Assembly: GCA_027483445.1 (NCBI GenBank)
Contig: JAIXUS010000013.1
Span: forward strand, 53,936-117,935
DNA length: 64,000 nucleotides
Source of the DNA: Bacteroidota bacterium
GTDB lineage: Bacteria; Bacteroidota; Bacteroidia; M30B66
Direction of reading: 5' to 3'
Position numbers and translations under genes: made by a program. The notes under the pieces are model-generated. The model saw only the letters and a list, made by a program, of their open reading frames with translations. It was not told the DNA's origin and ran no database searches. Positions 1 to 64,000 of the stretch are shown here, one piece after another (the stretch's first letter is position 1; the number at the start of each line of letters is the position of its first letter).

Positions 1-90
1 AACAAATTGAGCATTCCTACCCTCATGATTCATGCTTTCGATGGAAATATCATCACCGATAGTACAACAGGGCTAACATCGCCTGTTTAA
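1..90 (+). CDS. 3' end of an unidentified gene (partial)
   Basis: An open frame enters from the left edge and stops with TAA at 88-90, giving 29 residues that end in LTSPV. It has no start in the window. The strong hairpin that follows at 96-141 fits the end of a transcription unit. The fragment is too short to assign a function. It could be a chance frame, but its position just before a terminator-like hairpin favours a real gene end. Confidence 0.45.
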   Translation, partial: NKLSIPTLMIHAFDGNIITDSTTGLTSPV

Positions 91-95
91 CAACC

Positions 96-141
96 TTTCC
101 CCCAACTGCTGCAATACATGGCCTGCAGTGGTTGGGGGAAA
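96..141 (+). terminator. Stem-loop, probable transcription terminator
   Basis: An 11-bp perfect inverted repeat, tttcccccaac at 96-106 and gttgggggaaa at 131-141, flanks a 24-base loop that can pair further (ctgc/gcag). It lies six bases after the stop of the partial gene. There is no long T tract after it, so termination is inferred from position and stem strength. Confidence 0.6.
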
Positions 142-200
142 TAGGTATATATCTGTGAGTGAATATTAGAGCATGCTCCTTTACTATTCACCAACTGTAT

Positions 201-208
201 TATTTTTG
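201..208 (+). promoter_or_regulatory. Bacteroidota-type -7 promoter box (TAnnTTTG)
   Basis: TATTTTTG matches the Bacteroidota sigma-70 -7 consensus and lies 17 bases before the ATG of the first paralogue gene. A clear -33 TTG element was not identified. Confidence 0.45.
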
Positions 209-225
209 ACCATCTACTTTACCCC

Positions 226-2298
226 ATGATGTTTAAATGCTCAAGAATACTTAAGATTTCGGTTTTTTGTTTGCTGTGTGCGTGGAGTTCGCTAAGCAGC
301 CTTGGTCAAAGCACCTTGAATTTGCCCACAGGCTTTGTGAAATTCAGCGCCGATGAGGTCATCAATAAACAACCCGGATTAACCAGCGGCATAAGCTCAT
401 TTTATGGAGCGCCGGGTGGTTTTATATCTGAAGATGAACTGATTGAAAAAGAACGCCAAATAAAAGCAAACAACGAACGTGTTGCCGATAGTTTGAATGC
501 CATCAAAAAACAAATCCTCGCACTGTCGCAAAAGCGCAGCGAGTTTACTTTGTTGAGAGATGTAAATAAACTCGATGAGCTCATCGCCGCCAAGAAGAGT
601 CAATTGGCAGCTGCTCGCAGCGACTTTCAGGCGGCTTTATTGAAAACCAGTTTGCAGGGAGTTTACGTGAGTGTTTTAAAATTTCCTTCAGGTCTTATCA
701 AAGAAAACGAGTTTCAAGGCCAGATACGCAGTAAGGTAGCCACGGTTGCCATCACCGACATCAATGGAATATACGTCAGCAGCATTACTGAGGTTCAAAA
801 TCAACAACTGATCAAAGACTGGATATCTACCACAAAAAGCGGAAAATACAAGGAAGTTGCCCCGGTTTATTTTAAGGATATTCAAGAAGGATATTATATC
901 GTGGTAAGTAAAGCCGAGGTGAGTCCTTTGCTAAGGGAAGACGGTGACAATAAAAATACTTCTACAGGCAATGGAGTTTTATACCCCATCAAAGTCTATA
1001 ATCCGGAAAATCAAACAGATTACCTGAATACCTTGAAAAACGAATATAACTTAGATACTGCCGATTTATCGGGCATTAAAAATAAAGTGGAAGAATATCT
1101 TAAGGCGGTCATAAAAAACAATAACACTGTGCAGACAGATTTAGCTGGCATCGAGCAAAAGCAAAATGCAGTCCTGAAAATTGCGGAGGCAGAGCTTGAA
1201 GAAGCGATGCAGAAAAAAAAGCAACGCATCAACACAGTTGAAAAGGCATTGTTGGAGTTTGGTGTAACCAACAAAGGGGATATTTTATTAAATATTGATG
1301 CCCTAACATCCGCAATGACTGCACGAATAAAAAGCCATGGAAGTAGACTTGTGTATTGGAAAGAACAGGAAGTAACTACAGTGGGTCCTCAGTTGGTAAG
1401 TGGGCAGGGCGATTACGATGTGGTAATTAGAGATGCAGCCATATTGTACGCCCAAAACCAGATAGAGGGAGCAAAGGTTGAGGAGGATTTTTATGAGGTT
1501 CGGGAAGTTGATCTTGGTAAGCTGGTTGGGCAAATCACCACACGCCAGATAAAAGCGATCCGCCAACCCAGGGAAGTTTTTCTCTATGCAAGCGCCAAGA
1601 GAATTGGCTACAAATTGCTGGTGGCGGTTCGTTATAAGGTAAAGGAAGGGGAGGTCCCAGTAAATTCTATATCACCGCCAAACCTAAAGAAAAGTGAGTG
1701 CCCCAGTGTAATTAAAGACATTGATGGCAACACGTATAAAACAGTGCAAATCGGCAACCAATGCTGGATGGCAGAGAATCTAAAAACAGAACATTATAAC
1801 GATGGCTCATTGATACCTAATATTATGGAGGATGAGAAGTGGAGAAATTTAGAAAGTGGGGCATGGTGCCACAAGGATAACGATGCTTCCTATGATAAAA
1901 ACTATGGTAAATTATACAATTATTATACAGTAAGTGATCCTCGAAAGCTTTGCCCTGCAGGGTGGCATGTGCCGAATGTTAATGAATGGGCAGAACTAAC
2001 AAATTATCTTGGAGGAGAAAAGTTCGATGGTATTAAGATGAAAAGCACTTTTGGTTGGAAAGATAATGGTAACGGAACCAATAATTCAGGATTCAATGGA
2101 CTTCCGGGCGGTATACGTTACTTAGGCATTTTCAAAGGCGGCTTTTCCAGCACTGGAGAACAAAGCTCATGGTGGTGCGATACAGAAACCGTTGATAAAC
2201 TTGTCTGGTCTCGTAACCTGTACTTTCTATCTGGAACTGCAGGCTGGAGTGATATCGCTAAGGAAAATGGTCTTTCAGTCCGTTGCCTTAGGGATTAA
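226..2298 (+). CDS. Secreted coiled-coil protein with C-terminal FISUMP domain (paralogue 1)
   Basis: The protein has 690 residues. An N-terminal hydrophobic signal peptide ends near SSLGQ. A shared N-terminal module follows, with motifs LRDVNKLDELI and LQGVYVSVLKF, coiled-coil stretches near residues 80-140 and 280-350, and a beta-rich part ending in KLLVAVRYKV. From about residue 492 there is a FISUMP domain (Fibrobacter succinogenes major paralogous domain, TIGR02145-like), recognised by DIDGNTYKTVQIGNQCWMAE and the terminal LSVRCLRD. FISUMP domains are C-type-lectin-like and found on secreted or surface proteins. The N-terminal module recurs in the next four genes and is closest to that of the fifth. 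ATG at 226 and 229 are both possible starts. No enzymatic function can be claimed; ligand binding is inferred. Confidence 0.8.
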   Translation: MMFKCSRILKISVFCLLCAWSSLSSLGQSTLNLPTGFVKFSADEVINKQPGLTSGISSFYGAPGGFISEDELIEKERQIKANNERVADSLNAIKKQILALSQKRSEFTLLRDVNKLDELIAAKKSQLAAARSDFQAALLKTSLQGVYVSVLKFPSGLIKENEFQGQIRSKVATVAITDINGIYVSSITEVQNQQLIKDWISTTKSGKYKEVAPVYFKDIQEGYYIVVSKAEVSPLLREDGDNKNTSTGNGVLYPIKVYNPENQTDYLNTLKNEYNLDTADLSGIKNKVEEYLKAVIKNNNTVQTDLAGIEQKQNAVLKIAEAELEEAMQKKKQRINTVEKALLEFGVTNKGDILLNIDALTSAMTARIKSHGSRLVYWKEQEVTTVGPQLVSGQGDYDVVIRDAAILYAQNQIEGAKVEEDFYEVREVDLGKLVGQITTRQIKAIRQPREVFLYASAKRIGYKLLVAVRYKVKEGEVPVNSISPPNLKKSECPSVIKDIDGNTYKTVQIGNQCWMAENLKTEHYNDGSLIPNIMEDEKWRNLESGAWCHKDNDASYDKNYGKLYNYYTVSDPRKLCPAGWHVPNVNEWAELTNYLGGEKFDGIKMKSTFGWKDNGNGTNNSGFNGLPGGIRYLGIFKGGFSSTGEQSSWWCDTETVDKLVWSRNLYFLSGTAGWSDIAKENGLSVRCLRD

Positions 2299-2382
2299 GG
2301 TTTAGTTAATTTGATTTATTTGGTTATTCAAATAGCCACCACCGCGAGGCCATGCGAAATGGTAATAAGAACAAAACAAGTC

Positions 2383-4788
2383 ATGAATTTTTCTCTCTTC
2401 AAACTCCTCTTTCTAAGCCTACTTGCCAATTGTTTTCTGGTTTTTTTGCAACCAATTCAGGCCCAAAAACCTTGCCTGCCGAACAGCCCTCTGGTGATAG
2501 AGGCAGGACAAATGGAGGTAAGTACCCTTGCTGCCGAAATACGGTCGAAAAAAGCTCGTTTTACCGCAGTTGACATTGCCGGATTAAACCTTTCGGTTGC
2601 TACCTGCAATAGCGAGGTTGAAAAACGCATCTCCACCCTGCGCAATGGCTTGTTGCGCTACTCCACCCAACGGCAGGATTTATATGGCCTACGCGATGCA
2701 GAAGGCATCCGTAAGCAAATTGAAGAAAAAAAGAAGGCTCAGGAAGATATCCGTTCTCAAATGCTTCTCGACCTACAGGGCATTCAAATTCAAGGCTTGT
2801 ACATCGTGTATGCCGATAACGTAGATGCCTTTAGCGATAGCAAAGAATCGCTTATGAAACAAAGCGATGCCTGGATGGCTCCCAAGGTAATCGAAGAACA
2901 AAATGGTATTTTCCTGGAAAGTGCAACCATTGTAAAAGATGCACAGTTGGTGTATGATTATATCCGTACACAGGTTTCAGGCGAACTTACGGTAGCGCCG
3001 CAAAAAACATCCATCAACCCCGAAGCGGCGCATTTTGTGAACCTCACCCTCACTACAGTATCGGCATTGCGAAGGATGCCCGACATGCAAACTTCACAAA
3101 ACAAATCCACAGCGCGAAATTATCGGCTAATCAATGTGCTGCAAAGCAGCGATTTTGCTTCACAATTGCGCAGCTGGGGAGTGAGCGAAACGGTTATTGC
3201 CGATATGAACAAGCTGGTAGAACTCAAGAAAGAAAGCATCCTACAACAGAATCAATTGCAGTTAGAGCGTCAGCAACGCATCATGCGCGAAGGCCAAATG
3301 CGCATTCAACAAGCCGAAGCCGAAATAACCCAATTGGAAACCAGCCTCAAAGAGCGCGATGCAAGGGTGCTGACCTTCCTCAAAAAAAATCCCGATGTAA
3401 CGGTAGAATCCACAGGCAATACCGATGAGCAGATCAAAAAAATACTCGGCTTGCTCGACAGCCGTATTCAAAATACGATGCAAGAAATTAACCGCGAAAA
3501 GGAGCAGGAGTTAATTGCCAAAATGCAGGTAAAAGTACCCTTTGAGGGCAATGCGGCCGAAGACATAGCCCGCAAAGCCATGGATGTTTACGAACAACTC
3601 AAAAGCGCCTACGGAAAGGTGGAGAATTATTATGAGCAGGTGGAAGTCGAAAATGGCATCCTGAAAGGACAAGAGCAGCGCAAAAGCCGCGATTTATACC
3701 GCACTCCCGATAAGATTTGGCTCTATCCGGTGCCGCTTCCCGACGATGAATACACCTTGTCGATGGTTATATCATTTAATATTATTGAAAAGAAGGAAGA
3801 ACCTAAGCCGGTTCAAAATACGAGTACGCAGCAAAGTGCCAATGCAAACACGCTAATAGCCTCCAATGGCTTACAAATAGACCCGAGCTGGCCCGCTCCA
3901 ATACAGGACTTGGTGAGGGATATGGTGAAGATACCGGCAGGGAAGTTTAAAATAGGCAGTAGAGTAGATGAAATTGGGAGAGATACAGATGAAGGACCAC
4001 TCACTGAAATTACCCTAAACAGTTTTTACATGGGTAAATATGAAGTAACATTATCTCAGTTTATTGAGTTTGTTAGTGCAACTGGTTATAAAACAGATGC
4101 AGAAAAAAAAGAAAGTAAAGTTAATTACTTATTCGATGTCAATGGCAATAGAAGGTCCAAAGTAGAATATAACCATCCAGTATCGTATGTAAGTTGGCAT
4201 GATGCAGAGGCCTTTACCCGATGGGTAAGTGAATTCACGGGCATTTCACTTAAACTACCGAGCGAATCACAATGGGAGTATGCCTGCAGAGCGGGAAGCA
4301 CAACACCGTTTAATACTGGCGATTGCCTGAGCAGCAACGAGGCTAATTACGATGGGAATTATCCTTACCAACAATGTGCAAAAGGTAATTACAAGCAATC
4401 AAACACGCCGGTAGGCAGTTATAAGGCCAACGCCTGGGGTTTATACGATATGCATGGCAATTTAAGCGAATGGTGTCTGGACGTTTATCACTATTCTTAT
4501 AGTGGTATACCGCTAAATGGTAATCCTTGGGTAGGAGCTGAAGAATCGACACATATTAAAAGAGGAGGCAATTCGAATTATTATGCTGAAAACTGTCGTT
4601 CAGCATACCGTGGCAACTTTATTCATATCAGCAAACACCTAAACGATGATTCCAATAACGGCTTTCGACTTGTGCACAGCACCCCAAATACGATACCCAA
4701 CGCCCCTATTAAACCTGTTGAGAAGCCCCAAGCACCATCCAATTCCGGAAAAAGCAAAGGCAAACTCAAACAACCCCGATACTTCTAG
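2383..4788 (+). CDS. Secreted coiled-coil protein with FGE-sulfatase-like domain (paralogue 2)
   Basis: I chose ATG 2383 because it directly begins a good signal peptide (hydrophobic core, cleavage near IQAQ). The ORF track's 2311 start is TTG and adds 24 unlikely residues. The protein then has 801 residues. The shared module carries LRDAEGIRKQIEEKKK, IQIQGLYIVY and a long coiled coil (about 285-345), ending at DKIWLYPVPL. From about residue 514 an FGE-sulfatase-type domain begins at MVKIPAGKF and includes YEVTLSQF, LPSESQWEYACRAG and WGLYDMHGN. The end (RGG..., NGFRLV) resembles the variable tail of paralogues 3 and 4 but is AT-rich. It is followed by a Pro/Lys-rich extension, so it is not an active GC-rich variable region. 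Sulfatase activation is unlikely; this fold commonly serves in ligand binding. Confidence 0.8.
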   Translation: MNFSLFKLLFLSLLANCFLVFLQPIQAQKPCLPNSPLVIEAGQMEVSTLAAEIRSKKARFTAVDIAGLNLSVATCNSEVEKRISTLRNGLLRYSTQRQDLYGLRDAEGIRKQIEEKKKAQEDIRSQMLLDLQGIQIQGLYIVYADNVDAFSDSKESLMKQSDAWMAPKVIEEQNGIFLESATIVKDAQLVYDYIRTQVSGELTVAPQKTSINPEAAHFVNLTLTTVSALRRMPDMQTSQNKSTARNYRLINVLQSSDFASQLRSWGVSETVIADMNKLVELKKESILQQNQLQLERQQRIMREGQMRIQQAEAEITQLETSLKERDARVLTFLKKNPDVTVESTGNTDEQIKKILGLLDSRIQNTMQEINREKEQELIAKMQVKVPFEGNAAEDIARKAMDVYEQLKSAYGKVENYYEQVEVENGILKGQEQRKSRDLYRTPDKIWLYPVPLPDDEYTLSMVISFNIIEKKEEPKPVQNTSTQQSANANTLIASNGLQIDPSWPAPIQDLVRDMVKIPAGKFKIGSRVDEIGRDTDEGPLTEITLNSFYMGKYEVTLSQFIEFVSATGYKTDAEKKESKVNYLFDVNGNRRSKVEYNHPVSYVSWHDAEAFTRWVSEFTGISLKLPSESQWEYACRAGSTTPFNTGDCLSSNEANYDGNYPYQQCAKGNYKQSNTPVGSYKANAWGLYDMHGNLSEWCLDVYHYSYSGIPLNGNPWVGAEESTHIKRGGNSNYYAENCRSAYRGNFIHISKHLNDDSNNGFRLVHSTPNTIPNAPIKPVEKPQAPSNSGKSKGKLKQPRYF

Positions 4789-4806
4789 TTTAATTTAAGC
4801 AACGCT

Positions 4807-4814
4807 TATTTTTG
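4807..4814 (+). promoter_or_regulatory. Bacteroidota-type -7 promoter box (TAnnTTTG)
   Basis: TATTTTTG lies 31 bases before the GTG start of paralogue 3, in the 57-bp gap after paralogue 2. It suggests that paralogue 3 has its own promoter. Confidence 0.45.
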
Positions 4815-4845
4815 TAACCAGAAAAATCATCAAATCCCCTGTATT

Positions 4846-7272
4846 GTGAATGTAACTTGTAGAGTTTATTCTTTTTTGCTACTTTTCTTCATGCTGATTG
4901 GGCTTGCTTTTCCCATCGTAGCCGATGCCCAGCAAAATTGCAGCATTACAAATCCCATGGTGTTGGATGCCACCCAGGTAAACGCTGCGAGCATTGCATC
5001 TGCCATCAAGCAGCACAACCGAAGGTTTACCAAGGCCGAAATTGATCAATTAAAACTACAATTGACTCAATGCAATAGTAACATGAACAGTAATATCTCG
5101 GAGTTAAAGAGCAAACTGGTTGATGTTTCTGAGTTGCACAAAAGCTTCCTGCCTTTTCGCGATGTGGAAGGTGTTAAAAAACAAATAGAAGAAAAAAGAA
5201 AAGCACTCATTGAAACTGAAAAAGCCATTTTCCGCGATCTGGAAAACATCACCCTCCAAAGCCTTTATATTGTTTATATGGATCGGGTTGACATCCTAAA
5301 TGGCCAAGTAGAAGATTGGACCAGGGAACTTAACGAATACATGAGTCCACAGGTTATTGGCGATATCAATGGGGTCTTTATTGAAAGTACCACCATTGTG
5401 AAAGATGCTGCTTTATTGCAAGACCACATTAAAAAGCAGGTTAGCGGCGAACTCACTGCCTCTTCAATGAACACAGTGGTTGATGCCGAAAAGGAGTTTT
5501 TTGTCAATTTCTCGCGTGTAATAGTATCTCCTTTGAAAAAAGAAAAAAACACACTGGATCAACGCCAAGCAAGCAATTCGAATCGAACTTATAAAATCAT
5601 TAATCCATTGAATGAAAGTAGTTGGCAATTGAGTTTAAGAAACCTTCAGATACCCGAAAATAAAATAAACGACTTCGCAAATCAGGTAGAAGCGTTTCAA
5701 AAGGAGATTACCCTCGAAAACGAACGGCAGCTGAAACTTCAGCGTAATTTACTTGAAAAGGGCAAACAACAGATCAAGTTGTTAGAGCAGGAAATACGCT
5801 CCTTGGAGGATGGGCTGCGAAGCCGCGATGTCAGGGTGGATGATTTTATGAGACAATATCCCAATCTCAATTATCACAAAGGAAATACCGACGCCAACGT
5901 GCGGTTAATCCTGAGCCATTTAGATAAGGAGCGCAGCGCAACTTTAGAAGCAATTCGCAAGGAGAAAGAGAAGGAGTATGTAATGAAATCCGACATTCTC
6001 GTTCAAATTCAAGGCGATACACGCGAAGCATTAGCCCAGCAAGCTATGTTTGTGCTCAGTCAAATTCGAAAAAACGAAACCGTAATACAGGATTTCTACG
6101 AAAAAAATGAAATACAGGATGGCAAGCTCACTGAACAGGAAAGACTTGAGGCTCGCCGGCTTTACCGCGATCCGGATAAAATTTGGATTTTCCCTTCTCC
6201 CGGGCAAGGCGATCAGTATAAACTCGCGCTTGTAGTTACCTTTAAAGTACGTAGCGGGCCCTCGACCGGTCAATCCGTTACCGTTCAGCCAAATCTATCG
6301 AGCAGCAACAACACTCCCCAAACCACAGGCACATCCGCACAAACTTCACCTGGTGCAGGAAGTAAGCCACCAGTTGAGGCTCCAATAAGTGACAATAGGC
6401 AAGTATTGCCTAATGGCTTAACCCTCGACCCCACCTGGCCTACGCCTATTCAGGAGCTGGTGCGCAATATGGTTAAAATACCAGCAGGTAAGTTTGTAAT
6501 GGGCAGCCCAACCACCGAAAGCAAAAGAGAATCTAACGAAGGTCCACAGCAGGAGATAAGTCTTGCAGGCTTTTACATGAATAAGTATGAGGTTACTGTG
6601 GCTCAGTTTAGGGCGTTTGTAGAGAAAATAAATTATCAAACCGACGCAGAAAAAATCGGTAGCTCCTATTTTTGGAAAGAAAAAGAGGGTAAGTGGCAAT
6701 GGGTTGAAGAAAAAGGCATCAACTGGCGCCATGATGCTCAGGGTAATTTTCAGGTGAATAAAGACGACCCAGTAATTCATGTCAGCTGGAACGATGCGCA
6801 GGCGTTCATTCAGTGGCTGAATAAATTAACCAACTACTCATTCCAATTGCCGAGCGAGGCGCAATGGGAATATGTCTGCCGCGCAGGTACCACAACACCC
6901 TTCAACACTGGCGATTGCTTAAGCACCACCGACGCCAATTACGATGGCAACTATCCATACGAGGGTTGTTCAAAGGGCACTTATCTGCAAAGCACGAACA
7001 AAGTAGGTTCATATAAAGCCAATGCCTGGGGCTTGTACGATATGCATGGTAATGTAAGGGAATGGTGTCAGGACTGGTATCATGATTCGTACACGGGCAT
7101 CCCGACCGATGGTAAGGCTTGGGAAAGCCCTACCGGGAGCAACCGCGTGCTGCGCGGCGGCGGCTGGTTCAACTTCGCGCAGTACTGCCGCTCAGCCAAC
7201 CGCGGCTACAACGCGCCCGACTACCGTTCTTACGGCGCCGGCTTTCGCCTCCTTAGTTCAGGAACACCATAA
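4846..7272 (+). CDS. Secreted coiled-coil/FGE-sulfatase-like protein with DGR-type variable tail (paralogue 3)
   Basis: The protein has 808 residues with a GTG start, chosen because it gives a complete signal peptide ending at VADAQ; the next ATG would cut into it. The shared module (FRDVEGVKKQIEEK, LQSLYIVYMDRV, coiled coil about 280-345, DPDKIWIFP) is followed by a Thr/Ser/Pro-rich linker. The FGE-sulfatase-type domain spans about 541-808 (MVKIPAGKFVMGS, YEVTVAQF, LPSEAQWEY, WGLYDMHGN). The last 50 residues, from about 759 to 798, are a GC-rich variable segment with Phe, Tyr, Asn and Ser at NNC codons, and the gene ends FRLLSSGTP. This matches target proteins of diversity-generating retroelements, where a C-type-lectin fold displays mutated residues. 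It shares a nearly identical 237-bp stretch with paralogue 4, though the N-termini have diverged. Its role as a variable receptor or adhesin is inferred. Confidence 0.82.
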   Translation: MNVTCRVYSFLLLFFMLIGLAFPIVADAQQNCSITNPMVLDATQVNAASIASAIKQHNRRFTKAEIDQLKLQLTQCNSNMNSNISELKSKLVDVSELHKSFLPFRDVEGVKKQIEEKRKALIETEKAIFRDLENITLQSLYIVYMDRVDILNGQVEDWTRELNEYMSPQVIGDINGVFIESTTIVKDAALLQDHIKKQVSGELTASSMNTVVDAEKEFFVNFSRVIVSPLKKEKNTLDQRQASNSNRTYKIINPLNESSWQLSLRNLQIPENKINDFANQVEAFQKEITLENERQLKLQRNLLEKGKQQIKLLEQEIRSLEDGLRSRDVRVDDFMRQYPNLNYHKGNTDANVRLILSHLDKERSATLEAIRKEKEKEYVMKSDILVQIQGDTREALAQQAMFVLSQIRKNETVIQDFYEKNEIQDGKLTEQERLEARRLYRDPDKIWIFPSPGQGDQYKLALVVTFKVRSGPSTGQSVTVQPNLSSSNNTPQTTGTSAQTSPGAGSKPPVEAPISDNRQVLPNGLTLDPTWPTPIQELVRNMVKIPAGKFVMGSPTTESKRESNEGPQQEISLAGFYMNKYEVTVAQFRAFVEKINYQTDAEKIGSSYFWKEKEGKWQWVEEKGINWRHDAQGNFQVNKDDPVIHVSWNDAQAFIQWLNKLTNYSFQLPSEAQWEYVCRAGTTTPFNTGDCLSTTDANYDGNYPYEGCSKGTYLQSTNKVGSYKANAWGLYDMHGNVREWCQDWYHDSYTGIPTDGKAWESPTGSNRVLRGGGWFNFAQYCRSANRGYNAPDYRSYGAGFRLLSSGTP
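7120..7239 (+). repeat. Putative DGR variable region (VR) of paralogue 3
   Basis: This is the GC-rich 3' segment of the gene, homologous to 9642-9761. By hand alignment 26 of 120 bases differ between the copies: 23 fall at codon positions 1 or 2 and only 3 at position 3. In 17 of the 26, one copy carries A. Most differing codons are NNC, as expected from AAC codons in a template repeat mutated at adenines. The flanks are nearly identical. The template itself is not in the window. Confidence 0.75.
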
Positions 7273-7280
7273 AAAGCCGA

Positions 7281-7371
7281 GCCTCCGGCCAAGGGGCAGC
7301 CGGGCCATAGGCCCAAGGCAAAGCCCCGGGCAAGGAGGCGAGGTAAAAAACCAAACCATCCGGCCGGAGGC
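7281..7371 (+). repeat. GC-rich inverted repeats downstream of the VR
   Basis: Just after the stop codon, gcctccggcc (7281-7290) and ggccggaggc (7362-7371) form a perfect 10-bp inverted repeat. Between them gggccataggccc (7302-7314) is a 5-bp stem with a 3-base loop. Known DGR targets carry a hairpin or cruciform shortly downstream of the VR that helps target recognition. A terminator role is the alternative, though no T tract follows directly. Confidence 0.6.
7315..7348 (+). repeat. Conserved VR 3'-flank element, copy 1
   Basis: The 34-bp sequence beginning aaggcaaagcccc and ending ggaggcgaggtaaaa recurs at 9795-9828 and 13523-13556, each time 1-45 bases after an FGE-domain stop. It is conserved more strongly than the neighbouring intergenic DNA, which suggests a functional site such as an initiation or homing element. 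Confidence 0.65.
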
Positions 7372-7421
7372 CGGCTAAATTTTAAAATTACAAACCCGAA
7401 CCGTTACACTTCATTTTAACC

Positions 7422-9794
7422 ATGCTGTTTCCATTCACCAAAGTCTTTATCCAAAGAAAGCTTCAACTAAGTGCATGTCTGCTTTTGCTCCATTTTAGCT
7501 TGCAAGGGCAAAATAGCTCATGTAAGTTTTTCTTAAGCCCACTGGAGTTTAATGCCGACAGTGTATTGGGGAAAAACAGCGTCGCACATGTCGAAAAGGC
7601 TATTCATGCTGCTGCAGTTAAAAAGTTGCGAATCAACTTTACCGAAGACACCATTCAAGCGTATGTAAAAACCTGGGAAGCCTGTAATCAAGAAATAAGT
7701 GAAAAGCTCTTGCAAATTCAGAAACAACGCGATCTTATTTCACAAGCACAGCAAAAACTTACCGACAATGATAAAATTGGATCGTTGCAAAAAAAGCTTG
7801 TTGAGTTGCAGGATGCGAAGGTTCAGTTAGCAAAACAAACTGGAGAAAATTTGCAGGCAATCAGGTTTCAGGCGATTTATGTTATAGTAATTAAAAATGT
7901 AGATGACCTAACCAGCACCCGTGAGGTAATGGAGGAACAGGTTTCAGCAGCCCTAAGAAATACTGCTATAAAGGATTTGCGAGGAGTATTTGTTCAATCA
8001 AAAACGACGGTTGGCAATCACCAGCTTTTAGATGATTGGATAAGGCTTGAAAGCAGCGGAGAACTGAGGCGCGAAGGACAGAATATATTGGAGGATTTTA
8101 ACTCTATCCAACACTATTACATCAATTGTTCTCAGTTGGTAGTGGCCCCGCTTAAGAGTGATTCATCGCTCCGCAAAGCAACTACGGCCAGTACAATTGG
8201 GCAGGTCTTAACCCCCATAAACGTTTTAGCAACAGCCAATTGGAAAGAGGTTTTGAGAACTCATCAGGTTTCTGAAGAAGATATTCAAGCAATTGAAAGG
8301 GCTATTGCCACCAAACAATCAGGTATAGATAAGAATACGCAACTTAACGCCGATAAAGAGAAGGAAATAATACGTGAATTTGTGGCCAACAATGCCAAAT
8401 TGAATGATCAAATGCTTGCTGCCGAAAATGAACTTAAAAACATCTACCAATTTTTACAAACATTGGTTGGCAACCAGATTCAGGTGAATGCAAACAATGC
8501 CATTCAAATCTTAAAGAGCCAACGGGAGGCCTATAATAACCAAGCAAAAGAGAAAACCACCGAATACGAAGTGCTTGAAGCCAAAAAGTGGGTCTGGCAA
8601 CCGCTTGAGGAGTTGATTTATGATAACAATGCCAATAATGCAATAGCGAATAAAACGGTTGACTTGGTTGCGATAATCGCTGCCAATCTTACTAAAGAAG
8701 AATCGCAAAGTTCTAGTATTGAAGTATTTAATGGACAATTAATCCGTGATGAAAAAAAGGAAGGAAGAAGGAAAGTAAAAAAACTTGTTAAAGTATGGCT
8801 CTATTTAAGTCCAGGGGCTTCAAATAAGCGCAAAATTACCATCTTAAGCAGTTTTGAGTGGGATTTACAGCAAGAAAGCACTACTCCCAAGCCCGTCGTG
8901 CCTAAACCTGTTGCCAATGAGGGGGATAAACTAAACAACGAAAAAAAAGAGGAACCATCAATTAAGCCGAATGAACGAATCAATAAATTGATTGAAGCTA
9001 AACAGTCCTTTCTTATCGATACCCTTTGGCCCAAATCTATTCAAGAACTTGTAAAAAGCATGGTTAGAATACCCGGTGGTGAATTTCTAATTGGCTGTGA
9101 ATCGGGCAATGCTCAGGATTGTGACGCTGATGGAAAAGAGTATGTTAAAATAAAGTTAGCGCCATTTTTCATGAGCAAGTATGAAATTACTCAACAACAG
9201 TGGTATGATTTGGTGAAGAACACTCCGAAAGAGAATAAAGAATTAAATCCTGTTCCCTCATCTAACAGAGAAAAAAAGTTGTGGAACAACCCTGTTACCG
9301 ATGTTTCGTGGGAGGATTGTCAGGAATTCATTGCCCGGCTCAATAAGTTAACCAAGCTGAATTTCCAATTGCCCAGTGAGGCGCAATGGGAGTATGCGTG
9401 CCGTGCAGGTACCACAACACCCTTCAACACGGGCGCATGCTTAAGCACTACCGACGCCAATTACGATGGCAACTATCCATACGAGGGTTGTTCAAAGGGC
9501 ACTTATCTGCAAGGCACGAACAAAGTAGGTTCATATAAAGCCAATGCCTGGGGCTTGTACGATATGCATGGTAACGTTTGGGAATGGTGTCAGGACTGGT
9601 ATCATGATTCGTACACGGGCATCCCGACCGATGGTAAGGCTAGGGAAAGCCCAACCGGGAGCATCCGCGTGCTGCGCGGCGGCAGCTGGAACGACGGCGC
9701 GCAGGGCTGCCGCTCAGCCGACCGCGGCAGCATCACGCCCGATGCCCGTCACTTCAGCTTCGGCTTTCGCCTCCTCAGTTCAGGAACACCATAA
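7422..9794 (+). CDS. Secreted coiled-coil/FGE-sulfatase-like protein with DGR-type variable tail (paralogue 4)
   Basis: The protein has 790 residues. The signal peptide ends near FSLQGQ and is followed by Cys, as in paralogues 2 and 3. Its version of the shared module is the most diverged (FQAIYVIVIKNV, coiled coil about 285-385, VKVWLYLSPG). A Lys/Glu-rich linker leads to the FGE-sulfatase-type domain at about 547-790 (MVRIPGGEFLIGC, YEITQQQW, LPSEAQWEYACRAG, WGLYDMHGN). Residues 741-780 form the variable segment, here rich in Ser, Asp, Gly, His and Phe, in contrast to the Tyr/Phe/Asn set of paralogue 3. The end FRLLSSGTP is identical. The sharp GC rise at the 3' end and the near-identity to paralogue 3 over the second half of the domain point to sequence transfer between the genes or from a common template. 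Confidence 0.82.
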   Translation: MLFPFTKVFIQRKLQLSACLLLLHFSLQGQNSSCKFFLSPLEFNADSVLGKNSVAHVEKAIHAAAVKKLRINFTEDTIQAYVKTWEACNQEISEKLLQIQKQRDLISQAQQKLTDNDKIGSLQKKLVELQDAKVQLAKQTGENLQAIRFQAIYVIVIKNVDDLTSTREVMEEQVSAALRNTAIKDLRGVFVQSKTTVGNHQLLDDWIRLESSGELRREGQNILEDFNSIQHYYINCSQLVVAPLKSDSSLRKATTASTIGQVLTPINVLATANWKEVLRTHQVSEEDIQAIERAIATKQSGIDKNTQLNADKEKEIIREFVANNAKLNDQMLAAENELKNIYQFLQTLVGNQIQVNANNAIQILKSQREAYNNQAKEKTTEYEVLEAKKWVWQPLEELIYDNNANNAIANKTVDLVAIIAANLTKEESQSSSIEVFNGQLIRDEKKEGRRKVKKLVKVWLYLSPGASNKRKITILSSFEWDLQQESTTPKPVVPKPVANEGDKLNNEKKEEPSIKPNERINKLIEAKQSFLIDTLWPKSIQELVKSMVRIPGGEFLIGCESGNAQDCDADGKEYVKIKLAPFFMSKYEITQQQWYDLVKNTPKENKELNPVPSSNREKKLWNNPVTDVSWEDCQEFIARLNKLTKLNFQLPSEAQWEYACRAGTTTPFNTGACLSTTDANYDGNYPYEGCSKGTYLQGTNKVGSYKANAWGLYDMHGNVWEWCQDWYHDSYTGIPTDGKARESPTGSIRVLRGGSWNDGAQGCRSADRGSITPDARHFSFGFRLLSSGTP
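9642..9761 (+). repeat. Putative DGR variable region (VR) of paralogue 4
   Basis: This is the homologue of 7120-7239. The differing codons include agg/tgg, aac/ttc, gac/aac, ggc/ttc, agc/tac, atc/aac, acg/gcg, gcc/tac and ttc/gcc. All are compatible with adenines in a shared template. Exceptions are a synonymous gat/gac and the third base of cac/tct. Confidence 0.75.
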
Positions 9795-9828
9795 AAGGCA
9801 AAGCCCCTGGCAAGGAGGCGAGGTAAAA
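9795..9828 (+). repeat. Conserved VR 3'-flank element, copy 2
   Basis: This is the same 34-bp element as at 7315-7348 with a single visible substitution in the gcccc(t/g)ggc part. It begins directly at the stop codon of paralogue 4, so about 40 bases present after paralogue 3 are missing here. Confidence 0.65.
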
Positions 9829-9854
9829 TCCAAGTATAGCCTAAGACAAAAAAC

Positions 9855-12851
9855 ATGAAAAAAACAAAGCGTATCGAAAAGCATTTACTTGATGAATTAA
9901 AGCAAGGTTTAATCGTCTTGCTGTTGATTTTGAACCCTTCTCATTACATGGCCCAAAGTAATTTGGCATTGCCCCCTGGTTATATCTCCTTTGAGGCGGG
10001 AAAAGTATTGGCTAAAAGTCAAGAAGTGGTCTCAAAAATTCAGTCTTCTGTAGAAAAGAATGACCTCACCTTTTTAACAGAAGCAAGACTTCGGGAATTA
10101 GAACGCCAATTAGAGGCCAGAAACAAAGTGGTTTATGATTCTGTAATTTCTAAAAAAAATCTATTGTTGGAGCTTTCCCAGAAACGCAGTGAATTCATAT
10201 TGCTTCAAGATGTGAGTAAAATTGATGAAATCATTAGAATACGAGAGGAAAACCTCAAAAATGCTCAAGCACAGTTTTTTCAAGCTTTATCCAATCAAAG
10301 TTTGCAAGGGGTGTATATTGGTATCAGACGTTTCTCTCCAGGGGTGTTTAGGCAAGCGGAATTTGAAAGCGACATTCGAAGCCAAATTTCGCCTTTAGCT
10401 GTAAAAGATATCGTTGGGGTGTATGTCAACAGTATTACTGAAGTTCACAACAAAAAGCTCATAAACGAAAAGATAAGTACAGAAAGTATGGGTAATTACG
10501 AACAGAATGCCCCATATTCAATTAAGAACAATGCAGCAGGCTATTACATCGAGGTAAGTAAGGCTATCGTAAGTCCATTGAAGAGTATTGTGAGCGGCAC
10601 CATAGATAGAAGTGCGAACCAAAGCAGTAACCAAGTGATGGTGTTTAACGCGCAAAATGCCGATTATGAGGCTTATTTAAAGAGCTTTCAACTGTCTGAA
10701 GCAGAAATGACTGAAATTACCACTAAGGTAAATGACTACTTAAACGATGTGGCTTCGCATAACAATAAGGTTAAAATTGATTTAGCGCAAATCGAAGCGC
10801 GGCAAAATAGCATCATTGCAAATGCGGAAAAAGAGTTGGAAGAGGCAAGGAAAGTTAAAGCCGAACGAACAACTCGTGTGAGAAAGGCATTGAGAGAATT
10901 CCGCTTAGCTGAGCAGCCCAATAATACTATGGCTGAAATAAGCAGCATAGTTTCGTTTTTGGCTGATAAAGAGAAAGTCCTCCAAAATGAAATTGTAATG
11001 TGGAAGGAAAAGGAGCTTACTAAATTCCTCACCCCGGAGATTAGTGTTCAGGGAGATTATGATCAGATTTTAGGTGATGGGATTATCACCTTTTCAAACA
11101 ATCAAATCGCAGGAGCGAAAGTAATTGAGAGCCTTTATGAATATAATGAAGTTGTAAAAGGTAAACTAACTGATTCGTTCGTAAAGATAAAAATTAATGC
11201 CTCTCGCACACCAGTAGAGGTTTATGCTTATTTTGCTAACACGGCTAATGGGTATAAGGTGTTGGTGGCAGTAAGATACAAGATATTGCCTGAGAACGGA
11301 TCAGAGAAAGATGATTTTGGAGATAGTGGACAAGCGAAAGATAACGAGTTGGAACCTCAAGAGGAAAATTTCGATGATTTAAGTTTATCCCATGCGGGTA
11401 GTGATAACATCTTCACACCAAGTGTTAATTGGCCTCAATCTATACAAGAACTTGTAAAAAGCATGATTTTTGTCAAAGGTGGTTATGTAAAATACGGATG
11501 TTTTTCAGGTAATGAATTTGAATGTAACTCAAAAGGTCTAAATTATTTCGATTTATATTTGACTGATTATCATTTAGGGCAATATGAAGTAACTCAGCAG
11601 CAGTGGTTTGATATAATGGGAACTACCCCTAGTTTAAAGAAAAATTGTCCAAACTGCCCTGTAACAAATATAAGTGAAAAGGAGATTTTTGATTTTATTC
11701 AAAAGTTAAATAAATTAACTGGTTGCGAGTTCAGATTGCCTAATTTTTTTGAATGGGAGTATGTATTGACTGAAAAATATACTTCCTTCCCGCCAATCAA
11801 AAAGTTCGAAAGGATTTATTTTATGGATGGATACAAATTGCAGCTAACAGAAAAGGAAAAATTAGATTTAGAATACTTATGGATGCGCGGCGGATTTAAA
11901 AACAGTATAATGGAATGGCCAAATAAACAGACTTTTATTGAACCTGTTAATTCACATGCTCCTAATAGATTGGGATTTTATAATATGTTCGGTAATGCTG
12001 CTGAATTTGTTGCAGCAAGTAAAGGTTTGAAAAACCACTTTGGTCGTTATGGCTACCTCGATATTGAAGAGAGAATGAAGTCTGGCCAAAATTATGATAA
12101 AAAGTATATACTCAATGTAATGATGGATAAAGAAAACCATGTGACCAACAGAAAGCAAAAGAACTTATTGCCCTTATTTTTTGGATTGGGTATGTATTGG
12201 CAAGAAACAAGAGGCAATATTGCTGGTTTCAATTATTATCCTAATGGTAATGGTACAGGATTTCGCCTAGTCCACTCAAATAAACTTTCAAATGGCGAAT
12301 TAATTTCTTTCAAAGAAGAAATTTCCGAAATAGATTATAATCGGATTATTGATCAATATTGTACTGTTAATAAATCTAAGTTTATCTTATTTATTGACTC
12401 AATAGAAAGACGAATCGAGCAAATTTCTATTGATCGTCAATTGAGTGAAGAAAGATTGGCAGAGGAAAAAAGAAGAAAAGAGGAGTTCGAAAAAATCTAT
12501 AAATGTATAATTTATAATTCTAATTTAACATATAATTATAATAATTATGAAAAAAAATTAGAAGTATATTTTACCTTTGATGTGCCTGATATTGTTAGCG
12601 AAATTAACTTTACAATGAGAATAAATTATTTAGACATAACTCTTTCTTCTGGCGAAGTTCAAAGATACAATATGTCTAATTTGTCAAATACAACTCAAGT
12701 GTTGAATGCAAGAAATTCAAAGGCTCGAATATCTTTTCCCTTAACAATTTCTGCATCTGAATCCTACTCCATTAGTTATATAAATTATAGCTTTTGGGCA
12801 TACGATCAGACAGATAGAAAAAACAATAGTATACCAGTTCTAGTTGAATAA
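9855..12851 (+). CDS. Large secreted coiled-coil protein with divergent FGE-like domain and C-terminal extension (paralogue 5)
   Basis: The protein has 998 residues. A hydrophobic signal sequence starts about residue 15, after a Lys/Arg-rich n-region, and ends near HYMAQ. The shared module is closest to paralogue 1 (LPPGYISFEAG, LLQDVSKIDEII, LQGVYIGIRRF, YKVLVAVRYKI). Residues about 537-812 are a strongly diverged FGE-sulfatase-like domain: SIQELVKSM, YEVTQQQWFD, LGFYNMFGNAAEF and GTGFRLVHS remain. From about 813 a new AT-rich tail follows, with a short charged coiled coil (EERLAEEKRRKEE) and a beta-rich end that I do not recognise. There is no GC-rich variable tail. The low GC of the last 1.3 kb differs from the upstream half and suggests a fusion or acquired segment. 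Confidence 0.75.
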   Translation: MKKTKRIEKHLLDELKQGLIVLLLILNPSHYMAQSNLALPPGYISFEAGKVLAKSQEVVSKIQSSVEKNDLTFLTEARLRELERQLEARNKVVYDSVISKKNLLLELSQKRSEFILLQDVSKIDEIIRIREENLKNAQAQFFQALSNQSLQGVYIGIRRFSPGVFRQAEFESDIRSQISPLAVKDIVGVYVNSITEVHNKKLINEKISTESMGNYEQNAPYSIKNNAAGYYIEVSKAIVSPLKSIVSGTIDRSANQSSNQVMVFNAQNADYEAYLKSFQLSEAEMTEITTKVNDYLNDVASHNNKVKIDLAQIEARQNSIIANAEKELEEARKVKAERTTRVRKALREFRLAEQPNNTMAEISSIVSFLADKEKVLQNEIVMWKEKELTKFLTPEISVQGDYDQILGDGIITFSNNQIAGAKVIESLYEYNEVVKGKLTDSFVKIKINASRTPVEVYAYFANTANGYKVLVAVRYKILPENGSEKDDFGDSGQAKDNELEPQEENFDDLSLSHAGSDNIFTPSVNWPQSIQELVKSMIFVKGGYVKYGCFSGNEFECNSKGLNYFDLYLTDYHLGQYEVTQQQWFDIMGTTPSLKKNCPNCPVTNISEKEIFDFIQKLNKLTGCEFRLPNFFEWEYVLTEKYTSFPPIKKFERIYFMDGYKLQLTEKEKLDLEYLWMRGGFKNSIMEWPNKQTFIEPVNSHAPNRLGFYNMFGNAAEFVAASKGLKNHFGRYGYLDIEERMKSGQNYDKKYILNVMMDKENHVTNRKQKNLLPLFFGLGMYWQETRGNIAGFNYYPNGNGTGFRLVHSNKLSNGELISFKEEISEIDYNRIIDQYCTVNKSKFILFIDSIERRIEQISIDRQLSEERLAEEKRRKEEFEKIYKCIIYNSNLTYNYNNYEKKLEVYFTFDVPDIVSEINFTMRINYLDITLSSGEVQRYNMSNLSNTTQVLNARNSKARISFPLTISASESYSISYINYSFWAYDQTDRKNNSIPVLVE

Positions 12852-13030
12852 TTTAATAATGAAAAAGTCTTTTTTGCATTTATTATTAGATCATAAATGC
12901 TTTGTGAGTCAATTAATTTATTAAAAATATAAATTTAATTTTTATAAAATAATTCGGCATGGAATTTTTAGGCTAAAGACATCAATGAAGTGCTTTCTTA
13001 CATTCGATTAAATTTCAATTGCTCCTGATC

Positions 13031-13484
13031 GTTAATTGGAGTGATGCAAAAGCCTTTGTACTTTGGATAAGTAATTACACCCACATTGATTTCGGATAAC
13101 CCAATAAACAACAATGGGAGTATGCCTGCCGTGTAGGTTCAACAACTCCTTTTCACACCGGTAATTGTCTTCATTCTGATGAAGAGAACTATGACGGAGA
13201 TATTCTACGTTATAATTGCTTGGCCGGGGAAATTACATGGTAATACGACCGAAGTAGGAAGTTACAAATCCAATAATTTTGGACTGCATGACATGCATGG
13301 GAATATCTCAGAATGGTGCATTGATTTTCCAAATACATACAATGACAAAACAGTCCCAACTCAGGGTGGCTATTGGCGCAGTTCCGCTTAGACATGTCGT
13401 TCAGATTATTCCGAACGAACTAATCCTGACCTTAGTATCAATGTAATTGGCTTTCGCATCTTCAGTTCAGGCACATTTCGCTAA
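13031..13484 (+). pseudogene. Decayed FGE-sulfatase-like gene with VR-like tail
   Basis: Translation in pieces gives the C-terminal half of the FGE domain: VNWSDAKAFVLWISNY, a stop, [18 protein letters not shown], a frame change, then [22 protein letters not shown] and GGYWRSSA followed by a stop. After that, CRSDYSERTNPD and GFRIFSSGTF can still be read. The pattern follows paralogues 3 and 4 to the end, including a variable-like tail. It has no N-terminal module, so only a 450-bp remnant is left. It ends 38 bases before the third copy of the 3'-flank element. Confidence 0.8.
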
Positions 13485-13522
13485 TCTGCCTCTCAGGTCA
13501 AAGGGCTATCGGGCGTTAGTTC

Positions 13523-13556
13523 AAGGCAAAGCCCATGGCAAGGAGGCGAGGTAAAA
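13523..13556 (+). repeat. Conserved VR 3'-flank element, copy 3
   Basis: This is the 34-bp element behind the pseudogene. The preceding 35 bases also align with the flank of paralogue 3. Retention of the flank beside a broken gene shows that the flank belongs to the duplicated unit. The following bases (gcgcggcggcaggctggga) weakly resemble the start of the VR. Confidence 0.6.
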
Positions 13557-13842
13557 ACATGACCGCGCGGCGGCAGGCTGGGAAGTCATAGGTAGATATC
13601 CCTATAGTATTCCTTGCGAAATCAGCGAAACAACTTGTGAAACAGCTTTCTCCAATGGGTAACAAGTAGGCAATAAACAAAGGGCTGACAGCAGTTTTGC
13701 GAAAACCGCCAAATGTTTTTTTGTTTATGAATCAAGCGCAATAAATAAAACTGCTTTGCGTTTTGGGTGTATAGTTAAATATTTTAGTCTTCTTATCTTA
13801 CTTATCCCACATATCCATTATTTTAGTGCAAATACTGTATTT

Positions 13843-15351
13843 ATGTTTATCAAAGAAAAAAAAGCTGTAAATCAGCCGTTTAATTCCCTAAATCCTCGTC
13901 CAGTCACTGGTTTTTTCACGAAAGCATCTTCAATGTTAGGTGTGTTGCTTTTCCTGTTTGGAGGGGGATTCAGTCATGCTCTAAAGGCACAGAAAGCCGA
14001 TGTAGCCAAAGTAGCTGCCGAAATTCTGGTCAGTCTAGATCAGGCTCAGGCTATGCGCGAATTGGTGAGCCTCAAACAAACTATGGAATCGCGGGTAACT
14101 GAAGCCAAGAAAAATCAGCTCGCCAATCTCGATCCGGCGCAACTTCAAAATTTCAGCAACCAATACAATGCTGTGGCACTCAGCTTTAACGAACTGCTTC
14201 AAGCCCTCAAACAGGATGTTTTGAGTTTTGGTCGGAAACCTGATTTAAATGCATTGTCGAAAAAGTATCAAACGAAAATTGACAACTTACGCACATCGGT
14301 TGATACATTCACTCAAATCAATCTGAATGGCATAGCCAAAGACATGCTTGGCAACCCTCCAATCGATTGGGGCCAAATAATAGGCATTGTCATTAGTGCG
14401 GTTCCATCCATTATTCAATCTATACAGAAGAATAAGAAACTAAACCAAGGCGATTTAGTTGGTGCAATAAATGCCCTTACTCCAGATTTCTTGCAGAAAT
14501 ACAAAATGTTGGGTTTCGAGGCAATCTGGCCTGAGGCCGAAGCATTTCTACGAAAACAATCATCAGGTAACTCAACTACTGAGAGGGTAGCTCCAAGTTT
14601 GCTGCCTTCTGTTGGCAACGCCAAGGTGAATGTATTGGTGTCTGAACCCTATGTCTTAGAACCACTCAAAGGAGATTTTCGCTTTACCGATCGCCTACCT
14701 GATGGCTCTGAAGTTGAAATTCCTATGACGATTCAGCAGGAAACGAAATCACAAACGATTCTTACCTCTGCCCCGGTAGTTATTGGAGATACTTATCGCC
14801 TGCAGCTTAGTTCAAAACAACCGTTTGTATATGTATTTAGCCGCCAAATGGCTACGGGTAATTATACTCTACATTTCCCCAAAATGGCTTCCGTTAATCC
14901 GGTAAGTCCAGCTGTAGCTCCAGGGAATCCCAAACCGAGCATAAGTGATTCAATGAACATGCGTACTAAACGTCAAATGCTAGAACTGACAAAAGACATT
15001 GATTCCAAAGATAAAAATGCGGTAATCATCAAGGATATCATCGAGAGATCGAAAGCAGATTATTATGTGTACCAATCAGCGCCAGCCGACAACCCAATCA
15101 CATTCACCTGGAGTGTTGACGATAAACCGGGTGATGAACAAATGATTATTCTTTTTTCGAATTCTGAAATCTTTTTCCCTGTGGAGTTTTTGCGTAGATA
15201 CTTGCAATTGCCTTCGGGAAATACCTCCGGGAAAGTGCTTCCAAGCCTTGCTTTTGGCCAGGATTTCGTAGCCAATGAAGGCAGCAAAAACCAGGATACC
15301 TTGGATAAACTCCTCAAGGCCTATATCATTTCAATTCCTAAAACCCGATAA
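13843..15351 (+). CDS. Secreted DUF4384-like protein, caspase neighbour
   Basis: I chose ATG 13843 (502 residues). The track start at 13756 is TTG, and ATG 13933 is another option that begins directly at the hydrophobic segment MLGVLLFLFGGGFSHALKAQ, a signal-like region. The N-terminal third is helical. Around residues 255-450 the pattern GDTYRLQLSS...FVYVFSRQ...YTLHFPK with a later EQMIILFSNSE resembles DUF4384, a domain often encoded with or fused to caspase-family proteases. The next gene, 19 bp downstream, is such a protease, so the two probably form one unit. The DUF4384 assignment is by pattern only. A direct catalytic role is not visible. Confidence 0.65.
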   Translation: MFIKEKKAVNQPFNSLNPRPVTGFFTKASSMLGVLLFLFGGGFSHALKAQKADVAKVAAEILVSLDQAQAMRELVSLKQTMESRVTEAKKNQLANLDPAQLQNFSNQYNAVALSFNELLQALKQDVLSFGRKPDLNALSKKYQTKIDNLRTSVDTFTQINLNGIAKDMLGNPPIDWGQIIGIVISAVPSIIQSIQKNKKLNQGDLVGAINALTPDFLQKYKMLGFEAIWPEAEAFLRKQSSGNSTTERVAPSLLPSVGNAKVNVLVSEPYVLEPLKGDFRFTDRLPDGSEVEIPMTIQQETKSQTILTSAPVVIGDTYRLQLSSKQPFVYVFSRQMATGNYTLHFPKMASVNPVSPAVAPGNPKPSISDSMNMRTKRQMLELTKDIDSKDKNAVIIKDIIERSKADYYVYQSAPADNPITFTWSVDDKPGDEQMIILFSNSEIFFPVEFLRRYLQLPSGNTSGKVLPSLAFGQDFVANEGSKNQDTLDKLLKAYIISIPKTR

Positions 15352-15370
15352 TCACTTAACATCAAATTGT

Positions 15371-17107
15371 ATGAAGCGTTTCATTGTTAGTTTTTTCATT
15401 GTTTTTTTTAGCACCAGTGTGTTTGGCCAATTGGTTAAAGACATCACAATGGATCTCGAAGGTAAACCTTTTGAAGTAATCCGCACCAATGATCCCTTTC
15501 CATCAACCTTGTTTAACGAACGACGGTTAGCACTGGTTGTGGGTATAAGTAATTACCAATACATTACCAACTTGCCGAATTGTGGCAATGATGCTGATGC
15601 CATGACCACGAAAATGAACGAGATGGGGTACGATGTGATTCGTGATAAAAGCAACCCGACAAAAGCACAATTGCAAAATATATTCAGAAATGCATTAAAC
15701 TACTTCGTTCAGGGCAGATACAATTCATTTTTGTTTTACTACTCGGGGCACGGTACAGAGCTTGGCAGCATGAATGTAATTGTTCCGTCCGATTTCAAAT
15801 TCGACCGTTCCTGGTCGAGTGCCCAGCGCATCGAGGCTATCACCAACCAGGGTCTCCGGTTGGGTGAACTCATGCAACCCTTTATTAACCAAGCCGGTAA
15901 TAAATATTCCATTGCCATTTTAGATGCTTGTCGGAATATCAAGTATGAAACAGAGGGGAATCCCATTGCCGACTTGGATGCTGGAATTTTTAACAATAAA
16001 CCGGTAACACGCATTTTTTCGACCGCTTTGGGTGATGTGGCATACAATGAGCATCCCGAAGATACACGCATAAGCTATTTTACGTACTACTTGCTACGCG
16101 CTTTCAACAAGCAGGCAAAATCTCCTTGTGATATTCCCTCTTTAAAGAAGCAACTTTCCGAAATGATGAGAAAGCAGGATAAACAGATTCCCCATATTAC
16201 TGAGTCATCAAATATCAATTATGCTTTTCAGTTTTTTGATTGTAGCGGTAAAAATGATTTTGTGCAGTCTTTAGGTACAAATGGAATCCTCAATGTAAGT
16301 CGCGCTAAATTGGTCGCTGATGGAGAAGGATTTGTTAATCAAAAACACGTGGAAGAAGATAAAGGAGACAAAACTCGAGCACTTAGTCTTGCTAAAACAG
16401 CTGCGGAGGTTGTGGCCCTGCGAAATTTAGTTCTAGCTGCCGAAAGTTATGTTTCAAGTATTACTAAAGTAGTTGATGGGAAAACAGAACGAGTAATTGA
16501 TACGCGAATAATTGAAGCAAGAATAAGGCAAGCACAGAGAGTTGGAGATTATAAAGTAGAAGGTAATTCGGTTAAAGTCACCATGGAGGTAGACGAGGCA
16601 AATGTTATCAGTCTGCTGAAGGAAACTGACTCGGGCTTTAACAGTAAAATATACAACCGTTTTAACGAGAACTTTGATTTAGGTGCAACAGAGCAAGCCA
16701 GAATGATTGTGGATTCCATTATCCCTGTTCGGGAGCTTAAACCCAAAGTAGAGTTTCAAGTAGATGCCAATGACGCTAACCGCTTGTATCGCCCGGGCCA
16801 AAAGCAGAAGATTCATGTAGTGGATGAAGACGGTTCATTATTGTGGACAAATTACACCGACAAAGTCAATGAAAAAGATACCCCCTTGGGTGAGATGCTA
16901 TCTTTAGCAATTGAAGCAGGTAAAGCATCTGAACTTGCCAATTTAAATAAGGTGCAGGTTTTAGAAGATGGTACCTTGGTGATAAACATCAAAGACCTGC
17001 TGGGTGAGCAGCAATATAAAAAGTTGAAAGGAGGAGGCAAACTGCTCAAAGCCTTGCCCTATCTAATTCAGCTTATTGATATTGGAGTAAAGGTGGCCAA
17101 AAGATAA
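15371..17107 (+). CDS. Secreted caspase-like protease (peptidase C14 family)
   Basis: ATG 15371 begins a clear signal peptide (FIVSFFIVFFSTSVFGQ); the track start at 15275 overlaps the upstream gene. The protein has 578 residues. The caspase domain spans about residues 50-300: RLALVVGISNYQ, the catalytic His in FYYSGHG (about His127), and the catalytic Cys in ILDACRN (about Cys187). This matches bacterial metacaspase-like or orthocaspase-like enzymes, which typically cleave after basic residues. A second region, about 370-460 (ALSLAKTAAEVVALRNLV, IEARIRQAQRV), resembles LPP20-type lipoprotein domains and is of unknown use here. Export to the periplasm or outside is predicted. Its neighbours are the DUF4384-like gene and the variable lectin-fold array. 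Caspase domains fused to FGE-type DGR targets are known in other bacteria; here the parts are separate genes. Confidence 0.85.
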   Translation: MKRFIVSFFIVFFSTSVFGQLVKDITMDLEGKPFEVIRTNDPFPSTLFNERRLALVVGISNYQYITNLPNCGNDADAMTTKMNEMGYDVIRDKSNPTKAQLQNIFRNALNYFVQGRYNSFLFYYSGHGTELGSMNVIVPSDFKFDRSWSSAQRIEAITNQGLRLGELMQPFINQAGNKYSIAILDACRNIKYETEGNPIADLDAGIFNNKPVTRIFSTALGDVAYNEHPEDTRISYFTYYLLRAFNKQAKSPCDIPSLKKQLSEMMRKQDKQIPHITESSNINYAFQFFDCSGKNDFVQSLGTNGILNVSRAKLVADGEGFVNQKHVEEDKGDKTRALSLAKTAAEVVALRNLVLAAESYVSSITKVVDGKTERVIDTRIIEARIRQAQRVGDYKVEGNSVKVTMEVDEANVISLLKETDSGFNSKIYNRFNENFDLGATEQARMIVDSIIPVRELKPKVEFQVDANDANRLYRPGQKQKIHVVDEDGSLLWTNYTDKVNEKDTPLGEMLSLAIEAGKASELANLNKVQVLEDGTLVINIKDLLGEQQYKKLKGGGKLLKALPYLIQLIDIGVKVAKR

Positions 17108-17126
17108 ACAATGCCAGCTTAAGTCT

Positions 17127-20063
17127 TCAGGCAATAAGATCAAGTCTGAGCCGTATTAAAGGGACTTTTTCATCAAAGCCTTTTAATACGGCTTCTTCAT
17201 TTTGGTGTGTATAAGGTTTAAACCACTCTTTTTGTATTTCCAATTTTTTAATTTTCCGCTCAATACATACTTCATTCGCCATTGCGATACTTTCAAGTCT
17301 TGCTGCTTTATTCACAGCTTCGCCCCATACATCAAACATTACTCTTTCAGAGCCTAGCATACCGCCAATGATATCGCCGCCCGCAATTCCTGCTCTGGCC
17401 TCAAAACTGAGTTTATCGGATAGATTTCGCTTTTTATTGAGTGCCTGTGTAGCTCTAATCATTTCGATTGCACAATCAATAAGATTTTTCAGATACAATG
17501 CATTAGCTTCTGTTTTGTGCGTGTAAGCCATATAGGCATCGCCAATGGTTTTAATTTTCTCGACTTGGTATTTGGTACAAATGCTATCGAACATTGTGTA
17601 AAGCTCATCAAGATATTGGATTAACTCATCAGGCTCCATTTGTGATGTTTTAGATGTAAAATTCACTAAGTCTACAAACAACACTGCTGCATCTTTAATA
17701 ACAAATGTGCCGATTTTTAAGTTGTTTTTTTCTTGATTATTTAAAATTCTTTTTACTACAAAAGCTGGGAATACTTTATTGATAATTTTTCTGAAAAATT
17801 TGGATTTTGATCTTATGAGTATTACTGCGAAAGTTGTGGAGATTATTGTCAAGAAAATGAATAAAAACACAATAATAAATGAGGTTGTTTCATTCCATTT
17901 TGGCAATACGGTAAAGTTCAACTGAAATGCTACTTTTTGTCTTCCTCCGAAATTTCTCGCTTCAACATTAAGTGTATAATTTCCAGCATTTAAATTGGGT
18001 AATTCCTTCGTTGCGTTCGAATTCCAAGCACTAAATTCATTATCAGTATGTTCTGAGTTGCTGGATAGTTGGTAACGATATTCAATTTCATCCAAGAAAG
18101 TGTTCAAACCAGCATTGAAGAAGAATTTAATGTTATTCTCATCAGCTCGGAATGCGATAGGATAAACATCCTTTTTAGGTAAAAATAAGTATTCATACCA
18201 TTTGATTTTTGGCTTTCGACGCGTTTTGTAATCTTGAATAATCCCATTTACCGCATATGCAGTAGCATTAATTTCTTTAGGTTTTAATGAATCTCCATTG
18301 TGTGCAAGATCATGCAAATAGATTTCATCGCTGGACGCCCAAACAATTTTACGCTTATTGGATAAGAGCGCAGCTCCATCTCGCATAAAATCAATAGTCT
18401 TTAATCCACTTTGTTCTACAAAATGCGACATTTCTCCGAATTCCCCTGCGGAATTTCGTACTAATTTGTAAATGCCTGTTTCTGAACTTAAATAGAAGGT
18501 GTCCTGAATAGCGATTATTTTATAAACAGCATTAGGCAATTCTGGCTGCAAATCTATGTAGTTTTCTATTTGCCCATATTGGTTAATACTTATCAATCCA
18601 TGCGTTGAACTCGCTATATACAACATAACGTTATCAGTATCGAAATACAAGTCATTGACAAAACCGGTTTGTGAATAAGGTAATATCAATTGGGTTTTCT
18701 TCGTATTCATTGGAAAGTAAGCTATTCCAAGATTTTCAAGTGCAAGGAATAACCCTTTATCTTTGTATTTTTCTATAGCATAAGTATTCATTTCGCCTAC
18801 AAACAGAGTGTCTATACTCAAACTATCATTTTGCCAAAAAATCCGAAACACGTTACCTTGGTTTGTGCTAAAAACAGCTGTATTTCTATCTAAGGCTAGC
18901 ATATTTATAAAATCACTACTACTTGCCTTTAAATGATGAATCCTACCTGCTTTTTTATTTAATTCCTCCTCGTAAAGTCCGATGCCATCTTTGTAAATTA
19001 AGATTTTATTGCCATCTCTTAACATTAAATTCTCATTGATATTACTCTTTCTTTTGTGTAACTTAAGGCTATAATTATTTGCTGATGTAACTATTTCAGT
19101 TAGGAAAGATTCATTTGAATTATACTTGTTTTTCGCGATGTATGTAATTATTGAGTCTGCCTCTATAAAGTTAGATGCGTTCACACAAGGTAAACTTGAA
19201 ATTGGATTCGATCTGGTTTTAATTATTTCAAGTCCTTTTCCTTTCTTACTTGCCAAATAAAACCCATTGTTTAATTCGTGTATCCAGCGAATAGAGTTCC
19301 GCTCTTCATTGCTGTTTAAGATTAAATTTCTTACCGTTTCTAATTTTAAATGATTGTCATTTTCGTTTTCTTTAATTCCTATTTCTAATGTTTTATTTTT
19401 ATTTTGAGCAAACAAGAAATCAAGCATCGTGTTTTTAAGATTTATCGTTTGCCTTTGAAAAATAAGAGGATGAGTATGGTTGTAAACTATCTCTTGAAAT
19501 ATTTCATTAATACTTATTGGCCCAGTATTGGACGCTTTTAAGCGTATTGATTTATTATTTTTCTCTCTAAATTTTATGCAATAATTCTTGTATACTAGAA
19601 AAATTTCTCCATCTAGATTGGTCATTACAATGCCATTTTCGTCGATATTCTGAATTTTATTGATTGAAAAAAAATCTCTTTTATTTTTGACTGAACCGGC
19701 AAAAGTATACATCAGATTGCCTTTAATAACTTGCAGCGGCCCATTTAAAGAACCTATCCAGAGTTCATTATTCAATCTTTCTGCACAGAATATTGTGGCG
19801 CTTTTTAGTCCTTGATTGGCATTGAGCGAATAAGTACTAAATGTGGTATCTTTATAAACTGTTCTGAATGTAGGAATGGTATTTATTGAATTTGCCTCTA
19901 AATTGCTGAATTCAATACTGAATTCATTTAAAGAAAATCTCTTGTATAATATAATATCTTCTTGATCGCGGTTTAAAACATGGTCGAGAATAAGAAATAT
20001 TGTTGGAACAATTATTCCAATTACTAAAATAAATTTAATCCATTTAATGCCGAGTTTTGTCAT
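17127..20063 (-). CDS. Membrane-bound class III adenylate cyclase with predicted sensor propeller
   Basis: I chose the ATG at 20063 (978 residues); the longer track start overlaps the upstream gene. A TM helix lies near residues 8-29. It is followed by a large extracytoplasmic region of about 640 residues resembling two-component-regulator propellers, then a Y_Y_Y-type domain (IEYRYQLSSN, LNAGNYTLNVEARN) and a second TM (IIVFLFIFLTIISTTFAVILI). The C-terminal 190 residues are a class III cyclase. Metal-binding Asp residues lie in FVDLVNF and TIGDAYMAY, the adenine-selecting Lys/Asp pair is likely in KIKTIGD and FDVWGE, and the transition-state Asn/Arg lie in NKAARLES. This architecture replaces the histidine kinase of hybrid sensors with a cyclase. 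The gene is convergent with the caspase gene, 19 bp apart. Its ligand is unknown. Confidence 0.85.
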   Translation of the reverse strand: MTKLGIKWIKFILVIGIIVPTIFLILDHVLNRDQEDIILYKRFSLNEFSIEFSNLEANSINTIPTFRTVYKDTTFSTYSLNANQGLKSATIFCAERLNNELWIGSLNGPLQVIKGNLMYTFAGSVKNKRDFFSINKIQNIDENGIVMTNLDGEIFLVYKNYCIKFREKNNKSIRLKASNTGPISINEIFQEIVYNHTHPLIFQRQTINLKNTMLDFLFAQNKNKTLEIGIKENENDNHLKLETVRNLILNSNEERNSIRWIHELNNGFYLASKKGKGLEIIKTRSNPISSLPCVNASNFIEADSIITYIAKNKYNSNESFLTEIVTSANNYSLKLHKRKSNINENLMLRDGNKILIYKDGIGLYEEELNKKAGRIHHLKASSSDFINMLALDRNTAVFSTNQGNVFRIFWQNDSLSIDTLFVGEMNTYAIEKYKDKGLFLALENLGIAYFPMNTKKTQLILPYSQTGFVNDLYFDTDNVMLYIASSTHGLISINQYGQIENYIDLQPELPNAVYKIIAIQDTFYLSSETGIYKLVRNSAGEFGEMSHFVEQSGLKTIDFMRDGAALLSNKRKIVWASSDEIYLHDLAHNGDSLKPKEINATAYAVNGIIQDYKTRRKPKIKWYEYLFLPKKDVYPIAFRADENNIKFFFNAGLNTFLDEIEYRYQLSSNSEHTDNEFSAWNSNATKELPNLNAGNYTLNVEARNFGGRQKVAFQLNFTVLPKWNETTSFIIVFLFIFLTIISTTFAVILIRSKSKFFRKIINKVFPAFVVKRILNNQEKNNLKIGTFVIKDAAVLFVDLVNFTSKTSQMEPDELIQYLDELYTMFDSICTKYQVEKIKTIGDAYMAYTHKTEANALYLKNLIDCAIEMIRATQALNKKRNLSDKLSFEARAGIAGGDIIGGMLGSERVMFDVWGEAVNKAARLESIAMANEVCIERKIKKLEIQKEWFKPYTHQNEEAVLKGFDEKVPLIRLRLDLIA

Positions 20064-20116
20064 TAAAAATTTTATCTGTTTTGGATTCAAACATAGTAAT
20101 TTCTCACCATTATTTC

Positions 20117-20554
20117 TCACCCCTGCCACCATACCCCAATGCCATACGATACCACATTCATAACCAAAACAGTAATCACGAGATAAGCCTTGCTGAGCGC
20201 TGGTCTACCTTCAACTTGACTTTGAAATTCTGCTTTCAAGAGTCGCAGGTAGATGAGGGGTTCGGCAATCAGCGGAAAAAGTTCTGCCCAGTGGATGGTT
20301 TGGGTTTCGGCATGGTCATAGAGCAAGTATTCGGCTCCAACGAGTAAAAAGCTGAACAGCACCGTGAGGACATAGCTTAGGCTTTGCACCCCAATGAAAA
20401 GACCTAAGTATTTTCTGATGTTGGAAATTCTATGGTAGAGCAGGAGGTAGGCCACCAAGCCTTCGACGATTATGGCCAGGATAAACATCCACACATATTG
20501 TATAGGATCCAACATGGCGGGTTGTGCCACAATGGGATTCAGAAGGATTACCAT
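20117..20554 (-). CDS. Small hypothetical membrane protein
   Basis: I start it at ATG 20554 (145 residues), since the track start is TTG. Four hydrophobic segments are visible (WMFILAIIVEGLVAYLLLY, LGLFIGVQSLSYVLTVLFSFLLV, a weaker one near FPLIAEPLIYL, and AYLVITVLVMNVVSYGIGVWW), which predicts an inner-membrane protein. It sits 53 bp upstream of the cyclase on the same strand and may be co-transcribed with it. No family is recognised. Confidence 0.65.
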   Translation of the reverse strand: MVILLNPIVAQPAMLDPIQYVWMFILAIIVEGLVAYLLLYHRISNIRKYLGLFIGVQSLSYVLTVLFSFLLVGAEYLLYDHAETQTIHWAELFPLIAEPLIYLRLLKAEFQSQVEGRPALSKAYLVITVLVMNVVSYGIGVWWQG

Positions 20555-20617
20555 ACTTGCTTTGTCTAACAAATTGGAATTATAAATATTGAGTCAACGT
20601 AAATTCACCATGTTGCA

Positions 20618-21112
20618 TTAGTCAATGCTCTCAAGCAGGTACCCTTGGCCATTTTTACGTGGATCTTTTCGTGACCGGTCAATTTCTGATGATAACTCTT
20701 TGAAAATGAACGATTCAAAGTCTCCCAATTCGGCATGCACCCGCTCATTCATAACCTCGTGGGGCTTATTCTTTTGGATGAAGGAGATTTGAACATCGAA
20801 ACAACATCTACATCGTCTGGATTTATACTGCTCACATTCCGACCATGCCAGGCTTTGTCTGCCGAATAAAATGTCATAGTACAAGCTGAAGAGTTTAGCA
20901 TTGTGTTCATTTTGTTTAAGGGTAAATCCGGTATTAATAGATATTCTATCTAGAACCCGCGTCAAAACAATCAACTTTTTTCGGTTCCAATGCGGATAAA
21001 TCCAAAACTCGGTATTCACTGCACCACTTTGTTCAAAATGCATTTTTTCATAGAGAAAGTTTACACCTCTATTGAGTATGTTGCTCAGGAGTATTTTTGA
21101 TTCGGCAACCAT
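20618..21112 (-). CDS. Hypothetical protein
   Basis: The frame of about 164 residues starts at ATG 21112 (MVAESKILL); the track start two codons earlier is TTG. The sequence is soluble and charged, with a Cys/Arg cluster (CEQYKSRRCRCC) in the middle. It has no signal peptide or TM segment. It lies on the same strand as the genes on either side. No family is recognised. Confidence 0.5.
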   Translation of the reverse strand: MVAESKILLSNILNRGVNFLYEKMHFEQSGAVNTEFWIYPHWNRKKLIVLTRVLDRISINTGFTLKQNEHNAKLFSLYYDILFGRQSLAWSECEQYKSRRCRCCFDVQISFIQKNKPHEVMNERVHAELGDFESFIFKELSSEIDRSRKDPRKNGQGYLLESID

Positions 21113-21372
21113 AGGCAAAGATGGTTTAACATGTTAATATACAGAAATATATAAACACAACCTAACTCAAGTGCCATGAAAAGGCTGTGTAGAGGCTGCT
21201 GCGAGTCTTGGATAGTGCCGCAGATGCTCTATTTGGAGTAAGCAAATTGTTGAATTTCCACAGAACAGCAGTGCCCAAGGATTTCAGGAAACAGGAAAAG
21301 CTTTGTATCAAGTTCAATTCAAGCAATAGTTTATCGTTTATAAACAAAATCATTTTGCGTTTACAGTAAGAT

Positions 21373-22206
21373 CTAATTAATATTGCTGTAAAATTCATAT
21401 AAATCATTTGAATGTTTGTCATCTTCTGAAAATTTATCTTTGAAAACGTTGCTAATATGAATGAGTAGGGCCTTATTGTTGGTTTTGCATGCTTCCTTTA
21501 TAATTTCGGAAAAAAATGCCTGTGCAGGTCCGAATTTGTGGGTTGTGGCGCAAAAGAGCGTTCTAAAGCCCTCTTGATAGTTTGAAGAATTCATATCGTT
21601 AGCTGACTCAAGTTTGTTTACAGCAAGAAAGTATTCGCTCAGTGGGTCGTGGTGTAAGCACCCTTCGAACCAGTAATCGTTCGCTTTTTCCACATCTTTT
21701 ATGCCTAGTACACCTGTGTAATGGAAAAAACCAAGATAACCGCAAGCCTCACTTGCCCCTTGGCTGTGAGCCATTGAAAATAACTCGTATGCATATGTAT
21801 AGTCCCTTCGAATGAGCATTCTTTCGGCTAAGTAAATTTTGGGTTCATAGTATAGCCTACTTAAAAGTGCAATTGCCATTTTATCAGCCAACATGTTGCC
21901 TTCATCGGCGTGTTTGTGAAATATTCTCATTTGTGCTAATGAATTACCCTTGTAAGCGGCTTCCAACAAATAAATATTTGCTATTTCATGCTCTCCTTTA
22001 ACTGTTTTTAAATTACTTAGTTCAAGTGTTGCTTCCGGATCTCCGAAAAAATAGCGAATTTCCATAAATCTATTCCATGCCGCTGTTTCGTATCCCCAGA
22101 CTTTAACAATATCTCCCAATAATTTAGTCACAGGAATAGGATTTAAAATAATAAGGAGAATCAGTAATTCTCTGAAAATGTAGCCTATAGCTCGAACAAT
22201 GATCAT
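21373..22206 (-). CDS. Sel1-like repeat protein (tandem paralogue A)
   Basis: The protein has 277 residues with a hydrophobic N-terminus (IFRELLILLIILNPIPV) that may be a membrane anchor. The body consists of alpha-hairpin repeats of the Sel1/TPR type. Visible units include ANIYLLEAAYKGNSLAQMRIF, AYELFSMAHSQGASEACGYLGFFHYTG and ANDYWFEGCLHHDPLSEYFLA, with the Gly/Ala and Tyr spacing typical of Sel1 repeats. Such proteins act as scaffolds in protein-protein interactions. It has a clear paralogue directly upstream (22368-23213) with the same layout and length. Function is unknown. Confidence 0.7.
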   Translation of the reverse strand: MIIVRAIGYIFRELLILLIILNPIPVTKLLGDIVKVWGYETAAWNRFMEIRYFFGDPEATLELSNLKTVKGEHEIANIYLLEAAYKGNSLAQMRIFHKHADEGNMLADKMAIALLSRLYYEPKIYLAERMLIRRDYTYAYELFSMAHSQGASEACGYLGFFHYTGVLGIKDVEKANDYWFEGCLHHDPLSEYFLAVNKLESANDMNSSNYQEGFRTLFCATTHKFGPAQAFFSEIIKEACKTNNKALLIHISNVFKDKFSEDDKHSNDLYEFYSNIN

Positions 22207-22367
22207 TTTTTTCTGAATTGTAATTTAGAGATTAGGTCTTAATGAAAGAGAATGGTCAATCAATGAATTTTCAATGCGTGCGTAGTATGTAATAAGCTGC
22301 AAGCAATCTATTATCATAAGGATTCTTTGAATTGGTTCACATTTGTTTAAGTTGGTTTCTAACTGCT

Positions 22368-23213
22368 TTAGAAACAAGCTTCTTCAAAGTCATTTTTCAA
22401 ATGAAATAAACGATCAAAATGCCCGGATGATTTTGTTGAATGACATTTAAGCGCCTGTGAAATGGTTAATAAATCATTAGTTTTCGCATTCTCAATGTCA
22501 TTTTTTATGATTTTCGCTAATTCCAATTGGCCCATGTAAAATCCATGGCTTGCTGCACAAACCAAGTAGTAAATGGCTTCTCGATATCCACTTAAATTTT
22601 TTCTCTTGTGTTTAGCCAGTTGTGTTGTGGCAAAAAGATACTCACTCAAAGGATCGTGATATTCAATCCCTTTCTTCCAATAAAACATGGCCATTTCGTC
22701 GTTTTTATTCTGAATCAATCCTTTATGGCAGATAAATCCAAGATGACCACAGGCCTTACTTTTGCCTTTCCACAAAGCTTGCATCAGCAATGTATAAGCA
22801 ATGTTGTATTCTTTATTCAGTAACATACGTTCTCCTAAATATACCATTACCTCAGCATTTTCGCGCTTTAGCAATTCAAGGGCCATAGAATCGGCTAACA
22901 TGTTTCCTTTTGGCCTGTTTACATAAAACACAATTTGTTGGGCTTTAATATTTCCCATTCGAGCGGCTTCCAGCCGATATGTGTAGTAAAGGTCATAGTT
23001 CTCTTTGGCTGCATTTAATTCACACAATTCAAACGCAGCATCCGAATCTCCAAAGAAGTAACATATTTCTGCGAAGCCACTCCAGTCGGCAGTTTCGATA
23101 CCGAGGTTTTTGGCAATTTCACCGAATGTTTTAGATAATGCTACAGGATTTGTAATCAATGCAAGAACAAACAATTCTCTTGCAAAATGCAAACTAAGAG
23201 CGAAAATTTTCAT
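22368..23213 (-). CDS. Sel1-like repeat protein (tandem paralogue B)
   Basis: The protein has 281 residues, collinear with the neighbouring 277-residue protein. Both share an N-terminal pattern of FARELFVLALITNP type, a (F/I)CYFFGDSDAAFEL motif and the repeats YRLEAARMGNIKAQ and GKSKACGHLGFICHKG. The N-terminal hydrophobic stretch suggests a membrane anchor or uncleaved signal. A 161-bp gap separates the two copies. They probably arose by tandem duplication and then diverged. No partner is evident, but a divergently transcribed trypsin-like lipoprotein gene starts 150 bp upstream. Confidence 0.7.
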   Translation of the reverse strand: MKIFALSLHFARELFVLALITNPVALSKTFGEIAKNLGIETADWSGFAEICYFFGDSDAAFELCELNAAKENYDLYYTYRLEAARMGNIKAQQIVFYVNRPKGNMLADSMALELLKRENAEVMVYLGERMLLNKEYNIAYTLLMQALWKGKSKACGHLGFICHKGLIQNKNDEMAMFYWKKGIEYHDPLSEYLFATTQLAKHKRKNLSGYREAIYYLVCAASHGFYMGQLELAKIIKNDIENAKTNDLLTISQALKCHSTKSSGHFDRLFHLKNDFEEACF

Positions 23214-23362
23214 GGATTGTTAAATATATTTTTGCAATTTTGAAAAATCAGAGTGTCATTTGTATGATTCCGAAAAAGCAATTTACTGCCTTTAGTCGTC
23301 TCTCTGTTTCATTCCACAAGGTTTTAATTTTTCTTTGAGGTTTACAGTTTATTATTGAAAAA

Positions 23363-24553
23363 ATGAATCGCACAAATAGTAACGTCAAAGACTACGGCGA
23401 ATCAGTCTTTAAAATTGGGGTTCTAAATAGTAGTACTTTGCTTGTTGGTCTGTTACATTGTATTCTATGCTTTAGCGGCTGTGTGCCGCGAAGCGATAAT
23501 ACCGAATTTTGTGAAGAGGCTTTTGTGAAAGTTAAAACATCATCAGGATCCATAGGCTCCGGTTTCTTTGTAAATGACAGTTTGATTTTAACGAATTACC
23601 ATGTTATTGCCATGGATTACAATCCAATCTATTACATCGGTAAGGATACAACAACGGTTTTTCAAACGAAAGGAATTTTTTATTACAACGAGTTATTCGA
23701 TTTGGCATTGCTTAGTGTGAAAGAAAAATCGAGCTGTACACTTCAAATAGCTGATAACCCAATTCACCCTTGCGATTCAATATTTAACATCAGCAGTCCT
23801 CTGGGTAGTCAGTTCACCGAGCTAAGGGGCGTTGCAGAAGACACTGCTGCTCCAAAGCTTATTCTTCAAATCAATGCACAGAAAGGCAGTAGTGGAAGTC
23901 CGATACTCAATCATCAAAATAAGGTAATTGGTGTAATAAGCCAATCCAGGCAACGTATGCAAGGCTTTTGTAAAGCTATTAATTTACATATTTTAAAACG
24001 CTTTTTGAGCGAAGCATTTGAAGCTCCTTTATCTATCAATCGACCTAGGTTACTGTTTGAAATCTATACCTCGCTGAATAGACATGGTTTGTATCAATCA
24101 AACCTAAGTCAAGCAACATGTTGTAAAAGCCTTCCCTTTCGTTTTTTGCTTATTAAGCAGCTTGAAAAACTCCATCGTAGACTTCAATTTGCTGGGGAAT
24201 TTCATTTAAAACCCTATTATTTTTCAATCAATGATATGGGTGATTGGTTACTATTCTTTTCAGATGGCTCCATCTCTTTTTCTTCCATACCGGCTGATTT
24301 TTATGGTATTTATAACCTAGTAAAAGAAGACGGGTATCCTACAATTTGCGCTGCAATAAACAGTAAAAGAGATTGGATTCTAATCAATAGCGTATCTGCA
24401 TTTTCGAATAAAGCCTCAATAACAAATATTCTTCGAAACCCTGCGAATTCAGGAATTAGTTATACTCAAATTTGCTCTGAGGGTAATTCATTTTATCTTC
24501 GTTCTAAAGAAGCTGGTTGCAGTTTAAGAATTGATGTTTCAAGTCTGAATTGA
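23363..24553 (+). CDS. Trypsin-like serine protease, predicted lipoprotein
   Basis: The protein has 396 residues. A hydrophobic N-terminal segment ends in a lipobox-like LCFSGC (Cys40), which predicts a lipoprotein, although the n-region is long. The trypsin-like domain spans about residues 50-215 and has the full triad: His80 in LTNYHVI, Asp113 in ELFDLALL and Ser179 in GSSGSP. It is closest in pattern to S1C/DegP-type proteases but has no recognisable PDZ domain. The second half (about 220-396) is unrecognised and beta-rich. It likely acts in the periplasm or at the surface. It is transcribed divergently from the Sel1 pair. Confidence 0.75.
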   Translation: MNRTNSNVKDYGESVFKIGVLNSSTLLVGLLHCILCFSGCVPRSDNTEFCEEAFVKVKTSSGSIGSGFFVNDSLILTNYHVIAMDYNPIYYIGKDTTTVFQTKGIFYYNELFDLALLSVKEKSSCTLQIADNPIHPCDSIFNISSPLGSQFTELRGVAEDTAAPKLILQINAQKGSSGSPILNHQNKVIGVISQSRQRMQGFCKAINLHILKRFLSEAFEAPLSINRPRLLFEIYTSLNRHGLYQSNLSQATCCKSLPFRFLLIKQLEKLHRRLQFAGEFHLKPYYFSINDMGDWLLFFSDGSISFSSIPADFYGIYNLVKEDGYPTICAAINSKRDWILINSVSAFSNKASITNILRNPANSGISYTQICSEGNSFYLRSKEAGCSLRIDVSSLN

Positions 24554-24954
24554 CAATCCCTAATTTTCCGAAAATATTTAAACATCATATTATCATGGTT
24601 CTGCAGCATGTTCAATTGAATTCTGTGGCAAGGTCTTTTCAATTCCTTCATCAGGTTTGGCCTCTTTTGTTATTAGCAGTTCCGGATTCCATCAATCATT
24701 CATGAACACCTTCTCCAGCCAATGCCTTCAAAGGGTAACTATGCCTTTTGGCCTTTTGTTTTCTGCCTCTTTGATTCAGTAGCTAAGGCAATAAGCAATT
24801 GAGTCTGGATAGGGCTCACTGTAAGTCAGTATATAATTAAAATTCAGCAGCTTGTCGCTTTGCGCTCTCAATTATCGGTTAAAGAAGTCACCAGTGTTAG
24901 ATTCTGGTTTCTAAGTAGTGATGCTTTGTAATCTTTCCTTTCGATAAAAAAACG
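24554..24954. other. Non-coding stretch, nothing recognised
   Basis: About 400 bases with no supported ORF. I see no tRNA, clear hairpin or repeat. The 69-residue minus-strand ORF at 24897-25106 overlaps the better-supported plus-strand frame and was not accepted. Confidence 0.4.
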
Positions 24955-24962
24955 TATATTTG
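24955..24962 (+). promoter_or_regulatory. Bacteroidota-type -7 promoter box (TAnnTTTG)
   Basis: TATATTTG lies 48 bases before the ATG at 25011 and supports transcription of the following broken hypothetical gene. Confidence 0.4.
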
Positions 24963-25010
24963 CCCACTAAATTGGCTTACACTGAATAAAACCCAATTAT
25001 TAATCAATTT

Positions 25011-25636
25011 ATGGAAGAGTTTAATATCTATTCCGAAGACGAGTTTGAACTCGTTGAAAGGGAGCTCACCTACATATTTAATAAACAGTTGCCTTTTCCA
25101 ACACAACAGCTAATCGAAGAATTTTGCTCTTTAGCCGTTTACTTCGATTTTAACCTCTCCCTTTTGAGGAAAAGTTGGTCTTGTTGAAGCTGAATTTAGA
25201 TCCGGTTACGCTGCGCAAATTGTATTGCTTTCTTTTTGCCTACAGCCTTTCAGCTGTAGAAGATTATTTCCCACTCAGTTCTCTCAACCGTTCCATGTGG
25301 AATCTGACTATTGTTAGAAAGAATCCCCAGGCTTGTTTCTCTGATAGTATTCCTCATACAATTGGGCGCTTTGGTCTTGATCCTACTAATCCTATCCCGG
25401 TTTTTGGCTTTTTGGGGGCGAAAATTTATTTGGAGAATTTGATTTTCGAATCTGGTGAATTCCCTGATATCCATCGTATGGGTTCAATTTCTGTTGACGG
25501 AATTAATCAAATGGTAGATTGTTACAAGATTGATTCTCCTGCGTCAGGAGAAGCTGTTTTGATTTACCTAAGTAACTACCATTGGAAAAACTCCTCTCTT
25601 GCCCCTGAGGGACTCCTTCTTCTCCGCGATTTTTGA
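25011..25636 (+). pseudogene. Frameshifted hypothetical gene
   Basis: A frame from ATG 25011 (MEEFNIYSEDEFELVEREL...) runs 58 codons to TGA at 25185. An overlapping frame shifted by one base then continues from about 25175 to 25636 (153 codons, LLKLNLDPVTLRKLYC...). The junction near LSLLRK reads through smoothly if one base is gained or lost, so a single original gene of about 205 residues is likely. No domain is recognised. Two separate small genes, or a sequencing error, are the alternatives. Confidence 0.45.
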
Positions 25637-26460
25637 AAGATTCGGACTTATACCACCTTTTAATGAGCCCATTGTGAATTAGGGTATTGACTACTTGTTT
25701 GCTAAAGAATTAGATGCAAAGTGTAACTCAAGTTCAAATCCTTACTCTGACGCCTTCCGTCAATGTCTAAGTCGGACTTGATTTTTGAGTGAATATTATT
25801 GTAATGACCTTGAACTGATTGCTAATTCTTTCACAATAGAAATCACCAAAGTTCTCAAGATTAAAATCTCTGTAACCTATTAAAGTAAAGAGCTTTACTA
25901 CAAGCAATCAGAAAATTCCATCCAAAAATTTGGAATCTCCATAAGGTTTTCCAAAGGAAAGCATCTTTCCCCTCACCATGAAAAGTTTGGGAATTCTAAA
26001 TCCACCCCGACACGAAAAAACACATAATAATGAACAGGCCTGTTGATTTCTTTTTTCATTTTTCGCTTGACAATGAAGTCGAATTGGTCTAGGGAATCCC
26101 GCAGCTTTCCCCTTCCCGGTGAAAAGTTAAGCCTCCTGAAAACATGCCCGACCATCCAAAATTTTTGAAATCCACAAGGCTGTTGATAAGCCTGTTGATG
26201 TCAGGTGGAAAACGCTGGCTTTGGCTTTATTTAAAGTCGAAAGGTGCGCTTCCCAACTAGAAAAATAAAAGTATAAAGTCGAAAGGTCATCCCATCTACC
26301 CCATCAACCAATGATCTAACGGATAAATCCCAATGTTCCGAGAAAGAACGAAATACCGAATACGCAATACGTCATACCTTTCAAATTCAATACGATAAGC
26401 TCAAATGCAACGATAACATTTTACCTTTCGCTTCGCGATAGCGGCGCGCAAGCGGGTGCA
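25637..26460. other. Non-coding stretch with degenerate direct repeats
   Basis: No supported gene. Segments such as ccatccaaaaattt/ccatccaaaatttt, ctttcccc...gaaaagtt and gcctgttgat occur twice between about 25918 and 26205 in a shuffled order. This suggests old, diverged repeats. The short motif aaagtcgaaagg also occurs twice (near 26234 and 26276). Confidence 0.4.
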
Positions 26461-26469
26461 GCGAATACC

Positions 26470-26503
26470 CCTTGTAGGGGCGGCGCGCAGTCGCCCTACA
26501 AGG
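26470..26503. repeat. GC-rich stem-loop (REP-like)
   Basis: ccttgtaggg (26470-26479) and ccctacaagg (26494-26503) form a perfect 10-bp stem around a GC-rich 14-base loop. The surrounding 150 bases are unusually GC-rich. It resembles dispersed intergenic palindromes; no gene uses it visibly. Confidence 0.6.
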
Positions 26504-26562
26504 AGTAGCAGCGAAACACGCGGTGCCCGGCGAAAAAGCATCATCGTTAATGTGCAGCTGAG

Positions 26563-26800
26563 CGAGGCATGCGCCCTCATGATCACAACAAGGACGAGGA
26601 TTTAACACGACAAACTCAAATGTTCACACAAATCCCACTAAAGACTCCAGACCCAAGACTCATTACTCCCTTCGAGGCATGCGCTCACATAATCACAATA
26701 AGGCTGCGGATTCAACGCGACAAACTCAAATGTTCATACAAATCCCACTAAAGACTCCAGACCCAAGCCTCACTACGCCCATCAAGGCAGGCGCCCACAA
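26563..26800. repeat. 110-bp tandem direct repeat, two full copies and a partial third
   Basis: Units start at 26563, 26673 and 26783 with cgaggcatgcgc, cgaggcatgcgc and caaggcaggcgc. The first two share long identical parts such as cgacaaactcaaatgttca and aaatcccactaaagactcca. The third stops after about 18 bases. The short ORFs in this region are by-products of the repeat. Confidence 0.8.
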
Positions 26801-26914
26801 AAACTCAAACCCTAAGGCTGTCTTTAACCGCTCAGTTTTACCAATCTTTCGCGTGCAAGTCGATGATTTTCAGGAAATAAACGTGGGCATAGTTCAGATG
26901 TCGGGAATTAAGCC

Positions 26915-26922
26915 TACCTTTG
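26915..26922 (+). promoter_or_regulatory. Bacteroidota-type -7 promoter box (TAnnTTTG)
   Basis: TACCTTTG lies 17 bases before the GTG start of the helicase gene. A -33 element was not identified with confidence. Confidence 0.45.
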
Positions 26923-26939
26923 CGGCCTAATTTGTTAAA

Positions 26940-28778
26940 GTGATTTTATTTTCTGAAATGGGGCTTCGTAAAGAGCTCCAGGAGGCCATCGCCGATTTAG
27001 GCTTTACGTCGCCAACCCCAATCCAAGAGCAGACAATTCCGCTGCTGACGGAAAACACAACCGACCTTGTTGCCCTTGCTCAAACCGGAACCGGTAAAAC
27101 GGCCGCCTTTGGCTTGCCCCTGCTGCATACCATCGACGAAGGCCGCTTTAATCCACAAGTGCTCATCCTTTGCCCTACACGCGAACTTTGCCTGCAAATT
27201 ACCCGCGACCTGCAATCGTTTTCGACCAAAATGCCCGAAATCAACATCGTGGCCATTTATGGTGGATCAGCCATCACCACGCAAATCCGCGCCATCCGCT
27301 CGGGAGCGCAAATCGTGGTGGCCACTCCGGGGCGCTTGAAAGACATGATTGAGCGCAAAGCCATCAAACTGAGTGAGGTAGAAACTGTGGTGCTCGATGA
27401 AGCCGACGAAATGCTCAACATGGGCTTCCGCGACGATATCGACTTCATCCTCGCCACCACGCCCACCGAAAAGCAAACCTGGCTGTTCTCCGCCACCATG
27501 CCGCCAGAGGTTGCGGCGATTTCAAAAAATTACATGCTCGAACCGGTGGAGATTTCTATCGGGAAAAAGAATGCCTCAGCGGCCAACATCCGCCACGTGT
27601 ACTATCAGGTTGCCGCCTCACAGCGCTACGAAGCCCTCAAGCGGATTGCCGATTTCCACCCCGATATTTACGGAATCATCTTCTGCCGTACCAAGGTCGA
27701 AACGCAAGACATCGCCGAAAAGTTGATTCGCGATGGCTACAATGCCGACTCCCTGCATGGCGACCTCAGCCAGGCGCAACGCGATGCCGTGATGCGGAAG
27801 TTCCGCTCCAAGCACCTGCAAATGCTGGTGGCTACCGACGTTGCCGCACGCGGTATTGACGTAGATAACATCAGCCACGTAATTAACTACAACCTGCCCG
27901 ACGATATTGAAAGCTATACGCACCGATCCGGTCGTACGGCCCGTGCCGGAAAGTTTGGGATTTCCCTGGCCATCATCACCGCTAAGGACGTAACCAAAAT
28001 CCGACAAATTGAGCGGAAAATCAACGCCCAGTTCGAGAAACTGCCCGTTCCGGGTGGAATAGAGGTGTGCGAACAACAGTTGCTCAACCTCACCAACAAG
28101 GCGCACGATGTGGATGTAAATCCCGATATCGAACAATTCCTTCCGGCCATCATTGAGCGCTTCACCGACTTAGACAAGGAAGAGGTGATTCGTCGCTTCG
28201 TTTCTTTGGAATTCAACCGATTCCTCGAATACTACAAGAATGCTCCTGATTTAAATGCCAAGGCAAGCCGCGAACCCGGTGTTGAAGGGGCTTCGCGCCG
28301 ACCTGAAGGCCTCCCGATGAAGCGTTTCTTTGTAGGAGTAGGGGAGATGGATGGCGTGGACAAGTCGGGTATGGTTCGCCTGATTTGCGATACCACCGGT
28401 TTACCCAATGCCCGAATCGGCAAAATCGATTTGCGCCGTTCCTTCTCGTTCTTCGAAGTGCCCGAACAGTACGCACACATTGTTCTGGACAAGTTCCGCG
28501 ATGTGTATGTGAATGACCGTCCGATTAAAATCGAAGTGACCGAAGAAGGCGGATACCCACGCGACAAAAAAGGGAAACCCTACGAAGGCAAAGGCGGTTT
28601 TGGCAGCCGTGGCAGTCAGGGTGGGAAATACGGCAACCAAGGCAGCAAATACGGACAGGGCGACGGTGGCTCACGCCGCGATCGCTTTTCACAATCGGGC
28701 AAAGGTGGAGGATTCCATTTTGGCGGCGGTAAAAGCAAATCGGGCGACTATGACCGTCCGGCCCGTCGTCGCGATTAA
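26940..28778 (+). CDS. deaD: DEAD-box ATP-dependent RNA helicase
   Basis: The protein has 612 residues. All core motifs are present: the Q motif (PTPIQEQTIPLL), Walker A AQTGTGKT, DEAD in VLDEADEMLNMGF, SAT in LFSATMPPE, and HRSGRTARAG. A DbpA-type RNA-binding domain lies about residues 455-535 (RFFVGVGEMDGV, IGKIDLRRSFSFFEV), followed by a Gly/Arg/Ser-rich low-complexity tail. This is the DeaD/CsdA layout, with roles in ribosome assembly, mRNA decay and cold adaptation. I keep the GTG start at 26940 because it retains the Phe upstream of the Q motif (ILFSEMGL); ATG 26958 is the alternative. It is convergent with the subtilase gene, and the stop codons overlap by four bases. Confidence 0.92.
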   Translation: MILFSEMGLRKELQEAIADLGFTSPTPIQEQTIPLLTENTTDLVALAQTGTGKTAAFGLPLLHTIDEGRFNPQVLILCPTRELCLQITRDLQSFSTKMPEINIVAIYGGSAITTQIRAIRSGAQIVVATPGRLKDMIERKAIKLSEVETVVLDEADEMLNMGFRDDIDFILATTPTEKQTWLFSATMPPEVAAISKNYMLEPVEISIGKKNASAANIRHVYYQVAASQRYEALKRIADFHPDIYGIIFCRTKVETQDIAEKLIRDGYNADSLHGDLSQAQRDAVMRKFRSKHLQMLVATDVAARGIDVDNISHVINYNLPDDIESYTHRSGRTARAGKFGISLAIITAKDVTKIRQIERKINAQFEKLPVPGGIEVCEQQLLNLTNKAHDVDVNPDIEQFLPAIIERFTDLDKEEVIRRFVSLEFNRFLEYYKNAPDLNAKASREPGVEGASRRPEGLPMKRFFVGVGEMDGVDKSGMVRLICDTTGLPNARIGKIDLRRSFSFFEVPEQYAHIVLDKFRDVYVNDRPIKIEVTEEGGYPRDKKGKPYEGKGGFGSRGSQGGKYGNQGSKYGQGDGGSRRDRFSQSGKGGGFHFGGGKSKSGDYDRPARRRD

Positions 28779-30502
28779 CCGTCTTGCTTCACAATTCGGC
28801 GCACAAAGCTCTGCTTGCCGTTGTTGACCGTAACGGTGTAAATGCCGCTACTTAACTTTTTCACGTTTTCAAGCTGTATAGGTGTATTCAAATAAGGGTA
28901 CACCTTTACTTTTTCCTGATAAACCCTTTTTCCACTGGCTTTGTGCACGGTAATCTGTATTTCCTGCTCCGTTGTAGAGAAATACTCGATGCTTAAGCCT
29001 TCAATAAACGGATTGGGATACACATTTACCAAACTGTCGCTTGGCATGCCCTGCAGCTCAGCTTTCGACAGAATACTGTGGGCTTTCATGAAATCCGGAA
29101 TGCCAAATCCGCGGCGAGCGTCGGGGCTCTCGTACTGATCGGCGCTCTGTTCGATGGCTTTAAAGATGTCCATCATCTTCGCTTTTGGATGCGCTTGCCA
29201 TAAGCAGGCTGCCGCGCCGGCAATGATGGGCGATGAAAATGAGGTTCCATTAGAGCGCGCCAGATTTCCACTGCTAACCACCAGATAGGTAAGTTGGCCC
29301 ATGGCCGTTACGTTTGGCTTAATTCTGCCGTCAGACGATGGTCCTAAAGAGCTGAATGCAGCGTAGTTACGCTCAGCGTTCACGGCACCGATCGTGAGCA
29401 CACTGTCGCCATCGGCCGGAGCGCCGATAAATTTCCAGGGATCGGTACCTGAGTTCCCGGCACTGTTTACCACCAAAATGCCTTTGGAAGCTGCAATATC
29501 GGCGCCTTCGGTAATGCGTGTGGTATTCCCGTTAAGGTCGTTGTACGTATGGTTTTGCGAGGGCTCGTCGAACTTGGTGTAGCCGAGCGATGAATTGATA
29601 ATCCAGGCACCGGCGCTGTCGGCAAACTCGGCTCCGGCCACCCAATTGTCTTCTTCAATCACAAATTCGGTGTCGGCATCTTCGGTGCGAATCAGCCAGT
29701 ACAGTGCCTGAGGGGCAGTTCCAATGATTTGTCCGGGCGTATTGGCCGCCATTGTTGAAAGCACCGAAAGGCCATGTGAATTGTCCTCATACACCGCATT
29801 GCCGCCGGCTACGAAATCGCGGGTTCCAAGAATTCGGTTGTTTTGAAAGAGCGAGTCGAAATGATTAAAAATATTCACTTTGAAATAGCCCGCATCCAGC
29901 ACAGCAATGGGTATCGATTGGCCGCGGTAGCCCAGTGCATGAAGCTTTTCGATGCCAATCATCGTGGTTTGAGCCGCAGCATCGCCATAGGCTTCTGTGG
30001 GGTTGCTGAAGGTGTTGAGTGGGGCCGCAGTTTTGGCCGGCGGAGTCGTATTGGCGTTTTCGATTTGTTCGGCCATGCGCATCAGATCGGCCATGAGCTC
30101 GTCGGCCGGCGATTTAATTTTGAGACGGGCCACCTGTGATGTTCTGTTCACGAAGGGCAGGCTGCGGATCTGCTGCATGAGCGAAGTGTCGCTCACTGAG
30201 ACCGTTACCCCGTTAAACCAGCGGCTGCGGTGAAGTACCGTCGCTCCGGTGGCCGCCACTTGTTGAACGTAGGCTGGGTTCACCGGTAAATCGTTCCATT
30301 GCAGCGAAATGCCCTGGTTGGCCCGTCGCTGTAAGGCCGCCTCACTGAGGAATTCAGAGGGATTGTCGAGGCTGAACGGCGAGTTGTTTTTATCGCTGAA
30401 CTGCACCCAGAATTTTCCGGGAGCACTAGATGACTGGGCTTTTGCGCTGATCGAAACCAGCAGGGCCATGATGCCCGCGAGGAAGTAACGTTGCATTTTC
30501 AT
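28775..30502 (-). CDS. Secreted subtilisin-like serine protease (S8) with T9SS sorting domain
   Basis: Starting at ATG 30502, the protein has 575 residues. The signal peptide ends near ISAKAQ. A propeptide-like region of about 150 residues precedes the S8 domain, whose triad is visible: Asp203 in IAVLDAG, His243 in DNSHG and Ser421 in GTSFSSP, with the oxyanion Asn in NSAGNSG. The last 80 residues form a type A T9SS C-terminal domain (VNVYPNPF ... LSSGIYTVTV ... VRRIVKQDG), so export across the outer membrane is expected. This fits the secreted S8 peptidases common in Bacteroidota. Substrates are unknown. Confidence 0.9.
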   Translation of the reverse strand: MKMQRYFLAGIMALLVSISAKAQSSSAPGKFWVQFSDKNNSPFSLDNPSEFLSEAALQRRANQGISLQWNDLPVNPAYVQQVAATGATVLHRSRWFNGVTVSVSDTSLMQQIRSLPFVNRTSQVARLKIKSPADELMADLMRMAEQIENANTTPPAKTAAPLNTFSNPTEAYGDAAAQTTMIGIEKLHALGYRGQSIPIAVLDAGYFKVNIFNHFDSLFQNNRILGTRDFVAGGNAVYEDNSHGLSVLSTMAANTPGQIIGTAPQALYWLIRTEDADTEFVIEEDNWVAGAEFADSAGAWIINSSLGYTKFDEPSQNHTYNDLNGNTTRITEGADIAASKGILVVNSAGNSGTDPWKFIGAPADGDSVLTIGAVNAERNYAAFSSLGPSSDGRIKPNVTAMGQLTYLVVSSGNLARSNGTSFSSPIIAGAAACLWQAHPKAKMMDIFKAIEQSADQYESPDARRGFGIPDFMKAHSILSKAELQGMPSDSLVNVYPNPFIEGLSIEYFSTTEQEIQITVHKASGKRVYQEKVKVYPYLNTPIQLENVKKLSSGIYTVTVNNGKQSFVRRIVKQDG

Positions 30503-30523
30503 AATTGCGGTGGTAAGATACAA

Positions 30524-30952
30524 ACGCTTTTACATCGGAACTGTTTTACACCGCACAAAAACCGGCTTTATCCAATTCGCCAAACCCCTAAGCTTCAATC
30601 AATCCTGAATTCATACATTTTATTGGTGTTTTTATGGTGTTTTTTTGGGGCGCCTTTTCGGGCTTTCCGCGCTACACGGTAGCTTGCTTCAATCCCGGGC
30701 GCAGTTCTCGGTTTGCCCGGAGCCAGCGGTGATTGCTGAGTTGTTTCGTCTTTACTAAACAGTATTTCGCATAATCCACAACGGTAAATGAATTGCCATG
30801 TGATGAATTTGCTTGATAAATTATAATTGAATTACACAATTCCGGTCAACGTTGCGCTTATTATCAGTGGGTGATAAGGCATGTAGTTTTGGAAAGTGAT
30901 GTTATAGCCTATGGTTCTTGTTTGCTAGAGCCCAACATTTTTACTTAAGAGT
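30524..30952. other. Non-coding stretch, nothing recognised
   Basis: About 430 bases between two minus-strand genes, with no supported ORF. It presumably contains the promoter of the subtilase gene at its left end. No convincing hairpin or repeat was found. Confidence 0.4.
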
Positions 30953-31483
30953 TTAAACTTGTTTTTTTGAAAGAAATGAAGATAGTTTCTGAGAATACGT
31001 AATTGAAAAGACTGCAATCACAATCTTAAAAGCTGATAAAATGATTACACTTGTATCAAACTCTTTAGTTGGCATTTCATTTATTATAAGGGTTGCATAG
31101 TTCTTTAAATTTAAAAAGAAATCTGGAATTGTCCAGAAAAACATAAGAAACGCAGCAATCATAATTGCTATTTGCAGAATTATTTGTTTATCTAAGTTAA
31201 TGCTAAGATTTTCTTCAGAATCTGAATTCCTGGCAATTTTATTTGCTATGCTTTTTGCTTTCCAAATAATTAAGCTAGAGGCTGTTGATTGAAATAGGAA
31301 GTTTAATCCTCCGATTTGAATTATCATTTTGTAAATGGAAGAGCTATCTTCATAGACTAAGCTTTCTTTAGAAAATAGCATAAGACTTGCTGATAAGATT
31401 TCCTTTAAAATTCCAATTGTTGATAGCAGAAAGTAGATTCCTATTATTTTGATTAATATTTCGTAAAGCTCTATCTTTTTCAT
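30953..31483 (-). CDS. Hypothetical four-TM membrane protein
   Basis: The protein has 176 residues and is AT-rich compared with its surroundings. Hydrophobic segments lie near residues 10-35, 50-75, 100-122 and 142-165 (IIGIYFLLSTIGI, FLFQSTASSLIIW, ILQIAIMIAAFLMFFW, IILSAFKIVIAVFSITY). No family is recognised. Low GC and the adjacent inverted-repeat element suggest recent acquisition. Confidence 0.6.
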   Translation of the reverse strand: MKKIELYEILIKIIGIYFLLSTIGILKEILSASLMLFSKESLVYEDSSSIYKMIIQIGGLNFLFQSTASSLIIWKAKSIANKIARNSDSEENLSINLDKQIILQIAIMIAAFLMFFWTIPDFFLNLKNYATLIINEMPTKEFDTSVIILSAFKIVIAVFSITYSQKLSSFLSKKQV

Positions 31484-31507
31484 GTTTTACTCAGATGCCT
31501 TTTTTGG

Positions 31508-31652
31508 GTTGTAGCTAACGTTTTGCCGATTTGCGCCGTTCGGGTTTCCTGTCCCAAATCTATCACACAAAACGAATTTTCCAAATCACCGAGATGCTTT
31601 CATGAATCTCGAAAGCCCGAATGGTGCGAATTGGCTGTTAGCGGTTCGTTGT
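31508..31652. repeat. Imperfect long inverted repeat, cassette-like or attC-like
   Basis: gtagctaacg near 31510 and ctgttagcgg near 31640 frame a region that can fold on itself. gccgatttgcgccgttcggg on the left pairs well with the segment cccgaatggtgcgaattggc on the right. The outer AAC/GTT ends and length of about 140 bases recall integron attC sites, though they do not match the RYYYAAC consensus. A related ccgctaac motif lies at about 32209, on the other side of the OsmC gene. Confidence 0.45.
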
Positions 31653-31676
31653 TTTTCTTAATCATTTTATTTGTCA

Positions 31677-32144
31677 TTATATTTTTGCTGTCGGATTGTG
31701 CTTAACTGGAAAGTTTACAGAGCTTGCAATAAAGCAAAGTTCACTAGCTTTTTTATGTAACTCGTTAGCTTTGTCAACCATATATTGTTCTGTTACAGTG
31801 ACTATCGGATTTAAAGTTACTTCTTTAAATTGTCCACCACCATTTGAAGTTTCAACCATTATTCCTGTCGCATTGTCAATATAGTCTGAAACGATTACTC
31901 CTGCCTCTGAACATAAATGTAAATACCAAAGCATATGACAAGCTGATAAAGAAGAAACTAAAAGGTCTTCTGGATTATGTTTCGTCTTGTCGCCAAGAAA
32001 TGCTGGGTCTGCCGAGCCAAAAATTTCAGATTTGTTTTCGATGATTATTTGATGGCTTCTTTCGTAATTTCTATAATTGTCAGTTCCTGTCCCTTTGTTT
32101 CCTGTCCATTTAATTGTCGCTTTATATTGATGTTGTCCGCTCAT
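31677..32144 (-). CDS. OsmC-family protein (peroxide-detoxifying type)
   Basis: The protein has 155 residues, the usual OsmC/Ohr length. Family features include ATIKWTGN near the start, HNPEDLLVSSLSACHMLWYL with the first reactive Cys, and a second Cys in ASELCFIASSVNFPV. OsmC/Ohr proteins reduce organic hydroperoxides through these two cysteines in the cytoplasm. GC is low for the region, and repeat motifs containing gctaac/gttagc lie on both sides, so it looks like a small mobile or cassette-borne gene. The physiological substrate is not known. Confidence 0.85.
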   Translation of the reverse strand: MSGQHQYKATIKWTGNKGTGTDNYRNYERSHQIIIENKSEIFGSADPAFLGDKTKHNPEDLLVSSLSACHMLWYLHLCSEAGVIVSDYIDNATGIMVETSNGGGQFKEVTLNPIVTVTEQYMVDKANELHKKASELCFIASSVNFPVKHNPTAKI

Positions 32145-32529
32145 ATTATTTGGTTCAAAATTTTAGTTTTTTTGACTTCAAATTTGTCTGTGTCGTTCAT
32201 TACAATGACCGCTAACTAGTGCATTCCCGCGTATTTGTTCGTGTTATTTGCACTTTAAGAGTCACTTGCGCAAGTTAATCGCTTCGATCGAAAGCGCAAA
32301 AGCTTATGCCTTAACGTATATTGTTGATTCTCATGAGAACGTGATCGGGTTTAATGTGTGAGGTAAAGCGCCATAAGGCCCAGTTGTTCGCGTATGATTC
32401 CGTTTGGGATGGATTCTCTTCTTCGAAATAGAGTGATGCAAGTCTTTTGAAATTGGATTATCAAAGGTGGTGAATTGGCTGCGGCAGACAATATATAATT
32501 TCTTTTTGGATAGTTGGTGTGGTCGGTTT

Positions 32530-32710
32530 GTGCGTTGGAAATCTTCAGCCCGCGTTAGCGGTTGCAGCGTAAAGCCCGGAGGCCGCGGAGTTGCGCGCTG
32601 AGCGTAGCCGAAGAGGGCGGAGCGGGCGAGGACTTGCAGCGGAAAACGCGGCCGCCACACGTAAAGCAGCAATACACGCAAAGGCTGCATTGCGGCAACG
32701 CCCAAAAAAA
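32530..32710. other. GC-rich intergenic element
   Basis: A sharply GC-rich block (gcggttgcagcgtaaagcccggaggccgcgg...) sits between AT-rich flanks downstream of the lipoprotein gene. It is open in several frames on the minus strand, which produces the 141-residue and 71-residue ORFs; neither looks like a protein. It may be a dispersed intergenic repeat of this genome. Confidence 0.4.
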
Positions 32711-32767
32711 TAATAAAAATCTTTTTGATTTCCTTTTTTAATGCCTGTAAATTCAAGCATTGTAGAT

Positions 32768-33457
32768 TTATTCCATCCCTTTTTCGATGGCTTTCATGGT
32801 AAATACCACTCCGCTTTTGATGCCTGTTGAGGGCGGTAAAACGTACTCTACATCGACCAGGCGCTTGTAAACCAGGCCGAAATTTTTAGCGAAAACTTCT
32901 GTGTCGCGGTATTCGTTGATTAAATTGCTTGGATCGGTGTTCTCTACCGTTACGGTCGAATCGAAGCTCAAACTGCCGTTGTTGAATGGCTCGTGCAGCT
33001 TTGTGGCTTCTACTTCTCGCTCTCCTCTGTTATTCAAGGCGTTGATGTTCCAGGTGAGGCTTTCTTTCAACGGAAAACGAAGCTTGAGCAAGCGCACGTC
33101 TTCCTCCACTTTCTCTACGGCCAATTCGTTTTTCACCACAAACCACACGTCTTTAAGCTGCCAGCTGGCAAGTTCAGATGCGCGTTTGTAGCGCTCAAGG
33201 CGGATGGCCCGGCGACCGGAATTGTCGGTGAATTCTGATTCGTAATACTCTTTGATTTGAAAACGAAATGTGTCGGTATTTCCTGTAAAATCGTTGTAAT
33301 ACAGCGAGTCGCAGTCGTAAATGATGTAACTTCCCACCTGATCGGGGAAATACTCGTTATAGGTTTGCTGACTCACATCTTCCGTTTCTTCTTTACAAGA
33401 ACTGATGAAAGCCGTTGCCATCAAGGCCAATAAAGCAAAGCGGATAGGTTTTATCAT
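32768..33457 (-). CDS. Hypothetical lipoprotein
   Basis: The protein has 229 residues. The signal peptide ends in the lipobox FISSC, followed by Lys-Glu-Glu, which predicts an acylated envelope lipoprotein. The remainder is beta-rich with many aromatic and acidic residues (NEYFPDQVGSYIIYDCDSLYYND). Similar single-domain lipoproteins are common in Flavobacteriales and lack an assigned function. It lies 67 bp downstream of mnmA on the same strand and may be co-transcribed. Confidence 0.75.
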   Translation of the reverse strand: MIKPIRFALLALMATAFISSCKEETEDVSQQTYNEYFPDQVGSYIIYDCDSLYYNDFTGNTDTFRFQIKEYYESEFTDNSGRRAIRLERYKRASELASWQLKDVWFVVKNELAVEKVEEDVRLLKLRFPLKESLTWNINALNNRGEREVEATKLHEPFNNGSLSFDSTVTVENTDPSNLINEYRDTEVFAKNFGLVYKRLVDVEYVLPPSTGIKSGVVFTMKAIEKGME

Positions 33458-33524
33458 AAGCTTATTTCAGTGCTTCAAGGTACGAAACAGCGCCGCCGAT
33501 GTTGCGTTGAAGTAAGTTCCAAGG

Positions 33525-34628
33525 CTAAATTGCAGGCTCTCGCTTGATGAAGCCGCCTCCGATGAGGTCTTCGCCTTCATAAAACACCGCCGATTGCCCG
33601 GGCGCAATGCCCGAAACAGGCTCAATAAACTCCACCTGCATATCGCCATCGGGCAACTGATTAATGATGCTCTGCGTACCGTCGTGCTTGTAGCGAATTT
33701 TGGTCAAAGCCTGCATGTCGTCGGGAATGGCTGCGTATTTCACCAGATTCACACCACGAACCTTCATGGTATGGCGCACGAGCTCTTCTTTTTCGCCCAA
33801 CACTACGGTATTGGTTTCCGGACGAATTTCGAGCACAAACATGGGTTTACCTAAGGCAATATCGAGTCCTTTACGCTGCCCAATGGTGTAAAACGGGTAA
33901 CCTTGATGTTTCCCGATTACGGTACCGTCGGCCAGCACAAAATCGCCACCGTTTACGCGTTCTTCAAGACCTTCTACACGGCGCTTGAGGAAGCTGCGGT
34001 AGTCGTTGTCGGGCACAAAACAAATCTCGTAGCTCTCGCTTTTGTTGGCGAGGTCCATAAAATCGGCATCGGCAGCCATCTTTCTGATTTCCTGTTTACG
34101 GAAACCGCCGAGCGGAAACCGCGTGCGGGCGAGGAAATCCTGCTTCAGGCCCCAGAGCACATAGCTTTGGTCTTTGTTCAAATCGAGTCCGCGTGAAATC
34201 ACATACCTGCCGTTTTCTTGGCGTTGGCGGGCGTAATGTCCGGTAGCGATGAATTCGCAGTCAAGCTTATCGGCACGTTTAAGCAGAGCTTCCCATTTAA
34301 TGTGGGTATTGCACAACACGCAAGGGTTTGGTGTACGTCCGGCAAGGTATTCCTCCACAAAATTGTCGATGATCGATTCTCCGAATTCAGAACGGATGTC
34401 GAGGATAAAATGCGGAAAGCCAAAGCGCACGGCCAGTGCACGGGCATCGTTAATGGAGTCGAGGCTGCAACAGCCGGTTTCTTTCTTGGTTCCGCCTGAA
34501 GTGGCATAATCCCAGGTTTTCATGGTGATTCCGACTACCTCATAGCCTTCTTCATGCAGCAACATAGCGGCCACGGAGCTGTCAACACCGCCACTCATGG
34601 CCACCAAAACTCTTCCGTGCTTACTCAT
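33525..34628 (-). CDS. mnmA: tRNA-specific 2-thiouridylase MnmA
   Basis: The protein has 367 residues, typical for MnmA, which inserts sulfur at C2 of uridine-34 in the tRNAs for Lys, Glu and Gln. The ATP-binding PP-loop AMSGGVDSS is at residues 10-18. The catalytic Cys pair is Cys103 (TPNPCVLCN) and Cys203 (SYEICFVPD). FYTIGQRKGL and the C-terminal beta-barrel ending PGQSAVFYEGEDLIGGGFI complete the family signature. It uses sulfur relayed by cysteine desulfurase. A MORN-repeat gene ends upstream with only a 5-bp gap. Confidence 0.97.
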   Translation of the reverse strand: MSKHGRVLVAMSGGVDSSVAAMLLHEEGYEVVGITMKTWDYATSGGTKKETGCCSLDSINDARALAVRFGFPHFILDIRSEFGESIIDNFVEEYLAGRTPNPCVLCNTHIKWEALLKRADKLDCEFIATGHYARQRQENGRYVISRGLDLNKDQSYVLWGLKQDFLARTRFPLGGFRKQEIRKMAADADFMDLANKSESYEICFVPDNDYRSFLKRRVEGLEERVNGGDFVLADGTVIGKHQGYPFYTIGQRKGLDIALGKPMFVLEIRPETNTVVLGEKEELVRHTMKVRGVNLVKYAAIPDDMQALTKIRYKHDGTQSIINQLPDGDMQVEFIEPVSGIAPGQSAVFYEGEDLIGGGFIKREPAI

Positions 34629-34633
34629 TGTGT

Positions 34634-35371
34634 TTATTGACCGGGCATCGGTTCCCGGATTTCGTCTTCAGGTTTTTCAATCTTCATGAGGAATGGCTTC
34701 TCGCTTACTCCATTTTTAAACACCTCTGTGCCTTTGAGGTTGCCATTTTCTTCAAAATAATACCAGGTGCCTTCGCGCAAGTCGGCCACATAATTACCGG
34801 CATTTTGCACCTTGCCATTGGCGTAGAAATAGGTCATTTTTCCATTGAGCAGTCCCTCTTTATACGTTGCCGTTAAGCGGGGTTTGCCGTCTTCGTAAAA
34901 CTGCTTCCAGGCGCCGTCTTTCTTGCCCTTGTTCCAGTTGAGCTCTTCCGAAATCTGGCCGTTTTCGTAATACGTAAGTTCAGGACCTTGTTTTACGCCA
35001 TTTAGCCAGGTTTCGCGGCCAACCACAGCTTTTTTCTCGCTGAAATAGGTCCAAACCGAGTCTTTTTTCTGACCAATATAATTGCCCTCCGAAATAAAGT
35101 TGCCTTTTTCGTCGAAGCCTTTACAGCGCGAACGTTGGCCTTTAGCGTAGTAAAAGCAGGCCATTTTAAGCTTTCCCTCTTCGGTGTAATAGCGGAAAAT
35201 GCCTTCCGGTTGGTCGTCTTTAAACGAACCTTCGTAACGAATGCTGCCGTTAGGGTGATTTTTTCGCCACAGGCCTTGCTTTTTGCCTTTCGCATCAGTT
35301 ACGTTCAGGCCGGTCTGGGCCCAAAACGGACCGCAGCAAAACACGAGCAGGGCAATCAGATATGGTTTCAT
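34634..35371 (-). CDS. Secreted MORN-repeat (YwqK-type) protein
   Basis: I chose ATG 35371 (245 residues) because it starts the signal peptide MKPYLIALLVFCCGPFWAQ. The body is a series of about eight repeats of 20-23 residues, such as GLWRKNHPNGSIRYEG, GIFRYYTEEGKLKM and GAWKQFYEDGKPRL, of the MORN_2/YwqK type. The protein is predicted to be periplasmic or outer-surface. YwqK-like proteins are often annotated as antitoxins, but no toxin gene is adjacent, so I make no such claim. Confidence 0.8.
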   Translation of the reverse strand: MKPYLIALLVFCCGPFWAQTGLNVTDAKGKKQGLWRKNHPNGSIRYEGSFKDDQPEGIFRYYTEEGKLKMACFYYAKGQRSRCKGFDEKGNFISEGNYIGQKKDSVWTYFSEKKAVVGRETWLNGVKQGPELTYYENGQISEELNWNKGKKDGAWKQFYEDGKPRLTATYKEGLLNGKMTYFYANGKVQNAGNYVADLREGTWYYFEENGNLKGTEVFKNGVSEKPFLMKIEKPEDEIREPMPGQ

Positions 35372-35527
35372 GAAAATGGGCTGCAAAGGTAATCAATTCC
35401 TTACCAGCCCTCAACGGTATGTTTTGGTGCGTATTGCCCGGCAAGCGGGGATGACCTTTCGCGCCGAGGCAGGGCCATTCGCCACAACTCATTGCTCCAT
35501 GGGCGCTCAGGCTTTATTGTTCAGCAA

Positions 35528-36232
35528 CTACAGCCCGGTTTGTTGGCGAAAGTCGGCTTCTTCGATGTATCCCGATTTTTCCCAGATGCGTTTCCCGTCG
35601 CGATAAAGTTCGAGGTGCGGAATACCCTTAATGCCTTTGTCGCTCAGCAGTTGCGCATTGGCGTCGGCATCAATTTTCAACAGGCTGAGGTCCGATTTCC
35701 GTTCATCGGCCAGTTTGGTAATCCAAGGCAGCATCTTTTTGCAGGGGGCACACCAGGCAGCATTGAAATCGACCAAAACATAGCCCGGCTTGCTCACGGC
35801 ATCATTGTAAGCGCTCAAACTCATTCCCGATTTAGCCGCAGGAGCTTTGCGGCCCTCAGCACGCCAGCGCACCATACCACCGTCCATGTTGTACACTTCT
35901 TTGAAACCCTTTGAGGCCATCATTTCGGCCGCCTTGCCGCTGCGACCGCCCGAGAGGCAATACACCAAAACCGGCTTGGATTTATCGAGTTTATCGAGGT
36001 TTTTTTCAAAATCGCCGCCATTCACGTTATAGTTTACCGCACCCGGCAAGCCTCCGGATGCGAACTCTTCGGGGCTGCGCACATCTACAACCTGCACATC
36101 GCTCTGGGCAAGCTTTTGTTCAAACTCAGCGGGTGGAATGGTTTTGTTGGCTCCCGATTGTTGGGCAAGCCCGTTGCAGGCAATCAGCAATCCGCCCAAC
36201 AGGGCAATAGAAAGAAATCGAATGATGGTCAT
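35528..36232 (-). CDS. Rhodanese-thioredoxin fusion lipoprotein
   Basis: The protein has 234 residues. The lipobox LLIAC (Cys19) predicts an envelope lipoprotein. A rhodanese domain spans about 30-128, with active-site Cys92 in YCLSGGRSG. A thioredoxin domain follows at about 140-234 with the redox pair Cys161/Cys164 (AWCAPCKK) and the cis-Pro in KGIPHL. The combination suggests periplasmic sulfur transfer coupled to thiol-disulfide exchange. A free thioredoxin gene lies 9 bp upstream on the same strand, so the two form an operon. Confidence 0.88.
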   Translation of the reverse strand: MTIIRFLSIALLGGLLIACNGLAQQSGANKTIPPAEFEQKLAQSDVQVVDVRSPEEFASGGLPGAVNYNVNGGDFEKNLDKLDKSKPVLVYCLSGGRSGKAAEMMASKGFKEVYNMDGGMVRWRAEGRKAPAAKSGMSLSAYNDAVSKPGYVLVDFNAAWCAPCKKMLPWITKLADERKSDLSLLKIDADANAQLLSDKGIKGIPHLELYRDGKRIWEKSGYIEEADFRQQTGL

Positions 36233-36241
36233 GGTGCGAAA

Positions 36242-36556
36242 TTATAGCTCTTTGCGAATGATTGACTCAAGAATTTCTGTGGGAATTACGCCCGATTGCC
36301 GCCATTTGACTTCTCCTTTTTTGAACAGCAACAAGGTGGGCACGCTATGAATGCGAAAGGCTGCGGCGGCTTGCGGATTTTTATCGATATCAATCTTGAG
36401 AATGGTGGCCTTGTCGCCAATTCTGGCTTTTACTTCGCTCAGTATAGGAGCCAACATTTTGCAAGGGCCGCACCATTCGGCTGAAAAGTCAACAAGAACA
36501 GGCTTTTCAGCGTTAATGAGGTCTTGAAATCGAGGTGCTGGAGTTTCGGGTTGCAT
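36242..36556 (-). CDS. Thioredoxin
   Basis: The ATG at 36556 gives 104 residues; the track start at 36577 is TTG. The redox motif is AEWCGPCK (Cys29/Cys32), with the conserved Asp in LVDFSAEW and cis-Pro in HSVPTLLLF. There is no signal peptide, so it is a cytoplasmic thioredoxin that reduces protein disulfides. It is operonic with the downstream rhodanese-thioredoxin lipoprotein. Confidence 0.92.
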
Positions 36557-36623
36557 AGTGTGATTGATGAGGTGCAAAGTTCAACATAGATTTCGAATCT
36601 TTCCGTGACCGTCATCACACCCC

Positions 36624-36661
36624 ATAAAAAAAGCCGCCTCTGAGGAGAGACGGCCTTTTAT
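36624..36661 (-). terminator. Rho-independent terminator
   Basis: On the minus strand the sequence reads aaaaggccgtctctcctcagaggcggctttttt. This is a GC-rich stem with a short loop and a T tract, 17 bases after the stop of the 477-residue secreted protein. The A-rich other side makes it potentially bidirectional. Confidence 0.85.
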
Positions 36662-36677
36662 CTGAGAACGAATTAAC

Positions 36678-38111
36678 TTAATTCTTCACAATGCGCAGTA
36701 CTTCACGTACGCCGTTAGTTTCGGCTTGTAAGAGGTACATGCCTTCGCTGAGTCCTTGCAGGCTAATGTCTTGAATGATGTTTACACCATCGGCATTGAG
36801 GCGCTTGGTGCGTACAATACGACCGGTAATGTCGGTGAGGTTAAGCATTACGTCGCCGGGCTGGTTCATCATCAGACTTACATTGAGCACTTCCTGCGCT
36901 GGGTTTGGCCATGCTTCCATGAAAAGTACATCTTCAAGTACTTCAGCACTGTTTTCATAACCGCTCAGGTCGAGGCGCGCTGGAACTGAACAGTTTTGCA
37001 AACCAAGAACGGCGTCAACGTCGAAGCCATCGCCATTTCCGGGGAAGTTGGTGGTCAGAGTGAAGGTTACATCGGTAATACGGATGTAATTTGCGAACGG
37101 CAATGAACCGAAATCGAGGCGGCCATCGCGGCAGATGGTGTTGGAGCCGGCCGTTTCGCCATTTCCAGCATCTTCGGCAAGGATGACAAGTGGAACGAAA
37201 GTAACGCCATCGCATGAGCCTTCAACTGTGGCTCGTTCAGGATAATTTCCGCAGGTGCGCGAAGCTACATCATTGAATGAAGTTTCATAAATCTGCACAT
37301 CGGCACCCGGTCCGTTGATCAAGGCATAAGGGAAGCTCAAGGTTACTGAACCGTTGCGGCCTAATGAGAAGAAGTTGTTCCCTGAAGCCGGCGTGGTAAC
37401 ATCGTTCGCAAAGATGTTGGTTACGTTTAATGGTAAGCCAAGCATACGAGCCTGAATGTCGCGGGCAGCCGGTACAGGCGTGTTGTTCTCTGTATTCCCT
37501 TGAGTGGCTTGAGGGTTTCCGAGGAATCCATTGGCGGCGTAGCGGGCCAAACCTGTTTCGGTTGGGAAAGTACATCCGGTAGAATTGCCAATTACGCCAT
37601 CAACATCGTACCCATCGCCATCAACCGTGTAGTTCTCGGGTGAAACGTCGCGGATTTTGAGGTAAAGTGCCCAAGGCAGGCAGCCGAGGTCGAGTTCTCC
37701 ATTGTGACAAATTGGATTGTCTTCGGTGGTAAGTTCAACCCAATTGCAGAGGTCTTGAGAAGCCCAAACGCGGGCGCTTTCCGGATAGTTGTCGCAGGTG
37801 AAGCCCCAAGTGGTTTCTACCACGGTGAGGTCGTTGCCCGGTTGGTTGCAAATCGCACCGCTCATTTGAACGATCACTTCACCGCCCATACCAAGGGAAT
37901 AGAAGTTAATTGGACCTTGAACATCGGTGTTTTCGGGCGTTCCCTGCATGTTGATGGAAGAGGAACGCGCTGCATCTACAGAGGATACCTGGTCGGTTTT
38001 AGGTCCTTGCGTAGCTGAAATAACATTACTAATGGTCACCTGTCCGAAGACAGCTCCGGCTAAACATACCGCTCCTGCGGTTGCCGCCAACTTTTTTGTA
38101 AATGTAAGCAT
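36678..38111 (-). CDS. Secreted T9SS protein with two repeated beta domains
   Basis: The protein has 477 residues with a signal peptide ending near AVFGQ. Two homologous domains are visible, about 65-180 and 235-385. Each has an (N)FYSLGMGG/NFFSLGRNG start, a V(V/Y)ET element, a Cys-containing NYPE(S/R)A motif and a VDGDGYDVDGVIG/GNGDGFDVDAVLG end that looks like a calcium loop. The C-terminus is a type A T9SS sorting domain (AWPNPAQEVLNV ... GMYLLQAETNG ... LRIVKN). It is probably surface-attached or released. The ligand or function is unknown. It is terminated by the hairpin at 36624-36661. Confidence 0.82.
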   Translation of the reverse strand: MLTFTKKLAATAGAVCLAGAVFGQVTISNVISATQGPKTDQVSSVDAARSSSINMQGTPENTDVQGPINFYSLGMGGEVIVQMSGAICNQPGNDLTVVETTWGFTCDNYPESARVWASQDLCNWVELTTEDNPICHNGELDLGCLPWALYLKIRDVSPENYTVDGDGYDVDGVIGNSTGCTFPTETGLARYAANGFLGNPQATQGNTENNTPVPAARDIQARMLGLPLNVTNIFANDVTTPASGNNFFSLGRNGSVTLSFPYALINGPGADVQIYETSFNDVASRTCGNYPERATVEGSCDGVTFVPLVILAEDAGNGETAGSNTICRDGRLDFGSLPFANYIRITDVTFTLTTNFPGNGDGFDVDAVLGLQNCSVPARLDLSGYENSAEVLEDVLFMEAWPNPAQEVLNVSLMMNQPGDVMLNLTDITGRIVRTKRLNADGVNIIQDISLQGLSEGMYLLQAETNGVREVLRIVKN

Positions 38112-38384
38112 TGTTTAAAGAGTTAGGGTTTATTTCAACAAACATAGAAAATCTTACATATACCATTATAGATTTTTTTGGGGAAAGATTCAATAGTTGT
38201 GCACAGGTGAATTGTTGATAACCTTTGGTAAGGTTAAATTTGCGTTTTAATGCACTAAAATGAGATTAATTATCCGATAAGATTCATGTTTGGCTATATG
38301 GCCCTTACATGAATTGCTTAATCCTCTCTTTTACAGGGAGTTCATGTGCGTATTTTGCAATTCAAGGGTGTAAAATACTGATTA

Positions 38385-40199
38385 TTAGGGCAATGTTGGA
38401 AGGGGAGGGTTTTTCTCAAATTCTTTTTCCCAGACGCTACGATTGCCCACGGCATCAATGGCCTCAATCCGAAGCAAGTGGCAACCAAAGGGCAGTTCAT
38501 CGGGAAAGCGGAATTCCCAAACTCCAGACGCTTCCGCGGGTTGAAGCAGAAACCAATCGTCATTCAAATAGGCCTGCACCGATTCGAGTCCTGAAAGTGC
38601 ATCGCTAATTTTTATTCTTTGCCATCCGCTTGCGGCCGGAATATTCTGAATGGGCTTCGCCACTGGAGCCTTGGCCTTCCCTTTTTTGGATGATTTTTTC
38701 TTCTTAGCATTTACAGCCGGTTTAGGCGCAATGCGGCTGATTTGCGGCGGCACGGTATCAAGCGCCAGCCAGAAGTCGCCAAACCGCTTCGAAGAGGCTT
38801 CCATCCAGCCGTTTTGGTACCGTGTTTTCAGGCCTTGGCTTTGGGAGCCGTGTTGTTGGACCATCACCAGCTTTTTCAACAATTCTTCTTGGGTGGTTGA
38901 TGGCTTAATGCGCACAACGATGGCTTCGTTCAAGGGCTCGTACATGCTGCCCAGCTCAACGGAAAGTCCCCATTTATCGGGCTTACTCCCTTTTCTGAAT
39001 TTCAGTTGCAGGGTATCGAACAAGGCGCGGGCACCCAGTTGAACCTCGGCCAGCTCGTTGAGGTTCCAAACCGAGGCTTCGCCGGGGAAGGCTTCGATGT
39101 AACCCTCTTTGGGCAAAGGTGAACGGGTGTCGAAATCGGGCGTTTTTCCCCGCACTTTAATCTCAAAGCTCCGGCTGTTGCCGGCAAAATCGGTAACAAC
39201 GTACTTCACCTGATAAATTCGATTTTCTCCGAAAAAATAGTACCCGTTGTTTTCCTGCGACTTGTAGATGCCAATCATCGCGTTAGATGGCACCACACAG
39301 CGTTGGATTTTTCGGTTCAACCGCAGTTTTTCTTCATAATCGATGTAAGCATTAACGGCGCGGGTTTCGGAAAAGGAGAAAGCGTCGAAACGGGCGTGAA
39401 AAATTTCGAGGCTGTCGACTTCCACGCGAATGTCGTAAATACCGGTTAGATTGCTGGTTTTCCCAATTACATCACCGCCTTGAAATCCAAATCCGACCCA
39501 GCCCGAAACCACCGGAAGAGGCGTTTTTGTGGAGAGGCTTTTTTTCTTCGTTTTTTTATTGAGTACTAGTGGCAAACTCAAGGTTTTACTGAGGTTATTG
39601 ACCCGACCGAATTGTTTAAACGGGATGATAGCCACGCTTTTTAAGACGGGTGGTGTTTTGTCGGGTTCTGAAAAGCCGAACAGCAAAGGGTTTAAGGTAT
39701 TGTCGTACTGCTGATCGCGAATTTCGAAATGCAAATGCGGGGCTGATGACGAGCCGCTATTGCCGCTAAAACCGATGAGTTGACCTTTTTTTACGGGAAA
39801 CTCAAGGCTGTCGGCGAATACATCCACTTCGTATTCCCTTGCGCGTTCCTGAATGGCGCGAACGTAAGCGTTTAGGGTGTCGTTGAAACTGTCGAGGTGG
39901 GCATAAACGCTGATAAAGCCGTTGGGGTGCGATACATACAGGGCATTTCCATAGCCGTAGGCCGAAACTTTAACGCGCGAAACATAGCCTTCGTCGATGC
40001 TGTAGATGGCCTGCTTTTTTTGATAGGTTGAAAAATCAAGTCCGGAATGAAAATGGTCGGGCCTGATTTCGCCGTAGCCCGCGGTAACCAGCAAAGGTAC
40101 CTTCATGGGCGGGTGAAAATTAAAAGGTTTGCTTTGAGCCCTCAATACATTACCCATGCACAACCCCAACAATGCGATTATCAAGCTTTTCACACCCAT
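38385..40199 (-). CDS. M23-family peptidoglycan metallopeptidase
   Basis: I start it at ATG 40199 (604 residues), which begins the signal peptide MGVKSLIIALLGLCMGNVLRAQ; the track start overlaps the divergent zapB-like gene. The M23/LytM domain is near the N-terminus, about 33-175, with all zinc ligands: His51 and Asp55 in HFHSGLD, and His157 in PHLHFE, plus His101 in VYAHLD. The remaining 430 residues are beta-rich and end in a domain typical of large Bacteroidota M23 proteins. It is a predicted periplasmic endopeptidase acting on cell-wall crosslinks. A Lys-rich insert (AKKKKSSKKGKAK) interrupts the C-terminal part. Confidence 0.88.
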   Translation of the reverse strand: MGVKSLIIALLGLCMGNVLRAQSKPFNFHPPMKVPLLVTAGYGEIRPDHFHSGLDFSTYQKKQAIYSIDEGYVSRVKVSAYGYGNALYVSHPNGFISVYAHLDSFNDTLNAYVRAIQERAREYEVDVFADSLEFPVKKGQLIGFSGNSGSSSAPHLHFEIRDQQYDNTLNPLLFGFSEPDKTPPVLKSVAIIPFKQFGRVNNLSKTLSLPLVLNKKTKKKSLSTKTPLPVVSGWVGFGFQGGDVIGKTSNLTGIYDIRVEVDSLEIFHARFDAFSFSETRAVNAYIDYEEKLRLNRKIQRCVVPSNAMIGIYKSQENNGYYFFGENRIYQVKYVVTDFAGNSRSFEIKVRGKTPDFDTRSPLPKEGYIEAFPGEASVWNLNELAEVQLGARALFDTLQLKFRKGSKPDKWGLSVELGSMYEPLNEAIVVRIKPSTTQEELLKKLVMVQQHGSQSQGLKTRYQNGWMEASSKRFGDFWLALDTVPPQISRIAPKPAVNAKKKKSSKKGKAKAPVAKPIQNIPAASGWQRIKISDALSGLESVQAYLNDDWFLLQPAEASGVWEFRFPDELPFGCHLLRIEAIDAVGNRSVWEKEFEKNPPLPTLP

Positions 40200-40288
40200 G
40201 GTTCGCAAATTATTAAGCCCAAACGTAAGTGTCACGCCTAAATTAAATACTTTTAAACCCGAAATGAACATACTGTTGCTCTGAGCCA

Positions 40289-40588
40289 ATGGAGACTTCA
40301 ATACCGATCGATGCACTTGAGCTTAACGTGAGAAAAATGCTAAATTTGCACGTCGAGCTGAAGGCCCGTTATGAGAGCTTACAGTCTGACAATCAAACAT
40401 TAACACAACAAATTCACGGGTTAAAGGAGGAAGTCCGAAAGCTCGGTGAAGAAAATCAGCTGTTGAGGCTGGCCCGCACTGTTCATGCAGAGTCTGTGGA
40501 GCAGACCGGCGATAAATCAGCGATGAAGGCCAAACTCAATGAGATGATCCGGGACATTGACAAATGCCTGGCCTTGTTGAACAAATGA
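40289..40588 (+). CDS. Short coiled-coil protein, ZapB-like
   Basis: The protein has 99 residues, almost entirely heptad-like coiled coil from about 12 to 65 (LELNVRKMLNLHVELKARYESLQSDNQTL is the start), with a conserved short C-terminal helix (MIRDIDKCLALLNK). It sits 13 bp upstream of zapA. In Bacteroidota a small coiled-coil gene commonly precedes zapA and is thought to take part in division. The name ZapB-like is by position and form, not by detectable homology. Confidence 0.75.
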   Translation: METSIPIDALELNVRKMLNLHVELKARYESLQSDNQTLTQQIHGLKEEVRKLGEENQLLRLARTVHAESVEQTGDKSAMKAKLNEMIRDIDKCLALLNK

Positions 40589-40601
40589 ACATTCAGTTAG
40601 G

Positions 40602-40892
40602 ATGCAGCAGATATCGATAGAGTTAAAGATTGCCAACCGAACGTACCCACTGCAAATTCAGGCAGAGGAGGCCGAAACGGCACGGGCGGCAGCCGAACTC
40701 ATCAATCAAAAGCTTAAGGTTTTCGAGGAACGCTATGGTGTTCGCGACGTTCAGGACCTTTTCGCGATGGTATCGCTACAAATTGCCACACAACTGCTCG
40801 AATTTGAAAAACAAAGCAAGCATTACCATTCCGGCATCCAGTCGCGCCTCGAAATGCTCAATACTGAGCTCGACGCAGCGCTGAAAGTCTGA
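40602..40892 (+). CDS. zapA: Cell division protein ZapA
   Basis: The protein has 96 residues, the usual ZapA length. The N-terminal strand-rich part [16 protein letters not shown] is followed by a helix with [17 protein letters not shown] and a C-terminal coiled coil ([19 protein letters not shown]). ZapA binds FtsZ and promotes bundling of the Z-ring. Adjacency to rny downstream is the typical Bacteroidota order. Confidence 0.92.
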
Positions 40893-40939
40893 TTTTTTCA
40901 TCAGCCGAAGGCCAAATCCTTCCCACAAAAGGAAGAAAC

Positions 40940-42481
40940 ATGGACATTGTAATTTACCTCATCATTGCGTTGGGCGGCCTTGGAGGCGGCTACGCGATGG
41001 CCATGACGGTACTGAGAAAATCGATTGAGAAAAGGAGTGAGGATTTGGTCAAAGAGGCCGAATCAAAAGCCGAAGTGATCAAGCAAGAACGCATGCTGCA
41101 AGCCAAAGAGAAGTTTATTCAACTAAAGGCCGAGCATGAAAAGTCGATTCAGGCGCGTAATGCGGAAATTCTCCAGAGTGAGAACCGCGCCAAGCAAAAG
41201 GAAAGTACGCTGAGTCAAAAAATCGAGGAAACGCGCCGTAAGCAGGCCGAACTCGACGCCATGAAAGAAAGCCTAAAGTCGCAACAGGAAATTGTGGCCC
41301 GCAAAGAAGGTGAGTTGGAAAAACTACACCGTAAGCAAGTAGAGCAGCTTCAGATTGTGGCCGGGCTATCGGCCGAAGATGCCCGCAATCAGCTTGTTGA
41401 AGCCCTGAAAAACGAAGCCCGTACAGAAGCGGCCTCTCATGTGAAAGACATCATGGAAGAGGCTAAACTCACCGCCAACAAAGAGGCTAAGCGCATTGTA
41501 GTGCAAACCATTCAGCGCGTTGCCACCGAGCATGCGGTTGAAAATTCAGTGTCGGTGTTCAATATCGAAAACGACGAGGTGAAAGGCCGAATTATTGGCC
41601 GTGAGGGCCGTAATATCCGCGCCATTGAGGCCGCAACAGGTGTAGAGATTATAGTGGATGACACTCCGGAAGCCATTATCCTTTCGTGCTTCGACCCTGT
41701 TCGCCGCGAGATCGCCCGCCTGGCGCTGCATCAGCTGGTAACCGACGGACGTATTCACCCGGCCCGCATCGAAGAGGTGGTGGCCAAAGTGAAACGCCAA
41801 ATTGAAGAAGAAATCGTAGAAACCGGGAAGCGTACCTGCATCGACCTGGGAATCCACGGATTACACCCCGAACTTACCCGTATGGTTGGGCGCATGAAAT
41901 ACCGCTCATCGTATGGTCAGAACCTCTTGCAACACAGCCGCGAGGTAGCCAATCTCTGCGCCATTATGGCCGCCGAACTCGGACTTAACGTGAAGTTGGC
42001 TAAGCGTGCCGGGCTCCTCCACGACATTGGTAAAGTGCCCGACGACGAACCGGAATTGCCACACGCCATTTTGGGTATGAAGCTCGCCGAGAAGTACAAG
42101 GAGAAACCCGAAGTATGCAACGCCATTGGAGCGCACCACGATGAAATTGAGATGACCAGCCTTATTTCGCCAATTATTCAGGTGTGTGATGCCATCTCCG
42201 GCGCTCGTCCGGGGGCCCGTCGCGAAATTGTGGAGAGCTACATTAAGCGCCTTAAAGACATGGAAGCCCTTGCGCTTTCGCAGCCCGGTGTATCGAGTAC
42301 CTATGCCATCCAGGCCGGTCGTGAGCTCCGTGTGATTGTGGAAAGTGAAAAAGTGAGCGATAAGGATGCTGAAATGCTTTCGTTTAACATTTCGCAAAAG
42401 ATTCAAAATGAAATGACCTACCCGGGCCAGGTAAAGGTTACGGTAATTCGTGAAACCAGGGCGGTGAGTTACGCCAAATAA
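40940..42481 (+). CDS. rny: Ribonuclease Y
   Basis: The protein has 513 residues, the standard RNase Y length. An N-terminal TM anchor ([20 protein letters not shown]) is followed by a long coiled coil at about 25-190. A KH domain lies near 205-270 ([21 protein letters not shown]), and an HD domain contains [15 protein letters not shown] and the metal-binding LLHDIGK. RNase Y is a membrane-bound endoribonuclease that starts mRNA decay. It lies 47 bp after zapA and 18 bp before the GT2 gene. Confidence 0.96.
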
Positions 42482-42499
42482 AGACCAAGACGCTACGCT

Positions 42500-43597
42500 A
42501 TGCTACACGGAAAAACCGTTGCCGTTGTGGTTCCTTGTTACAACGAGGAAACCCAGATCGGAATCGTGATTGAAACCATGCCGGATTTTGTAGACCGGAT
42601 AATTATTGTGAACGACTGCTCCAAAGACCGCACATCTGAGGTGGTTCAGGAATACATTCGGAACGATAAGAAACCGGCCAAAGAGCTTCGGATGTTTCCA
42701 AGCCATGTTGCACGCAATCGTTTCAACGAAGCCGTAATGGTGCTCCAGGAGAATGCGGTAACGGAGCTGGAGAAATACACCCCTTCGGAAGTATGGAATG
42801 CTCATCCGGAGCGCGACCGGATTATTCTCATTAACAACCTTCAAAATGGAGGCGTTGGAGCCGGTATCGCCCGGGGCTACAAGTGGTGCAAAGATTATGA
42901 TATCGACTGCACGGCTGTAATGGCGGGTGATGCCCAAATGGACCCCGACGAATTGGAGTCGATTTGCACACCCGTTATTTTAGATGGCGTTGACTACGTG
43001 AAAGGCAATCGACTCATACACCGGAGCGCCTGGCTAGTGATACCGCGTATTCGTTTTTTCGGGAATTCCATTTTATCGATTCTCACCAAAATTGCATCGG
43101 GCTATTGGCGCATTTCCGATACCCAAACCGGCTACACGGCCATCTCGCTTGCCGCCCTAAAAGGAATCCACATCTACGATATTTACCGCAGTTACGGCAT
43201 GCCGAACGACTTGCTGGTGAAGCTCAATATTTCATCCTGCACGCTGCGTGAAGTTGAAATTAAGCCGGTATACAGGGTAGGGGAGCAGTCGAAAATGAAG
43301 ATATTCAAGGTAATCCCAAGGGTTTCGTGGTTGCTGATTAAGCTCTTTTTCAAGCGCTTGTATATCAAGTATTTGTTCCGCGATTTTCATCCGCTTTTCC
43401 TGATTTACCATGCCGCTTTCCTGCTTTTGTTGCTCGATATTCCATACTTGATGAAGGTAATTTCGGCATTCATTAACGGGCAAACCTTGAGTTATGAGCC
43501 ACTGTTGGCCTTTATGTTTCTAAGCTTTGGAGGCTTTTTGTCGTTGTTTTTTGCCATGTGGATGGATATGCAAGACAACGAAAGGCTTTACAAATAA
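42500..43597 (+). CDS. Family 2 glycosyltransferase with C-terminal membrane segments
   Basis: The protein has 365 residues. The GT2 fold starts at VAVVVPCYNEETQIG, with the nucleotide-binding Asp in IIVNDCSKDRT and a DAQMDPDEL acidic motif. An unusual insertion lies at about 60-105. Two hydrophobic helices at the C-terminus (FLIYHAAFLLLLLDIPYL, LLAFMFLSFGGFLSLFFAMW) anchor it in the membrane, as in dolichyl/undecaprenyl-phosphate sugar transferases. It is likely the first gene of the surface-polysaccharide run that continues to 52655. Confidence 0.85.
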   Translation: MLHGKTVAVVVPCYNEETQIGIVIETMPDFVDRIIIVNDCSKDRTSEVVQEYIRNDKKPAKELRMFPSHVARNRFNEAVMVLQENAVTELEKYTPSEVWNAHPERDRIILINNLQNGGVGAGIARGYKWCKDYDIDCTAVMAGDAQMDPDELESICTPVILDGVDYVKGNRLIHRSAWLVIPRIRFFGNSILSILTKIASGYWRISDTQTGYTAISLAALKGIHIYDIYRSYGMPNDLLVKLNISSCTLREVEIKPVYRVGEQSKMKIFKVIPRVSWLLIKLFFKRLYIKYLFRDFHPLFLIYHAAFLLLLLDIPYLMKVISAFINGQTLSYEPLLAFMFLSFGGFLSLFFAMWMDMQDNERLYK

Positions 43598-43617
43598 CCC
43601 ATTGATACTCAAAATCC

Positions 43618-45654
43618 ATGTGTGGAATTTTTGGACTGATTGCCCGGGAGGGCGCCACGTTGAATGCGCAAACAGCCGCTTCGGTGCTCGAAGAGCTATT
43701 TATCCTCAGCGAGTCGCGCGGGAAAGAAAGTTCGGGCATTGCCATCCGCAACCCTTTGCGGCGTAAAATTGAGGTATTGAAGGCCGACAAACCGGCTTCG
43801 GTAATGGTGAAGCATCCACATTATCAGAGTCTTGTTAAAGGCCAGCTTGAAGAGCTAACCGAAGGCAACCGGCTAAAAGCGCCCCTTTCGGTTATTGCCC
43901 ATTCGCGTTTGGTAACCAATGGAACACAGGAAAACAACAACAACAACCAACCAGTAATAAGTCGCGGTGCGGTGATGATTCACAACGGGATTATCACCAA
44001 TGTAGAGGCACTTTGGGAAGGTTTGAAAGGCCAGGCCGAAGCCCAATCGGAGGTAGATACTGAGGTGTTTGCGACACTTTTCCGGTTAAAGTTGAAGGAG
44101 ACAGGTTCTGTTTCTGCCGCCTTGCGTTCGGTTTACGGCGTAATGGAAGGTGCGGCCTCGGTGGCCATCCTAAACGAAGACACCGGTCAAGTGGTTGCAG
44201 CTACTAACTGTGGCTCTTTCTACTATGCCTTTAACGCCGATCGCTCCATTTGCGTTTTTGCCTCCGAAGAGTATATCCTGAAACAGCTTTTGGCGAAGTT
44301 TCCGGCGGTATGGAGTGTGGAGAGCTGCACGTGGCTTCATCCTGGCGAAGCCTTGATATTTGAGCCCGGAAAGCCCGGAGAGTGTTTTCAATACGACGAT
44401 ACGGCAGTCAACTTCCCGTTTATTGAAGAGCCGGCATGCCATACTGAGAATGTTGCCTCACCCGACTTAAATCCCAAGCCGGGCAGGGTGTTCATGAATA
44501 CTGGCTCGGAGGCCCACTACCGCAGCCTGTTGGAGTTTCCGGTTGATGAAATCAAGAAGCTTAAGCGCTGTACAAAGTGCATTTTGCCCGAGACATTTCC
44601 TTACATCTACTTCGACGCTCAAGGGGTTTGTAGTTACTGCAACAATTATGTGAAGAAGAACCTCACTGTGAACAAATCCGATAAGCTGGAAGAGGTGTTG
44701 AAGCAATACCGCCGTAATGATGGTAAGCCCGATTGCATTGTGGCATTCAGTGGTGGTCGCGACTCGAGCTATGGCTTACATCTCTTGAAGAAGGAGTTTG
44801 GCATGACGCCTCTCACTTTCACCTACGATTGGGGCATGGTTACCGATTTGGCCCGCCGAAATATTGCGCGCATTACCGGTAAACTGGGCATTGAGAATAT
44901 TCTCATTTCGGCCGACATTAAAAAGAAACGCGACAATGTGCACATGAATGTAAAGGCCTGGCTGAAACAGCCGCGACTGGGTATGATTCCCTTGTTTATG
45001 GCCGGCGACAAGCACTTTTTTGTGCATGTGAATGAAATCAGGCGGCAAACGGGCATTCATTGCGACATTTGGATGGAGAATAAGTTGGAGAATACCGATT
45101 TTAAAGCAGGTTTTGCAGGCATCAAGCCCAACTTTACCAAGGAGCGCATCGACAAACAAACCACCTTGTCGAAGCTGCAGATGCCCTTGTATTACATGAA
45201 GAATTTCCTGACCAACCCGGGGTATTTAAATAGCTCTTTGCTCGATACTTACAGTGCCTTTAAAGCCTACTACACCGAGCCGAGAGAAGTGTACCTGTTG
45301 GTGTTTGATTACATTCCCTGGAATGAGCAGCAAATCAACGAAACGCTCATTAAAGAATACAACTGGGAACTTTCGCCCGACACAACCTCCACCTGGAGGA
45401 TCGGCGATGGCACGGCAGCCTTTTACAACTACATCTATTTTACCGTGGCCGGCTTTTCGGAGTTCGACACCTTCCGTTCGAACCAGATTCGCGAGGGTAT
45501 GATTACCCGAGAAGAGGCGCTGGAGCTAGTGTATAAAGAGAATATTCCACGCTACGATTCGTTGAAATGGTACCTCGACACCATTCGCATCGACTTCGAG
45601 TATGCCCTGAATACCATCAACCGTATTCCCCGATTGTACCGAAATCTCCGCTAA
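43618..45654 (+). CDS. Class II glutamine amidotransferase fused to an N-acetyl-sugar amidotransferase-like PP-loop domain
   Basis: The protein has 678 residues. It starts MCGIFGLI, with the N-terminal nucleophile Cys2 of class II glutaminases (residues 1-250, HNGII and SRL motifs). After a linker, a WbpG-like domain begins: the CTKC ... CSYC cysteines (about 318-340) suggest a zinc site, and FSGGRDSSYGLH (about 377) is the ATP pyrophosphatase loop. WbpG-type enzymes transfer ammonia to a UDP-sugar to form an acetamidino group. Here ammonia would come from the fused glutaminase. Stand-alone WbpG usually relies on a separate HisH-like class I subunit, so this fusion is notable. The precise substrate is inferred from the polysaccharide context. 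Confidence 0.82.
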   Translation: MCGIFGLIAREGATLNAQTAASVLEELFILSESRGKESSGIAIRNPLRRKIEVLKADKPASVMVKHPHYQSLVKGQLEELTEGNRLKAPLSVIAHSRLVTNGTQENNNNNQPVISRGAVMIHNGIITNVEALWEGLKGQAEAQSEVDTEVFATLFRLKLKETGSVSAALRSVYGVMEGAASVAILNEDTGQVVAATNCGSFYYAFNADRSICVFASEEYILKQLLAKFPAVWSVESCTWLHPGEALIFEPGKPGECFQYDDTAVNFPFIEEPACHTENVASPDLNPKPGRVFMNTGSEAHYRSLLEFPVDEIKKLKRCTKCILPETFPYIYFDAQGVCSYCNNYVKKNLTVNKSDKLEEVLKQYRRNDGKPDCIVAFSGGRDSSYGLHLLKKEFGMTPLTFTYDWGMVTDLARRNIARITGKLGIENILISADIKKKRDNVHMNVKAWLKQPRLGMIPLFMAGDKHFFVHVNEIRRQTGIHCDIWMENKLENTDFKAGFAGIKPNFTKERIDKQTTLSKLQMPLYYMKNFLTNPGYLNSSLLDTYSAFKAYYTEPREVYLLVFDYIPWNEQQINETLIKEYNWELSPDTTSTWRIGDGTAAFYNYIYFTVAGFSEFDTFRSNQIREGMITREEALELVYKENIPRYDSLKWYLDTIRIDFEYALNTINRIPRLYRNLR

Positions 45655-46730
45655 TGTCTGAAACTGCGCTACAGGCTATTCTTTCGCTGCTCATCAAGCA
45701 GATTGTACTTTTCCTTTTGCCGGCCTTTGCGGTGGCCGGATGGATGAATCAGCGCATGGTGCAAGGTGGTCAACACCCCGCCATTACGGCCATTGTTGCC
45801 CTTGGTTTAGGTCCGGCGGCGGCCATTGCACTGTTCTTCCACCTCATGCTGATTGCACCCAATATGCCTTATTGGCTTTACATTGGGCTTGTTAGCCTGC
45901 CTTTTCTGGTGCTGTTTGTCCTCTTTTTCCGGCAAAGCCTGATGTGTTTTGGCGAAGCCTGGAGCTCACTCCAAAAGCTCATTCTGCCGATCAAAGGTGG
46001 CGCCTTGCTTTTCCCGGTCGGGTTAGTATTGTTTCTTATGGCCTGGGTGCGCTATCTGTGGCTGAAGCCCGTGATGGAGCACGATACCCTCGAGTATGCC
46101 ACCCAAGGATTGGTATTTTTCCTCAATCCGGTAATTGAATACAGCGCCCACCGCTACGATGCAGCAACCGGGTTTTACTATGTGGGTTTGCATGGATTGA
46201 ACTTTCCGCTTTTTAGCACCTGGGAGCTCATGTTTAACGCAGCTGTAGGCACCACGTCTAACTTGTTGTTTCGGAGTTTAAACAGCTATTATGGATTGCT
46301 CATCGCATTGTTTGTATTTCTCTATTTGAGGCGATTTGCCCCTCGGGCAGCCTGGTTTGGTTTAGCAATGCTCATGCTGAGCTACATTTTTTTCGAGAAC
46401 ATCCTCAAATACCATATCGACAGTTACCGGCTCTTTTTTGGGGTAGCCGCAGTATGGTCCATGTTGGAGTGTATCGAAAGGCCTCAATGGAGGAACTTTT
46501 TCTGGTTTGGAGTGCTGAGTGGCCTGCAAGCTTCGGCCCATTCGTTGGGTGTTTTTCTTTCGGTAATCGAGTTCGCCTGCCTCTTCCTCTTTTTGCCCCT
46601 TCCGCTCTTGCCCCGAACAAAGATGCTTCTTTACGCCTTCGCCCTGTTTTTTACCGGTGGTGCACTGCATTATGTTCTCGATGTGAGCATAGGTACAGGT
46701 TGGATCTTTAAAGAAATCGCCTTTTTTTAG
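45654..46730 (+). CDS. GT-C-type membrane glycosyltransferase, N-terminal part
   Basis: I chose ATG 45654, which overlaps the upstream stop (TAATG). It gives 358 residues with about nine hydrophobic segments. The loop after the third or fourth helix contains MEHDTLEYATQG, which resembles the acidic first-loop motif of GT-C enzymes. The frame stops right after a T7 tract in IAFF. The next gene continues the same kind of membrane protein, and adding one T restores a continuous frame. It is therefore either a split enzyme or a frameshifted one. Confidence 0.65.
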   Translation: MSETALQAILSLLIKQIVLFLLPAFAVAGWMNQRMVQGGQHPAITAIVALGLGPAAAIALFFHLMLIAPNMPYWLYIGLVSLPFLVLFVLFFRQSLMCFGEAWSSLQKLILPIKGGALLFPVGLVLFLMAWVRYLWLKPVMEHDTLEYATQGLVFFLNPVIEYSAHRYDAATGFYYVGLHGLNFPLFSTWELMFNAAVGTTSNLLFRSLNSYYGLLIALFVFLYLRRFAPRAAWFGLAMLMLSYIFFENILKYHIDSYRLFFGVAAVWSMLECIERPQWRNFFWFGVLSGLQASAHSLGVFLSVIEFACLFLFLPLPLLPRTKMLLYAFALFFTGGALHYVLDVSIGTGWIFKEIAFF

Positions 46731-46732
46731 TC

Positions 46733-47668
46733 ATGAAAACCGGATTAACACCAAAACACTGGCGATTTCTGCTCACCTTGTTCATAGTACTGCTGGTGGT
46801 TGATGTGCTGGTGTACTACATTACCGGGCAAAAAGACCTCAACGCCGATCCAAACCTGCAAGACCGAAACATTGAAACAGCGGGGAAGCTTTGGCTGAAT
46901 GGTTACCTGGGCACGCTTTTCCATTTTCGCTTTTTAGGCAACATCAATTGGCTCATTTTGCCATTGGCCTGGATCTACCGGAAACAAATTTTAGCGAGCC
47001 GTGTGCTGCTCTGCCTGAGCGCATTTATGGTGCTTTCGCTCATTCTCATTGGATTGAAGGGCTATTTTAATCCGCGCTACCAGTTTACCTTGTTGCCTTT
47101 GATAGTAATGATTATCGTTGCCGGGATTTGGCAATTGCCAACCATTCGTCCCGACTGGATTTCCTTACGCCAACCAATACTCATTTTGCTTTTACTGGCC
47201 TGTATGGGCAACATGTTCCTGATTCTTGGCGGAGAAAGGGCCATCCGCAATTTTAACCGGGTGCTTGGCGATAAGTCAAAAGGTCCGGTACAAGTCACCG
47301 AGAGCCTTCCTGAAGGCGTTGCCTATGTCAAAGAGTTGCACCTTTGTCTCGACAGTCTTTTGGCGCCGGGCGAGAAGGTTTTGGTGAACAACCTTCCCGA
47401 GGTTTACTACTACACCAAAGCGTTTGGCCATTATTACTGGTGTGGCTCCGATTTGTTGTATGGACGTGAAGGGCCGGCTTTACTCTTTAAAAATCGCAGT
47501 CCTGAACAGGCCCGAAGCTATATTGTCGATACGCTGGGCTGCAGCTGGGTTTACACCTTTAAGAGTTACAATCGTTACAACCCGGCTTTCGAAACCTTTC
47601 TGAAGGAAGATTGCGAGCAGCGCTACAGCGATTACGATTTCACCGAACTCTATCGAATTCGTCGATAA
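46733..47668 (+). CDS. GT-C-type membrane glycosyltransferase, C-terminal part
   Basis: The protein has 311 residues with a hydrophobic helix at the N-terminus (LLTLFIVLLVVDVLVYYITG), three or four more up to about residue 165, and then a soluble C-terminal domain of about 130 residues (LPEGVAYVKELHLCLDSLLAPGE...) like the periplasmic end of GT-C enzymes. It lacks the N-terminal acidic loop of a full enzyme, which the upstream ORF supplies. The internal ATG may not be a genuine start if the two parts are one gene. Confidence 0.6.
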   Translation: MKTGLTPKHWRFLLTLFIVLLVVDVLVYYITGQKDLNADPNLQDRNIETAGKLWLNGYLGTLFHFRFLGNINWLILPLAWIYRKQILASRVLLCLSAFMVLSLILIGLKGYFNPRYQFTLLPLIVMIIVAGIWQLPTIRPDWISLRQPILILLLLACMGNMFLILGGERAIRNFNRVLGDKSKGPVQVTESLPEGVAYVKELHLCLDSLLAPGEKVLVNNLPEVYYYTKAFGHYYWCGSDLLYGREGPALLFKNRSPEQARSYIVDTLGCSWVYTFKSYNRYNPAFETFLKEDCEQRYSDYDFTELYRIRR

Positions 47669-47669
47669 C

Positions 47670-48941
47670 ATGCTTGGGGCGGCCAACAAATCCGGTAGCT
47701 TTAGTAGCGGCGTCATTTGGAATATGGGCGCATTCGCGCTGATGGCTTTAATCGGCGTCCTGATGAACGTATTGATTCTTCGTTTTTATTCCAACGAAGC
47801 CCTCGGTGTGTTCAATCAGGTGTATGCCATCTACATTTTGCTCTCTCAACTTGCCGTGGGCGGCGTGCATCTGAGTGTTCAGGAGATGGTGCCACGCTTG
47901 AGCAACAGCCTCAAAGATGTAAAAGAAGCCGTTTCAACCGCTTTGATCTTGGCCCTGCTAAGCTCGCTGGTTGTGGTTGGACTAAGCCTGCCGATGAGCA
48001 ACACCATCGCTAGTTTGTTAAACAGCGAAGGCGTGGCTAAAGCGTTGCCTTTGGCCCTTCCGGGACTTTTATTTTTTTCTCTGAATAAGGTACTCATCTC
48101 CGGAATTAATGGCATACGGCACATGAAAACCTTTGCCGTTCTGCAGCTTAGCCGTTTTGTACTCATGCTCTTGGTGCTGCTGTTCTTGGTTGTTGAGGGT
48201 GCCGAGCCCGGCTACCTGGGTTTGGTGCTCAGCGTGCCTGAACCGCTCTTGTTTCTGCTGATTCTATTTCTCCGTAAAAACTGGCTGCCCGGACCGAAAA
48301 CGTTGCAAAACCGGGAAACCCTCCGCCGTCATTTTCAATTTGGCAACAAAGCCCTTACCGGCAATTTCCTGCTCGATGTCAACACCAAAGTAGACGTGTT
48401 TATTCTCGGCTTCTTCCTCGACGATGCGGCCGTTGGGCTCTACAGTTTTGCGGCCACCGTGGCCGAAGGTTTTATGCAACTGCCGGTTCTGCTGCGCAAT
48501 AACTTCAATCCGGTAATCACATCAGCCTACAAAAAAGGCCATTCCGCATTGTTTCAAAAGGTAATCAGAAGAAACATCAGGGCATTTTACAAAATACTGT
48601 TGCCTCTGGGTCTGCTCTCCATCCTTTTCTTTCCACTTTTACCCTGGCTTTCCGGGTCCAGTGAATGGTTTTCGATTAGTCTGGTATACGCAATTTTGCT
48701 GCTTTTCCTAAGCCTCAGCGCGGGGTATCAGCCCTTGCTCATGCTCTTTAACCAGTGTGGCTTGCCCGGACTTCAGTCGACATTTATCTTTTGGATTTTC
48801 CTGGCCAATTTGCTCTTTAACTTGGCCTTGGTGCCGTTTTTAGGGATTTATGGCTCCGCTCTTGGAACCGGCCTTTCGTTCCTTGTACAGGTGTGGCTCA
48901 CCCGTTATTGGGCGCAGAAACGACTTCAAACCTCATTCTAA
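47670..48941 (+). CDS. Polysaccharide flippase (Wzx/MOP superfamily), first of two
   Basis: The protein has 423 residues with about 12 hydrophobic helices, starting SGVIWNMGAFALMALIGVLMNVLILRFY. This helix pattern, length and N-terminal Asn/Gly-rich motif fit the MOP superfamily (Wzx/RfbX) that flips undecaprenyl-linked oligosaccharides to the periplasm. It starts one base after the previous stop and ends overlapping the next gene. A second, sequence-distinct flippase follows directly. Confidence 0.85.
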   Translation: MLGAANKSGSFSSGVIWNMGAFALMALIGVLMNVLILRFYSNEALGVFNQVYAIYILLSQLAVGGVHLSVQEMVPRLSNSLKDVKEAVSTALILALLSSLVVVGLSLPMSNTIASLLNSEGVAKALPLALPGLLFFSLNKVLISGINGIRHMKTFAVLQLSRFVLMLLVLLFLVVEGAEPGYLGLVLSVPEPLLFLLILFLRKNWLPGPKTLQNRETLRRHFQFGNKALTGNFLLDVNTKVDVFILGFFLDDAAVGLYSFAATVAEGFMQLPVLLRNNFNPVITSAYKKGHSALFQKVIRRNIRAFYKILLPLGLLSILFFPLLPWLSGSSEWFSISLVYAILLLFLSLSAGYQPLLMLFNQCGLPGLQSTFIFWIFLANLLFNLALVPFLGIYGSALGTGLSFLVQVWLTRYWAQKRLQTSF

Positions 48942-50209
48942 TGGCGCTTTTAGACAAGGCTAAAGGCCTTACTACTAAAGGTTTATTTGTTGTTTTGAGT
49001 GGCTCTGCGGTGGCCTCTGTCATATCGTTTCTCAGTACACCGGTACTCAGCCGCCTGGCTACTCCAGAAGCTTTTGCTTATTTGGGTGTGTTGATGGCCT
49101 TGTTCAACCCTATTTCCGTATCAATCGCACTGCGCCTCGATACAGCCATTCCGCTGCCCAAGGAACAGTCTGAAGCCAAAACGCTCGTATGGCTCAGTTG
49201 GATTTCGGCTGCGGCTTTGAGCCTCATTGCCACACTCGTGGGTTTGCTCATTTTGTGGTTTTCCCCCGATTCTCTTCCGGCCTTATATCCACCGGTGCTG
49301 CAAATCTTTCCAGTTCTCCTACTCGCTTGCGGAGTGGTGATGCCACTTCAGTACTGGCTTCAACGGCAACAAGCCTACCGATCAATTTCGGTTTCCCGTA
49401 TCGTGCAAATGTCGCTTATTGCCATTACTTCGGTTATTCTGGCCGCGCTCGATTGGTCGCTCAGCTTGGTGATTGGTTATATTTTAGGCTGGTGTAGCTA
49501 CGCCGTTGTACTCTATCGTTTGGCCTTGAAAGCCGGTTTCAGCCCTCATTTTCCGGGCTGGAAAACCCTGAAAGTTAGCTTCCTGCAATACCGCCACTTC
49601 GCCGGAATGTATGCCTTGGGCAGCTTTCTCTCTGTGCTTGCCGTTTCTGTACCGGTGTTTGTGTTCAGCCGCGACTTCAGTGAAGCCGAAACCGGTTACC
49701 TCAATCTCGTTAGGCATATTTTGTTTATGGCCTCTTCATTCGTGGCCTCTTCGTTTATCCAAACCTATTACAGTCGTTACAGCCAACTTCGCCACGAAGG
49801 CCGTGCTTTGATGCCCTTAACACTCAAAGTGGCGCGTTTGATAGCTATTCCGGCGCTTCTCATGCTGCTGTTGGGCGTTTTTCTCGGTGAGCCGCTTTTT
49901 GTTTGGGTTTTTGGCGAGGACTGGAGTCGCTCCGGTAAGCTCGCCGCATGGATGGCTCCGGTTATTGCCTTACAGATGCTTTCGGCCCCGCTTTCTCCCG
50001 TGCTGCTGGTGTTGAATCGTGTTCGGCTTTTCAGCCTCTGGCAGATTGCCTATTTTAGCCTCATCGCTGCACTGATGTTTTTTCAGTTTTCCACGCCTGC
50101 CGCCTTCTTGAAGACCTACCTTCTGCTCGAGGCCCTTTGCTACGGGGCTCAGCTATGGCTTGTGTTTTACACGGTGCGCCGCTCCGATAAACTCCTCATG
50201 GCTTCCTGA
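48941..50209 (+). CDS. Polysaccharide flippase (Wzx-like), second of two
   Basis: The ATG at 48941 overlaps the upstream stop (TAATG) and gives 422 residues. Around 12 helices are visible, with ISFLSTPVLSRLATPEAFAYLGVL at the start, typical of lipopolysaccharide-biosynthesis/Wzx proteins. It differs from the first flippase in sequence. Two flippases may handle different linked oligosaccharides. Confidence 0.85.
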   Translation: MALLDKAKGLTTKGLFVVLSGSAVASVISFLSTPVLSRLATPEAFAYLGVLMALFNPISVSIALRLDTAIPLPKEQSEAKTLVWLSWISAAALSLIATLVGLLILWFSPDSLPALYPPVLQIFPVLLLACGVVMPLQYWLQRQQAYRSISVSRIVQMSLIAITSVILAALDWSLSLVIGYILGWCSYAVVLYRLALKAGFSPHFPGWKTLKVSFLQYRHFAGMYALGSFLSVLAVSVPVFVFSRDFSEAETGYLNLVRHILFMASSFVASSFIQTYYSRYSQLRHEGRALMPLTLKVARLIAIPALLMLLLGVFLGEPLFVWVFGEDWSRSGKLAAWMAPVIALQMLSAPLSPVLLVLNRVRLFSLWQIAYFSLIAALMFFQFSTPAAFLKTYLLLEALCYGAQLWLVFYTVRRSDKLLMAS

Positions 50210-51432
50210 TGCGCATCGTTATTCTCACCCAGTATTATCCTCCCGAAACGGGCGCGCCACAAAACCGGTTGTCAGACCTTGCCCTTCGCCTGCATGAAGC
50301 CGGAGATACAGTGGAGGTGTGGACCGCCATGCCCAATTACCCTGCCGGAATGGTGCATAAGGCTTACCGGTGGAAGTTCTTCTCTTCAGAACTGCGTGAT
50401 GACATCCCGGTTTACCGGAGCTGGATTTTTGCAACCTCTTCTAAAGCAGTAGTGGCCCGACTGCTCAACTATTTCTCTTTCGTATTCAGCGTTATGCTTC
50501 GCGGGCTTTTTCGCGCAAGGCGCGTGGATGTCATCCTGTGTGAAAGTCCGCCCCTCTTTCTCGGTATTTCTGCACTTTTCCTGTGCAAGCTCAAGCGGGC
50601 CCGGCTAGTGTTTAACGTTTCCGACCTTTGGCCCGAAAGTGCCGAGAAGTTGGGTATCATCACCAACAAACGCTTGCTTTCGGTGGCCACCAGGCTCGAA
50701 GAGCTGCTTTACCGTCGGTCGATGTTGGTGAGCGGGCAAACTAAAGGCATCCTTCAGTCGGTTAGTTCGCGTTTCCCTAACCTTCAAACCTGGTGGCTTC
50801 CCAATGGTGCCGATCCAACGCGTTTTAATCCGCAGCTCGATCGCAGTTGGAGAAAGCGTTTGGGCTTTGCCGATCAAGATTTTCTGGTGCTGTATGCGGG
50901 AATTATTGGTCATGCCCAGGGCTTGGAAATACTCATTGATGCTGCCGACAAGCTTCGGGAGAGCCATGTGCACTTCGTGGTGATGGGTTCTGGTCCTGTA
51001 AAGGCTGATCTCATCAGGCTTTGCCGGGAAAAACAGCTGGTTAACATTCATTTCCCCGAGCCTGTAGGCACCGATGCCATACCCTCAATTCTTGCAGCCG
51101 TTGATGCCACTGTGGTTCCGCTTCGAAAGCTCGATTTGTTTCGTGGGGCCATCCCTTCGAAAATTTTCGAAGCCCTTGCCATGCGAAAACCTATACTCCT
51201 CGGCGTTGATGGTGAGGCTCGTACACTCTTTGTGGAGGAAGGCCGCTGTGCCCTCTATTTTGAGCCCGAAGACCCCGAACAGCTGGCCGCTGCTGCGCTT
51301 GAACTGGCCTCTAATCCTCAGCTTTGCCATGAACTCGGCCTGCGCGGAGAGGCTTACGTAAAGCAGCATTTCGACCGGAGAAAAATTGCTGCCGATTTTC
51401 GCAATACGCTTATCCAAGGCATTCAGGCATGA
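50209..51432 (+). CDS. Family 4 glycosyltransferase (WbuB-like)
   Basis: The protein has 407 residues, starting in a TGATG overlap with the flippase gene. GT-B fold features include MRIVILTQYYPPETGAPQNR, the Asp-Leu-Trp-Pro motif in NVSDLWPESAEKLG, the WLPNGAD loop and the C-terminal IPSKIFEALAMRKPILLG that binds the nucleotide sugar. The family includes WbuB, which adds FucNAc or other N-acetylated sugars. It is cytoplasmic or membrane-associated. Confidence 0.9.
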   Translation: MRIVILTQYYPPETGAPQNRLSDLALRLHEAGDTVEVWTAMPNYPAGMVHKAYRWKFFSSELRDDIPVYRSWIFATSSKAVVARLLNYFSFVFSVMLRGLFRARRVDVILCESPPLFLGISALFLCKLKRARLVFNVSDLWPESAEKLGIITNKRLLSVATRLEELLYRRSMLVSGQTKGILQSVSSRFPNLQTWWLPNGADPTRFNPQLDRSWRKRLGFADQDFLVLYAGIIGHAQGLEILIDAADKLRESHVHFVVMGSGPVKADLIRLCREKQLVNIHFPEPVGTDAIPSILAAVDATVVPLRKLDLFRGAIPSKIFEALAMRKPILLGVDGEARTLFVEEGRCALYFEPEDPEQLAAAALELASNPQLCHELGLRGEAYVKQHFDRRKIAADFRNTLIQGIQA

Positions 51433-52655
51433 ACTCTACAGCCACAACATACGGTGCCCGTTTGGAAGAAGCTCCCTTCGTGATGCTTGTTTTGGCTGCA
51501 TTCTTTATTCCTGTTTTTCAGGGTTTTGCAATCCTTTCGGCGCTCCTTGGTTTACTCTTCGCCCTGGTTTTACGCCATCCTCTTCATCTCACAACACACT
51601 CCAAATACTTTGTGTGGGTGGTTTTGTCTATCTGGCTCTGGCAGGCCGCAGGGCTTTTGTATACTAGCGATATTTCAACCGGACTTTTTCACCTTCAACA
51701 AAAACTAGGATTACTCCTGTTTATTCCCTGTATTCTGGCGCTTGGAACGCTAACCACGAAGCGGTTTTCGGTCATTGCTTCGGCCTTTGTTTTGGGCTGT
51801 TTGGGTAGTACGCTGTATTTTCTCGTGCGTTCGTATCTGGCCTGGAAGGCCGGAGCCGACTATTCTGTTTTTCAATATGTGCATCTCAGCGCACCCTTTC
51901 ATCCTTCGTATTTCGCGCTGTACCTTTCCTTTTCAATCGCCCTGCTGATTTGGCTTTTTACACGTCAAACGAAAACTATTTTTAAATGCTTATTGGTAGC
52001 ACTTTCCATTGCATTTTATCTCGTTTGCATCCTGTTGCAATCAAAGGCCGGGTTGTTTGCCGCCACACTGGTTTTGCCGTTGAGTATTTGGTTCAATAGC
52101 CCGGCAAAGCTACGCAGGCCCTTGCTGCTCGGGGCGGTTGTAATATTGGTGGCTGCCAATGCTGTTGCTTTAAGTTTGTGGTTGGCCAAAGGCGAATCTC
52201 GCATGGAGCAATTTCTCAGCTTGTTTGAGCGTAGCGCTGTTACCTCCACAAATCCCAACGATGCCAATGCGGTGAGATTTGTGCTTTGGAAAACAAGTTT
52301 GGAGCTCTCCGAACGGGCGGTTCTGGCAGGCTTTGGTTCGGGCGACGTGAAGCATGTTTTGCGAGAGGAGCTCACCAAGAACGGGCAAACGTATGCTGCC
52401 AGCAGCGAGTTTAACGCGCACAATCAGTTTCTTCAAAGTCTTCTTGCCGGTGGTTTGCCGGCTTTGTTCCTGCTTTTGCTGTATTTGTTTTTGCCCCTTC
52501 GGGATGGCATCACGAAAAAGCGCAGCCTCAACGTAATTTTAGTTTTCCTGCTTTTCCTGCAGTTTCAGCCAGAAGCCATGCTCGAAGCTCAGGAGGGTAT
52601 CCTTTTTTGTGGCTTTTGGCTGAGTTTACTCGTGTTAAGGCCAACCGAAGGTTAA
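51429..52655 (+). CDS. O-antigen ligase/polymerase family membrane protein
   Basis: The protein has 408 residues with about ten hydrophobic helices. The start overlaps the GT4 stop (ATGA). The long periplasmic loop before the C-terminal helices contains GFGSGDVKHVL and FNAHNQFLQSLLAGGLPALFL. The (A)HNxFLQ pattern is the signature of the Wzy_C/WaaL O-antigen ligase family. It could be either a polymerase or a ligase. Its stop overlaps by four bases with the stop of the convergent giant T9SS gene. Confidence 0.87.
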   Translation: MNSTATTYGARLEEAPFVMLVLAAFFIPVFQGFAILSALLGLLFALVLRHPLHLTTHSKYFVWVVLSIWLWQAAGLLYTSDISTGLFHLQQKLGLLLFIPCILALGTLTTKRFSVIASAFVLGCLGSTLYFLVRSYLAWKAGADYSVFQYVHLSAPFHPSYFALYLSFSIALLIWLFTRQTKTIFKCLLVALSIAFYLVCILLQSKAGLFAATLVLPLSIWFNSPAKLRRPLLLGAVVILVAANAVALSLWLAKGESRMEQFLSLFERSAVTSTNPNDANAVRFVLWKTSLELSERAVLAGFGSGDVKHVLREELTKNGQTYAASSEFNAHNQFLQSLLAGGLPALFLLLLYLFLPLRDGITKKRSLNVILVFLLFLQFQPEAMLEAQEGILFCGFWLSLLVLRPTEG

Positions 52656-55600
52656 AACGAACGCGGAATCTTCACGGCCTGCGCTTCGCCATTAAACACC
52701 AATTGCAGCGTGTAAACTCCTTTGGCCAGTTGAGCCGATGGATTCAAATCGAACTGATTGACGCCATCGTTGCTGTTCAGGCTTTGTTGAAGTACAAGCT
52801 TTCCATTCATGTCGTAACAAAAAACATCTACCCGACCTTTGCCGCCCGTGGTAAAGGATCCGCTCAGGCTTCCTGATTCATTAAAGGATGCGTGCACCAA
52901 CTGGAAACCGGCCTGCTGCTCGAACTGCACAGGAATGATTTCCGAATCGGTAAAGCTTCCGTTAAAGTCGACCTGCCGCAACCGGTAATACACCACCTTG
53001 TGGCCCAATCGGGCTACTGAGGCATCTAGTAGATCGTATTTCTTTACCGAATTTGAGTTTCCGGAGCCCGGAATGCGTCCAACAGGAGTGAACTGTTCAG
53101 CATTAAATGACCGATGTACCTCGAAGTAATCGTTGTTGATTTCAGAGAGTGTTGTCCAGTTTAGTAGCACATCTTCCTGTTGAGGTGTCGCCGTGAACTC
53201 GAGCAGTTCTACCGGCAGTGGCGCGCTGGAAAGAACGCCAAAACCAAACGGCCCGTAGAGTGAGGTAGCCGACGATTTGGCAAATCCCATGGTGGAAGAG
53301 CCGCCAACGCTTCCGTCTATTGGCCCCACCGACTCAAAATAGCCTTCGTTGTTGTTCCAGGCCAGCACCCTCAAGCGCATCATAATGTTGTTGTCTTCCA
53401 CAATGCCTGTTTCAGCGCCCCAATGGAGCGTAATTTCGGTTTCCTGTCCGGGCGAAAAGGCCGGTGGCGCAATTACCCAATATTCGTTGTTCTTCACTTC
53501 GAATTCTTCCGGCCCCCGTGCGTTAATGTCCCAATGGTTCGACAGCGGAGCGGCAAAAAACTCAGCTTTTAGGGCATTCCCGCCATCGTTCACCACTTCG
53601 GCTTTACGGTACCTTCCGTTTTTTCCAATTGGAAAGGTGAAATGCTGAATGCCGGGTGCAAATTCTTTCACCACCGGACCATCAATATAGTTGCTAGCCG
53701 AGCCAAAGCCAATCAACTTGCCCGATTGTCCAACAGTAAGCAGGTTTTCGGAGGTGGTAAACAGCACGCCATCATTCATAATGAGCGAGTCTATAACGGT
53801 GAGTGCTGTACCAAGTCGTACCCGTCCTTGCGCATTCCGGTTGAGCCTTAATGTCTTCACCACATTGGCCCCATTTTTAAACTTCAAAGCTCCGGTAACA
53901 CTCGAAGAGCCATTCACGCGAAAACGGGTAAGGTGGTCAGAAACAAAGCGCCCTGTCGACAATGAGTCGATGCTGCCATTAAGCTCAACATGTCGGTTAT
54001 TGGTAATTATCTCCGTTAGGTCCGACAGAAACAGCGAACCTGTATTCCGAATTCTTAGGGTTTGTTGGCTATTCGTTCCGGCCATGCTAAGTTTTCCTTC
54101 ACGAAGCAGGCGCAGGCTGTTGAGTTCCACCAATTGGGCGCTACCTTCTAAACGAATGCTATCGTGTGCTGCGTTGAATTCCGCCATAAAGTTCCGCAAG
54201 CCATTTTGATTGCTGAATAGGGCTTGAGTGGAGTCGTTGTTCATCAGCCAAAAGGCGGTGCCGGGTGTTGAGGTGCCACTCCATTCGAGATGTCCGGCCA
54301 AGGCTACCGTGCTGTTCTGCAACACGATGTTTCCTCTGTTTCTGAGTCTGCCATCATACCAACACCCCTCCAAACGAGCAGTTCCGGTGAGCGTAGTTGT
54401 GGTTGTCGGACGTAAATCGAGGCTCATGAAATGCCCGGTATTGCCTGTTGCAATGGTTGGAGTTCTAACAACGCTAACTGAGCCAGCCGGTGTTGAAATG
54501 CTTGTTCCTGTTGGTGCAACAATTACGCTGTCGGCGCAGGCCGGCCTTTGGCGGGTGTCCCAGTTAGCGTCGGTATTCCAGTCGGCAGTGTTGAGTCCGG
54601 TGAATGTTTTTACGTGCAGGAACTCGTCGGCACCAATATCGGTTCCTCTTCGAAAATCGCCATCCATATCGGTTCGAATGGCTAAGGGTGAACTTACCAC
54701 CATTCCTCGGGCATTGACACGAATTTCGCAATTAGAAATGTGCAAATCGGCCTGGGCCAAATTGGTAAACACGCTGCCTGAGCATGCGGTTAATGTTGTA
54801 TTTACCGCGGCCATATTTTCAAAAATCGAGTGCGCATCCTGACTGCTTGCCGATTGCCATCCCGCCAGGTTGGCCCAGCTGCCTTCTCTGCGTGTGGTAT
54901 TGTTGGCGTTGACGGCGAAAACGATGTTATTGTTTGAAGCGTTCCAGCCTGAGCTGCTCTTCTCCAGTCCAATGGAGCCATTTCTCGAATTTCCGCTGCG
55001 GGCATTCACCAAAATGTTGTTGTAGAGGAACAATGGTGAGGGAATGGCAATGTCCCAAAAGTTACCCCTGAAATAGGCAAATGTTGCATTTGAACCTCCC
55101 GGCTCGGAGCCGGCAATTACTATGGAGTTGTGGGCGATTAACACCGACTGATTGCGAACGTCGTTGCCATCAAAAATGCCCATTAGGGCAGCACGACTGG
55201 TGTTGTTGGAGCCGTTGGGAAGAAGTCCAAGGCTAATCATGTTGTTGTAAATTGCCAGTCTTCCTCCAGCTTCCTTGTCGCCGGTGTTAATGCCGGCTGC
55301 AGTAGGCGCCTTTACGTGCACCCGTGTAGAGCGGTTCGAAATATCGTAAATGCGGTTTCCGTGGATATTTGCCGTTCCCAAGCCAGCGGCAACAATGCCG
55401 GCACTGTGGTTTCGAAGGTTTATCGGGTTTGCGGCGTAAATGCTGTATATGAGATTGTTGCGAACAGTTACTTCGCCGGTATGGTTGGTTAAATGGACGC
55501 CGCTCACTGCCTGATTTATTCCCCAACTCGACATTGGAGAGAAAGATTGGATTTGTGCAATGGTATCGCGGTATAGGTTAGCACCTGCCGAACCTGCATG

Positions 55601-57919
55601 GTGATAGCCTCGTGCAAATGAAGCCTGCGAAAACGACGAGTCGCATAAGCCTCCAATGTAGTTGTCGAAAATTTCCGCCACATTTTGGCCTGTACTCATG
55701 TTCAGGATACCAGTAACGCTCTGTATGGCGGCTCCTGATGCAGTTCTTAGGCTGGCAGTTTGGGTTTTGTGACCAATGCGGTTGTTCCGCACCTGTAAAC
55801 CGCTAAACAAGGGCTGAATACGTAGACCTACGACCGAAATGCCGAAGCCATGCACGTCGTCATCGTCATCATCATCATCGTCATCATCATCGTCATCATC
55901 ATCGTCATCATCATCATCATCATCATCGTCATCATCATCGTCATCCTCGCAGGAGTTTGAGGGCACACTGCCTCCTGAAATAGCACGTCCTGTAATGCCT
56001 TGAACCACATTGCCATCCACAATACCACCATGCCCCATAAACTCAATGCCGATGGCCGAAATGGTACCGGCAGTATTGTTGGCTGTACAGGTAAAACGAA
56101 GCGAATCGCGGCTGCCAATGATGTTTTGTCGAACCTCAGCAATACCACCGTTAATGAAGATTCCTCTGAATGAGTACTCGTTAGTATTCAAGGTTCTGGG
56201 GAACTCCATGTTAAAGTTGTTGATCACATTGCCTTCCACTTGAGCAAAGGCGTTGGCCGCGAAACGAATATCGATGCCTCGTATCCGCAAGGGCATATTC
56301 GAGCTGGTGGTCATATACCAGGGTGTACCTCTTGCAAATCGGGCGCCTCCGCCAATATAGTTGTTGCGGATAAACACCGAATCGGTATTGGTTGAGGTTC
56401 CTCCCGAGCGACCACCAATGATCGATACATAGGTAGCCGAATTTCCAGGGGCGCCAACACTGGTTTGGTAAAGGTGGTTGCCCTCAATGGTGATGTTGCG
56501 CAAGTGTTCTCCGAGAATAACGTATCCCGACGAAGATGAAGGCTGATAACAATTTACTACCTCATTGTTGCGCACTACGATCTGCCGCGATTCTCGTCCG
56601 CTGGTACCACTCAGGTAAACACCATGGCGTGGCATAGCGGTGCCGTTGCGGATGACATTGTGAGCAATCTGAATGTTTCGGTTTGCCGTGGTACCTGTTG
56701 CGTCGCCCACCAATACCAACCCATTCGCAAGGTTGTTGTTGATACCCTCGATGGTGCAAAAGCGAATCTGGTTGTTTTGGGCACCATTACGAAGGGTGAA
56801 CACGGGCGAATTCGTGATGTTGTTGCGGAATGTGAGGAAACGCGGAGTATTCAGATTTTCAGAATTATCGCCAGGTGCCCGGCCATCAAAAATTACATTG
56901 TCGGCACCGTTCATTACAATCATTCCATTGCTGCCAATGCCCGTAACACCGTTGATATTGCGGTTGGTGGCGGCCGATGGCCTGATGGTAATCGTGTACT
57001 GATTCATGCCCGTTAACTGCTGCAGCGCAACAGCACCGGTTTCGTTCAGGTCGGAACTGATGCTTAAATTCAGGTCGGAACTCAGTCCGCCCATATTGTT
57101 AAGCACATCGAAAAACCCACCTGGATTGGTGATGCTGGTGAATTCGCCACAGTTGCCGATGCTCAGGTTTGCCTGATTGAGGGTTGAACCAAAGCCAAAC
57201 ACGAAGAAGTTGTCGAAATCGACCGTTGCAAAAAAGGTATTGGTAAAGGTGATTTTGAAGTTAACCGGGTTTACAGTTCCCGTTTGTGCGTTGATGTCGT
57301 TGTAAATGCGGGTGTTACCCACCCAAATGTCGTGACGGTCGTTGGCCACAGTTTCGTTGCTGCCGTTGGGAGCCAAATAGGTGTAAGTGCTTCCGGTATT
57401 GTTAACCACCCATGTGATACGTCGTATGCCAGTTTGGTTTGTAGTGTTGTTGTTGTTTCCGGTAATGTCGCGAAGCCGAAAGGTATTTGCAGTGTTTACG
57501 AAATTGATGGCAAACTGACTGTGTACGCGGGTATTCGCTTCTACGCCGGGTGTGCTGCTGAAGCTCGAGCCCAACTGAATTACAATACCGGCATTGTTGT
57601 TTTGGGTATTTTCGGAAACTGCTAGGTCGAACGCGAAGATTAGTCCCCCAGACGTATTCCCCGGAAGCGCTGTAGTTCTGCTCAGTGATCCTTCGTGGGG
57701 GTTGGCGCCATTCTTACTTACTCTAAACATCTGGTTAAAGATCTGGGCACTTACCGCGCCACCCGATGCTTGCCAGGCATTAAACTGCGAGGCGGTCGGA
57801 CTTGCACCGGTATACGCTGAAACCGTGTTGGACGAACAGAAGTTTTGTTGAAAAAACTGAGCTTCCAACGAAGAGAAAGCAATAAGAATAATTACGGAGA
57901 GGAGTAGTTTTGCCTTCAT
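52652..57919 (-). CDS. Giant T9SS-secreted right-handed beta-helix protein with poly-Asp tract
   Basis: The protein has 1755 residues with a signal peptide ending SSLEAQ. Residues about 290-1110 are rich in repeating motifs such as IRNNYIGGGAR, IEGNHLYQT and VRNNLIYSI with Asn/Gly/Ile spacing, typical of parallel beta-helix (PbH1) repeats. An uninterrupted run of about 30 Asp follows Cys-Glu at about residue 655. The N-terminal part resembles a lectin-like beta-sandwich. After a beta-strand-rich section, the end (LLEFTATPQQEDVLLNWTT; KGVYTLQLVFNGEAQAVKI) is a T9SS type A sorting region. It is predicted to be exported to the surface, possibly as an adhesin or polysaccharide-binding protein. 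No catalytic site was identified. Confidence 0.85.
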   Translation of the reverse strand: MKAKLLLSVIILIAFSSLEAQFFQQNFCSSNTVSAYTGASPTASQFNAWQASGGAVSAQIFNQMFRVSKNGANPHEGSLSRTTALPGNTSGGLIFAFDLAVSENTQNNNAGIVIQLGSSFSSTPGVEANTRVHSQFAINFVNTANTFRLRDITGNNNNTTNQTGIRRITWVVNNTGSTYTYLAPNGSNETVANDRHDIWVGNTRIYNDINAQTGTVNPVNFKITFTNTFFATVDFDNFFVFGFGSTLNQANLSIGNCGEFTSITNPGGFFDVLNNMGGLSSDLNLSISSDLNETGAVALQQLTGMNQYTITIRPSAATNRNINGVTGIGSNGMIVMNGADNVIFDGRAPGDNSENLNTPRFLTFRNNITNSPVFTLRNGAQNNQIRFCTIEGINNNLANGLVLVGDATGTTANRNIQIAHNVIRNGTAMPRHGVYLSGTSGRESRQIVVRNNEVVNCYQPSSSSGYVILGEHLRNITIEGNHLYQTSVGAPGNSATYVSIIGGRSGGTSTNTDSVFIRNNYIGGGARFARGTPWYMTTSSNMPLRIRGIDIRFAANAFAQVEGNVINNFNMEFPRTLNTNEYSFRGIFINGGIAEVRQNIIGSRDSLRFTCTANNTAGTISAIGIEFMGHGGIVDGNVVQGITGRAISGGSVPSNSCEDDDDDDDDDDDDDDDDDDDDDDDDDDDDDDVHGFGISVVGLRIQPLFSGLQVRNNRIGHKTQTASLRTASGAAIQSVTGILNMSTGQNVAEIFDNYIGGLCDSSFSQASFARGYHHAGSAGANLYRDTIAQIQSFSPMSSWGINQAVSGVHLTNHTGEVTVRNNLIYSIYAANPINLRNHSAGIVAAGLGTANIHGNRIYDISNRSTRVHVKAPTAAGINTGDKEAGGRLAIYNNMISLGLLPNGSNNTSRAALMGIFDGNDVRNQSVLIAHNSIVIAGSEPGGSNATFAYFRGNFWDIAIPSPLFLYNNILVNARSGNSRNGSIGLEKSSSGWNASNNNIVFAVNANNTTRREGSWANLAGWQSASSQDAHSIFENMAAVNTTLTACSGSVFTNLAQADLHISNCEIRVNARGMVVSSPLAIRTDMDGDFRRGTDIGADEFLHVKTFTGLNTADWNTDANWDTRQRPACADSVIVAPTGTSISTPAGSVSVVRTPTIATGNTGHFMSLDLRPTTTTTLTGTARLEGCWYDGRLRNRGNIVLQNSTVALAGHLEWSGTSTPGTAFWLMNNDSTQALFSNQNGLRNFMAEFNAAHDSIRLEGSAQLVELNSLRLLREGKLSMAGTNSQQTLRIRNTGSLFLSDLTEIITNNRHVELNGSIDSLSTGRFVSDHLTRFRVNGSSSVTGALKFKNGANVVKTLRLNRNAQGRVRLGTALTVIDSLIMNDGVLFTTSENLLTVGQSGKLIGFGSASNYIDGPVVKEFAPGIQHFTFPIGKNGRYRKAEVVNDGGNALKAEFFAAPLSNHWDINARGPEEFEVKNNEYWVIAPPAFSPGQETEITLHWGAETGIVEDNNIMMRLRVLAWNNNEGYFESVGPIDGSVGGSSTMGFAKSSATSLYGPFGFGVLSSAPLPVELLEFTATPQQEDVLLNWTTLSEINNDYFEVHRSFNAEQFTPVGRIPGSGNSNSVKKYDLLDASVARLGHKVVYYRLRQVDFNGSFTDSEIIPVQFEQQAGFQLVHASFNESGSLSGSFTTGGKGRVDVFCYDMNGKLVLQQSLNSNDGVNQFDLNPSAQLAKGVYTLQLVFNGEAQAVKIPRSF
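55855..55946. repeat. Trinucleotide microsatellite (GTC/ATC type) encoding poly-Asp
   Basis: About 30 repeats of cat/cgt-type triplets, read on the minus strand as GAT/GAC codons. Both codons are mixed, so it is not a perfect array. Length changes would stay in frame. The adjoining shadow ORFs (MMMTMMM) are by-products. Confidence 0.9.
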
Positions 57920-58231
57920 AGGCTATGTTGCATTTACAACAGGCTCATACTGCTTTGCCTTGGTGCAGGTTTTCTTTAGTCTATGTAGCAAAGAGTGTCA
58001 ATTAGCATTTCTTTTCAAGGTAGGTGAAAATGTGGCTCAACCTTGATGGCATTCCGTTAATTCTTACATGTTTTTATTGAGGTGGGATGACCTTTCGTGC
58101 TTGTAAATGAGAATAATCATCAGCCTTTAGGCGCTTTGTTCAGCGTGGCCTGCATAAATCTTACATCCCTCAGAAAAGAAGAAAATTTGTTGAATTGTGG
58201 CTCGCCCCACACTCCGCATGAGCCCGAAAGT
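57920..58231. other. Intergenic region between divergent genes
   Basis: About 310 bases between the divergent beta-helix gene and the aminotransferase gene. It holds the promoter of the latter at its right end; no other ORF or repeat is supported. Confidence 0.4.
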
Positions 58232-58239
58232 TACCTTTG
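58232..58239 (+). promoter_or_regulatory. Bacteroidota-type -7 promoter box (TAnnTTTG)
   Basis: TACCTTTG lies only 4 bases before the chosen ATG at 58244. The transcript would therefore be nearly leaderless, or use a different start, as is seen for some Bacteroidota genes. Confidence 0.45.
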
Positions 58240-58243
58240 CTTC

Positions 58244-59464
58244 ATGATTCCGTTTTCACCGCCACACCTGAGCGAGAGCGCTATAGAGGAAGTAGTGGCA
58301 ACCCTGCGTAGCGGTTGGATTACAACCGGCCCTCGCACCAAGTTGCTGGAGCAGAAATTGGCAGATTATGTGGGAGCCCCAAAGGTTTTGTGCTTAAATT
58401 CGGCTACTGCCGGACTCGAAATTATGCTCCGTTGGTTTGGTGTTGGTCCGGGCGATGAGGTTATTGTGCCGGCCTACACATATTCGGCCACCGCAAACGT
58501 TGTTGAGCATTGCGGGGCTACAGTAGTGTTTGCTGATGTGAGGGAGGCTGATTTTAACATACAGGTGTCGTGTGTAGAGAAGCTCATTACAGAGCGTACC
58601 AAGGTGATTATGCCTGTAGATTTTGCCGGCTGGCCATGCGATTACGATGCGCTTCAGGCGCTTGTCGAAAGACCTGATATTCTCCAGCGATTCAATCCTC
58701 AAACAGAGGCTCAGCGGCAGTTGCGACGAATACTTCTGCTTTCTGATGCAGCGCATTCTGTTGGTGCTCGCTATAAAGGCCGCCGCACCGGTACGCTTGC
58801 TGATGCTACCGTATTTTCGTTCCACGCGGTGAAAAACCTCACCACTGCCGAAGGCGGGGCTGTGGTGCTCAACTTGCCTGCTCCTTTCGACAATGAGGCC
58901 ATCTACACCTATCTGGCTATGGCCACTTTACACGGGCAAAATAAGGATGCCCTCGCCAAGACCCAGAAGGGCAATTGGCGTTACGACATTCTCGAGCCGG
59001 GTTATAAATGCAACATGACCGATATTATGGCGGCCATTGGACTCGTAGAATTAGAGCGTTATGAATCGGAAATTTTACCCCGCCGGCGAGAAATCGTGAA
59101 GCGTTATGATGCCTTTTTTCGAACCACTTCCTGGGCCGAGCTCCCCATTTCGGAAGCGGGCGACTCCTATTCCTGCTTCCACCTTTATCCTTTGCGTATT
59201 TACGGTATCACCGAAGCGCAACGCGACGAGATCATTCGACGCATTTTTGAGCAAGACGTGAGCGTGAACGTCCATTTTATTCCAGTGCCCATGATGAGTT
59301 ATTACCGCTCCAAGGGCTACGACATTGCGCGTTATCCGATGACGTATTACAACTATAGCCGGGAGATTAGCCTTCCGGTTTTTGAAGATTTGCGTCCTGA
59401 GTTGCAGGATCGGGTTATTCAGGCGGTATTGAATGCAGTTACCTCAGTGATTCAGCAGCCTTAA
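58244..59464 (+). CDS. DegT/DnrJ/EryC1/StrS-family PLP-dependent aminotransferase
   Basis: I chose ATG 58244 because the family start motif IPFSPPHLSE follows directly; the 49 extra codons of the track ORF are not family-like. The protein has 406 residues. The PLP lysine is Lys197 in FSFHAVKNLTTAEGG, with the Asp of LLSDAAHSVGA and the VPAYTYSATANVV motif. These enzymes aminate keto-sugars to make amino sugars of surface polysaccharides. It is separated from the polysaccharide operon by the giant beta-helix gene but probably serves it. Confidence 0.9.
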   Translation: MIPFSPPHLSESAIEEVVATLRSGWITTGPRTKLLEQKLADYVGAPKVLCLNSATAGLEIMLRWFGVGPGDEVIVPAYTYSATANVVEHCGATVVFADVREADFNIQVSCVEKLITERTKVIMPVDFAGWPCDYDALQALVERPDILQRFNPQTEAQRQLRRILLLSDAAHSVGARYKGRRTGTLADATVFSFHAVKNLTTAEGGAVVLNLPAPFDNEAIYTYLAMATLHGQNKDALAKTQKGNWRYDILEPGYKCNMTDIMAAIGLVELERYESEILPRRREIVKRYDAFFRTTSWAELPISEAGDSYSCFHLYPLRIYGITEAQRDEIIRRIFEQDVSVNVHFIPVPMMSYYRSKGYDIARYPMTYYNYSREISLPVFEDLRPELQDRVIQAVLNAVTSVIQQP

Positions 59465-59518
59465 CAGAGTACCGACCCTCATTTTGAACTTGGTAGACAT
59501 TTTAATCGCAGAAAAAAC

Positions 59519-59526
59519 TACATTTG
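59519..59526 (+). promoter_or_regulatory. Bacteroidota-type -7 promoter box (TAnnTTTG)
   Basis: TACATTTG lies 18 bases before the ATG of the Kazal-like lipoprotein gene. An upstream TTG exists but its spacing (26 bases) is not ideal. Confidence 0.45.
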
Positions 59527-59544
59527 CGTTTCGAGTTGATAACC

Positions 59545-59751
59545 ATGCAGAAAGCACTGTTTCTATTTGGCCTCGTGGCCCTCATGCTCTCGGCTCCGGC
59601 TTGTAATAAAGATTGCTACAATCCCAGTCTGGAAGCTGAATTCTCTAAAAAAGCTTGTCCAACCGATTGCCCCGGCGTGGTAGGGTGTGATGGAAAAACC
59701 TATTGCAACGAATGCGAAGCCAATAGAGTAGGAGTAGCAGTTGACAAGTAA
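59545..59751 (+). CDS. Small Kazal-like lipoprotein
   Basis: ATG 59545 gives 68 residues. The signal peptide ends in the lipobox LSAPAC. The mature part contains CPTDCPGVVGCDGKTYCNECEA, the core of Kazal-type serine protease inhibitor domains. The final region after GVAVDK is missing, so the last conserved Cys is absent and the domain is shorter than usual. It may inhibit secreted serine proteases or simply be an envelope lipoprotein. The truncation could be natural. Confidence 0.75.
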   Translation: MQKALFLFGLVALMLSAPACNKDCYNPSLEAEFSKKACPTDCPGVVGCDGKTYCNECEANRVGVAVDK

Positions 59752-60583
59752 GTCTGATCAAAATCGCTTACCAAAATTGAAGGCTTAGGCTTTTCAAGTT
59801 TACTGTTTCAACCGAACGATGCCCCTAATCTCCGCTGAATGAAGGCGATGGCCGTAACGCATCAATTTGCGCGTTGATGTTCAAAGGGGAAAAAACACGA
59901 AAACGAATTGTTGGGCTTCAGGCTTTGATTGTCGATGTTCGATAGAGCATTGGCGGAAGTTGTTGGTAGCGTAGGTGAATTCTGCATTTTCCTATGAGGC
60001 TGCTGTTGAGGTGCTTGCGGGGGCCTCCAACCTCCTCCCCGAGTTCAAGATCGGAAATCATAAAATCATCCACAAGCGTTAAACGTTTATAAACGTTTAG
60101 TTTTCAACAGTTTCGTTTATAATTTATCTTGTTCATAAGTGGCTTTTTTTTGAACTTTATGTCAGGGCGGGGACGCGTGTCTCCCGTGCTAACCGGTTGG
60201 CTTTAGCGACCGCGAACGAAACGGGTGCATGATGGATTTCCCGGGGTACATGCGTTCGCTATAAATCCTCACCAATGCCAACCCTGATGGTATTCTCGAC
60301 ACGAAACATTTTATGCACAGTACTATTCAATATTATTGCCTTAAACGTATGATGCTGTAGGTGCAGCAAAGCATTCATCGAAATTGTTGTTGTCTTATCA
60401 AGTAAACCCGCACTACAATTCGTTCCAGTTTCAAAAAGGCTCAATTTTCAGCATTTTTACCACCCAAGTCCCTTGTATACTCCTGACTCATCATTTGCCG
60501 GCCAAAACCATTAGCGAAACGGGGCGTCACACACTATCGACTTGTAGTCTGAAGAGATTCGCTATCATTGGAGTCTCATTCGT
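59752..60583. other. Non-coding stretch with a 20-bp palindrome
   Basis: About 830 bases without a supported gene. The only striking element is the palindrome at 60080-60099. The 61- and 67-residue ORFs here have no coding features. Confidence 0.4.
60080..60099. promoter_or_regulatory. 20-bp perfect palindrome (possible operator)
   Basis: taaacgtttataaacgttta is a perfect 20-bp palindrome built from two aaacgttt units. It lies about 330 bases after the Kazal-like gene and 480 before the Crp/Fnr gene. A regulator site is possible; no protein partner can be named. Confidence 0.35.
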
Positions 60584-60586
60584 GTG

Positions 60587-61150
60587 ATGAATTACCTAGA
60601 TACCATTCAGCAATACATCAACAATTTACCACACGAGGTACACCAAGCCTTAAATGGGGCTTCGGTTATACGACATTATAAAAAGGGCGATTTGCTCCTA
60701 AAACAGGGCGAGGTATGCCAACGGAGTTTCCATCTACATTCTGGAATTGCACGGAAATATTATCTGAATGATGGCAAGGAAATCACAACCGAAATTTATT
60801 TTAAAAATGACCTTGCTCTATCTTTTGAAAGCTATGTGCTTCAGACGCCCGGACACGAATATATTGAGGCCCTAAGTGATCTCGATGCCTCAATAATGCC
60901 CTTTCAGGCCTTCCGCGCATTGCGCAAAAAGTTTCCGGCCTTAATGGAATTGGATGTGATGCTCTCTGAATACTACGCCATTTGGCTCGAACAAAGGCTT
61001 TTTCAGTTTTATACCCTCGATGCCACATTAAGGTACAAGGCTATGCTCGAAAAGAGTCCACAGCTTGTGCAATTCATTCCGCTTACCATACTGGCCTCCT
61101 ACCTTGGGATCTCTCTCGAAACGCTCAGCAGAATACGCGCTAAAATCTGA
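60587..61150 (+). CDS. Crp/Fnr-family transcriptional regulator
   Basis: I start at ATG 60587 (187 residues), after a GTG one codon upstream. The N-terminal cyclic-nucleotide-binding fold spans about residues 10-115 (KKGDLLLKQGEVCQRSFHLHSGIARKYY). A short C-terminal helix-turn-helix follows with IPLTILASYLGISLETLSRIRAKI. This is the common Bacteroidota Crp/Fnr type, with a truncated HTH domain. A palindromic TTTGAC-N4-GTCAAA site lies 10 bases after the stop, upstream of the DUF418-like gene. The ligand is unknown; cAMP from the adenylate cyclase in this window is one option. Confidence 0.88.
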   Translation: MNYLDTIQQYINNLPHEVHQALNGASVIRHYKKGDLLLKQGEVCQRSFHLHSGIARKYYLNDGKEITTEIYFKNDLALSFESYVLQTPGHEYIEALSDLDASIMPFQAFRALRKKFPALMELDVMLSEYYAIWLEQRLFQFYTLDATLRYKAMLEKSPQLVQFIPLTILASYLGISLETLSRIRAKI

Positions 61151-61159
61151 GACCCTTTC

Positions 61160-61175
61160 TTTGACATAAGTCAAA
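61160..61175. promoter_or_regulatory. FNR/CRP-like palindromic operator candidate
   Basis: tttgacataagtcaaa has perfect 6-bp arms with a 4-base spacer, like FNR boxes (TTGAT-N4-ATCAA). It lies between the Crp/Fnr gene and the DUF418-like gene, 163 bases before the latter's start. Confidence 0.5.
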
Positions 61176-61338
61176 TATTTTCATTCGGTTTCGCTTCAGT
61201 TTTGCACTGCCCGTTTCTTGTTGCAACGAAGGTCATCCGCGGTTTACCGCAATTTACCCTCTAAGAGCTTCAGGCCACGACAAAGTTTCTGATTGTTAAA
61301 AAACGATAACTGTTTTACCCAGCCGCAATTACTTCAGC

Positions 61339-62421
61339 ATGAAAACTCACCGAATACCGGGTTTCGATCTCGCACGAGCCTATGCCATTTTTGGAATGTT
61401 TATTGTAAACTTTAATACCGTTTTTGGAAATGTTACCAGCCAAGAAGGCCTGTTTGGCTTGCTCAATGCCTTCAACGGAAACTCCAGTGTACTCTTTGTT
61501 ATTTTGGCAGGTATGGGCGTTTCACTGATGACAAGTCAGGCACTCCTCCAACCTCAGCAACAGCCCCAGAGTAAAGCAATAGTGCTTAAGCGATCGTGGT
61601 TTCTCTTTGTTTTTGGGCTCCTGTTTTTTCTTTGGTGGCCGGCCGATATCTTGCATTTCTATGGTGGCTACATGCACCTTGCCGCCTTTCTGCTCTTTGT
61701 TCCGCGTAGTACTTTGCTTTGGACAGCCTTTGGTGCTATCCTGGTGTTTCATTTGCTTTGGCTGTTTATTCCGTATGATACTGGTTGGGATTTCCAAACC
61801 TTTGCCTATCAAGACTTCTGGACAGTCACAGGCTTTCTTCGCAATACCTTCTACAACGGTTGGAACCCCATTTTTCCGTGGCTGGCCTTTTTCCTTTTAG
61901 GTATGTTTCTCGGTCGACTTAATTGGCAGAAACATCAAACTGCTCAGCAAACGATTACCATTGGTGCATTGGTGTATGTGCTGTTCCGGGTATTTCAATA
62001 CCTACTTACCCTTCGTGATATACACCCGGATATTAAACTCTATATGAATGCCGATTACCTTCCGCCTTTTCTTCCATTTATGCTGAGCACCGCCTCATTC
62101 TCATTGTTCATTATTGGCCTTTCGATAGCTTTGGGTAAGAGGGCAGAAGAAAAGACATGGCTGCGCGTGGTGGTTCAAACTGGCCAAATGACCTTGAGCC
62201 ATTATTGTCTCCATTTAACACTAGGCTTGTGGGGATTGGCCTGCCTGAGTGGAAAATCGCTCAGTCTTGATCTTATTCTTCAGCCTCCAAGCTCAGCCTG
62301 GCTCATTCTTGGCTATGCATTAGGCTATTTCTTGCTCACAGTGATATTCTCCGCCCTTTGGCGCCGTCATTTCTCACTTGGCCCTATGGAATGGCTTATG
62401 CGAAAGCTAACAAAAACATAA
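61339..62421 (+). CDS. DUF418-like polytopic membrane protein
   Basis: The protein has 360 residues with about ten hydrophobic helices. The start RIPGFDLARAYAIFGMFIVNF and the C-terminal GPMEWLMRKLT match the DUF418/acyltransferase-like family. A conserved pattern PWLAFFLLGMFLGR lies in the middle. These proteins are predicted inner-membrane proteins, possibly acyl-transfer related; the substrate is unknown. The likely operator upstream suggests control by the adjacent Crp/Fnr regulator. Confidence 0.8.
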   Translation: MKTHRIPGFDLARAYAIFGMFIVNFNTVFGNVTSQEGLFGLLNAFNGNSSVLFVILAGMGVSLMTSQALLQPQQQPQSKAIVLKRSWFLFVFGLLFFLWWPADILHFYGGYMHLAAFLLFVPRSTLLWTAFGAILVFHLLWLFIPYDTGWDFQTFAYQDFWTVTGFLRNTFYNGWNPIFPWLAFFLLGMFLGRLNWQKHQTAQQTITIGALVYVLFRVFQYLLTLRDIHPDIKLYMNADYLPPFLPFMLSTASFSLFIIGLSIALGKRAEEKTWLRVVVQTGQMTLSHYCLHLTLGLWGLACLSGKSLSLDLILQPPSSAWLILGYALGYFLLTVIFSALWRRHFSLGPMEWLMRKLTKT

Positions 62422-62641
62422 AGGTGGTAGGATGTCGTTAACGTTTTAGGCTCTCCGAACGGCACTGCCAAAGGGCTTTCCTTAAGCCGGAAGTGCGCCC
62501 ATTGCAATAATAACAGTTGCAAATCCGATTTTGAGTCAATCAAACCTAGCGAATTTTGGCCTATCGAGATTGCGGTAGTTTATGGGTTTTATCCCGATTC
62601 AGGCTGTTGATGACCAACTATCTTTACCCAAAAAGAATTCT

Positions 62642-62932
62642 ATGATTATGGCAAGCCGTTGGTTTTTTTTAAGTGTGGTTGTGATGACCCTCTATTCCTG
62701 CAATAGCCTAAGCGAAGAGGTTGAAAAGAAGATGAACAACTTACAGAATAAAGCCGATTCGCTTGATGCTCTGATTAATCAAGAAGTAGAAAAGGTAACC
62801 AACCTCGATTCTCTGGTGAACACTGAGCATGAAAAGGTAAAGCAGCTAGATTCGCTTATACAAAAAAACGGCTCACGCATCGACTCTCTGGCCGGTTCTA
62901 AGGCAAAGCAATTGGAAAAATGGGTGCACTAA
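62642..62932 (+). CDS. Small coiled-coil lipoprotein
   Basis: ATG 62642 gives 96 residues; the track start at 62582 adds an unlikely N-terminal extension. The signal sequence ends in a lipobox LYSC. The rest is a coiled coil with repeating Leu-Asp-Ser-Leu units (KADSLDALINQEV, NLDSLVNTEHEKV, QLDSLIQKNG). It is predicted to be an envelope lipoprotein, perhaps a structural trimer. No family is recognised. Confidence 0.65.
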   Translation: MIMASRWFFLSVVVMTLYSCNSLSEEVEKKMNNLQNKADSLDALINQEVEKVTNLDSLVNTEHEKVKQLDSLIQKNGSRIDSLAGSKAKQLEKWVH

Positions 62933-63191
62933 ATTCCTGTAATTTAGGTTTACTGAAAAAGTTAGAAATGCAGCAAATTCCACACGACAGGGCGAAGCCG
63001 CGTATTGAATAAGGCAGGCCGAGGGCTGAACAGTAAATGCTAAACTTTTGGCTAACGTGACATCTCGCTTTAAAAAATTTGAGGGTCAAGGATTTTCGAA
63101 TGCCTAACTAAAACCACCAGAATTAGACCTAATCAAAGAGGGTTTAAAACTCTATGAAAACCGCGGTTGAGTTTTTTTCAGTAAGTCTTAC

Positions 63192-63623
63192 CTAATAATT
63201 CATTGGGTATTTCTTGTCAATCCAATCTTCGTTAATCCCCTCGATAAGATTGAGGATTTTTACGTTTTTGAAGCCCAGTGCGCTAAGCTTTTCGAGGGCA
63301 ATGGGTATGTTCGGACAGTTTTCTAACTTACAACAACCGCAATACACCACAATTTCTCGGTTCTTGGGTACCTTTTTCATCGCTTCAACCAGCTTTTGAT
63401 ACTTAGATGGAGAGCTTACAATGCCCACTTCAATTGCGTTTTTAATGTTGCGTTCAACACCCATATTCAAAATAAGAGGCTGGGCAGAGGCCGGCTTGCT
63501 GTAAGCCTCATTGAGTTTTGAAGGCTGTAAAAGTTGCTCGGCCTTAAACGAATTGGGCTGAGAATATATGAATTGGCTGAATAAGAGCGAGCAGAGGAGA
63601 GTGAGAAGTCTTGTTGATTTCAT
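63192..63623 (-). CDS. Secreted rhodanese-like protein
   Basis: ATG 63623 gives 143 residues with a signal peptide ending IYSQ. The body resembles a rhodanese fold: ILNMGVERNIKNAIEVG near the start and VVYCGCCKLENCPN at the position of the active-site Cys loop, followed by ALGFKNVKILNLIEGINEDW. The CGCC cluster at the catalytic loop is unusual. It may handle sulfur or metals in the periplasm. No neighbours support a pathway. Confidence 0.7.
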   Translation of the reverse strand: MKSTRLLTLLCSLLFSQFIYSQPNSFKAEQLLQPSKLNEAYSKPASAQPLILNMGVERNIKNAIEVGIVSSPSKYQKLVEAMKKVPKNREIVVYCGCCKLENCPNIPIALEKLSALGFKNVKILNLIEGINEDWIDKKYPMNY

Positions 63624-63638
63624 GGTACAATAAAACAC

Positions 63639-64000
63639 ACATTTAACGCAACATTAATGCATTTAGTTCAATCGCCCAAACCTCATCTACCCCTGTAGAA
63701 GTTAAAGAGCCCAAAAATCCAACTCTCAGAGCGCATTACGGATTATCTCAAGCCTCTGGTTGAGTATTGGCTTCGGATTCCCAATGGATATTAATCAAAG
63801 CAATTATTTTGGGGTGGCAGAAAGTCAGAAGAGCAGCTTTAGCTTCCATTGTTGAATAAAGCCAAAGCTCCAGGCTCAGTGTGAACCCGATTTTATACTG
63901 TGCAATGATCAAGTGCATTTCTGCCGGCTCAACAAAATAGCTACATAGCTCTCGATAAAATAGAATATATACTTAGATTTGGGAAGCATACTGTAATATA
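63639..64000. other. Right-edge stretch, no confident gene
   Basis: About 360 bases. A minus-strand frame (63748-63918, 56 codons from an ATG) is open but has no recognised features. No RNA or repeat was found. Confidence 0.35.

Follow-up and report, generated by a model that had tools for sequence, protein, structure and literature searches.

The 3' ends of two neighboring genes, g3 and g4, in a 64,000-nucleotide stretch of DNA from a Bacteroidota bacterium (the window, as analyzed here) were very probably written by a diversity-generating retroelement (DGR), a known type of element that rewrites binding sites through mutation at the adenines of a template, and we lean toward the reading that they are orphaned variable regions (VRs) whose reverse transcriptase (RT) and template repeat (TR) have been lost. 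Because the enzyme and the template are missing from the draft genome despite the DGR mark on the tails, the two genes are probably leftover DGR targets. Both belong to a run of five tandem paralogs (g1-g5, 226-12851) that end in a FISUMP domain in g1 and in a formylglycine-generating enzyme (FGE) domain in g2-g5. The features of the locus are as follows.

226-2298, + strand: g1, paralog with an N-terminal domain related to those of g3 (23%) and g5 (41%) and a C-terminal FISUMP domain, not FGE
2311-4788, + strand: g2, paralog with an FGE domain
4846-7272, + strand: g3, 808 aa, with an FGE-sulfatase (C-type-lectin) domain at the C-terminus (Pfam PF03781, E 7e-63)
6841-7296, + strand: 3' block common to g3 and g4, g3 copy, about 95% identity upstream of the VR
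7120-7248, + strand: VR1, end of g3, with its differences within 7120-7239 and conserved GGCTTTCGC at 7240-7248
7240-7272, + strand: near-invariant 3' segment of the VR
7422-9794, + strand: g4, 790 aa, architecture as in g3 (Pfam PF03781, E 4e-52)
9363-9818, + strand: 3' block common to g3 and g4, g4 copy
9642-9770, + strand: VR2, end of g4
9855-12851, + strand: g5, paralog with a divergent FGE domain
12977-13485, + strand: broken FGE relic with internal stops
15275-17107, + strand: gene for a caspase-like C14 peptidase, part of this gene run

The locus and the shared 3' ends of g3 and g4

The N-terminal domains of g1, g3, g4, and g5 are linked pairwise, and that of g2 was connected to them by a genome search (36%). 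This domain had no Pfam match in g3 or in the other paralogs, was matched in its own genome only within the g1-g5 cluster, and was encoded by no viral contig in a close-relative search. An apparent signal peptide was recognized by eye at the N-terminus of g3. Past the paralogs, the gene run (226-17107) continues with an unassigned gene and the caspase-like C14 gene. Judged from the sequence, this arrangement would suit a family of secreted receptors whose lectin-like ends can be exchanged. Each of g3, g4, and the relic is followed by a copy of a 36-bp GC-rich repeat (7314-7349, 9794-9829, and 13522-13557). The repeat was considered as part of a DGR element and set aside: it is restricted to these three places, with nothing beyond a 16-bp match elsewhere in the genome, and showed no conserved hairpin by eye.

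The N-terminal halves of g3 and g4 share only 25% identity across 234 alignable residues, and the gene bodies above the 3' block are mostly dissimilar. The original prediction had described nearly identical flanks on both sides of the variable tails. This description held close to the tails, where 14 of 279 bp upstream (6841-7119; 10 of the 14 at third positions) and 1 of 33 coding bp downstream (7240-7272) differ, but not further out. Because identity ends directly past the stop codon (from 7273) and fades above approximately 6840, the common block is confined to the 3'-terminal 430 bp or so and may represent a recent duplication or conversion tract. The downstream segment occupies the place of the IMH in DGRs and may have had that role.

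When the tails at 7120-7239 and 9642-9761 (offset 2522) were compared again, exactly 26 differences were counted, 23 of them at codon positions 1 or 2 (13 at position 1, 10 at position 2, and 3 at position 3) and 17 with A in one copy, each as originally predicted. The involvement of A is weak by itself (17/26, p 0.08; 16/23 at positions 1 and 2, p 0.047), and we rejected this count as proof of a DGR at p 0.05-0.08. The predicted predominance of NNC codons was found for the most part, with TGG/AGG, CCT/CCA, GCG/ACG, GAC/GAT, and TCT/CAC as pairs that are not NNC in both copies. The placement of the differences was far from random: the 120-bp tail holds 26 of the 41 differences found in 432 bp (hypergeometric, 5e-7), and their distribution over codon positions differs between VR and flank (Fisher, 1e-4). 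In seven codons, position 1 and position 2 had both changed, where the third-position rate of the flank would predict 0.36 such codons (p 6e-8), and the third base was unchanged in six of the seven. Adenine-specific mutagenesis does not account for the tail differences at 7221 and 7230, which are C/T differences at third positions.

The tails also stand out in composition, with a GC3 of 0.87 versus 0.47-0.51 in the gene bodies. A rise of GC3 at the tail is found in most proven DGR targets as well (genome G010, L079, and L042) and is missing from g2 and from the broken relic, whose tail of ordinary GC carries the same protein motif. GC-rich tails are frequent also in FGE genes without a known DGR (median rise 0.14).

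Comparison with foreign templates, paralogs, and the FGE fold

Because no TR of their own was available for g3 and g4, adenine templating was measured against eight FGE-type DGR TRs of other genomes (L031, L039, L042, L070, L079, L146, L223, and L224). Undoubted DGRs occur in genomes retrieved as FGE relatives: their RTs carry the IGN..SQ motif and YxDD, and within a 75-bp window the mismatches of their TR/VR pairs number as many as 18 at an A of the template and 0-1 at other sites. All eight TRs aligned without gaps to the g3/g4 tails from GGxW to GFR, over 31 codons. Every one of the 21 core differences at codon positions 1 and 2 coincides with an adenine in one or more of the foreign TRs, compared with 15 of the 41 sites that did not change (Fisher, 3e-7), and 20 of the 21 fall on A in most of the TRs, compared with 10 of 41 (p 5e-8), although the variable codons of the foreign TRs sit where FGE-fold proteins vary anyway. 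The L146 template reads ACG CCC GAC where the g3/g4 tails have GCG/ACG CCC GAC/GAT. Another genome, G085, encodes a DGR-like RT with a TR/VR-like pair (L131; 13 A mismatches and 0 others in 75 bp) that is not of the FGE tail type.

G010, a member of the same class, allows a close comparison. FGE domains are the targets in both cases (L224 and L223 in G010), the TR has the same length and codon plan, and GC3 is 0.84 in the tail and 0.42 in the body. G010 differs in having an intact DGR RT and TR/VR pairs that differ almost only at adenines. Its genome contains three AAC-rich template-like FGE tails (L223 on contig C51, L224 on C60, and L243 at C60:20.6k) and one DGR RT.

As a paralog control, we used 87 same-locus pairs of FGE tails of equal length. 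Third positions account for 2 of the 23 core differences between g3 and g4 (9%), versus a median of 24% in the control pairs; in proven TR/VR and VR/VR pairs, the share is 0-17%. The g3/g4 value is lower than that of most FGE paralogs lacking an RT. Three other FGE tail pairs (L028, L046, and L208), with no RT found in their stretches, are also low in third-position differences and may be further orphan DGR targets.

An AlphaFold2 model of the g3 FGE domain (pLDDT 93) matched PvdO and FGE with Z scores of 30-34 (human FGE, approximately 31), TvpA with 28.8, and TaqVP and Mtd with 13.2 each. In this predicted model, a C-type-lectin-fold domain carries the VR at its 3' end, as in DGR variable proteins, which supports the domain originally proposed as its host. 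Treponema denticola TvpA (PDB 2y3c) shares the same FGE-type C-type-lectin fold over 220 residues with 32% identity, and a C-terminal variable region is found in both proteins. Surface display has been published for TvpA, whereas for g3/g4 it would be a guess, and the RT and TR of the T. denticola DGR are known, whereas both are missing from the present assembly. The human formylglycine-generating enzyme (SUMF1, PDB 1y1e and 2aft) also has the same fold, with approximately 36% identity across the domain. However, the column of its catalytic Cys336 is occupied in g3 by Asn, encoded by a variable codon (Asp in g4), and in the alignment Cys is kept only at Cys341; the catalytic cysteine pair of FGE (human C336 and C341) is therefore incomplete. 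Because the Cys336 column is a variable Asn/Asp, catalysis by g3 and g4 appears unlikely, and we infer that they use the FGE fold for binding rather than enzymatically.

The missing template and enzyme, and alternative readings

The genome is available as a draft assembly of 4.26 Mb in 87 contigs with an estimated completeness of 100%. In this assembly, VR1 and a predicted TR as BLAST queries, and a pattern search allowing 3 mismatches, returned just the two VRs, short matches aside. Weak matches elsewhere in the genome (C34, C69, and others) were only 14-28 bp long and chance-like, and were rejected as a TR. In searches of the same assembly for a DGR RT, PF00078 gave no match, an RT protein gave none at E 10, and a profile of seven RTs gave none at E 1; as a positive control, the profile recovered the DGR RT of G010 at 2.5e-160. 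With this profile, no DGR RT was found in nine other genomes of the order; one weak match (1.9e-6), in G003, covers 71 positions within a long frame. An RT in G003, a genome of the same genus, was rejected as a DGR RT by its motifs (LPQGAPTSP and YADD), which are retron-like. No TR was found in the order. Among 395 genomes of the class, AAC-rich tails occurred in G010, G305, G298, and G124, none of them near enough for a donor, and no TR or donor tail was found in the phages, plasmids, and viral contigs searched.

The lack of a linked RT noted in the original prediction thus extends to the whole 87-contig draft assembly. The prediction had proposed searching the genome for a TR and a DGR RT and had named their absence from the complete genome as what would refute it; neither an RT nor a matching TR was found, in an assembly whose draft state cannot prove their loss. 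One part of the original reading, the VR nature of the tails, is well supported by the foreign TRs, the paralog controls, the composition, and the fold; the other part, a working mutagenic retrohoming, is not supported, with neither TR nor RT in the assembly.

A possible but less probable reading is that the DGR is alive, with its RT and TR present in the cell and missing from the draft (in a gap, a plasmid, or a prophage), or with both acting in trans from unsampled strains. The draft is split into 87 contigs, and assemblies break at repeats whose copies are hypervariable. Published cases include trans-diversified targets of Thiohalocapsa as well as loci with an RT and TR in some strains only (PMC10907252), and G010 offers a precedent within the class: because one TR/VR pair lies on C51, a contig without an RT match, and the sole DGR RT lies on C60, this RT may act in trans. 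Against a living DGR, neither of two separate parts was found despite the completeness estimate of 100%, none turned up in the order's nine further genomes, and silent differences between the tails are still present. Retrohoming from a single template wipes out silent differences. In VR/VR pairs next to an intact DGR, there were 0/31 third-position differences even with 11-17 mismatches over 90 bp in the flanks, whereas the g3/g4 tails have 4 third-position differences in 51 codons versus 5.5 expected from the flank. Because silent differences are not depleted, by these small counts, recent rewriting of both tails from one template is unlikely; two different templates could yield the same pattern. 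We consider it rather unlikely that a DGR borne by a mobile element, or present in only part of the population, still diversifies g3 and g4 in trans in the service of a secreted receptor family encoded next to a caspase-like protease.

The DGR origin itself faces a competitor, in which duplicated FGE-domain genes diverged under strong diversifying selection on their binding loops. FGE paralogs do vary at the same protein positions, and the RT-less pairs L028, L046, and L208 are likewise low in third-position share, though they are possibly DGR targets themselves. Selection alone fits poorly with the excess of double-hit codons that keep their third base, with the coincidence of every position-1/2 core difference with TR adenines, and with the composition break at the tail, which makes it improbable. 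Least probable of all is that GC-rich tails were imported or shuffled from other FGE genes by homologous recombination, without reverse transcription in the lineage, for which the GC3 break and the 3' block common to two otherwise dissimilar genes speak, but no donor tail was found elsewhere in the genome or in the phage, plasmid, and viral records searched, and third-position differences would be expected in imported tails as well.

Proposed history and place among known DGR systems

On the preferred reading of orphaned DGR targets, a DGR RT would have copied a GC-rich TR with AAC codons, misincorporating at adenines, and the mutated cDNA would have replaced the tails of g3 and g4 by retrohoming. 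Such replacement would have altered exposed binding-site residues of the FGE-type C-type-lectin domain. The RT and TR would since have been lost from the lineage, leaving g3 and g4 as fixed, orphaned targets, and these putative surface or secreted ligand receptors would bind whatever the last rewriting selected.

A system of orphaned DGR targets is of a known and ordinary kind. DGR loci that are diversified in trans, degenerate, or strain-variable have been published (PMC10907252, PMC7517822). The remote or degenerate targets of Thiohalocapsa PB-PSB1 (PMC10907252) and of cyanobacteria (PMC7517822) likewise lack a local RT and TR. In contrast to the present case, those targets mostly have a matching RT and TR at another place in the genome or in a different strain, and for Thiohalocapsa the variation of the targets has been measured in populations (PMC10907252).

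The g3/g4 locus gives a hint of a receptor family of several genes with a caspase-like gene as its neighbor, which fits the published conflict-system targets (PMC10907252). RT-based surveys miss DGR targets without an RT, and the limitation of DGR surveys for remote targets has been stated (PMC8144416). Targets that have neither RT nor TR would be recognizable by the silence of third positions, by the adenine positions of foreign templates, and by a break in GC3.
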